Shown here in pieces: positions 1 through 33,779 of a stretch of DNA of 33,779 bases. The first letter of the stretch is position 1. The number at the start of each line of letters is the position of its first letter. The position numbers were made by a program, and so were the translations under genes. Below the pieces are notes generated by a model. It searched no databases and was not told where the DNA came from. It was given only the letters and a program-made list of their open reading frames with translations. Source of the DNA: Anaerolineae bacterium (GTDB lineage Bacteria; Chloroflexota; Anaerolineae; JAADDB01); assembly GCA_015486845.1 (NCBI GenBank), contig WFQU01000106.1, positions 1 to 33,779 of the forward strand, written 5' to 3'.

Positions 1-256
1 GTCCCATTCCGGTGCGCCGGCCCCTTGCCGCCGCGGCGGCAAGGTACGTCAAGGTAGCGTCCGCTGCCAAGGGGCTACTCAACGCCAGCCCCCTTTCAGG
101 GGGCTTCTTGGCGACGTAGCACGGGGATTTAACCCTCGTGCTACGTCGGCCAACCCCGTCGATTAGAAGTTGAACTTCTTTAAAGAAGGCTTGATTTTTT
201 TATCTGCGTGCGCAGCCAGCGTTAATCTGCGTCCCATTTTTATTTTCAGAGGAGGA
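1..256 (+). repeat. Dispersed repeat R1, copy A (5' end cut by the window)
   Basis: Matches 11221-11476 in the same orientation, and 15062-15303 and 33453-33640 in reverse. Shared blocks include TCAAGGTAGCGTCCGCTGCC (identical in copies A and C), hairpin GCCCCCTTTCAGGGGGC (about 88-104), a hairpin with ACGTAGCACG and CGTGCTACGT arms (about 114-147), and the palindrome AGAAGTTGAACTTCT (165-179). In this copy only one arm of the double palindrome remains. The distal part is replaced by a different module (TATCTGCGTG...TTAATCTGCG, about 201-237). The copy ends in ATTTTCAGAGGAGG, which acts as the Shine-Dalgarno sequence of the next gene. No protein-coding capacity is seen. Confidence 0.85.
250..256 (+). 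promoter_or_regulatory. Strong Shine-Dalgarno sequence inside repeat R1
   Basis: AGGAGGA lies 6 nt before the ATG at 263 and decides the start of the first gene. The same ATTTTCAGAGGAGG string ends R1 copy B at 11463-11476, where it precedes only a 13-codon ORF. Confidence 0.7.
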
Positions 257-262
257 AGCGTC

Positions 263-1480
263 ATGACTAAAACGGATCGTGAAGCGTCCGTTTGGCAAAG
301 AATTTGGGCTTGGCTTGTTAACGCCCCTAAACAAGAATTACAGACTGCTGCGGAAGCGCCGGCTGTTGTGCAAAACCTGTCAGCAGAGGAAACTGTCTCT
401 GTCCAAGACCTTTCCGCTTGGGAAACTATAGCTCAAATAGCCTCTTTCAACGCTACCGTTTCAGCGGTCACCTCTGTTATGGATGACAGCGCCCGGCTGC
501 ATCTGGCTTGGGAAGATGATAGTATTATTTATCATGCTTTTTGGCAGGATGGACAATTTGTTAATCCTGTGCCGGTCGCCATGGGCAAAGCGCCCGTGTT
601 GGCGATAGGCGCAGGGGGCGGTCTGCATTTGACTTTTACGCATCGGTTTATTGGCCAGCAGGATGTTTACCACGTATTTTGGGATGGTCAAGCCTGGACG
701 CTACCCCGCAATGTTTCTAATACCACGGGCGTTTCTACCATGCCGGCCATTGCCGTGGATAGCGATAAGAAGCCACATGTCGTGTGGAGTGATACGCTCT
801 CTGGACCAAATTTTCCGCGCGTGTACCACGCAACTATCGCCAATGGTGATTGGATCAACGCGCCGGTGCCTAACAGCCGTGGAACCCACCCGGCCATCGC
901 GGTAGACGTTCTAAACAGATTACACGTTGTTTGGCAGGACAAAATACCCACCAGCGGTGAGAATGACATTTTCCACATTCAGAGACAGGCTGATGTATGG
1001 TCTGTGGCTGAGAACGTTTCCGACACGCCGAACGGTGACTCGGTGCTGCCACAAATCGCTTGTGCCGAGAACGAAGGCCATACTTTCGTGGTGTGGGAAG
1101 AGTTCACACACGATCATCATGTTGTGAGTTTCTCGCATGGACAGTTCGCTCGTTGGTCTTGGTCGGAAGTCATTTCTGATAACCGCACCTCAGCACATTG
1201 GCCGCGCATCGGCACCACCGTGCGCGGCTGCCTGCACACGGCTTGGGTCGTTTCCGATAAATTATACTATCGTGCTCGCGGTATCGGCCCTAACGCACAT
1301 TGGGGACGACAAAAAGAGATTGCCAACATTCACGACCTCGTCGGGTTATCTCTTTCGGCCGATGCTGATGGCCAAGTCCATCTGTCTTGGGCTGATCGGG
1401 AAGATGGCACAGTGAACGTCTATTATCGCCAGCGCAAGTCCCTTTTAGAGGCCAGCACGTTAGAGGCCGAGGTGTTCTGA
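263..1480 (+). CDS. Hypothetical beta-propeller-like protein with VVW(S/Q)D repeats
   Basis: Predicted 405 aa; no family recognised with confidence. After about 60 residues of low-complexity N-terminus comes a run of roughly 50-residue repeats. Each has a core like A-V-D-x(4,5)-H-V-V-W-x-D followed by a Tyr-His-x3 strand (examples LHLAWEDD, PHVVWSD, LHVVWQD, TFVVWEE, VHLSWAD). This spacing and the Trp/Asp-ended strands fit a sialidase/BNR-like beta-propeller, usually a binding or structural scaffold. ATG 263 is chosen because AGGAGG precedes it by 6 nt. An in-frame TTG at 170 would add a hydrophobic leader, but that leader is encoded entirely by repeat R1 and is probably fortuitous. If it is used, the protein would be exported; otherwise it has no signal peptide. 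The gene stands alone, with 136 nt to the next gene on the same strand. Confidence 0.7.
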   Translation: MTKTDREASVWQRIWAWLVNAPKQELQTAAEAPAVVQNLSAEETVSVQDLSAWETIAQIASFNATVSAVTSVMDDSARLHLAWEDDSIIYHAFWQDGQFVNPVPVAMGKAPVLAIGAGGGLHLTFTHRFIGQQDVYHVFWDGQAWTLPRNVSNTTGVSTMPAIAVDSDKKPHVVWSDTLSGPNFPRVYHATIANGDWINAPVPNSRGTHPAIAVDVLNRLHVVWQDKIPTSGENDIFHIQRQADVWSVAENVSDTPNGDSVLPQIACAENEGHTFVVWEEFTHDHHVVSFSHGQFARWSWSEVISDNRTSAHWPRIGTTVRGCLHTAWVVSDKLYYRARGIGPNAHWGRQKEIANIHDLVGLSLSADADGQVHLSWADREDGTVNVYYRQRKSLLEASTLEAEVF

Positions 1481-1616
1481 GGTAACTTGTTGGTCATTGC
1501 ATAAGTTCCACAATTGATACTGCACTAACGCTTGCGAAGTTAGCCTCCGCAGAAATCGGCGTTTGTCGGCGTTCTATTGGCGGAGAGGCTGGTTAGTCAC
1601 CAGAAGATATGAAATT
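1481..1616. other. Short intergenic gap
   Basis: It contains a weak 5-bp hairpin (CTAAC...GTTAG, near 1524-1542) and no clear terminator T-run. No convincing promoter for the downstream VTT gene is visible. Confidence 0.4.
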
Positions 1617-2288
1617 ATGCACAGTCGGGGTAAAAGAGTTCGGATCTGGCTGATCGCTGCCCCCTTAATGGTTATTTTAACCTGGCTACTTTGGCGTAAC
1701 TGGCAATGGACCCTGCCGCTTTTCAATAATGCCGACCGATTACAACGATGGTTTCGGCGCTGGGGGGCGTACGGGCCGCTGGCATTTCTTTTTCTGAATG
1801 CGTTGCAGGTCGTTGTGGCCCCTCTGCCGGGCTACGTGGTGGGTGTGACCGGCGGTTATTTGTTCGGGGCGGTTATCGGAAGTCTGGCCGCATTAGCCGG
1901 CATGCTACTGGGCGGCTGGATAGCCATGTTGTTAGGTCGAGTATTTGGCCGGCCGCTGGTTGGACGATTGCTTGGGACCAAGCAAATGGTGCGCTGGGAT
2001 TATTGGACACGCGAGGATCGCCATTGGCCCTGGCTCATCCTGTTTTTGGGACCGTTCGGCGATTTAGTTTTTTACGTAGCGGGTCTGAGCCGGGTGCCTC
2101 TTTGGCAGCTTTTGTTATTGGCGTTGGCCAGCCGGGGGCCGGCGGTGGTGGCTTCGGTCATTGTGGGCGCCGGCTTACAACGACAATCCTTCACCTATAC
2201 AGCCATCAGCTTGCTTCCCTGGTTCATCATTGGCGTGTCCGGCTTCGTGATCTACGAGAAAAACAAGGACAAGCTGCGGGAAAGATGA
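1617..2288 (+). CDS. TVP38/TMEM64 (VTT/DedA-like) membrane protein
   Basis: 223 aa from ATG 1617; upstream in-frame TTG codons would add up to 18 unconvincing residues. The protein is strongly hydrophobic with about five or six membrane segments. The core has the VTT/SNARE-associated family pattern: GPLAFLFLNALQVVVAPLPG, then GGYLFGAVIGSLAALAGMLLGG, and a later re-entrant-like segment around LFLGPFGDLVFYVAGLSR. Members of this family (DedA, YdjX/YdjZ, TMEM41B/VMP1) act in the cytoplasmic membrane and have been linked to lipid scrambling or transport of polyprenyl-phosphate and phospholipid. The exact substrate cannot be read here. The gene is convergent with the M29-like peptidase, 87 nt away. 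Family assignment is secure, function is not. Confidence 0.85.
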   Translation: MHSRGKRVRIWLIAAPLMVILTWLLWRNWQWTLPLFNNADRLQRWFRRWGAYGPLAFLFLNALQVVVAPLPGYVVGVTGGYLFGAVIGSLAALAGMLLGGWIAMLLGRVFGRPLVGRLLGTKQMVRWDYWTREDRHWPWLILFLGPFGDLVFYVAGLSRVPLWQLLLLALASRGPAVVASVIVGAGLQRQSFTYTAISLLPWFIIGVSGFVIYEKNKDKLRER

Positions 2289-2310
2289 AGCCATTTTCTC
2301 AGCCCACCGA

Positions 2311-2331
2311 AGCCGGGAAAGCGTTCCGGCT
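2311..2331. terminator. Weak hairpin between convergent genes
   Basis: AGCCGGG, loop AAAGCGT, TCCGGCT forms a 6-7 bp stem between the convergent stops at 2288 and 2376. There is no T-run on either side, so intrinsic termination is only a possibility. Confidence 0.3.
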
Positions 2332-2375
2332 ACCCGATACAATCACAGCGACTGGCTGCAAGATGATGTTGCCGC

Positions 2376-3461
2376 CTACAGCTTGTACACGCCGTCCACC
2401 AGAATATCTTCCTCGCTGCCGTCTCGATAGAAAAGGCGCAACGCGGTGGCCTGAATGGGACTATCTTTAGCATAAACGATGTCTTCATGGACAACGGTGG
2501 CCGGTGACCGAAAATCAGCAACGCCGACTACGCCGCCGATATGATCGCTGCGGCCATAAGCCCAGTGCACGCCGGCTTTCTCGTCTTCCAGCACATTGCC
2601 CCAGACGACCGCTTTGTTGTTGCAACCTAAGCCCAATTCGGCGATGTTCGTGCGGGCCGGATCGGCATCGAAATAAGCGCGCATTTTAGCCGCTTCGCTA
2701 CCGCTGCCGGCAATGGCAACAATGCGGTTCTCTTCGATTTCCCAGTGCATGCGTTCCCCATGGCGCAGCACCGGCACAGTGCCAGCCGTCAAACTGGGTT
2801 CTCCGTGCCGTTCGCCTTCATAAGGGGCAATGAATGCCTCGCCGCTGGGTAAATTGATGACGCGCATCCCTTCTTTGTGCCTCGGTAATTCACCGGCATC
2901 GACTTCTGGGTGGCGATAACGCAGGTCGAAATAAAGGATGTCGCCGCTGTTAAATGTCAAACGAGCACCCACTGCGTGGGCAAGCCGTTCGGCCAACAAG
3001 TGGGCTGTTTCGGCTATTTGGTTGTAGTCAGCGCTCAGCGCGGTGCGCTCCATGCGCCGGGCCACTTTCGGCATACTGGCTGCCCGAAAGTCGGCGTGCT
3101 GACTTGCAAAGATGGAAAGCGGCGCACTGGCCGAGAACTCTGTTAGCGCAACGGCTAACGTGGTTTGTCCCAGAACAGTCTCCATGGCGACCTTATCCTG
3201 GCCCAACCAGCCCCAGGCTGGAAATGGCGCATTATGGTCGCCGGTGGCCGGAAAACGGAAAATCGGGTTAAGCCGAAAGCCAATCTCAGTCCCCAACGCG
3301 GCAAACGCCTCGTGCCACTCGGCAGCCATTTGCCGCCGCTCTTGCCAGGCCGGGTTATCGTCTATCCCCTCAACCGGATGATCCACCATTACAGTGACTG
3401 TTTCGTCACTTTCGGGCGCAAAAACCGTCCGAATAAGTTGTCGTACATTGAAAGTACTCAC
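2376..3461 (-). CDS. M29-like (aminopeptidase T/AmpS family) metallopeptidase
   Basis: 361 aa, GTG start with AAGGGG 5 nt upstream. The start overlaps the stop of the upstream GtrA gene (GTGA), so the two are translationally coupled. Recognisable M29-like stretches: LPSGEAFIAPYEGERHG (about 205-221), NIAELGLGCNNKA followed by VLEDEKAGVHWAYGRSDHIGG (about 273-306), and VHEDIVY near 330. In characterised M29 enzymes the matching Glu, His, Tyr and Asp residues bind two metal ions and remove N-terminal residues from peptides. The N-terminal 180 residues are more divergent. The protein is somewhat shorter than typical M29 members (about 400-410 aa), and 'M29-like' is safer than a named enzyme. No signal peptide, so cytoplasmic. 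Confidence 0.7.
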   Translation of the reverse strand: MSTFNVRQLIRTVFAPESDETVTVMVDHPVEGIDDNPAWQERRQMAAEWHEAFAALGTEIGFRLNPIFRFPATGDHNAPFPAWGWLGQDKVAMETVLGQTTLAVALTEFSASAPLSIFASQHADFRAASMPKVARRMERTALSADYNQIAETAHLLAERLAHAVGARLTFNSGDILYFDLRYRHPEVDAGELPRHKEGMRVINLPSGEAFIAPYEGERHGEPSLTAGTVPVLRHGERMHWEIEENRIVAIAGSGSEAAKMRAYFDADPARTNIAELGLGCNNKAVVWGNVLEDEKAGVHWAYGRSDHIGGVVGVADFRSPATVVHEDIVYAKDSPIQATALRLFYRDGSEEDILVDGVYKL

Positions 3462-3988
3462 TTTATCCCCTTATAAGTCCAGACTCGGTTTATGCTAAAG
3501 TTCCAAAACAAAACGATGGCAATGGCAATCACTTTGGCCGCGTTATAATCCCACGGGAAACCGATAAGAGGATGAAAGAACTTGGCCAATTGCCAAAGAA
3601 TAGTCTCGTTGATGGCCAAACCGGTAATGCTCACCGCTGCAAATTGTACCAACTGTGTGTGAATTGCCCGTTCTTTGCTTTCCGGAAAACTCCAATGCCG
3701 GTTCAGTAGAAAATTGTTGAGCACAGCGCTGCTGAAAGATACGGCATTGGCCACCAGCAGCGGGATACCAATCACGCCGTGCAATAGGTTCAAAATGGTC
3801 AGGTCGATAAACATCCCGATGGTGCCGACGGTGGCAAATTTCACGAAGCGTTCCACTTCTCTATGGCGAAATCTTCCCGGCAAGACGGTAAAGACAATAC
3901 TAAAAACGATCTTTTCTAATAAGCGCAAAACGCTGTTCTGTGGTACTAAAGGTTCCGTTGTCATTTCCTTCACTTGTGTCGATTGCAT
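3458..3988 (-). CDS. GtrA-like membrane protein (polyprenyl-linked sugar flippase family)
   Basis: 176 aa. ATG 3988 is chosen because GGGGAG lies 7 nt upstream; a longer reading runs back through the palindromic repeat at 4003-4034 and is unlikely. Four hydrophobic segments follow a basic, soluble N-terminus. The sequence fits the GtrA family: RFVKFATVGTIGMFIDLTIL, then NAVSFSSAVLNNFLLNRHWSF, and VIAIAIVLFWNFSINRVWTY at the C-terminus. The Asn-rich motifs NNFLLNRHW and NFSINRVWTY are family hallmarks. GtrA proteins sit in the inner membrane and are thought to flip or supply lipid-linked sugars for cell-envelope glycosylation. The stop overlaps the GTG of the M29-like gene. The gene may be the distal part of the xse operon or a separate unit after the repeat. 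Confidence 0.85.
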   Translation of the reverse strand: MQSTQVKEMTTEPLVPQNSVLRLLEKIVFSIVFTVLPGRFRHREVERFVKFATVGTIGMFIDLTILNLLHGVIGIPLLVANAVSFSSAVLNNFLLNRHWSFPESKERAIHTQLVQFAAVSITGLAINETILWQLAKFFHPLIGFPWDYNAAKVIAIAIVLFWNFSINRVWTYKGIK

Positions 3989-4002
3989 AGTAATCTCCCC
4001 AT

Positions 4003-4034
4003 AGAAGTTCAACTTCTCGCAGAAGTTGAACTTC
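4003..4034. repeat. Double palindrome AGAAGTTCAACTTCT / AGAAGTTGAACTTC (stand-alone copy)
   Basis: Two 14-15 bp arms separated by CGC. Each arm is itself nearly palindromic and the two are inverted copies of one another. It lies 15 nt upstream of the gtrA-like start codon, next to its ribosome binding site, without the rest of repeat R1. On the minus-strand transcript it would form a strong hairpin in the leader. Confidence 0.9.
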
Positions 4035-4112
4035 AAAACAGGGACAACCATGCACCCCAGTATATATGCTCAAGTCCCCTTTAGCCAAGTTAATGGGTCA
4101 AGGGCGGCTGCT

Positions 4113-4373
4113 TCAACGGCTATCCAACGGCCCGGCAAAAGGCTCCGCGTGCAAAGCGCCGTCAGCACCTTGGTTGATCTGTTCAATGCGCAATTCTGCC
4201 TTTTCCAGCAAAGCGTTACAGTAATCGGCCAAGGCAATGCCATGCTCGTAAAGGCGCAGCGATTCTTCCAGCGACTGGTCATCCGTCTCCATAGCCTGGA
4301 CAATTTGTGTGAGGGCTTCATAAGCCTCTTCGAAAGACATTTCTGTGCTGATCTTGTCAGAGTCAGTATCCAT
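4113..4373 (-). CDS. xseB: Exodeoxyribonuclease VII small subunit XseB
   Basis: 86 aa, the usual XseB size. ATG 4373 is preceded by AAAGGAGGTG at good spacing. The helical pair MSFEEAYEALTQIVQAME and SLEESLRLYEHGIALADYC is diagnostic: XseB forms a two-helix hairpin, several copies of which decorate the C-terminal coiled coil of XseA. The holoenzyme degrades single-stranded DNA from both ends in the cytoplasm. The start codon lies 4 nt after the xseA stop, so the subunits are co-transcribed and probably translationally coupled. The C-terminus (about residues 65-86) is a low-similarity acidic/Ala tail. Confident call. Confidence 0.95.
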   Translation of the reverse strand: MDTDSDKISTEMSFEEAYEALTQIVQAMETDDQSLEESLRLYEHGIALADYCNALLEKAELRIEQINQGADGALHAEPFAGPLDSR

Positions 4374-4377
4374 ATTC

Positions 4378-5577
4378 CTACACCTCCTTTTCCTCGGCAA
4401 CAACAGCCGAGAATTGCCCCCGATAAACTTCGATGCGCAGTTTCTGCCCCGGCCGCACGCTATCTGCGTCGCGCACCAACTGACCTTCCTCATCCTGTAC
4501 CAGGGCATAGCCGCGGGCTAAGACCGCTCGCGGATTCAAGCTAGCCAGCTTTTCCCGTAAACTGTGCAGGCGTTGCCGGCGCAGACGCTGTTGAAATGAG
4601 AAATTCCGTCCCAGCAGGGCGTTTAAATCGTCTAACCGCTGGCGAGCGCTGGTGAGCCGGACCCGAGGTTCATAGCGTTCCACGGTATGGCGCCGTGCTT
4701 GTACTGCTTCGCGCTTAGCGGACAACAACGTGTCGATTTGCCGGTACAGCGTGCTACGCAGCGTTAATATGCTTTCTCGTAACCCCACACCGTCCGGTGT
4801 GGCCGCTGCTGCCGCCGCGGAAGGGGTCGGCGTGCGCCGGTCGGCGGCGAAATCCACCAACGTGAAATCCGTTTCGTGCCCAACGCCGCTGATTACCGGC
4901 ACCGGCAGGGCAGCTACCGTACGCACCATGGCCTCGTCGTTGAAGCTCCACAGATCTTCCAATGATCCGCCGCCCCGGGCGAGAATAATCACATCCACGC
5001 CGTACGCCGCAGCGTTGTGCAAAGCGGCCACAATCTTGGCGGGCGCCGCTTCTCCCTGCACTTCCGTGGGAAAGAGGTCAATCTCCAGCGCCGGGAAACG
5101 CCCGCGGATCACACGCACGATATCCCGGAAAGCGGCGCCGGTGGGGGATGTAACAACACCGATGCGGTGGGGAAAGGGCGGCACTGGTTTTTTGCGTTCC
5201 TCGGCGAACAGCCCTTCGGCGGCCAGTTTTTCCTTGAGGCGGAGGAACTGTTGGTAAAGATCGCCCAGGCCGGCCGGGCGCAAAAAATCCGCGTAAAGCT
5301 GGTATTCACCCCGTTCCGGATAGATGCCGATATAGCCATGGGCAACCACCGCCTCGCCGTTGCGGGGCAGCCGGGATAATGTGTGCGCACTTTGCTTCCA
5401 CATGACCGCTTTCAAGGTCGCCACATCATCCTTCAGAGTGAAATAGCAATGGCCAGAGCGGGCCTGCACGAAATTGGAGATTTCTCCTTCCAGCCAGAGA
5501 TCTTGCAGGACCGTGTCTTCTTGGAACAAAGCCTGGATGTAGGCGGTGATGTCACGGATACGCAGGGTGCCTTCCAT
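4378..5577 (-). CDS. xseA: Exodeoxyribonuclease VII large subunit XseA
   Basis: 399 aa, within the XseA family range. An N-terminal OB-fold (about 1-100, IRDITAYIQALFQED...LWLEGEISNF) binds single-stranded DNA. The catalytic domain carries RIGVVTSPTGAAFRDI (about 139-154) and the Gly-rich motif ILARGGGSLEDLW (about 197-209), then SGVGHETDFTLVDFAADRRTPTPSAAA. The remaining 130 residues are a charged coiled coil that takes XseB subunits. The enzyme trims ssDNA to oligonucleotides in repair and recombination. ATG 5577 overlaps the lipid-kinase stop by one base (TAATG). GAGG 7 nt upstream serves as ribosome binding site. Confidence 0.95.
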   Translation of the reverse strand: MEGTLRIRDITAYIQALFQEDTVLQDLWLEGEISNFVQARSGHCYFTLKDDVATLKAVMWKQSAHTLSRLPRNGEAVVAHGYIGIYPERGEYQLYADFLRPAGLGDLYQQFLRLKEKLAAEGLFAEERKKPVPPFPHRIGVVTSPTGAAFRDIVRVIRGRFPALEIDLFPTEVQGEAAPAKIVAALHNAAAYGVDVIILARGGGSLEDLWSFNDEAMVRTVAALPVPVISGVGHETDFTLVDFAADRRTPTPSAAAAAATPDGVGLRESILTLRSTLYRQIDTLLSAKREAVQARRHTVERYEPRVRLTSARQRLDDLNALLGRNFSFQQRLRRQRLHSLREKLASLNPRAVLARGYALVQDEEGQLVRDADSVRPGQKLRIEVYRGQFSAVVAEEKEV

Positions 5578-6542
5578 TAGTTTGCCTCAGCGCTTTTGTG
5601 CAACAGCAGATGATTGGGTGTTTTCTCCGGCAGAATCAAATTCAGCGCCCGGGGGACAATTTTAACGCAAACAGGTGTTTGGGCATAAGGATCGGAATCG
5701 GCATGAACCCAGAGGGGCGGCGTCGCCTCGATGCGCACCCGTTTACCCCGACGCATGATCGTCAAGGTACCATCCGGCTCACCGCTCACCGCTAAAGGCA
5801 CGATTTGGCCGAGCAGATCGGCCAAATTTCTGCCGGGGAAAATCGTGACATCCAACCAACCATCGTCGATATGTGCAGTAGGCGCCATCCGGATCAAACC
5901 ACCGTATAACTGAATATTGTTCACGGTGACCCACAAAGCGTCATGGGTTACCTCATGCTCATCGATTTGCACACTAATGGGAACCCCCTGGTAAGTGCTA
6001 ACTACCGTCAGTGCCGGCACCACGTAAGCCGCTCTGCCGAAGAGACGCTTGTCCTCCGGCGCTGATTCCACCTTTTTGGCGACCTCGGCGTCCAGGCCGA
6101 TGCCGGCCCAGGAAAGGAAATAGCGTGGTGCTATATCGCCCTTTTCCGCGGAAATGTGTCCCAAGTCGATGCGGTGTGTGTGTCCGCGATAGAGTGCCTT
6201 TGCTGCTTCTAAAATCGGAGCAGAGAGAAACGGAACGGGGACAGGCAAGCCAATGTCTCGAGCGAAAACATTGCCGGTTCCTATGGGCAGGATGCCCAAA
6301 CGGGTATCGCTGTTGGCCACTCCGCCCGCGGCCAGCCCGGCTGAACCATCGCCGCCTCCAATTAAGACGATTTCCACCCCTTTCTCGGCTGCTTGACGGG
6401 CTACGGCACTGATTTCCAGCGCGTCCACCTGGATTGTTTGTATCTCCCAGCCACCTTCTACGAGAAAATCGACAGCGCGCTGCAAATTGGCACCGTGGCG
6501 TCCAGAGCCGGCAGCGGGGTTGATAAGCAGCCATGTCTTCAT
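5577..6542 (-). CDS. Diacylglycerol/sphingosine-type lipid kinase (DagK/YegS family)
   Basis: 321 aa. The N-terminus KTWLLINPAAGSGRH is the nucleotide-binding start of the DAGK catalytic domain; the signature IGGGDGSAGLAAGG (GGDGS at 63-67) and LGILPIGTGNVFARDIGLP follow. The C-terminal two thirds form the expected beta-rich domain, with DDGWLDVTIF near 226-235. The family phosphorylates diacylglycerol or related lipids with ATP at the cytoplasmic face of the membrane, feeding phosphatidate back into phospholipid synthesis. The exact lipid is not readable. The start overlaps the rsmD stop by 4 nt (ATGA), and the stop overlaps the xseA start by 1 nt. Confidence 0.9.
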   Translation of the reverse strand: MKTWLLINPAAGSGRHGANLQRAVDFLVEGGWEIQTIQVDALEISAVARQAAEKGVEIVLIGGGDGSAGLAAGGVANSDTRLGILPIGTGNVFARDIGLPVPVPFLSAPILEAAKALYRGHTHRIDLGHISAEKGDIAPRYFLSWAGIGLDAEVAKKVESAPEDKRLFGRAAYVVPALTVVSTYQGVPISVQIDEHEVTHDALWVTVNNIQLYGGLIRMAPTAHIDDGWLDVTIFPGRNLADLLGQIVPLAVSGEPDGTLTIMRRGKRVRIEATPPLWVHADSDPYAQTPVCVKIVPRALNLILPEKTPNHLLLHKSAEAN

Positions 6543-7171
6543 GTTTCTTCTCTTTGTGGGGCGTCTGTAGTCTTAACCTCTGACGCATCCGCTCCATCAT
6601 GAAGGGAAAAATCCTCTTGCTGTCGCCGCTGGTAGAAGCAAAGCAGCGTGCTACCGTATTTGCGCTGGTCGGTTGACACGAGATGTTGCAAATTCTCGGT
6701 AGGCAGCGCTTCGCGAGGGTGGATTTGCACGACCACGATTCCATCCTCCGTCAGCAGGTCAGGACGAGCGTCGACTTGCTGCAGGGCTTGTAGCCACAGG
6801 CCATGATATTGAGGCGGCGCCACGTAGATCCAATCGTAAGGGCCGATATTCTGGCGTTGCAAATAGCGAAATGCGTCCCCCGCCACGACGATTGCCGCAT
6901 CGACTAATTTTGTGTGTTGTAAATTAGCCTGCAGCACGGCCAGCGCTTTCCGATTGCGCTCCACGAATGTCACACGCGCCGCGGCACGGCTCAAGGCTTC
7001 AATGCCCACTGCGCCGGTGCCGGCGAACAGGTCCAGCCCGATGGTGTCCTCAATCCAGCCACTGAGAATATCAAAAAGTGCCTCTTTCACCCGATCGGTG
7101 ATGGGCCGGGTCACAGTGCCCGGCACTGACTGTAATTTGTGCCCTCGGGCCGTCCCGGCAATAACGCGCAT
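6539..7171 (-). CDS. rsmD: 16S rRNA (guanine966-N2)-methyltransferase RsmD
   Basis: 210 aa. It opens with the RsmD signature MRVIAGTARGHKL and RPITDRVKEALFDIL. The SAM site is LDLFAGTGAVGIEALSR (46-62), and FVERNRKAL follows. In typical RsmD the catalytic loop is (D/N)PPY/F; here the loop reads IYVAPPQY (115-122), so the first position is Ala. The enzyme methylates G966 of 16S rRNA during 30S assembly. The last 25 residues are charged (EDFSLHDGADASEV...). The start is 11 nt from the dnaJ stop and the stop overlaps the lipid kinase (ATGA). The family call is firm; the loop variant may be lineage-typical. Confidence 0.92.
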   Translation of the reverse strand: MRVIAGTARGHKLQSVPGTVTRPITDRVKEALFDILSGWIEDTIGLDLFAGTGAVGIEALSRAAARVTFVERNRKALAVLQANLQHTKLVDAAIVVAGDAFRYLQRQNIGPYDWIYVAPPQYHGLWLQALQQVDARPDLLTEDGIVVVQIHPREALPTENLQHLVSTDQRKYGSTLLCFYQRRQQEDFSLHDGADASEVKTTDAPQREET

Positions 7172-7182
7172 CCGGTACCCCT

Positions 7183-8328
7183 TTATCGTGTCGCGCCGAT
7201 GGCGTCTAACATCTTTTCCAGGAAATTGCGGTCATCCGGTTGCGGCGTACGGCCTAATGTCTCGCCTAATGTCTGCAATAATTGCTTTTGCCGTGCGGTC
7301 AAATTGCGTGGCGTGATGACTTTTACGGTGATGCGCTCATCACCGCGCCGGCGCTGATTGTGCACATCGGGAAACCCTTTATGGCTGAGCCGAAAAACGT
7401 GGCCGCTTTGCGTGCCAGCCGGAATGCGTATCTTCTCTTTGCCGTCTAAAGTAAGCACCTCCACTTCATCGCCTAAGGCTGCCTGTGCTATATTGATGGG
7501 CAAATCCAGCAGAACATCATTTTGTGAACGCTTGAAGATAGGGTGTGGCTTGATGTGGACGGTCACGTAAAGATCGCCGGATGGGCCGCCGTTTAGCCCG
7601 GTATTCCCTTCGCCACTGAGCCGGACGCGCATCCCTTCATCTACTCCCGCGGGGATATTCACCTCGACCTCGCGGGCTTGTTCTATCACTTTGCGTCCGT
7701 GGCATTTTGAACAAGGGGTTGTGATGACTTCGCCACTGCCGCCGCAGCGCGGGCATGTAGTCACATTGACGAAACGGCCCAAAAAGGATTGCTGAACTTG
7801 GCGCACTTCGCCTGTGCCATGACACTGTGGGCAGGTCATGGGGGAGGTTCCTGGTTCGGCGCCTGTACCGTGGCAACGTGGACAGGTTTCATAGCGGCGG
7901 ATTCGGACTGTTTTCTGCACGCCGTGGGCGGCTTCGTTGAAAGTCAAAGTTACTTCAGCACCAATATCACCACCTTGCCTCGGGGCGTGGGGTGATGCCC
8001 GGCGTCCTTGCCCCCTGCCGAAGCCAAAAAGTCCCTCGAAAAGATCGTTGAAGTCGACGAAATCAGCGCCAAAGCCGGCCCCGCCGCCAAATCCGTTAGC
8101 ACCACTTACGCCGGCGTGACCGAAACGATCATACTGTCCGCGTTTTTCTGGATCGCCTAATACTTCGTAAGCTTCGTTAATTTCCTTGAAACGCGCCTCT
8201 GCATCCGGTTCATTACTCACATCCGGGTGATATTGACGCGCTAAACGCCGAAAAGCTGTTTTAATTTCTACTTGCGAGGCTTGTCGACCAACGCCCAAAA
8301 CCTCGTAATAGTCTCGTTTATTCGTCAT
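7183..8328 (-). CDS. dnaJ: Molecular chaperone DnaJ (Hsp40)
   Basis: 381 aa, full length. J-domain at 1-70 with the HPD triad at 34-36 (RQYHPDVSNE), then a Gly/Phe-rich segment (about 76-125, GFGGGAGFGADFVDFNDLFEGLFG). The zinc-finger domain has four intact C-x2-C-x-G-x-G type motifs (CPRCHGTG, CPQCHGTG, CPRCGGSG, CSKCHG). Substrate-binding beta domains and a C-terminal dimerisation helix complete it. It delivers unfolded proteins to DnaK and stimulates its ATPase. The ATG lies inside the end of the upstream 67-aa gene (11-nt overlap), with GGGAG as ribosome binding site. No dnaK or grpE is in the window; the neighbours are CoA synthesis and rRNA methylation. Confidence 0.97.
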   Translation of the reverse strand: MTNKRDYYEVLGVGRQASQVEIKTAFRRLARQYHPDVSNEPDAEARFKEINEAYEVLGDPEKRGQYDRFGHAGVSGANGFGGGAGFGADFVDFNDLFEGLFGFGRGQGRRASPHAPRQGGDIGAEVTLTFNEAAHGVQKTVRIRRYETCPRCHGTGAEPGTSPMTCPQCHGTGEVRQVQQSFLGRFVNVTTCPRCGGSGEVITTPCSKCHGRKVIEQAREVEVNIPAGVDEGMRVRLSGEGNTGLNGGPSGDLYVTVHIKPHPIFKRSQNDVLLDLPINIAQAALGDEVEVLTLDGKEKIRIPAGTQSGHVFRLSHKGFPDVHNQRRRGDERITVKVITPRNLTARQKQLLQTLGETLGRTPQPDDRNFLEKMLDAIGATR

Positions 8329-8521
8329 CGGACTCCCATGAAATAATCCATGCGGCTAAACCGGCAACAATAACTGTGACGCTAATGAGTGCCGCCCATT
8401 GCTGCTTAGTAAAACCAACCTGCCAGCCAGCCCAAAGCAAAATAGCTACCATGCCCACGCCCAAGATAAGCCAGGAAGCCCAAAAATTGTGCTTTCCCCA
8501 GAAATCAATTACTGCTTTCAT
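8318..8521 (-). CDS. Small two-helix membrane protein between coaE and dnaJ
   Basis: 67 aa, unrecognised. Two clear hydrophobic helices (about 12-33, NFWASWLILGVGMVAILLWA, and 42-61, WAALISVTVIVAGLAAWII) are joined by a short polar loop. The C-terminus SWESDDE is acidic. GGAGG sits 7 nt before the ATG. The gene overlaps the end of coaE by 17 nt and the start of dnaJ by 11 nt, so it is embedded in the operon and probably real. It could be a small inner-membrane protein linked to the chaperone, or only an operon passenger. No function is proposed. Confidence 0.75.
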   Translation of the reverse strand: MKAVIDFWGKHNFWASWLILGVGMVAILLWAGWQVGFTKQQWAALISVTVIVAGLAAWIISWESDDE

Positions 8522-9173
8522 TCGTCACTCCTCCACGTTTCACAATCCACCGATTCCAGGCTCTCTGGACCTCCTCGCGTAACGTCGCTAAAGTGTCATC
8601 GTTATGGATGACTACATCAGCCTGACGCATTTTCTCTGCCGGGGAACTTTGCATGGCTAAGCGCCGCTTAGCCTCTGCCGGCGAAACGCCCCGGGCTATT
8701 AATCGCTCTCGTTGTATAGTCTCCGACGCAACCACAACCCAGATCTGGTCAGTGAGACGACGAACCCAGTCACTTTCCAATAACTTGATGGCCTCAATGA
8801 CCACCACCGGCTGCTGGGCGTGCTGTAAGCGGCGCCGAATCTCGGCAAACACTACTGGATGGACGATGGCTTCTAATCGATGCAACGCCGCACTGTCGTC
8901 AAAGACGATGGTCGCCAACTTAGGCCGGTCGATAGCCCCGGAGGCTGTAACAATCTCCGGGCCAAATGCCTCCACAACCGGCGCATAGGCCGCCCCGCCG
9001 GGCGCCATAACCTGGTGCGCCACTTCATCGGCGTCGATGCCTTCTGCGCCCAGATCCACCAACATGCGCAAGAGTGTAGATTTCCCCGTGCCGATATTAC
9101 CCGTCAAACCAATAACCAGGGGGGGCTTTCGCTGTCTTACTGTTTCATTACGCCTGGCTATTGTTGCTTTCAC
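8505..9173 (-). CDS. coaE: Dephospho-CoA kinase CoaE
   Basis: 222 aa from GTG 9173, chosen because AGGGA lies 7 nt upstream; a TTG at 9197 would add 8 residues. P-loop GLTGNIGTGKST near the N-terminus (family consensus GLTGxIGxGKS), then DADEVAHQV for the DxD region, an adenylate-kinase-like core, and the lid region RLIARGVSPAEAKRRLAMQ. It adds phosphate to the 3'-hydroxyl of dephospho-CoA with ATP, the last step of coenzyme A synthesis. It is the first gene of the minus-strand cluster and its 3' end overlaps the small membrane-protein gene by 17 nt. A repeat R2 copy (9217-9329) occupies its upstream region, so any promoter lies in or beyond that repeat. Confidence 0.93.
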   Translation of the reverse strand: MKATIARRNETVRQRKPPLVIGLTGNIGTGKSTLLRMLVDLGAEGIDADEVAHQVMAPGGAAYAPVVEAFGPEIVTASGAIDRPKLATIVFDDSAALHRLEAIVHPVVFAEIRRRLQHAQQPVVVIEAIKLLESDWVRRLTDQIWVVVASETIQRERLIARGVSPAEAKRRLAMQSSPAEKMRQADVVIHNDDTLATLREEVQRAWNRWIVKRGGVTNESSN

Positions 9174-9216
9174 TCGTATTCCCTGTCTTTGTGGCAATTA
9201 GTTAGCCTACCTTGTC

Positions 9217-9329
9217 CGGCAATTAGAAATCGCTGTCATAGTTATACAACCTGCCTGCACAGGTCACGTACCAGGCACCGCGAGCCGACTTGGCAAATGC
9301 TGCCGTGATTTATCACCGCCGGGCTGAGT
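9217..9329 (-). repeat. Dispersed repeat R2, divergent copy
   Basis: Shares AATTAGAAATCGCTG, CAACCTGCCTGCACAGGT, GCAAATGCTGCCGTGA and GCCGGGCTGAG with the reverse complement of 11085-11205. It is the most degraded of the three R2 copies and lies directly upstream of coaE. Confidence 0.7.
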
Positions 9330-9475
9330 TATTACACTTCGTGTTGCTCTAAAACAAAAAGTATAGCAACGGCGTGGCTTAGCGTCAAAAAAGGAGGTGC
9401 TTGTCAGAAACAAGCCTTAATGTATCAAAACGGGCGACAGACAAACCGGCAGGTCCAAATGTCTCCCTTAAAAAT
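9330..9475. other. Unassigned intergenic stretch with one strong SD-like string
   Basis: It holds AAAAAAGGAGGTGCTTGTC (about 9389-9407), which looks like a ribosome binding site on the plus strand, but only a very short reading frame follows. The stretch leads into repeat R3. Confidence 0.4.
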
Positions 9476-9600
9476 AGAACGCTGATAAACGCTGATCTCA
9501 AATATGTTACGCCAGCAATACGAAAATCCCTGTTATTAGGCCTGGTTCATGATAGTGACTGTTAGCAAGCTCATGCAAACTCGTGGCGAGAACGCCGGGT
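9476..9600 (+). repeat. Dispersed repeat R3, copy 1
   Basis: Contains AATAGAACGCTGAT, AACGCTGATCTC, then ACGCCAGCAATACGAAAATC and CTGTTATTAGGCCTGGTTCATG. The same order is seen in 9808-9955 and, reversed, in 12625-12845. No coding capacity. Confidence 0.8.
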
Positions 9601-9610
9601 ATCCTATTTT

Positions 9611-9643
9611 AGAAGTTCAACTTCTTCAAGAAGTTGAACTTCT
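9611..9643. repeat. Double palindrome AGAAGTTCAACTTCT / AGAAGTTGAACTTCT (stand-alone copy)
   Basis: Perfect 15-bp inverted arms with a TCA spacer, and no other R1 sequence around it. It sits between two R3 copies. Confidence 0.92.
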
Positions 9644-9677
9644 AATTCAAAGATAGTATCGCCTCCTTTTTCTTTTT

Positions 9678-9726
9678 CGAGGGCTCTACCCTCGAGCTCC
9701 CGGCAGGGGAACCCCTACGGTTCCCC
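9678..9726. repeat. Paired GC-rich hairpins
   Basis: CGAGGG-loop-CCCTCG (9678-9694) is followed by GGGGAACC-loop-GGTTCCCC (9706-9726). Neither is next to a gene end, so a terminator role is doubtful; they look like part of another palindromic repeat type. Confidence 0.6.
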
Positions 9727-9807
9727 TCCAACCCTTCCGAAAAGCGTTCCCCCGGCTAAGGTGGTAAAACGAATTAAATAGGTTATTGGTCGCTGCTTAG
9801 GCAAACC

Positions 9808-9955
9808 GGTAGCGCCGGCAATACGAAAAATCTCTGTTCTCGGGCCTGGTACACACTAGTGCATAGCATCAAACTGGTCCAAACTCGAGCCGCCAACGAT
9901 ATGTCAGAACTGGTTGCCGACAGGATAGCGGCGGACAGCAGCGTGGCGAAAGAAA
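9808..9955 (+). repeat. Dispersed repeat R3, copy 2
   Basis: GCCGGCAATACGAAAAATC, TCTGTTCTCGGGCCTGG, then a stretch ending GGTTGCCGACAGGATAGCGG and GACAGCAGCGTGGCG. It aligns with the reverse complement of 12625-12770, including the part missing from copy 1. Confidence 0.75.
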
Positions 9956-9971
9956 GATAATAGAACGCTGA

Positions 9972-10035
9972 TCTTATTTTCATCCGCTGTGGTGCGCCTA
10001 TCTGCGTGCCCGCACAGGCAGACCGCCGGCCTATG
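9972..10035 (+). repeat. Repeat R5 copy (ATCCGCTGTGGTGCGCC module)
   Basis: ATTTTCATCCGCTGTGGTGC, then GTCTGCGTGCCCGCAC-type sequence and GGCCTATG. The copy at 31048-31112 keeps the same internal segment; copies at 14876, 15030 and 15368 lack it. Confidence 0.75.
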
Positions 10036-10140
10036 TTAATCCCATATTAAGTTTGAGATGGCGTGCCGGGAGCAGAAAGGATTGACTGCCAGGCGAATTG
10101 TGTGGCAAAATTAGGTTATATTCTTGTAGGAGATAACACG

Positions 10141-11046
10141 GTGCGAGCAAACTCAGGTCTGTCATGGTTACACAACCTAAAAGAACAGATCAACCGCTTT
10201 TTCCGTTTGGTAAAATTTGAACATACGATCTTCGCATTGCCTTTTGCTTATTTAGGCATGATTCTGGCTGCCAAGGCGTGGCCGACGTGGTGGCAAATTT
10301 TCTGGATTACCGTGGCCATGGTCGCGGCCCGGACGTTAGCTATGACCATCAACCGGATTGTCGATTGGCGTTATGACGCGCGTAACCCGCGCACGGCCGG
10401 CCGGGAGATCCCGCGAGGCATCGTGCGTCCGCAGACGGCTTGGCGCTATGCCGGTATCGCTTTGTTGCTTTTCCTATTCAGTGCCGCCATGTTGAACCGT
10501 TTAGTGCTGTACCTTTCCCCGATTGCCATTTTATTCCTGGTGGGTTATAGCTTTAGCAAGCGCGTGACTTGGCTTAGCCATTGGCTACTGGGGCTCACAG
10601 ACAGCATTGCCCCGGCCGGCGCCTGGATTGCTGTGCGCCCGGAACTGAGCGATCCGGTTATGTATTGGCTGATGCTGGCTGTGCTGTTCTGGATTGCCGG
10701 ATTTGACTTGATTTATGCTTGCCAGGATAGCGATTTCGACCGGCAAATGGGGCTACACGCTTTGCCAGCCCGTTTTGGAAACAGAACAGCCATGTGGGTG
10801 GCGCGTTGCTCGCACCTGATTACTTTGGCAGCGCTGGTCATGGTGGGCATTTCCGCTCGTCTACTTTGGCCATATTGGGTCGGTTTGTTGCTCGTGACGG
10901 GTGGTTTGGCCTATGAGCATGTCTTAGTCAAGCCGAATGATTTAACCCATATTGACTTAGCTTTTTTTACCATGAATGGCTATATCAGTATCGTTATTTT
11001 CTTAGCCACGCTTTCCGCTCTGATCCTGCAATATAATATTTTGTAA
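10141..11046 (+). CDS. ubiA: UbiA-family prenyltransferase (4-hydroxybenzoate/MqnP-like)
   Basis: 301 aa from GTG 10141, with GTAGGAG about 8 nt upstream; a GTG at 10063 would add 26 residues from repeat-derived sequence. About eight or nine membrane helices. The first Asp-rich motif is NRIVDWRYDARNPRT (family N-x3-D-x3-D, with Arg after the Asn), and the second is YACQDSDFDRQMGLHALPARFG (interrupted here: YACQDSDFDRQ then MGLHALPARFG). These bind Mg2+ and the prenyl diphosphate. The family attaches a polyprenyl chain to an aromatic acid in quinone synthesis. In bacteria using the futalosine route such a protein is MqnP; in ubiquinone makers it is UbiA. The lineage guess favours menaquinone. 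It is a single gene, followed by repeats. Confidence 0.85.
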   Translation: MRANSGLSWLHNLKEQINRFFRLVKFEHTIFALPFAYLGMILAAKAWPTWWQIFWITVAMVAARTLAMTINRIVDWRYDARNPRTAGREIPRGIVRPQTAWRYAGIALLLFLFSAAMLNRLVLYLSPIAILFLVGYSFSKRVTWLSHWLLGLTDSIAPAGAWIAVRPELSDPVMYWLMLAVLFWIAGFDLIYACQDSDFDRQMGLHALPARFGNRTAMWVARCSHLITLAALVMVGISARLLWPYWVGLLLVTGGLAYEHVLVKPNDLTHIDLAFFTMNGYISIVIFLATLSALILQYNIL

Positions 11047-11084
11047 CATTCCGGTAGGCGGAGCGCCCATGGCCTTATGACTTA

Positions 11085-11205
11085 ACTCGGCGCCCAGTGA
11101 CTAAAAGTCACGGCAACATCTGCAAAATCGCCCTACGGCGATTAGCTTTGCAACCTGCGCAGGCAGGTTTCGCAGTTGTGGCAGCGATTTCTAATCGCCG
11201 GATAA
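11085..11205 (+). repeat. Dispersed repeat R2, best-preserved copy with four hairpins
   Basis: Four hairpins in a row: GTGACT-AAA-AGTCAC (11097-11111), AATCGCC-CTAC-GGCGATT (11126-11143), AACCTGC-GCAG-GCAGGTT (11152-11169) and GCGATT-TCT-AATCGC (11184-11198). The reverse complement of 30935-31048 keeps the order. It lies just downstream of the prenyltransferase stop and could act as a 3' structure. Confidence 0.85.
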
Positions 11206-11220
11206 GGCCTCAATTCCAGT

Positions 11221-11476
11221 GCAGCGGCGGGGTACGCCAAGGTGGTGCCCGCTGCTAAGAAGCTATTCAACACTATCCCCCTTTCAGGGGGCTTCTTAGC
11301 AACGTAGCACGGGGATTTGCCCCCCGTGCGCTCGGGCGGAGAACGCCGTCGATTAGAAGTTCAACTTCTGCGAGAAGTTGAACTTCTTAAAGAGGGCCTG
11401 ATTTTTTAGACGCTCTGCGCCTTTGCGCCGCCGCGTCAACTGATTTTCAGAGGAGAAGTTTATTTTCAGAGGAGGA
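11221..11476 (+). repeat. Dispersed repeat R1, copy B
   Basis: Carries the CCCCCTTTCAGGGGGC hairpin, the GCACGGGG...CCCCGTGC hairpin, the full double palindrome (11355-11387), an ACGCTCTGCGCCTTTGCGCC block and two successive ATTTTCAGAGGAG ends. It is followed 90 nt later by the tRNA. Confidence 0.88.
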
Positions 11477-11523
11477 ACAATGGCTGAATTATCGCGCCGA
11501 TGCTGCATTAGCCCAAGGTGAAC

Positions 11524-11551
11524 TTGCCAAATACTCAAATCTGGCTATAAT
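11524..11551 (+). promoter_or_regulatory. Sigma-70-type promoter of tRNA-Val
   Basis: -35 TTGCCA (11524-11529), 16-nt spacer, -10 TATAAT (11546-11551). The tRNA begins 16 nt after the -10 box, as expected for a short leader. Confidence 0.8.
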
Positions 11552-11566
11552 GGTTTTCGTACGTCA

Positions 11567-11640
11567 GGGCGGTTAGCTCAGATGGCTAGAGCGCCACGTT
11601 GACATCGTGGAGGTCACAAGTTCAAGTCTTGTACCGCCCA
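11567..11640 (+). tRNA. tRNA-Val (anticodon GAC)
   Basis: 74 nt cloverleaf. Acceptor stem GGGCGGT pairs with ACCGCCC, discriminator A. D-arm GCTC...GAGC. Anticodon stem CCACG/CGTGG with loop TTGACAT, anticodon GAC. T-arm ACAAG-TTCAAGT-CTTGT. The 3' CCA is not encoded. GAC reads the GUC/GUU valine codons. It has its own promoter and ends at a shared palindromic terminator 2 nt downstream. Confidence 0.97.
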
Positions 11641-11642
11641 TC

Positions 11643-11684
11643 AAAAGAAGAGCCTGTAGGTCATGACCTACAGGCTCTTCTTTT
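11643..11684. terminator. Perfect 42-nt palindrome, bidirectional terminator
   Basis: A 21-bp perfect inverted repeat centred on TCATGA: left arm AAAAGAAGAGCCTGTAGGTC plus A, right arm its exact complement ending in a T-run. Both strands present a GC-rich stem followed by U residues, so it can end the tRNA transcript (+) and the convergent pseudo-receiver gene (-, stop at 11722). Confidence 0.92.
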
Positions 11685-11721
11685 TGCTCAGATCAGCATC
11701 ACATCTCATTTTAATCAATGA

Positions 11722-12171
11722 TTACTTGTCATAGCGTTTCGCGACGCCTAAAGTGTAGGCAGCGATAATCTCTTCCGGAGTATTCAGCGGTAAACATTGA
11801 TCTGCACCGGCAACGATTAATTGCAGATTGACGCTGCGTTGGCTACAGGTATCGCTCACAACAATTATAGGCACCCGCACATATTCTCGTATAGCAATGC
11901 ACATCATCTTCAATTCGTCTAAGCTGCTATTGCCATAGATCAAAACACGATCGAAATGGCTAATGCGATCCCAGCGAATGTCGTGCAACGGCTTGACCGT
12001 TTCTTCCATTTTGTATTTACGCAGCGCTTCTGCTAACGCCGGTGGCACACTTTCACTGACTACGATGGTTAGCAGTCGTTTTCTGGCCAGATGGCCCAAT
12101 GACCTGGCTTGGGGGCGTTTCACAGGAATGTAAGTTGTCTCGAATTCGAATTGTACATTAGCTAAAGGCAT
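11722..12171 (-). CDS. Receiver-like (pseudo-receiver) domain protein
   Basis: 149 aa; ATG 12171 is preceded by GGAGAG. An upstream in-frame start would add a hydrophobic stretch and has less support. Residues 32-146 follow a response-regulator receiver fold: TIVVSES (strand 1), RVLIYGNSSLDEL (strand 3), VPIIVVSD (strand 4) and AGADQCLPLNTPEEI (the place of the usual GADDYLxKPF). The key residues are altered. The acidic pair is Ser39-Glu40, the phosphoacceptor position is Tyr79/Gly80 rather than Asp, and the Lys position is Pro/Leu near 128-129. It is therefore probably not phosphorylated and may act as a protein-interaction module. The first 30 residues are a basic extension. No output domain. 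It has its own promoter. Confidence 0.65.
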   Translation of the reverse strand: MPLANVQFEFETTYIPVKRPQARSLGHLARKRLLTIVVSESVPPALAEALRKYKMEETVKPLHDIRWDRISHFDRVLIYGNSSLDELKMMCIAIREYVRVPIIVVSDTCSQRSVNLQLIVAGADQCLPLNTPEEIIAAYTLGVAKRYDK

Positions 12172-12279
12172 TTTTCTCTCCATTTCTTTTATATACACAT
12201 ATAGCAACAAGCACAGTAATAATCCGTAGACCACAATGATGTTTTTACTTCAGGCACACTTCATAGTGACCTTTCTTAT

Positions 12280-12308
12280 ATAATAGTTGATTTTGTGGGG
12301 AAATGCAA
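12280..12308 (-). promoter_or_regulatory. Sigma-70-type promoter for the pseudo-receiver gene
   Basis: On the minus strand: -35 TTGCAT (12308-12303), 17-nt spacer, -10 TATTAT (12285-12280). This leaves a leader of about 100 nt before ATG 12171. Confidence 0.6.
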
Positions 12309-12414
12309 TACTCTTTCCTGACAAAATAATGACAAGGTCGACATGGTTAAAAACGCGGAAAATAGCCGAGGATGTATGCCCTACCACTTCGGTTAGCAAA
12401 CGCCGGGCGGCCAC

Positions 12415-12526
12415 ATTAGGTGAGGAGTCGGCATGGGCCTTTGGCGCACCACAGCGGCTGAAAACGCCCCCTACTCCCAACCTTGGGAGGGATTAACACA
12501 CCCCCAGAATTGGGGGCCAGCCCCAA
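12415..12526 (-). repeat. R5 fragment and G-rich hairpin
   Basis: The reverse strand of about 12433-12462 reads CCGCTGTGGTGCGCC then AGGCCCATG, the R5 core. A hairpin TTGGGG-GCCAG-CCCCAA lies at 12510-12526. No gene is supported between 12172 and 12940. Confidence 0.55.
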
Positions 12527-12624
12527 AACCCCCGTACCCAAAAAGAGGAGCATACCACTGGAGGTGTTTCACCCCCCAGACCTCCTGAAAAGGGGTTTTG
12601 GCTGCGCCGTGGTCGGTTTATTTT

Positions 12625-12845
12625 GGGGCTATCACCTTCTACCGCCACGTTACCGTCCGCTGCTACCCTGTTGGCAATGAGCGCTTACACAGTGTTGTCG
12701 CCATGAGCTTGTCTGAGCTTACTAGTCGCCAATAGCATGAACCAGGTCTAATAACAGGAGTCTTTGTATTGCCGGCGTAATATATTTGTAGATCAGCATG
12801 TATCAGCGCACATCAGCGTTGATCAGCGTTCTATTTTTAAGGGAA
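12625..12845 (-). repeat. Dispersed repeat R3, copy 3, with 10-bp phased ATCAGC units
   Basis: The reverse complement aligns to both plus-strand copies at 9476-9600 and 9808-9955. At about 12794-12834 the plus strand carries four ATCAGC(G/A) units starting roughly every 10-11 bp. The copy ends near TTCTATTTTTAAGGGA, which is shared with 9460-9480 in reverse. Confidence 0.8.
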
Positions 12846-12940
12846 GACTGTCCCTTGCCAATAACAGTGACACAGCACTGAAAAAACTTAGCGCTCACAG
12901 CCACCCAATTGGAGATTTTTCTGCCAACGGCAGATTACGC

Positions 12941-14626
12941 TTAGAAATAAACCGGCTCCTGGTATTCGCCAAAAACGTCCCGGAAAATATCAGTAATTTC
13001 CTGCAACGTGGCGTATGCCTTGACTGCTTCGATGATTGGATACATCAAATTCTGCTTTCCCTTGGCAGCCTGCCGCAACTCGACCAATGTCCGTTTTACT
13101 TCGCGATGGTCTCGGGTACGGCGTACTTCGTTGAGCCGGGCCACTTGCCGGTCGTACCCCTCTTCGTCCATTTGCAACAATGGGATAGCGAGCGGTTCAT
13201 CTTGCGTGTATTCGTTCACGCCCACCACCAGCCGGCGCCTTTCATCGATTTCCATCTGGTAGCGGAACGCAGCTTCAGCTATTTCCCGCTGGAAAAAGCC
13301 CTGCTCGATGGCCGGCACGACGCCGCCCAAAGCATCGATACGTCGAAAGTACGTTTCCGCTTCCTCTTCCATGCGATTAGTCATCGTTTCTACGAAGAAG
13401 GAGCCGGCCAACGGATCGATGGTATTCGTGACACCGGACTCATGGGCGATGATTTGTTGGGTGCGCAACGCTACCAAAGCAGCTTTAGCGCTTGGCAAGG
13501 CTAAGGCTTCATCCATAGAGTTCGTGTGCAAGCTCTGCGTGCCCCCCAACACTGCCGCCAATGCCTGGATGGTCGTGCGCACGATGTTGTTTTCCGGCTG
13601 CTGAGCGGTCAAGGAACAGCCGGCTGTTTGGGTGTGAAAGCGCAACAGCCAAGAACGCGGATTCTGAGCACCATATTTCTCCCGCATGGCACGCGCCCAA
13701 ATGCGCCGAGCGGCCCGGAATTTGCCGATCTCCTCGAAAAAGTCGTTGTGCGAGTTGAAAAAGAACGAGAGTCGCGGCGCGAAAGTGTCGATATCCATGC
13801 CCCGCTCCAGCGCGGCGTCAACATAGGTGAAGCCATCGGCCAAAGTGAATGCCAATTCCTGGGCGGCGGTGGAACCCGCTTCTCGGATGTGATAGCCGGA
13901 TATGCTGATAGTGTTCCACTTGGGCATTTCCTGGCTTCCGAACTCGATGGTATCGGTGACCAGCCGTAACGACGGCGTTGGCGGGAAAAGGAACTCTTTT
14001 TGGGCGATGTATTCCTTGAGAATGTCGTTCTGAAGCGTGCCACCTAATTTGCGCCGAGGAATGCCTCGTTTCTCCGCGGCCACGATATACATGGCCCAGA
14101 TCATGGCTGCGGTGCTATTGATGGTCATGGAAGTGGTCAGTTGGTCTAAGGGCAGTCCATCCAGGAGAACCTCCATATCCCGCAAGGAAGAGATGGCCAC
14201 GCCGCATTTACCAAATTCACCCAATGCCCGGGGCGAATCGCTGTCGTAGCCGTAAAGCGTCGGCATGTCGAAAGCAGTAGAAAGGCCGGTCTGGCCGTTG
14301 GCCAACAAATACTTGAATCGCTGGTTGGTCTCCTCGGCGGTACCGAAGCCGGCGAACATGCGCATGGTCCAAAGCCGGCCTCTGTGCATGGTTGGGTAGA
14401 CGCCCCGAGTATAAGGATATTCGCCGGGAAAGCCTAAATCCCGGTCGTAGTCCATTTCCTCCACATCCTCCGGTGTGTAAAGCCGCTCCACCGGCATGCC
14501 GGAAGTGGTAATGAACGTGTCGTAGCGTTCGGGGAAACGGGTTGTCGTCGGGACAACCTTCTCTTTTTCCCAACGCTGCTTTTCCGCACTGACTTCCCGT
14601 ACGGCTTCTTTATCGTACATAGTCAT
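12941..14626 (-). CDS. Coenzyme-B12-dependent acyl-CoA mutase, large (substrate-binding) subunit
   Basis: 561 aa, the size of a stand-alone large subunit; the B12-binding domain (DxHxxG) is absent and must come from a separate small subunit, not in this window. The TIM-barrel core is clear: [19 protein letters not shown] (84-102), [20 protein letters not shown] (111-130), [26 protein letters not shown], and [20 protein letters not shown] with Tyr245-His246. Family members rearrange the carbon skeleton of acyl-CoAs. Aligned by eye to the Propionibacterium enzyme, Tyr89 corresponds to Phe91 and Arg207 to Gln209 here. Phe/Gln is the pair I recall for isobutyryl-CoA mutase, so the usual name methylmalonyl-CoA mutase may mislead. 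ATG 14626 follows a GGAGGGG ribosome binding site. The gene is monocistronic as far as can be seen. Confidence 0.9.
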
Positions 14627-14816
14627 TTTTCCCCTCCCTTGGAACTAACTGACGCAGAGCCGCTGAGACGCAGCCAAAACACTATTAAGACGCTGATTCA
14701 CGCAGGCTCTGCACGCAGATAAAAAATGATGGTCAAAAAAGCCAACCTGATTATGTCATCGCTAACAAAGCATGGCGATCCTCCTTTGGAAAATAGAACG
14801 CCATGGCACTGGAGTA
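14627..14816. repeat. CGCTGAT/CGCAGAT-type repeat fragments upstream of the mutase gene
   Basis: GACGCAGAGCCGCTGAGACG (14651-14670) resembles the reverse of about 33664-33690. GACGCTGATTCACGCAGGCT and GCACGCAGATAAAAAA (about 14688-14728) match 16805-16849 and the reverse of 201-240. A CTCCTTTGGAAAATAGAACG edge follows at about 14781-14800. No promoter stands out. Confidence 0.6.
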
Positions 14817-14990
14817 GAGGCTTTAGCCGGTAATGATGCCCCCAAACCACCTAAAGGCTTGACGCCAGCCGCATTATTTTCATCCGCTGTGGTATGCCGT
14901 AGGCCCATGGTAACTACCAAGAAACACGCTTGTTTCTTCTTAAACGAATAATTTTGTATTCGAAAATTACGGAATAGCTCCTCTGAAAAT
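14817..14990 (+). repeat. 174-bp direct repeat, copy 1
   Basis: Nearly the same as 15309-15482 over its full length (about nine in ten bases by eye). It contains GAGGCTTTAGCCGGT, CACCTAAAGGC...GACGCCAGCCG, the R5 core ATCCGCTGTGGTATGCCGTA, a hairpin AAGAAACA-CGCT-TGTTTCTT, TTAAACGAATAATTTTGTAT, and the edge motif CTCTGAAAAT. Confidence 0.9.
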
Positions 14991-15061
14991 AGAACGCAGA
15001 TTAACGCTGATGCACGCTGATCTTAATTTTCATCCGCTGTGGTGCGCCGTAGGCCCATGAT
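14991..15061 (+). repeat. CGCAGAT/CGCTGAT units plus R5 core
   Basis: AGAACGCAGATTAACGCTGA continues with TGCACGCTGATC, three units at 10-bp spacing. It is followed by TTTTCATCCGCTGTGGTGCG and CCGTAGGCCCATGATAACTC. It links the first direct-repeat copy to R1 copy C. Confidence 0.75.
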
Positions 15062-15303
15062 AACTCCCTTGAAAATAAGTTGACGCAACGGCGCAAAGGC
15101 GCAGAGCGTCTAAAAAAATCAGGCTCCCTTTAAGAAGTTCAACTTCTCGCAGAAGTTGAACTTCTAATCGACAGCGTTCTCCGCCCGAGCGCACGGGGGG
15201 CAAATCCCCGTGCTACGTCGCCAAGAAGCCCCCTGAAAGGGGGCTGGTGTTGAGCAGCCTCTTGGCAGCGGACGCTACCTTGACGTACCTCGCCGCCGTA
15301 CCG
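15062..15303 (-). repeat. Dispersed repeat R1, copy C
   Basis: Reverse complement of the R1 orientation at the left end of the window. It has the edge CTCCCTTGAAAATAAG, GACGCAACGGCGCAAAGGCG, the full double palindrome (15133-15165), the GCACGGGG...CCCCGTGC and GCCCCCTGAAAGGGGGC hairpins, and the GCAGCGGACGCTACCTTGAC block that matches copy A exactly. Confidence 0.9.
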
Positions 15304-15308
15304 GAATC

Positions 15309-15482
15309 GAGGCTTTAGCCGGTGGTAGACCCACCAATTCACCTAAAGGCTCGACGCCAGCCGTAGATTTTCATCCGCTGTGGTATGCCGTAGGCTCATG
15401 ATGACTACCAAGAAACACGCCTGTTTCTTCTTAAACGAATAATTTTGTATTCGAAAATTACGGAATAGCTCCCTTTGAAAAT
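15309..15482 (+). repeat. 174-bp direct repeat, copy 2, ending at the aconitase-X stop
   Basis: Direct copy of 14817-14990. Its end CCCTTTGAAAAT is at 15471-15482, and the next bases are the reverse complement of the TGA stop of the gene at 15482-16774, so the repeat begins at the coding boundary. Confidence 0.88.
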
Positions 15483-16774
15483 CAATGCGTCGCGGCGGTA
15501 TCCGCGGCCCAGGCACCGGTTACGGCGGCCTCCAGGCATTGCTCCAGCGTGCCGAAACGCATTTTTACGCCGCTGTGGGCCGGCGCATAGCAAGCCATTT
15601 TCCCGGCGTTGGTGGCCATAGTGTGAATGTGTAAAGAGCGCAACGGTGCGACCACAGCGCAAGTATCGGCGACGACCAAGCCGCCGGCCGCCTCAATACG
15701 CTGGACATAGCCTGCTTCTAAGCCACGTTGCCGAGTAATCCGGCCGGTAGTAACCCAGAGTTTCGTGCGCAACGACTTTCCCCCGACGAAATCAGCGACC
15801 AACGACAGTTCATGCAAGCTGGCGTGAGGACAGCCAATGGTCACCAAGTCAATTTGAGTCACCTCAGGATTAGCATCCATGGCTGCGATGGCCGGTGCTA
15901 AATGCTCTACCCGCAAAGTGTGCGCATCCGGAACGATGAGCGTTTCACCCTTAGCGATTGCTTCCGGAGTATAATTGGCAATATGGTAGAGTGGTACAGC
16001 GCCGTAAGCCGCTAAAGCGGCCCCCATCGCTTTTAACCGGTCTATCGCCGGACCGCCATCCGCTAAGCGATCCCGCGCTGGCAACGGCGACAGCCAAGGC
16101 GCCAAATCACGGAAATAGGGAATGCCGTTGCCAACTGCTTTACCCACCATGTAGCCCAACGCGCCGAAATCGGCGACACTGTGCAGCGGCACTTCCACAT
16201 CGACAATCCAGTTGGCCCGGCGGCCAGCCTCCAAATGCAGCCCGTACGCGGCCGTTCGCCCAATGATGGCGGCTGCCAGCGCCGAAGGCCCGCCTTCCCG
16301 GTTACTACGCGCTGCCAAGACAGAATTAGCAAACACGACGGCGGAGGATTCGGACCAGGCTAAATGGTCACCGGGCCGGGGCATTTGTGCCGTGAAAAGA
16401 TACGGCGTGCAGCTCAATGTCGGCGTAATCCCCATGCGCCGGAAAACATCTACCGTTCGCAGTTGCGGCAGCGCAAACTCCGGATCGAAACCAATCTCTT
16501 GCCAGCGGGCTTCTTCCATGCCCATAGGGTTCAAGGACGTTGGAACAGTGACCCGGGCGCCCTCGTCGGCCCATTGGCTCAAAAAGGCAAGGCCCGCTTC
16601 CCCCAAGTTCTTATAGCTTACGCCGGCAATGTGCGCGTGGACAATAGGCAGCAATCGCTCAGCGTTATATATCCAGCCCAACGCTGCCACGATCTCCATG
16701 GCACGTTGCCGGCCTGGCCCTTCTTCGCCGGCCAGGATGGCTTTTTCTTCTGCAGTCAAATGAAGTGTCGTCAA
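15482..16774 (-). CDS. Aconitase X (DUF521) large/catalytic subunit
   Basis: 430 aa, TTG start preceded by CAGGAG. The AcnX architecture is plain: SLNPMGMEEARW, SCTPYLF (Cys122), AWSESSAVVFANSVLAARS followed by NREGGPSALAAAIIGRTAAYG, then TIGCPHASLHEL (Cys315), ADTCAVVAPL (Cys372) and NAGKMACYAPAHSG (Cys395). The last three Cys are the expected Fe-S cluster ligands. Family members are dehydratases: archaeal mevalonate-5-phosphate dehydratase and bacterial cis-3-hydroxy-L-proline dehydratase. Substrate cannot be decided here. The partner small subunit (DUF126-like swivel domain, usually adjacent or fused) is not encoded on either side; the length matches the unfused large subunit. Repeats flank the gene on both sides, and its stop codon abuts the 174-bp repeat. 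Confidence 0.9.
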   Translation of the reverse strand: MTTLHLTAEEKAILAGEEGPGRQRAMEIVAALGWIYNAERLLPIVHAHIAGVSYKNLGEAGLAFLSQWADEGARVTVPTSLNPMGMEEARWQEIGFDPEFALPQLRTVDVFRRMGITPTLSCTPYLFTAQMPRPGDHLAWSESSAVVFANSVLAARSNREGGPSALAAAIIGRTAAYGLHLEAGRRANWIVDVEVPLHSVADFGALGYMVGKAVGNGIPYFRDLAPWLSPLPARDRLADGGPAIDRLKAMGAALAAYGAVPLYHIANYTPEAIAKGETLIVPDAHTLRVEHLAPAIAAMDANPEVTQIDLVTIGCPHASLHELSLVADFVGGKSLRTKLWVTTGRITRQRGLEAGYVQRIEAAGGLVVADTCAVVAPLRSLHIHTMATNAGKMACYAPAHSGVKMRFGTLEQCLEAAVTGAWAADTAATH

Positions 16775-16796
16775 ATTCGTGTTTCACTCCTGTGAA

Positions 16797-17135
16797 GATA
16801 AAATGGGACGCAGATAAACGCAGGCTGCGCACGCAGATAAAAAACAATCCCAAAGATGCCGTTGTTAGAAAAGCTCGGCATCTTCCTCAGCGCCGGAGTC
16901 GAGGCTTTAGCCGGTGTCGCCAAACGCCAACCTGCCTCGGCGCCCGGCCGCAGGCCCTTTCGGTGTGATTTCAATCGCCCCCAAACCACGCACCGGCAAC
17001 AGCCCGCCCGGGGCTGAAAGCCGCCTGGCTACAACAAGCCTAAGCCTGCTAAACCGGGCTGCCTCACCTCAGCCCCCTTCCAGGGGGCTTCCCGTTAACG
17101 TAGCACGGAGGTTCGAGCTCCGTGCGCTTACCCGG
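16797..17135 (+). repeat. Mosaic of repeat fragments between aconitase-X and Bcp genes
   Basis: TAAAATGGGACGCAGATAAA and CGCAGGCTGCGCACGCAGAT (about 16798-16847) match 30896-30920 and the reverse of 201-248. TCGAGGCTTTAGCCGGTG (16894-16913) matches the start of the 174-bp repeat. CAGCCCCCTTCCAGGGGGCT and ACGTAGCACGGAGG...CTCCGTGCGC (about 17069-17127) are a broken R1. No gene is supported from 16775 to 17343. Confidence 0.7.
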
Positions 17136-17185
17136 CTAACATCTTTGCCGTGGGGCAACAGCCGTGGTTGCAACCGCACCGAGGG

Positions 17186-17232
17186 GGCGATACATGACAT
17201 GTCATGCATCGCCGAACGCCGACCCGTTCGGC
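17186..17232. repeat. 28-nt palindrome followed by a hairpin
   Basis: GGCGAT, then the perfect palindrome CATGACATGTCATG (17193-17206), then ATCGCC, with one mismatched pair (A/C) between. Immediately after it, overlapping by three bases, is GCCGAAC-GCCGACCC-GTTCGGC (17211-17232). It lies about 110 nt beyond the stop of the peroxiredoxin gene and could affect its 3' end. Confidence 0.75.
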
Positions 17233-17343
17233 GCGACTTTAGCCGCTTCGTGGCCAACCCGCAAACCGCATTCGCTGGTATGTCCGCCATCGGCTACCGG
17301 CCACCGGCTGCTGGCCTGTTTTATCATACGCCTTTGCCTCAGG

Positions 17344-17829
17344 CTACGCCCTCGGCGCATCCAGCGCTTTCAGCACTTGATCCACGTGCTTCTTTGGCTG
17401 CACCCGAAAGAACACGTGGCTGATCTTGCCGTCCTCATCCACGATGAAAGAACTGCGCACGATGCCCATATATTTGCGGCCGTACATATTTTTCTCCTGC
17501 CAGACACCGTATAGCTGGGAAACGGTGTGATCGATATCGGACAGGAGCGTGAATGGCAGATTCTCTTCCGTCTTGAATTTCACATGACGCTCAACTGGAT
17601 CCGGACTGATCCCTAACACGATAACCTCGCGGTCGGTGAACGCTTGATAATGATCCCGCAAGCCTTGCGCCTGCCGTGTGCAGCCGGAAGTCATATCTTT
17701 GGAATAGAAATAAATGAGCACGCGCTGGCCCCGCAAATCTTGCAGACGCACCGGGCTGCCCTGGTCATCCGGTAAAGTAAAATCAGGCGCTACACTGCCA
17801 ACATCAGGTAAAAGATCTCTCTTAGTCAT
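17344..17829 (-). CDS. bcp: Peroxiredoxin Bcp/PrxQ (1-Cys type)
   Basis: 161 aa. ATG 17829 has AGGAG 11 nt upstream; a longer reading would run back into the kinase gene and is a shadow. PrxQ features: VAPDFTLPDDQGSPVRL, YFYSKDMTSGCTRQAQG with the peroxidatic Cys50, VLGISPDPVERHVKF, NLPFTLLSDID and SSFIVDEDGKI. It reduces hydroperoxides in the cytoplasm using thioredoxin or another thiol donor. In many PrxQ proteins the resolving Cys is five residues after the peroxidatic one (C-x4-C); here that place is Gln55 and no other Cys is present, so it should work by a 1-Cys mechanism. It lies 47 nt downstream of the giant kinase on the same strand and is probably co-transcribed. Confidence 0.92.
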   Translation of the reverse strand: MTKRDLLPDVGSVAPDFTLPDDQGSPVRLQDLRGQRVLIYFYSKDMTSGCTRQAQGLRDHYQAFTDREVIVLGISPDPVERHVKFKTEENLPFTLLSDIDHTVSQLYGVWQEKNMYGRKYMGIVRSSFIVDEDGKISHVFFRVQPKKHVDQVLKALDAPRA

Positions 17830-17876
17830 GTTCTGCACGCTCCTGAGAGAAGATATGTGGGGATAAAAGCCCCTGA

Positions 17877-20800
17877 TCATTCTGGTAACGATCCATCTGT
17901 TTCCCCTTCTTTCGCGACCGGAAGCCAAACATTGAATTGGACGCCATGTTCCGGTTGGCTTTTGGCAGCGATCGTGCCTCCGTGTAATTCTACCAAAGAC
18001 TTCACAATAGACAAACCCAAGCCGCTGCCCGGCACACTGCTTTGTTGAACGGTGCGTTCTTTGAAGAAAGGGTTGAACAGATGGGACAATTCCTCGGCGG
18101 GCATGCCTGGCCCGCTGTTGTGTAATTGCAAACAGCACCCTGCCCGCTCTTCCTCGCGACACGGCATCACCTGAACGCGAATCATTCCGCCAGTGGGCGT
18201 GTGTTGCCAGGCGTTAGTGATTAAATTGGACGTAATCAACAGCAATTTCTCCTTATCGCCGGAGACCAGGCAAGGTATCTCGGCAAACTCTGTCGTCAGC
18301 GTCAAGGATTGCTTTTCTATCTCTGTTCGATACCGCTCGCAAACTTCTTCTACGATGGTCTGCAACGATAACGGCTCCAATTCTAAGGTCACTTTATTCA
18401 TCTCTAAACGCGAATCTTCCAACAGATCTGTGACCAGGGAGGCCAGTTGGTTAATGTCCTGCTGCAGCTTAGCCCTATAAAGCGCTCGTTTCTTTTCTTG
18501 GCCGCGAGATAGCAAATCGAGGTGCAATTTCATGCTGGCCAAAGGCGTGCGCAATTCGTGAGCGACGACCGAAGTGAAGGCGTCCTTCGATTGCATGGCT
18601 CGGTACATTTCCGTGACATCGCGCTGCAAGACAATAAACTGGTCTATTTCTCCTGTGGCCGCCAGTACCGGCGCCAGTGTTATCTCTGCCAAATACGGTT
18701 TACCCTCTTTGCGTCGTTGCTGCATACGGCCATGCCAACTTTGGCCGCGCTGATATTGCTGGCGTATAGCTTGCAGCAGGCGTTGTTCATTCTCGTCTCC
18801 AGCAGCGCAGAGCATAGTATACGGTTTGCCGAGTAATTCCGTGCGGGAGAAGCCAGTCAAATGGATAAAACTCGCATTCGCATATTTGATCGTTTCCTGA
18901 CGATCCAGGATTACCAACGCACTTTCCATATTACGGGCGACAACTTCGAACAGTTCTTGGCCGATTTGCAACGCGGTTGTTTGCTCTGCCCGGGTAGCCT
19001 CTAATTGTTCCATTTTATCCCGCTCAAGATGCAACAACCTTTCGTGCTCGATGACAATTGCTGCGTAACTGGCCAAAATCTGGGTGACTTCTAAGTCGTG
19101 TTGATCGAAGAAGTCGACATATTCACTATCCATCATTAGAACGCCCCAAACTCGGTCATGGGCCAGGATAGGAACACCCAACCAGCCTCGTACATATTCC
19201 AGAGTTGGCAGCGTGATCCAACGTTCGTCTTCCCGCACGTCGGCGATGATAATCGGCCGGCGTGTTTGCATAATCTCCGCCAGTAAATGGCTTTTCTCAA
19301 ACAGCGAAGACGCGAAGGGGAGAACGACTTCTTCATGTTGGTAGCTATCGCTTAAAATGATTTCTGGTGTTTCATCTCGCCAGAAAATAATGGACGCAGT
19401 ATACCAATGGACTAATGTCTTGGAATACGTGAATAATCGTCTCAGTATTTGTCCTGGATCTTCGCTAGATGTCAATGTCAGAGACATTTCCCGCAGATCA
19501 TTTAACTGCTGTAACGTCCGATCCCAATTTGAGCGTATTCGTTCATTCACAATAGCCAGTGAAAGTAGCGCGACAAAAAAAGTGAGCAAAAGAACGTCAC
19601 CGGTCACGATAGATTCACCAACGGGTTCGGTGAGCAAAAGAAAGCCGGCCAAATTACCCTCGCCTTCCCCGCACAAGGGGAAACACCAGACCTTTTGATT
19701 CTGCAGTGTGCCTTCCCAATCCCATAGCAATGGTAAGGAAGCTTGTTTCAGAAGAAAGGGTGTACTTGAGGTCACTAACTGTTCGTAAAATGGTAAATGT
19801 GTCGCTGCTAATCGTCGCCCTATAATAGCAGCAGAAGACAGGTAGCCCTGTTCAGCGACAATTTCAAAATAGCCTTTACGTAGAACGGCTACCAAAGCCT
19901 CGTTATAAGGAACCGCTTTTTGCAGGATGCGCAACAATAATGTTGTCCGTTTATCATCTTTCTGTGGTTTCACCCAGGAGGAGGCAAAAGCTAACGCGTC
20001 TCGGTACAAAGCCTGTTGCATAGAAGTGGTTTGGAACGTTTTCAAGAGAGAGACGATATCGGCAATGTGGCCGGCAACGACCTGCAAAAGTGTTTCATCG
20101 GCAATAGAAAAAGCGTTTTGTTTTGTGCTTTCCATGTCAATGGCGCCAATGATTTCACCATCGACACGAATAGGCGCACAAATCTCGGAGCGAGCAGAAA
20201 ATTCAGAGGGCAAATACCAGGCGGACGTGGTGACATCAGGCAGATTGACCATTCTTCCACTACGCACCACATAGGCCATCAAGCTTCGCATCTCATCCAC
20301 AGGAATGGCATGGCGATTATTAGAGTCTATGGATCGGATCATCCCTGATTTTTTGTCCACTAAGCCAACGCACACCTTTTCTTGTGCAAATAGCTTCTGC
20401 AACTGAGCCAACAGCACGCTAAACATTGCATTGACATTAACCGATGCCAATAATGTTTTCTCTAAGGAAGAAATAGATAGCAAACGACGTTGCAACTGAG
20501 ACCAAATGTCCTCGGACTGGAGATGAACGGCGACATGGGTAACTTGGCCGGCCGGATTTAGCACCGGTAACACGTTGATTTGCACGTCATGCGTAGCTTT
20601 TTCTGTCACGAGCTGACAACGCAGGGTACATTTTTCTCTTTTTGTCCAGACATCGGCTAAGGAGAAAGACGCTGAAGTCGATTGGCAGGAACGCACATGT
20701 TCTGCTAAGGAGTCAGGCCATGTTTTACCGGCTTCCTGCTGCACGGTCGTGCCCAAAAGGCGATACCAGGCGTCATTGGCTTCCAACAGGTTACCCTCTG

Positions 20801-22808
20801 TATCGAAAAGCAGTAGGCCTTCTTCCGCTTGGGATAGGAAAGCAGCGTGTGCGCTTTGTAATTGATTCCATCGTTGGGCTCGGTGCGTAGCTTGCCACCG
20901 CAGCGCAACGCACCGGCCCAAGTGTTCGGCAATGGCCCGTTGTGTCGGCGTCAAATGCCCACGCTGCTGTAACCATAAAATAAGATGGCCATAAACTATG
21001 GTACCTTGGCCTAAAGGGATAACTAAGGCATCGGCGAAATCGTACGTATCCATCAAGGCTGCTATTGGTTCCCATGGAGAGCCGGGTTCGATGGTGCGTA
21101 ATAGAAAAGGCGTGGTAGTAGACCGGCTGCTTCCAGGCCATACTTTTTCATCCTGTAACGCTGTCGATAAAGGTTCCGGCAAGTTACGATTGTCAAAACG
21201 GCTTACTTTTTCGTCTATTAGTTGAAGTGATAGGCCGTCTGGGTGGAAATAAGAGAAGGAAAATTCGAGTAAGGTTTCAATCCAAGCCTCAGATGTGTCA
21301 GGGGATGCATCTAACCGTTTCAGAATGGCTAAAAGGCTCAAAGCATTTGCTGTGAAGGCACGCGTCTGTTTCAATTCGGATAGGAGAAAACGATGGTTGG
21401 CCGTTTTTCGCCATGTTTGGGATAGCAAGCGTGCGATTTCTTGCCAGAAGGACCAGAATTCCGTCGCCAATGGCTTGACGCCCGGCAGCGCTAAAAGCAG
21501 GAAGCCAGGTTCTTCCGGCCAGGCGATGGCCACGAGGCGCGAAAAAGCGTGCTGCTGGAAGAAAGCCCAAAGTTCAGCAGGGCAAGTCTCCGACAAATGG
21601 TCTTCGTACTGTCCGCCTGTAGCCAATCGATCCAGATCCAAGCAACTGAATAATTGTTGGTCCAGTTCAACGGTCCAGCCGGGCAAAGAAGAGAGTTGCC
21701 CGGCAGCATCTACCCGGCGGCTTACCGTTCGTTCTGCGTTTTCGCTATCCGGTAAAAAGAGCCAGCCGGCCGCCGCTGAATTTATAGTTGGCAGGGCGTG
21801 TTCCAGGACTAAAGCGCATTTTGCTGCTATCTCGTCCTCATCTTTTTCCAAAAGTGTGCTGATTTGCCACAATTGCGTTTGTAAAGCGTGCGCTCTATTC
21901 ACTGCGCGTTGCTGTGCGATAGTATCGGCTAAGCGATTCAATTGGCGGTTATACCAGCGAAACAGTTCGCGCTCTGGTTCGCTGAACGATCCTGCGATGA
22001 ACAGCAATAGCAGTTGCGGCGTATCATTCTGGTAAACGGGGATCAACGCACCGGTTTGGTGACCGCAATAACTGGTTTTGGCACTCAAGAACGGTTTTAG
22101 CGCAGGGGATTTGGAGAGCAAGGTTGACAAATCGGATAGGAAGTGCACATCTGGGGAGAGCAAGCCGGCGAATAGGCTAGCAGGGATTCGTTTTCCTTGC
22201 CAGGACGGGAGTGCTTGGGAGGGCAACAAAACATCCGCTATGGGCGATAACAATAGATCAGTCCAAATAAAGTTAGCGCTCTGTGATTCGTAGCGCAGCC
22301 CGACGACAGTGATGCCGGCCGGAGCTATGAGTTGAGCTGTCCTCCGGGCCGCTTTAGGCCAGAAATCCACAGTTGTCAGGATTAATTCACTTAAGACTTT
22401 AGCCATTTCTCCCCGCAACTGTGCGGCTTGTTGTTCTGGCGGGGAGCGGCGCAACAGAAAAACGACTTGTTCCTCATCCGTCGTGCCTTTCAGCCGGAAA
22501 AAGGTCGCCTCGACGGAGAAATAGAATTGTTGTTGGTGCATCATGAGCAGTTGGCCTTGCCATCTGTCTTGTTCCGCCACAAGATGAAGAATTTCTTGCT
22601 GGTCCGGAAAGGTGCGAACGGCCAAAAGTTCATAGAAGGATTGACCTTGTAGTGTTGCCGGCGTGTAACCGTGCCATTGTGCGGCCAGCGCGTTGGCATA
22701 AATGATACGGCCGTTCGGAGAGATAATGATGACACCATCGCTGCTGTAGCCAACCAGACGCAAAATATCAGGATCAAGACTTGGCTGTGGAAGCATCGGC
22801 TCTGACAA
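17877..22808 (-). CDS. Giant soluble hybrid-sensor histidine kinase (PAS-multi-GAF-PAS-HisKA-HATPase)
   Basis: 1643 aa, TTG start with AGAAGGA upstream (an ATG 4 codons on is possible). Domains by inspection: PAS (about 15-125, IIISPNGRIIYANALAAQWHGY), three GAF-like regions (about 140-295, 320-480, 495-650), PAS (about 660-765), GAF (775-930, best match, EICAPIRVDGEIIGAIDMES), two more GAF-like (945-1100, 1115-1265, LGVPILAHDRVWGVLMMDS), PAS (1275-1400, ILDRQETIKYANASFIHLTG), HisKA with His1417 in VVAHELRTPL, and HATPase_c with N-box SNLITNAWQH, G1 NSGPGMP and G2 GSGLGLSIV. No transmembrane helix or signal peptide, so it senses cytoplasmic or diffusible ligands. No response regulator or receiver domain is attached or adjacent. 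The GAF copies are divergent and their ligands cannot be named. It is followed by bcp. Confidence 0.92.
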   Translation of the reverse strand: MSEPMLPQPSLDPDILRLVGYSSDGVIIISPNGRIIYANALAAQWHGYTPATLQGQSFYELLAVRTFPDQQEILHLVAEQDRWQGQLLMMHQQQFYFSVEATFFRLKGTTDEEQVVFLLRRSPPEQQAAQLRGEMAKVLSELILTTVDFWPKAARRTAQLIAPAGITVVGLRYESQSANFIWTDLLLSPIADVLLPSQALPSWQGKRIPASLFAGLLSPDVHFLSDLSTLLSKSPALKPFLSAKTSYCGHQTGALIPVYQNDTPQLLLLFIAGSFSEPERELFRWYNRQLNRLADTIAQQRAVNRAHALQTQLWQISTLLEKDEDEIAAKCALVLEHALPTINSAAAGWLFLPDSENAERTVSRRVDAAGQLSSLPGWTVELDQQLFSCLDLDRLATGGQYEDHLSETCPAELWAFFQQHAFSRLVAIAWPEEPGFLLLALPGVKPLATEFWSFWQEIARLLSQTWRKTANHRFLLSELKQTRAFTANALSLLAILKRLDASPDTSEAWIETLLEFSFSYFHPDGLSLQLIDEKVSRFDNRNLPEPLSTALQDEKVWPGSSRSTTTPFLLRTIEPGSPWEPIAALMDTYDFADALVIPLGQGTIVYGHLILWLQQRGHLTPTQRAIAEHLGRCVALRWQATHRAQRWNQLQSAHAAFLSQAEEGLLLFDTEGNLLEANDAWYRLLGTTVQQEAGKTWPDSLAEHVRSCQSTSASFSLADVWTKREKCTLRCQLVTEKATHDVQINVLPVLNPAGQVTHVAVHLQSEDIWSQLQRRLLSISSLEKTLLASVNVNAMFSVLLAQLQKLFAQEKVCVGLVDKKSGMIRSIDSNNRHAIPVDEMRSLMAYVVRSGRMVNLPDVTTSAWYLPSEFSARSEICAPIRVDGEIIGAIDMESTKQNAFSIADETLLQVVAGHIADIVSLLKTFQTTSMQQALYRDALAFASSWVKPQKDDKRTTLLLRILQKAVPYNEALVAVLRKGYFEIVAEQGYLSSAAIIGRRLAATHLPFYEQLVTSSTPFLLKQASLPLLWDWEGTLQNQKVWCFPLCGEGEGNLAGFLLLTEPVGESIVTGDVLLLTFFVALLSLAIVNERIRSNWDRTLQQLNDLREMSLTLTSSEDPGQILRRLFTYSKTLVHWYTASIIFWRDETPEIILSDSYQHEEVVLPFASSLFEKSHLLAEIMQTRRPIIIADVREDERWITLPTLEYVRGWLGVPILAHDRVWGVLMMDSEYVDFFDQHDLEVTQILASYAAIVIEHERLLHLERDKMEQLEATRAEQTTALQIGQELFEVVARNMESALVILDRQETIKYANASFIHLTGFSRTELLGKPYTMLCAAGDENEQRLLQAIRQQYQRGQSWHGRMQQRRKEGKPYLAEITLAPVLAATGEIDQFIVLQRDVTEMYRAMQSKDAFTSVVAHELRTPLASMKLHLDLLSRGQEKKRALYRAKLQQDINQLASLVTDLLEDSRLEMNKVTLELEPLSLQTIVEEVCERYRTEIEKQSLTLTTEFAEIPCLVSGDKEKLLLITSNLITNAWQHTPTGGMIRVQVMPCREEERAGCCLQLHNSGPGMPAEELSHLFNPFFKERTVQQSSVPGSGLGLSIVKSLVELHGGTIAAKSQPEHGVQFNVWLPVAKEGETDGSLPE

Positions 22809-22977
22809 AGTATTATGTCCTTCTCACTGTCTCATTATTCAGTCTACGCTTGGTGAATGAATTCTCGGCATCCCAGGCGGAACCGCCTTGTGTCAGTTCG
22901 ATATCGCGTCGGCGAAAGCTAACTTTGCAAAGATTGTACAGTTTCCGCTAGCGAGGCAACGCCTTTAGCAGCGCGTG

Positions 22978-24279
22978 TTACTCTGTTAGCCGCACTAACA
23001 GGTGTAATCCCCGATAGCTAATAATTTCCACATGGCTGCCAACCGGTGCCGAACCGCCGTTTACCAATTCCGCTTTCCACCAACCGCCATCGACGAACAC
23101 CATGCCGCGCGGCGTGAGCGCTTTGCGCACTTCCGCTTGTTTGCCAACGAGCCCTTCCAGGCCCGTCGCCGGCTGTTTGTGGTGAACTTGGACGACTTTG
23201 GCGATGGCAAAAGTAAAAAATGCGGCTAAGAGAAATGCTAAAGTGATGATGACTGCCCAAGGTGTCTGCAGATATGGGCGATTGAAAAGCATGGCACCTC
23301 CGAAAACAAAAGAGACTATACCCCCAAGCGAAAGCACGCCGTGCGTGGGCGCTTTGATATCCACGATGAAGAGCAAAAAGGCGAGGGCGATGAAAGCCAG
23401 ACCGGTCATGTTAGCATTTAGCACGCCCAGCGCGTAAATGCCTAAAATGAGCGCTATAGAGCCGGTAATGCCGGCCATGTAGCCTCCCGGTGCCGATAGT
23501 TCCGAAATGATTCCCATAACGCCCAAAGTCACTAAGAGCAAAGCCAGGTCAGGACGCACCAGCTTGTTGAGAAAATCCTGCCATGCATTCAGGTTCATGG
23601 TACGCACTCGCGCCCCGGCCGTGTGGAGCGATACCATCCCGGCAGCCGTTTTCACTTGCCGGCCGTCGACTGCCTGCAACAGTGAAGGCAAGTCCGGCTC
23701 GATGAAATCGATGACGCCCAACGATAGCGCTTCTTTGGCGCTGGCTGCAGCCGCATTGGTGACTGCTTTTCGTGCCCAGGCCACCGCTTTGGGGCCGCGT
23801 CGTTCGGCCAGCTGGGCGGCATCCTCGGCTAAAGTGTTCTCTACCTTGCTCTGCAACGTCTTACCCAAGTCTTCGCCGCTTGGTCCCACGGGTGAAGCAG
23901 CGCCAATGGTCGTTTCGGGCGCCATGACGGCGAGGTGTGCGGCCAGTGTAACAAAAGTGCCGGCCGAGGCAGCGTGTGCGCCGCTGGGATACACGTAGAC
24001 GATAACCGGGACCGGCGAGGCTTTGATAGCTTGCACCACATGTTCCATGAGCAAAACTTGCCCGCCAGGCGTATCCAGCTCAATGATAACTGCATTGGCC
24101 CCATCTTCTTTGGCCGCGGCAAGCGCTGTTTCGACATGGCGTGCCAAAATGTAGGTCAACTCGCCATTAACTCTAACCAGATCGACCCTTGGCGTTGCTG
24201 CCTGTAGCGTCGATGCGCCCAAAGCAAAAATAAGGCATAGGAGAAACCCGATTCGTCCTAAGTGATAGCTGTTTTTCAC
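22978..24279 (-). CDS. NfeD-family membrane serine protease (ClpP-class)
   Basis: 433 aa, GTG start with GGGAG upstream. Signal peptide about 1-28 (FLLCLIFALGASTLQA). The periplasmic or extracellular ClpP-like domain spans about 30-220, with DTPGGQV (69-75), PSGAHAASAGTF placing the nucleophile at Ser105, and KTLQSKVENTLAED placing the general base at about Lys145. Five membrane helices follow (about 235-370). The C-terminal 60 residues are the NfeD OB-fold (LEGLVGKQAEVRKALTPRGMVFVDG). Relatives cleave hydrophobic segments of membrane proteins such as stomatin/SPFH partners, but no stomatin-like gene is present here. It is the long (1510-N type) form. An extended -10 promoter lies 80 nt upstream. 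Confidence 0.92.
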   Translation of the reverse strand: MKNSYHLGRIGFLLCLIFALGASTLQAATPRVDLVRVNGELTYILARHVETALAAAKEDGANAVIIELDTPGGQVLLMEHVVQAIKASPVPVIVYVYPSGAHAASAGTFVTLAAHLAVMAPETTIGAASPVGPSGEDLGKTLQSKVENTLAEDAAQLAERRGPKAVAWARKAVTNAAAASAKEALSLGVIDFIEPDLPSLLQAVDGRQVKTAAGMVSLHTAGARVRTMNLNAWQDFLNKLVRPDLALLLVTLGVMGIISELSAPGGYMAGITGSIALILGIYALGVLNANMTGLAFIALAFLLFIVDIKAPTHGVLSLGGIVSFVFGGAMLFNRPYLQTPWAVIITLAFLLAAFFTFAIAKVVQVHHKQPATGLEGLVGKQAEVRKALTPRGMVFVDGGWWKAELVNGGSAPVGSHVEIISYRGLHLLVRLTE

Positions 24280-24358
24280 TGTGTCGACTCCCTGTTTGTG
24301 GTCACCAGCTATGCCAATAACGTGTTATCAGCACCTGTTGCGTATTTGTACTACAAAC

Positions 24359-24367
24359 ATTATACCA
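24359..24367 (-). promoter_or_regulatory. Extended -10 promoter of the NfeD-family gene
   Basis: The minus strand reads TGGTATAATG: TG-N followed by a perfect TATAAT (24364-24359). There is no good -35 at 16-18 nt, as is common for extended -10 promoters. Predicted leader about 70 nt to GTG 24279. Confidence 0.55.
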
Positions 24368-24512
24368 CAGGACAGGGAAAAATTGACAGGTTCTCGGGCA
24401 GTTGGGGACATTGGTAAAAGGTGAAGTGTCACTGTGCACGGGCGCCGCGGTCGCGCAGGAAAACTGTACCGCTGTGGCAGGCACATGGGCCCGCCACAGC
24501 AGCATTTGTGCG

Positions 24513-27500
24513 TTACCAACTTGTGCGCAACAATGGCACATAGAGGCGGAATGGATACGCCCGATCACCAAAAGCAACCTCATAAGTCATTGAGCTGTCC
24601 ACGTTGAGTGGTAACACATTACTGGTGATGGAGTAATAGCCGGGGGGGTCTGTTTCCAGTACCAAATAATGGGCAGCAGGCACAGAGCCGATGATGAACT
24701 GGCCATTAGAGGCCGTGTAAACCGCTTTGAATAGCGGTTCTGACGGCTGCAAAGCACCATCCTGATTCGTATCCACATACAAGCGTAAATAAGCGTGGGA
24801 AAGGCCTGGCTCGCCGGCATCTTGCACACCGTTTTCGTTTAGGTCGTCCCAGACCAACAACCGGATTTGTGCGTTCCCCGGCGTAGGCGTGACCGTCGGC
24901 GTCGGCGTCGGCGTCGGTGAAGCAGTTGGGGTGGGCGTCGCCGTAGGCGCCGGCGTGAAAGTCGGCGTGGCCGTGGGCGTCGGCAGCAGATAGTCGCCAA
25001 AATGGATGGGTGCAATGGGTAGGCCATCTTGAACAACAACAATGGCCTCGTTCGGCGTCGTGCTTCTATAACCGGGCGGATCCGTCTCTACGGCCCGATA
25101 CGTGTCCGGCGGCAACGCGCTGAAAGAGAATTGGCCGTTAGATAGCACCAACCGCTCACTAATTTTCAGGTTAGCTCCGTTGTACAGCGTTATGATGGAT
25201 CCGCCTAAAGGCGGTTCCCCTGGGTCGCAGGCTGCATTCTCATTGGTGTCCAAGCACACTTGCCCCCAAACGGTGTTGGCCGGATAGACCGGCGTCGGCG
25301 TGATGGTCGGCGTATCCGTTGGCGTCGGCGAAGGCCCTGGCGTCGGCGTATCGGTAGCCGTTGGTGAAGGCGTTGGTGTGCCGGTCGCAGTAGCTGTTGG
25401 CGTCGCCGTCGGCGGTGTGCCGGTCCAAGTCGGCGAAGGGGTCGGCGTGGGCGTCGGTTGGTAGTAGATCACTTCCAACTTGGGGTGCATTTTCGGCTTC
25501 GTCGTGGGTGCATAGTCGTTGGAAATAAACTGCAACTTCAAACTACGATTCAAGTCGTTTGTGCCAACCAGTAAGAGCCCGTTATTCTCGCTCGGGTGTT
25601 GCACCCAATCGTTGACCATATCCGTCACGTCGAAACTAACCCACGACGGCGCATCGCTATCGTGCAACAGGACATTGTCATCGGGAGAAGCGAGGTAATC
25701 TGTCCCTGCCATGGCCGCGCCGGCAACAGTCCAGGCCACGCCTGATTTCGTTTCATTCCAGGTCACTTCCATTTCTTCCCACGGTTTTAGCAGCCGATAT
25801 GGGCGCAACATAGCCGCATAGGCAGGATCATAAGTCTGAAAATAGGAAAGATACATGGAAAGGGTCGCTTTCCACACAGACTTGTCTTGTGGAATCGTTG
25901 AAACGTCGAATTTGATGACTGTTTTAGCTTCGTCATACGGTTTCGTGCGCACGCGTAATGTGTCGGCGTTACCATAATTTGTGCTTTTTGCCTCGCGGTC
26001 CAGATAGCTATCCCAGCTATTTTGGTAACCATCCACGCCTTTTTGGAACGAAACGGTGACAGCATCAGGCGGCATGGAACCGGAAGGCGTGGGCGTGTCC
26101 ACCGGTGTCGGCGTGTAAGTCGCCGTAGGCGTGGGTGTGGCCGTAGGCGTTGGCGGCGTGCCGGTGGTCGTGGGGGTGGGGGTGCTGGTCGGCCCGGCCA
26201 GAGTTGGTGTCGGCGTGGGCGTAGGCGTCCCAGCTGTGGCTGCCGGTGGCAGCGTGTTGCTGATTTTTGTCACGTCCACAAAATGTATCCACTCATTGCC
26301 ATCGCTACGGCAGTCGATGCGGAAATCGGAACCACCGGCCAGGCCGTTGGCGAACCGGCCGTCCACGATGAGGAACTGCGCCCGGCGCCAGGTCAAGCTG
26401 TTGGTTTTTTGCACGACCATGGTGCCCACTGGCTGCTGGACGCCGTCCAAGTAGCTCAGCGCCGCTGCTTTTTCGGTGCCATCCTGGGCATCGTACAAGA
26501 GTTGCCACGTATCGCTGCCCCGGTCCAAGTAAATCACGCTAATGGTCACCGGCACGCTGCCGCTCAGATTGTAAATGTAGCCATCATCGATCTTGAAGAA
26601 CATGTTCGGATTGCCGCTGCCCTGATCTGTGCGCCGAGCGACCCACGACTCGCGCGTTAGCGGCAGGCCGGCGTCGTAAGGGGATGGACTGTAGACAGCG
26701 TCCAACGAAGTGATGGTTGAATCATCAGTAACGGCGACTGTTTTGCCACCGGGAACGCTGTCATCTTGCGTGAGCCACATTTTATAGTTACCAGGCTGAT
26801 AATTCCAGGGACCGGGGTCCGGAGAGCCTGCAGTACAAGTTTGCCACGGCGCCCGGTGGGCCCGCATGGCTGTCCACACGCTGGGCGTGTTATGGACCGT
26901 TTTGCCCAAATAACGGCTGGCCCAATGGAACAGTGCATAATTATCGTAATAGTATTCGCCGTAAGGCGGACTCACATTTTGCACGAAGAGGTCGATATTG
27001 AGTCGGAAGACATCCGCGTGCTTGTCCAGGCCGTTCAGAAGCCCCCAGTAAACTTCATCGAAATTCTGGCAGTTTTTGTACGGTCCCAACATGTAGCGGT
27101 AAGTCTCGAAAGCAATGGGTACATCGCTGCCCCGAGAAGTAAGCTGGTCGTATTTGCCCGTGTGGTTGCTGCTGTTATAAGCATTCTCATCGTCGGGATA
27201 AAGGCCGTTGAAAGAAAGACCCACGCCACGATCCGCGGCGTGGTTGGCAATATCCCTCCGCTCGTAGGAGTGTTTGAAGTAAGGCGCCATTTGGTTGAAG
27301 AGCTGCACCGATCCGCCGGCAAAAGCGTTGGCATACATATCAATAATTTCGTTAGTGGTCGAAATCCACAGCGCCGAGTCCAATCCGGCCGACTCCAAAT
27401 TGTCGACATCGGCCAAATCACAAGGTGCATTCTCGCCGTAACGTCCTACCCCCGTTGCCACCCAGGCTAAACGGGGATCATTCTTGAAAGCAGCGCCTAA

Positions 27501-28004
27501 AGCATTGACGAAATTGTGATACGGCGTTTTATATGCGTCAACCCAATAACGGGGGATTTTCCACGCTTCGTTGGCCTGGCCGTCCCCATTCAGGTCTTTC
27601 CAGATAACGACCACCGCATCGCCGCTACGCATGTACGGCGGGGAAGCATTGATACCGCCACAGCAACCGCCGTTATACGTGCTGATGGCGATGGCGCCTC
27701 TTTTCCCTTTGCTGGACTCGCTGGCCAACCAGTTGCGGATCGGGTCGAAATTGTACACGCCCGGCGATGATTCCAGTTCTGCCCAGTTAAAGGTACGCAA
27801 TCCGCCCACTAGCCCAAAAGGTTCCTTGTCGAAATTGCGGTAATCGGATGCCATGTAAATGCCCGGCAGAAATCCGGAAGGCGCGTGGATGCTGGTTTCC
27901 GGCTGTGGCGGCGTCATGGCGAAGACCATCCCCATGACCGGGGCCAATAAAAGGAGAAACAGAATTAGCGAGACGATGTAAGCGACGTAGTGTATTCTTT
28001 TCAT
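24513..28004 (-). CDS. Secreted modular protein: TIM-barrel-like glycosidase candidate, DNRLRE, two SdrB/Cna-B-like domains, Thr-Pro linkers
   Basis: 1163 aa. Signal peptide about 1-36 (IVSLILFLLLLAPVMGMVFA). Residues about 45-380 resemble a beta/alpha-barrel hydrolase (FNWAELESSPGVYNFDPI near the start is typical of GH42/GH5-like barrels), but no catalytic family can be fixed. A beta domain runs to about 585. Thr-Pro linker 1 precedes a DNRLRE-type domain (about 645-850: DSYLDREAKSTNYGNADTL, TKPKMHPKLEVIYYQ). Linker 2, an SdrB-like domain (about 911-1007, VCLDTNENAACDPGEPPLGG), linker 3 and a second such domain (about 1044-1150, DDLNENGVQDAGEPGLSHA) follow; both have the calcium-binding-like D-x-N-x-N-G/A loop. 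The protein ends FRLYVPLLRTSW. Likely surface or extracellular and carbohydrate-acting. No LPXTG anchor. Confidence 0.8.
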   Translation of the reverse strand: MKRIHYVAYIVSLILFLLLLAPVMGMVFAMTPPQPETSIHAPSGFLPGIYMASDYRNFDKEPFGLVGGLRTFNWAELESSPGVYNFDPIRNWLASESSKGKRGAIAISTYNGGCCGGINASPPYMRSGDAVVVIWKDLNGDGQANEAWKIPRYWVDAYKTPYHNFVNALGAAFKNDPRLAWVATGVGRYGENAPCDLADVDNLESAGLDSALWISTTNEIIDMYANAFAGGSVQLFNQMAPYFKHSYERRDIANHAADRGVGLSFNGLYPDDENAYNSSNHTGKYDQLTSRGSDVPIAFETYRYMLGPYKNCQNFDEVYWGLLNGLDKHADVFRLNIDLFVQNVSPPYGEYYYDNYALFHWASRYLGKTVHNTPSVWTAMRAHRAPWQTCTAGSPDPGPWNYQPGNYKMWLTQDDSVPGGKTVAVTDDSTITSLDAVYSPSPYDAGLPLTRESWVARRTDQGSGNPNMFFKIDDGYIYNLSGSVPVTISVIYLDRGSDTWQLLYDAQDGTEKAAALSYLDGVQQPVGTMVVQKTNSLTWRRAQFLIVDGRFANGLAGGSDFRIDCRSDGNEWIHFVDVTKISNTLPPAATAGTPTPTPTPTLAGPTSTPTPTTTGTPPTPTATPTPTATYTPTPVDTPTPSGSMPPDAVTVSFQKGVDGYQNSWDSYLDREAKSTNYGNADTLRVRTKPYDEAKTVIKFDVSTIPQDKSVWKATLSMYLSYFQTYDPAYAAMLRPYRLLKPWEEMEVTWNETKSGVAWTVAGAAMAGTDYLASPDDNVLLHDSDAPSWVSFDVTDMVNDWVQHPSENNGLLLVGTNDLNRSLKLQFISNDYAPTTKPKMHPKLEVIYYQPTPTPTPSPTWTGTPPTATPTATATGTPTPSPTATDTPTPGPSPTPTDTPTITPTPVYPANTVWGQVCLDTNENAACDPGEPPLGGSIITLYNGANLKISERLVLSNGQFSFSALPPDTYRAVETDPPGYRSTTPNEAIVVVQDGLPIAPIHFGDYLLPTPTATPTFTPAPTATPTPTASPTPTPTPTVTPTPGNAQIRLLVWDDLNENGVQDAGEPGLSHAYLRLYVDTNQDGALQPSEPLFKAVYTASNGQFIIGSVPAAHYLVLETDPPGYYSITSNVLPLNVDSSMTYEVAFGDRAYPFRLYVPLLRTSW
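24880..24990. repeat. Low-complexity tract encoding Thr-Pro linker 3
   Basis: Imperfect 6-bp tandem (plus strand GGCGTC/GGCGTA/GGCGTG) within the secreted-protein gene, encoding alternating Thr/Pro with Ala and Ser. In-frame slippage could vary linker length. Confidence 0.85.
25286..25465. repeat. Low-complexity tract encoding Thr-Pro linker 2
   Basis: The same GGCGTN 6-bp period as linker 3, about 60 codons between the DNRLRE-type domain and the first SdrB-like domain. Confidence 0.85.
26078..26240. repeat. Low-complexity tract encoding Thr-Pro linker 1
   Basis: GGCGTN-period repeats encoding the linker between the N-terminal catalytic-like half and the DNRLRE-type domain. Antisense reading frames over this region are artefacts of the repeat. 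Confidence 0.85.
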
Positions 28005-28128
28005 TTTCCCTTGTTACCCTTCGTAAAACTGACGATCCCAATTGCTTTGCCAGGAAGACCTCTATCTACTTGTAAGACGATATTTATGCAAGAAATGTCG
28101 TGCCCGCAGTATGAAATTTTATTAAGGA

Positions 28129-28158
28129 AAGCCCACTGGCCTATTCGCCGGTGGGCTT
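28129..28158 (-). terminator. Hairpin downstream of the sugar-transferase gene
   Basis: AAGCCCACTGGC, loop CTATTC, GCCGGTGGGCTT: 12-bp stem with one mismatch. On the minus strand it is followed by TTTCCTTAA, 38 nt after the sugar-transferase stop. Probably ends that transcript before the secreted-protein gene. Confidence 0.6.
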
Positions 28159-28195
28159 ATGAGGGTTCGAGATGACCAAAAGGAGCGCTCATGTT

Positions 28196-28942
28196 TCAGC
28201 CCGCCCCATCTCCAGTGAGCAGCGCCGGTATAGTGCGCAGTATGATTTCCATATCTAACCAAAAAGAGACATTTTCAATATACTGGATATCCAGCTCGAC
28301 AATCTCGTCGAAGCGCAGGCGACTACGTCCACGTACTTGAGAAAGCCCTGTCAAACCAGGTAACACCGACAGACGTTGTTTGTGCCAATCTTTGTAGTAT
28401 CCCAATTCGTAATCCATGTTAGGCCGCGGCCCAACTAAGCTCATTTCACCTTTGATCACATTGATAAGCTGCGGTAGTTCGTCTAAGCTCGCTTTGCGCA
28501 AAAAGCGCCCCATGCGCGTAATGCTGTTTTGTTCACCGGGCGGCTTGAAAATCAAACCGCCGTGTCCATTATCCGTGGCGGGATAGACGCCGTTAATAAA
28601 GTCATGGGCAAATTTTTGGTGGATGGCGGTGTGATCCCTATCATTGTACATGGAACGAAACTTGTAGAAAGAAAAAGTCTTGCCGTTGAGGCCCAGCCGT
28701 TTCTGCACGTATAATACCGGCCCCGGCGAATCCAATTTGATGGCTAAAGCGATCAGCAGCAATAAAGGCGAAATCAGGATCAGTGCCAATAAGGACAGCA
28801 CAATATCGACCCCTCGCTTGATATAACGATAATAGAAGCCGGGCCGGCTTTCCAATGACGGCACAGCAGCAATCGAAAGGGGAATATTACGCGTAAAATT
28901 GCGCTGCTGCTTCCAAGAAACAACCTCCAAGCTATTGATCAT
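28196..28942 (-). CDS. Polyprenyl-phosphate sugar-1-phosphate transferase (bacterial sugar transferase)
   Basis: 248 aa, ATG with AAGGGGG 7 nt upstream. After a 40-residue lead, [29 protein letters not shown] (interrupted: [13 protein letters not shown], then [16 protein letters not shown]) is the re-entrant membrane helix of the monotopic PglC/WbaP core. [45 protein letters not shown] (then PRP) and [16 protein letters not shown] complete the signature. The Asp-Glu pair in SLDELPQL is the catalytic dyad of this family. It moves a sugar phosphate from a nucleotide sugar onto undecaprenyl phosphate at the inner face of the membrane, starting exopolysaccharide or glycan synthesis. It lacks the long N-terminal multi-helix domain of WbaP/WcaJ. 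No glycosyltransferase cluster is adjacent. Confidence 0.93.
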
Positions 28943-29433
28943 TAAAGTCCCCCTTAGTTAGATATTCCCTATACAACATTGGTCGCAGGCCAATTCGAGA
29001 TGTTCGTTTCTTAGCTGCCATCATTATAAGACAATATTGTGACGAACTGGTTAACAACGGTCTGAATGATTGTAACAGTTTTTTAATAGCAAGCCAGCTC
29101 ATTTATTTGTTGTAACACAATTTCCTGTATTATGCCATAGGCCAATTGTTCTAAGAAATTCAGAACTTGTTCTAATCCCGGCTTAATTCAAACTAAGCTT
29201 GCCAAAGACAACGTCCTTTTAGTCCGACTATCCGCCAATGAGTACCAGGTAAACTGTTGACCTTGCATTTTTCTTGACGAAAGTCAATTCGAAAAGTTAC
29301 TATCCTATCATGGTCGCCATCACGAAACGGCCCCGCCAAGTACAAAAGGGCTATTTAGTACCTTGCCAATGAAATACTTATACGATAGAAAAAGATTTAA
29401 CGCAGAGATGTAGCGGGGGAAAGCTGTTAACCG
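28943..29433. other. AT-rich intergenic region without a gene
   Basis: 491 nt, visibly AT-richer than the flanks and free of repeats R1-R5. It contains the likely sugar-transferase promoter at 29023-29028. I see nothing else defined; it could hold regulatory sites or a small RNA. Confidence 0.5.
29023..29028 (-). promoter_or_regulatory. -10 box upstream of the sugar-transferase gene
   Basis: Perfect TATAAT on the minus strand, about 80 nt before ATG 28942. The -35 region is poor, so activator dependence is possible. Confidence 0.45.
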
Positions 29434-30768
29434 CTAACACCCTATTTTCTCTATTTGCTGTTGTACCGAGATGATTTCCATTTGTTCATGCTCAATCTCG
29501 GACTCAACGTGCAACGGCACATCGGGCGTATAGTATTCTTTCTGTACGGTCAATGCGTTCAAGTTGCGGCGGTGGATCGCCAGCAATTGACGTAATGTTT
29601 GGCAGTCAGCGACGTGCAGCGTGCGTGGCCGGCGTGACGTGGAGAGTGTTTCTCCTCGCCCCAGCACCTTTTCTCGAACCGTGCGGAAAATGATGCCATC
29701 CACCGCACGCAGGAAGAGTACTGGCGTGCCAAAACCCCGATCATCCGGATCTAAGAGCATGCTGCGGCTGCGGGCAACGGCCACTGCGGCGTCTACGTGT
29801 CCTATCGTGTCCCCTTCCAAGAGTGCCTCGTAGAAATCCTGGGCGAAGGCGATAGCGATGTCGTCCCGAATACTATATTGCATAGCGACCACAGCCGGCA
29901 CACCGGCCCGGACTAAAGCGGGAGCCATCCCCACATAGGCCTGACCGCTGCTGGACGTACTGCCGCCCTCGCAAGCATTCAACAAGACCAGCTTAATGGA
30001 TGGGGTATTATGTACCATTTGGCGCACTTGCTGGCCGGAGATAGGGACTAATCGTCCTCCGCTGTCATTGAAAAAGAGCATCGCTTTATTTTGTCGCGGA
30101 TCGAAATGACCATGTCCGATAAAATGGATGATGTGCGGCTGAAAGGCAGCAATGTGCCGCGCTGCGTCTTGGGCCGTTAACGGTTCGCCGCGCAGAAACT
30201 CTACCACCAACCGTTCTGGGAAACGACGCGCGACCTGTTCGATGGCTTTTTCTTCCACTTGGGTATCCAGCCCGGAGCCATAAGGCACCATGACTAACAT
30301 GCGCAAAGGCAACCGGACGTTTAGGGAGCGGATGTGGCCGAACCCGGTAGCCGGATCCACGTAGCGGACAAGTGGCGTGCGCATCGACGCGGCCAGAAAA
30401 TCGTTGTGCTCTGGCCAATAAAGGAATTCCCACGGAAGGACAGCGATTTCCGGCGGATCGATGCTCAATCGGATGCGCACACCATTGTCGTGGCTGAGTA
30501 CCAAGTCTAAACTGCGCACGAAAAGCGTGTGAATGCGGTCACGGAATAAGCTATCGAAGAGATAGTGCCCCAAGCGAACGAAGATCGTGTTACTCCGTTC
30601 GCCTTCTGCCGCCAGCTTGAGCCATTTCTCGAAATCAGGGTTGCCGAAAGGCAAGTTTAAAGGGCCGTGTTCCCGGCCTAAAGGAATATCGCCAGACTCA
30701 GCCCGAGCTTCCACGTCATAGCCAGCACCACTTTGTGTGATTGTGATGTCTAAATTGCTGTATTGCAT
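29434..30768 (-). CDS. CHAT-domain (caspase-like) protein with C-terminal helical adapter module
   Basis: 444 aa, ATG with AGGAG 5 nt upstream. Residues about 100-365 are a CHAT peptidase domain. LPWEFLYWPE (111-120) and RYVDP lead in, IIHFIGHGHFD carries His219, and KLVLLNACEGG carries Cys266, the expected caspase-type dyad. MAPALVRAGVPAVVAMQYSI and GTPVLFLRAVDG close the fold. The N-terminal 95 residues (EHGPLNLPFG, RDRIHTLFVRSLDLVL) are the helical cap seen in stand-alone CHAT proteins. Residues about 390-442 (LRQLLAIHRRNLNALTVQKE, then VPLHVESEIEHEQMEII) form two charged helices. They resemble, from memory, adapter modules shared by NTPase and protease conflict proteins in Chloroflexota and cyanobacteria. 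The target is unknown. No TPR or gasdermin neighbour. Strong own promoter. Confidence 0.88.
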   Translation of the reverse strand: MQYSNLDITITQSGAGYDVEARAESGDIPLGREHGPLNLPFGNPDFEKWLKLAAEGERSNTIFVRLGHYLFDSLFRDRIHTLFVRSLDLVLSHDNGVRIRLSIDPPEIAVLPWEFLYWPEHNDFLAASMRTPLVRYVDPATGFGHIRSLNVRLPLRMLVMVPYGSGLDTQVEEKAIEQVARRFPERLVVEFLRGEPLTAQDAARHIAAFQPHIIHFIGHGHFDPRQNKAMLFFNDSGGRLVPISGQQVRQMVHNTPSIKLVLLNACEGGSTSSSGQAYVGMAPALVRAGVPAVVAMQYSIRDDIAIAFAQDFYEALLEGDTIGHVDAAVAVARSRSMLLDPDDRGFGTPVLFLRAVDGIIFRTVREKVLGRGETLSTSRRPRTLHVADCQTLRQLLAIHRRNLNALTVQKEYYTPDVPLHVESEIEHEQMEIISVQQQIEKIGC

Positions 30769-30803
30769 GACGTCTCCTATCCCCTTACAAACGAGACTGT
30801 TGA

Positions 30804-30832
30804 ATTGTATAAGTTTCGTGTGCAGATGTCAA
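30804..30832 (-). promoter_or_regulatory. Near-consensus sigma-70-type promoter of the CHAT gene
   Basis: On the minus strand: TTGACA (30832-30827), 17-nt spacer, TACAAT (30809-30804). Predicted start of transcription near 30797, giving a leader of about 30 nt. Confidence 0.8.
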
Positions 30833-30888
30833 GCACCAACGCGTGATGATTTCCGGCAGGGTGCCTCTAAAACTGCCGGTCAGTTGCC

Positions 30889-30934
30889 CCTCTGAAAATA
30901 AAATGGGACGCTGATACACGCAGTCTACTTCGCC
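30889..30934 (+). repeat. Edge motif plus ACGCTGAT module
   Basis: CCTCTGAAAATAAAATGGGA followed by CGCTGATACACGCAG. It matches 16795-16822 and the reverse of about 215-255. It is joined directly to R2. Confidence 0.7.
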
Positions 30935-31048
30935 CGGCGATCAGAAATCGCTGCTACAACTGCGAAACTTGCCTGCGCAGGTTGCATGCTAATCGCCGTA
31001 GGGCGATTTTGCAGACGTTGCCGTGACTTTTAGTCGCTGGGCCGAAGT
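30935..31048 (-). repeat. Dispersed repeat R2, copy 3
   Basis: The reverse complement aligns with 11085-11205 over more than 100 bp. Hairpin AATCGCC/GGCGATT is intact. The others keep pairing except for single changes (for example AACTTGC against GCAGGTT, a G-T pair). Confidence 0.85.
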
Positions 31049-31112
31049 TTTCAGTTGCTATGGTGCGCTTGTCTGCGTGCCCACACAGGCAGACTGCAGG
31101 CTCATGTCGACT
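31048..31112 (+). repeat. Repeat R5 copy overlapping the methyltransferase 3' end
   Basis: TTTTCAGTTGCTATGGTGCG, GTCTGCGTGCCCACACAGGC and AGGCTCATG match 9972-10035. The methyltransferase stop codon and its last 15 or so codons lie inside this copy. Confidence 0.8.
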
Positions 31113-31984
31113 CTTTCTAAAATATATACGACCCATTCCTCGGCATCGTACAGCGGTAGTCCCTCCCAGGCTGGGCGCGTAGCCTGCACACGCCAACCGT
31201 TGGCCAGCGCGATTTCTGCCAGCCGCTTCGGTGTATACATCTGATCGCTGAGGCGGTATTCGTACAGATGACCGTGCTTCAGATCAAGGATGAAAAAGCG
31301 CTCGCTGGCAATCTCTCGCCCCGCATCCCAATACCGTTCACCAAGATGCAAGTACGGGAAGTCGCCCCAAAGGCCTCCTTCGTCGCTGTACCACCAACTG
31401 CCGCGCGGTGTGCGGTCGATGCGCTGCGGGGATAATAGTTCCAGCAACAAACGCCCGCCGGGATGCGTGATTTGAGCCAGGCGGCGTAGCATAGCCGCGG
31501 CTTCCGCTAATGGCAATACTGCGAATTGTCCGTATAGAATCATTCCGGCGGCAAAGAAGCCGGTTAAAGGCAAATGGCGCATATCCCCCTGCACAAAGTT
31601 CGGTCGTACACTGGCGGAGGTGGTCAGTTGCTGGGCGTAAGCGATATTGGCCGGGCTAATGTCCACACCGACGACGTGTAATCCCTGTTGTGCCAGTGGA
31701 ACGGCGTACAACCCCGGCCCGCAAGTCAAATCGAGGAAGCGTTGACCTTCTTTTAGTCTTAGCCAGCGGCTGATGACTGGCAATTGCGCTTGTATCTCAG
31801 CCGCGGTACGGCTGGCTGCCCCGCTTCCTTGATCTAAGTGCTCGGCTAACATGCGCCGGCTGAATTCAGGGTCGGCCCAGGGAAAGTTACCTCCGCCGGC
31901 CCACGGATCAGGCGGCTCTGGCCGCGTGTATAGTGTTTGCAAACCTTTCCATAGGCGTGCGCTAACTATGCGTTGCCGGTCCAT
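31058..31984 (-). CDS. Class I SAM-dependent methyltransferase
   Basis: 308 aa from ATG 31984, which overlaps the upstream stop by one base (TGATG); a GTG one codon earlier is also possible. Residues about 83-185 form the Rossmann core: RFLDLTCGPGLYAVPLA (motif I, Asp-x-Thr-Cys-Gly-Pro-Gly), VVGVDISPANIAYAQ (acidic end of strand 2), FVQGDMRHLPL and PGGRLLLELLSPQ. The C-terminal half (GSWWYSDEGGLWGDFPYLHL, DLKHGHLYEYRLSDQMYTP) is the beta-rich lid common in uncharacterised small-molecule methyltransferases. Substrate unknown. The C-terminus (after ILERV) is encoded by repeat R5, giving a tail with no family counterpart visible to me. It is co-transcribed with the metallophosphoesterase. Confidence 0.85.
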   Translation of the reverse strand: MDRQRIVSARLWKGLQTLYTRPEPPDPWAGGGNFPWADPEFSRRMLAEHLDQGSGAASRTAAEIQAQLPVISRWLRLKEGQRFLDLTCGPGLYAVPLAQQGLHVVGVDISPANIAYAQQLTTSASVRPNFVQGDMRHLPLTGFFAAGMILYGQFAVLPLAEAAAMLRRLAQITHPGGRLLLELLSPQRIDRTPRGSWWYSDEGGLWGDFPYLHLGERYWDAGREIASERFFILDLKHGHLYEYRLSDQMYTPKRLAEIALANGWRVQATRPAWEGLPLYDAEEWVVYILERVDMSLQSACVGTQTSAP

Positions 31985-32868
31985 CACGCCCGTGCCAAGG
32001 TGATAAAAGTAACTTCCGGCCGGCAGTTAAAGCGCACGGCAGGGAAAATCACGCCTAAGCCGCGATTGGTGTATAGCAAGCCGTTTTGGACATGATAGAG
32101 ACCAGCTGGGTATTTACGTCCCAAGTAAGGCAGCAGCGGTGCACCGATGCCTGGTAAACAGACTTGGCCGCCATGGCTATGGCCGGAAAGCTGCAAAGCG
32201 ACGGCGTGGTCCATGGCCAGATCGGCAAAGTCTGGCTCGTGGGCCAGCAGGATCTTAGTCGCCGCTTGGGGCACACTGGCCATAGTGCGTTGCAGATTAT
32301 CGGCGCCGACATAAGCATCGTCCACACCCAATAGCCAGATTTTATCCTTGCCGCGCTGTAAAATGGTGTTTTCGTTGCGCAAAATGCGGATGCCGGCGGC
32401 TTCTACGACGCGCTGCACATGGTCGGCGCCGTGCCAGTGATCGTGGTTGCCTAACACGCCGTACACGCCGCCCGGCGCGGTCAAGGAGGCCAACGCGGCT
32501 TCTGCTTCGCTGGAAAAGCGGCTATTGCGGGTGATGAAATCACCGGTGATGAAGATATAATCCGGCGTTTGCTCGGCAACCCAGCGCAACGTGCGCCGGA
32601 TGTAGCTATTGCTGACGTAAGGCCCGATGTGCAAATCGCTGATGTGCGCAATAATCACGCCGGCGAACGCTTCCGGCAAGCCGGGCAGCGGGAGTGTCTG
32701 CCGGACAATTTCTACCCATTGGGGCTCGACATTGTGGGTGTAATAAGTACTCCCACTACCAGCCAAAAATAGCGCGGCTAAACCGCCCAAACTCTTTTTC
32801 AGGAACATTCTGCGATCAATTTCCTCGTCCATTATATTAGTGCGCCGGAGCGCGTTATTTTCTGTCAT
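31984..32868 (-). CDS. Tat-exported metallophosphoesterase (YkuE-like)
   Basis: 294 aa from ATG 32868 (GTG one codon earlier possible). A twin-arginine signal DRRMFLKKSLGGLAALFLAG lies at about 18-37, so the protein is exported folded. Metal-binding motifs are complete: AHISDLHIG, FITGDF, GVLGNHDHWHG, LLAHEPDF and LSGHSHGGQ. The two-metal phosphoesterase family includes YkuE and LpxG-like enzymes that act on phospholipid or lipid diphosphates at the cell surface. Substrate not readable. It is followed directly by the methyltransferase gene (overlapping stop/start). No clear promoter; upstream sequence is gene-free. Confidence 0.9.
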   Translation of the reverse strand: MTENNALRRTNIMDEEIDRRMFLKKSLGGLAALFLAGSGSTYYTHNVEPQWVEIVRQTLPLPGLPEAFAGVIIAHISDLHIGPYVSNSYIRRTLRWVAEQTPDYIFITGDFITRNSRFSSEAEAALASLTAPGGVYGVLGNHDHWHGADHVQRVVEAAGIRILRNENTILQRGKDKIWLLGVDDAYVGADNLQRTMASVPQAATKILLAHEPDFADLAMDHAVALQLSGHSHGGQVCLPGIGAPLLPYLGRKYPAGLYHVQNGLLYTNRGLGVIFPAVRFNCRPEVTFITLARA

Positions 32869-32871
32869 CAC

Positions 32872-33225
32872 CTCAACCTGTTAGTGCCAGCAACTATAGA
32901 AGCTCATGATGCCGACAATGCCTATTTTATACGCGGTGTGTGTTTTTGAGAATTATATACCTACGGGCGCGCATCAGCCGGATTTCGTAACGCGTCACCC
33001 GCAAGGGGTGAGCGTACTCCATGGCTTTTACAAGGGTGTTCAGCGTGTTGGTCATGGAACGTGGACGCTGGAGAGTCCGTCCGTCTATGCGGACGCTCCC
33101 ATTCCCCCGGCGATGGTTTCGTAGTAGGCGAAATGGCTGCCCGTGTGCGGGTCATCGCCGCCGATGGTAAGATTGTTCATGGTCCCCTGGGATGCCGCCG
33201 GCCCATGCCGGATACTCTGGAAATA
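32872..33225. other. Gene-free stretch at the right end
   Basis: Reading frames here are short, overlap one another on both strands, and have no ribosome binding sites or recognisable motifs. I see no promoter or RNA I can support. Confidence 0.5.
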
Positions 33226-33328
33226 AGACCTCTCCCTTGGCTTGCTGCCTAAAAGGGCGGCAAGCCTTCCCCTCCCCGATACGGGGAGGGGAAAAAGCTA
33301 AGCGCAGCGCAGCTTAGAGGAGAGGTCT
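33226..33328. repeat. Cloverleaf-like multi-hairpin element with 10-bp terminal inverted repeats
   Basis: Ends AGACCTCTCC (33226-33235) and GGAGAGGTCT (33319-33328) are perfect inverted repeats. Between them are three hairpins: GGCTTGCTGCC/GGCGGCAAGCC (33239-33266, one G-T pair), TTCCCCTCCCCG/CGGGGAGGGGAA with a 3-nt loop (33267-33293), and CTAAGC/GCTTAG (33298-33317). The whole folds as a closed four-stem structure. It is not a tRNA. It looks MITE- or REP-like. Confidence 0.85.
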
Positions 33329-33364
33329 CCGCTAAGTAATCGTCCAAGAATAAATTCCCCCAAC

Positions 33365-33449
33365 TGTCATTGCGAGCGGGCGTAGCCCCGAAGCAATCTC
33401 CGACTTGCAAACTTGGGGATTGCTTCGGCCTATCAGCCTCGCAATGACA
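33365..33449. repeat. Nested inverted repeat with TGTCATTGCGAG ends
   Basis: Outer arms TGTCATTGCGAG (33365-33376) and CTCGCAATGACA (33438-33449) are perfect. Inner arms CCGAAGCAATC (33388-33398) and GATTGCTTCGG (33418-33428) are also perfect. 85 nt long, no coding capacity. Similar CATTGCGAG elements are widespread in bacterial genomes as non-autonomous palindromic repeats. Confidence 0.88.
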
Positions 33450-33452
33450 AAT

Positions 33453-33640
33453 TCCCCTTAAAATCAGTTGACGAAGCGACGCAAAGGCGCAGATCGCCTA
33501 AAAAATCAGGCCCTCTTTCAAAGGTTCAACTTCTTCAAGAAGTTGAACTTCTAATCGACGGCGTTCTCCGCCTGACCGCACGGGGGTCAAATCCCCGTAC
33601 TATGTGGCAAGAAGCCCCCTGAAAGAAGGCTGGTGTTGTG
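33453..33640 (-). repeat. Dispersed repeat R1, copy D
   Basis: TTGACGAAGCGACGCAAAGG, the double palindrome with one decayed arm (33521-33552), CTAATCGACGGCGTTCTCCG, GCACGGGGGTCAAATCCCCG and AAGCCCCCTGAAAG align with copy C. The GCACGGGG...CCCCGTGC hairpin has partly decayed. Confidence 0.85.
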
Positions 33641-33779
33641 AGATCCATTGCAGATTATTTCTCTCCGCGTCCCTGCGGCTCTGTGTCAAAATTGCTCCTC
33701 GTAATCGGAAAAACTTCGACGCAAAGTGCACAGAGAGAAAAAATAATGGGTTGGCAACAGGATTTTGCCTTTGCAATCT
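33641..33779. other. Window end; rRNA-free repeat-like sequence
   Basis: TCCGCGTCCCTGCGGCTCTG (about 33665-33684) is the reverse of the CGCAGAGCCGCTGAGACGC block at 14652-14670. ACGCAAAGTGCACAGAGAG continues the theme. No gene starts before the window ends. Confidence 0.5.

Follow-up and report, generated by a model that had tools for sequence, protein, structure and literature searches.

The gene at 29434..30768 (-) encodes a CHAT-domain protease of 444 aa with an ATG start, as judged from its open reading frame, the Pfam match and an orthologue of 73% identity. The protein ends in a short helical tail. Which protein could switch such a protease on, and is it the tail that connects the two? 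In the original prediction the tail was likened to adapters of bacterial conflict systems and the protein was regarded as a pre-made protease whose trigger is encoded elsewhere, a candidate for an undescribed defence or cell-death component. We followed these ideas in the window, i.e. the whole analysed stretch of 33,779 nucleotides, in the genome to which it belongs (3.28 Mb, 98% complete, 182 contigs) and in other genomes of the class and phylum.

Gene surroundings, promoter and protease body

Gaps of ~290 nt and ~490 nt separate the CHAT gene from its upstream and downstream neighbours, respectively, and in the five genomes compared the neighbours show no conservation among orthologues, which agrees with the isolation predicted for the gene. 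No defence island was found near it. Elsewhere in the window, positions 17877-22808 (-) encode a 1643-aa histidine kinase with multiple PAS and GAF domains, and positions 24513-28004 (-) a secreted 1163-aa protein whose linkers are rich in TPTPTP by sequence inspection.

The gene was also thought to have a strong promoter of its own. A pattern scan locates a -35 hexamer TTGACA at 30827..30832 (-) and, across a 17-nt spacer, a -10 hexamer TACAAT at 30804..30809 (-); the complete element (30832..30804 (-)) matches the consensus at 11 of 12 positions. By itself the scan proves nothing, since three promoter-like sites were observed in the region and 2.3 are expected from shuffled sequence, so that the count is not significant. 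Support for a real promoter comes from the 73% orthologue, whose genome belongs to the same family (locus L005, genome G503): CTTGACA-17-ATACAAT is identical there, amid upstream flanking DNA that has diverged in the alignment. Conservation of both hexamers and their spacing thus supports, at the level of sequence, a real, strong and dedicated promoter. A ribosome-binding site AGGAG is read directly at 30774..30778 (-), 5 nt ahead of the ATG; the letters at this site are not identical in the orthologue.

The CHAT domain itself is unambiguous: Pfam PF12770 matches aa 87-341 (29746..30510 (-)) with an E value of 3e-26 and 93 bits at a curated cut-off of 24. An AlphaFold2 model (mean pLDDT 84) shows, when matched to known structures, that aa 2-86 and the CHAT domain together form a pair of pseudo-caspase and caspase of the separase/Csx29 type, with Z scores of 22-25 to separase and Csx29; the caspase-like identity claimed earlier is confirmed by both lines. 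The predicted catalytic residues are likewise intact. His219 (codon 30112..30114 (-)) aligns with the HFIGHG motif and Cys266 (codon 29971..29973 (-)) with the LNAC motif of 8tl0, and both are unchanged throughout an alignment of 20 CHAT sequences. From the domain match, the dyad and the modelled fold, the catalytic body is predicted to be an ordinary CHAT protease, and an active peptidase is likely. PADLOC recognizes only the CHAT part of SAVED_CHAT, together with a weak match to BovA, and Pfam returns CHAT-type matches only, with no SAVED domain and no TPR. A second CHAT domain, which scores higher, lies in a 955-aa frame of the same genome (G000:C130:10376-11143); the hairpin module described below was not found on this frame with the module profile.

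The C-terminal hairpin and the proteins that carry it

Behind the CHAT domain follows a flexible linker (aa 366-381, 29626..29673 (-)), which has pLDDT values under 50 and varies among relatives in sequence and length. The adapter module proper comprises aa 385-444 (29437..29616 (-); profile E 2.2e-21). In the AlphaFold2 model two helices, 382-413 and 419-442, fold behind the disordered linker into a hairpin (382-442), so that the earlier description of the tail as a helix pair is correct. Pfam finds no family on the tail, and a search of the window's genome with the single tail sequence returned the self-match only; a profile was required. Searching 400 genomes of the phylum with the single sequence yielded three relatives: the N-terminus of a NACHT-type ATPase (assigned by inspection; no Pfam match), the C-terminus of a different CHAT protease and a protein encoded immediately behind a caspase (C14) gene. 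A profile of five tail sequences then found the module in 28 genomes, as many as 11 times in one genome, and an iterated profile, from which the ATPase of the window's own genome was excluded, found more than 80 places across the phylum. Class-wide, 76 of 346 genomes carry between 1 and 18 copies. On plasmids no copy was found at the sensitivity of tblastn with a consensus-like query.

The module is ~60 aa long with the consensus L..LL...RR.L..LE.Q.A.FG...P.H...QI.D....I..L...L; what sets it apart from an ordinary coiled coil is the FG...P.H loop that joins the helices. Since this loop motif is conserved and none of the reversed or shuffled decoys reached even E 100 with the iterated profile, the explanation as a generic coiled coil was discarded for the family in its entirety. 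Mostly the module lies within ~100 residues of a protein end, with some internal exceptions. Proteins that bear it carry Pfam domains such as CHAT, NB-ARC, NACHT, AAA_16/22/35 and TIR_2, as well as SIR2_2, FHA, FGE-sulfatase and beta-helix. Adjacent genes that both carry the module are found elsewhere (L025-L030, L048, L049); the two copies in the window's genome are unlinked. At L025-L030, NB-ARC-TPR proteins with an N-terminal module adjoin a small gene bearing another copy.

CHAT orthologues of 33-73% identity retain the module, and their tails are therefore not coiled coils of unrelated sequence. With one STAND-like ATPase of its own genome and many effectors and NTPases of the phylum sharing the tail, the adapter-like character first proposed for it holds up, and we regard the adapter interpretation as well supported by sequence comparison.

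Other CHAT proteins of the class have exchanged the tail, among others for an NB-ARC-TPR fusion or a helical domain of ~150 aa, so that the CHAT protease appears as a mobile effector part. Direct fusions of CHAT with an NB-ARC/AAA ATPase are found at L109 and L124, and on L109 both NB-ARC and TPR are recognized by Pfam. The conserved C-terminal helical domain of ~150 aa is common to the class CHATs at L103, L104, L106, L110 and L116, and is perhaps another unnamed adapter.

A candidate partner ATPase and its distribution

In the window's genome, the module profile found a single further copy (G000:C90:9866-10036(-)) with an E value of 6.6e-15, from a profile that included this very sequence. 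Profiles excluding it still returned E 0.007 (five-sequence profile) and E 2.5e-8 (iterated profile); because these two were not trained on it, the second carrier sought in the genome was found independently. Weak third matches on contig C2 (five-sequence profile) and contig C95 (a later profile) were not accepted.

The second copy forms the C-terminus of a P-loop ATPase of 444 aa. Its relatives conserve a Walker A motif, G..R.GKTS, and a Walker B motif, LLLxD. The AAA/STAND Pfam matches of the ATPase itself are all sub-threshold; a 54% orthologue reaches 38.1 bits with nSTAND1 at a cut-off of 27.1. In its structural model (pLDDT 75) the fold is similar to that of ORC-like STAND ATPases, plant NLRs and CED-4, and the C-terminus is a long hairpin (362-397 and 403-431), the same as predicted on the CHAT protein. 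An overlap of 4 nt joins the ATPase gene to the gene of a secreted C25 (gingipain-type) peptidase (Pfam E 2e-72; L038:4234-6813 (-) on the same contig), which could be a second, or the real, partner of the ATPase.

CHAT orthologues with the module occur in seven other genomes of the class, from the same and from other families. The tailed CHATs were collected from fetched loci, and the set may lack some; in each of the eight genomes that have one, the module-bearing ATPase is encoded too, without linkage to the CHAT gene. As the ATPase family is present in only ~60 of 346 class genomes, this co-occurrence is unlikely by chance (hypergeometric 5e-7, uncorrected for kinship). A ninth genome, G408, contains a CHAT protein with an internal module and also has members of this ATPase family, of which the one that was fetched showed no module. 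In 14 control genomes of the class that lack this CHAT, four of them from the same family, the module was not found. The distribution is patchy, with both the CHAT protein and the module ATPase missing from four of the six genomes of the family that were searched.

In most relatives examined the ATPase is the second gene of a two-gene operon, which is conserved in at least ten related genomes. The product of the first gene combines a Reg_prop/Y_Y_Y propeller and a STAND ATPase domain with a signal peptide and a single membrane span. In Anaerolineae this pair of a propeller-STAND protein and a soluble STAND-like ATPase, which frequently bears the hairpin tail, was observed at L157, L159, L160, L161, L162, L164, L165 and L191-L194. 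The propeller-STAND protein is absent from the window's genome and from its nearest relative; the search for it in the window's genome returned only propeller fragments of another protein.

Possible roles and comparison with known systems

We give slightly better than even chances to the view that the gene product is a cytosolic protease and acts as the effector of an NTPase system coupled through adapters. In such a system the CHAT protease would be produced constitutively and would be inactive or harmless as a free monomer. By analogy with STAND biology, the module-bearing ATPase would sense a trigger or receive a signal, open and oligomerise; its clustered hairpins could capture the hairpins of CHAT molecules, and the crowded CHAT domains would be activated by induced proximity and cut cellular or pro-effector proteins. 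In related genomes, in which the module is found fused to SIR2, TIR and other effectors, it may recruit these to NTPases in the same way. The tail being common to ATPase, TIR, SIR2 and NACHT proteins, the protease probably serves as an effector in a bacterial network for signalling or cell death that has so far been poorly described.

The hairpin could also be a homo-oligomerisation tail of CHAT, with the copy on the ATPase serving the oligomerisation of the ATPase and the two proteins never meeting. Self-association is common for helical hairpins, and the distant PDB matches of the module profile are coiled coils, designed as well as natural. Moreover, about 30 of the 76 module-bearing genomes hold a single copy at E 1e-4, frequently that of the ATPase alone. 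In the eight genomes, CHAT and ATPase tails from one genome resemble each other no more closely than pairs made by permutation do (P 0.65), so that a self-oligomerising tail stays a rival; the trees of CHAT modules and ATPase modules correlate weakly (r 0.47, P 0.018). Still, in the eight genomes the tailed CHAT always comes with the module ATPase, both are missing together in the four other same-family genomes, and the module is often present on both of two neighbouring genes (L025-L030, L049), as expected of partners; we consider homo-oligomerisation unlikely. A reading of the gene as a remnant, decayed or solitary, with a partnerless tail is highly improbable: the gene does stand alone among varying neighbours, with one other module copy in its genome, but the dyad, the frame and the promoter footprint are intact and the tail is kept between the 73% orthologues and beyond.

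A further alternative leaves the coupling of protease and ATPase in place, as it concerns purpose and is compatible with the adapter mechanism. The propeller-STAND protein could pass a ligand signal to the ATPase, and the ATPase could control the CHAT protease, in a housekeeping envelope or stress pathway, in which regulated proteolysis of a regulator involves neither death nor defence. Regulated proteolysis by CHAT-type proteases is established for HetF, separase and Csx29-Csx30, and the window gene lies outside any defence island that we could find. Since the ATPase mostly shares an operon with the propeller-STAND protein, as in the ten or more related genomes above, envelope or general stress signalling deserves the same weight as phage defence. 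Against it, the propeller-STAND protein is missing from the window's genome and from its closest relative, the fusions to TIR, SIR2 and NACHT with FGE-type sensors are of a kind characteristic of conflict systems, and the presence of the system in the family is patchy. A housekeeping purpose has, in our estimate, not quite an even chance, and the originally suggested defence or cell-death role is plausible. Returning to the adapter-coupled system, we propose tentatively, and with some doubt, that the two-helix hairpin with the FG...P.H loop is an undescribed adapter family, one that Pfam does not model, and that it provides the wiring of an apoptosome-like network in Chloroflexota, in which STAND ATPases, sometimes adjoining STAND sensors with extracellular propellers, recruit interchangeable and unlinked CHAT, SIR2 and TIR effectors.

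The closest precedent for the module is the EAD principle, in which terminal adapters are common to NTPases and effectors, as described by Kaur et al. in 2020 (PMC7159879) and 2021 (PMC8195603). Like EAD1-12, the module is small, non-enzymatic, helical and mostly terminal, is carried by NTPases and by effectors (peptidase, TIR, SIR2, FGE/FGS) and has multiple copies in a genome, in a phylum that includes filamentous bacteria. It differs from EAD1-12 in being one hairpin of two helices joined by an FG...P.H loop, and in that none of the Pfam EAD models recognizes it. A second copy in the neighbouring gene, frequent among EADs, is seen for the module at the loci named above, whereas the copies of the window's genome are unlinked. 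PMC7159879 also reports a tendency of cognate EAD copies to be more alike than others, which the CHAT and ATPase copies of one genome do not follow. EAD9 was rejected as the identity of the module: four of 40 members touch it weakly (best E 0.11), and the EAD9 model (PF19962), run on ten module-bearing genomes, gave nothing above 25 bits and matched no module place. As the Pfam EAD models do not match and the copies depart from one reported tendency, we did not file the module as a named EAD. It appears to work like one and is apparently unnamed, although it may have a name in supplementary EAD alignments. The main text of the 2020 EAD paper (PMC7159879) makes no mention of CHAT.

Among the relatives of the protease, SAVED-CHAT 8tl0 is the closest solved sequence (phmmer E 3e-6, profile E 2.8e-19, both dyad motifs aligned), and its fold matches residues 150-362 with Z 23.4 and 2.1 A over 189 residues at 25% identity. 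In contrast to SAVED-CHAT, the protein has no SAVED sensor; its N-terminal part folds in the model as the pseudo-caspase known from CHAT and separase, and the putative regulator is the C-terminal hairpin. The best overall fold match is the Craspase TPR-CHAT protein Csx29 of type III-E CRISPR (Z 25.3 over 303 residues, aa 2-362). Here identity is about 10%, Pfam finds no TPR repeats and no Cas7-11 gene was seen in the window. Separase shares the two-domain fold of pseudo-caspase and caspase (Z 22.4, aa 2-362); the bacterial protein lacks its helical superhelix and is about 14% identical.

CHAT proteases with other regulators, such as SAVED-CHAT and Csx29, are known, and in bacteria those of CRISPR systems are the best studied. 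New in comparison is an adapter family, apparently without a name, that links CHAT with STAND proteins outside CRISPR. The combination of a STAND ATPase, a small helical adapter and a caspase-fold protease is analogous to the apoptosomes of Apaf-1, CED-4 and NLRs, and the ATPase model matches RPP1 and CED-4 with Z scores of about 10-12. It differs from these in that the adapter is a two-helix hairpin rather than a Death-fold domain, the genes are unlinked and oligomerisation is here a conjecture. If the proposed coupling is true, it would add a very small new adapter to the apoptosis-type wiring of bacteria and join caspase-fold CHAT proteases to STAND switches outside CRISPR; as the window's genome has only two module copies, adapter coupling could be tested there directly, in a system reduced to two proteins.
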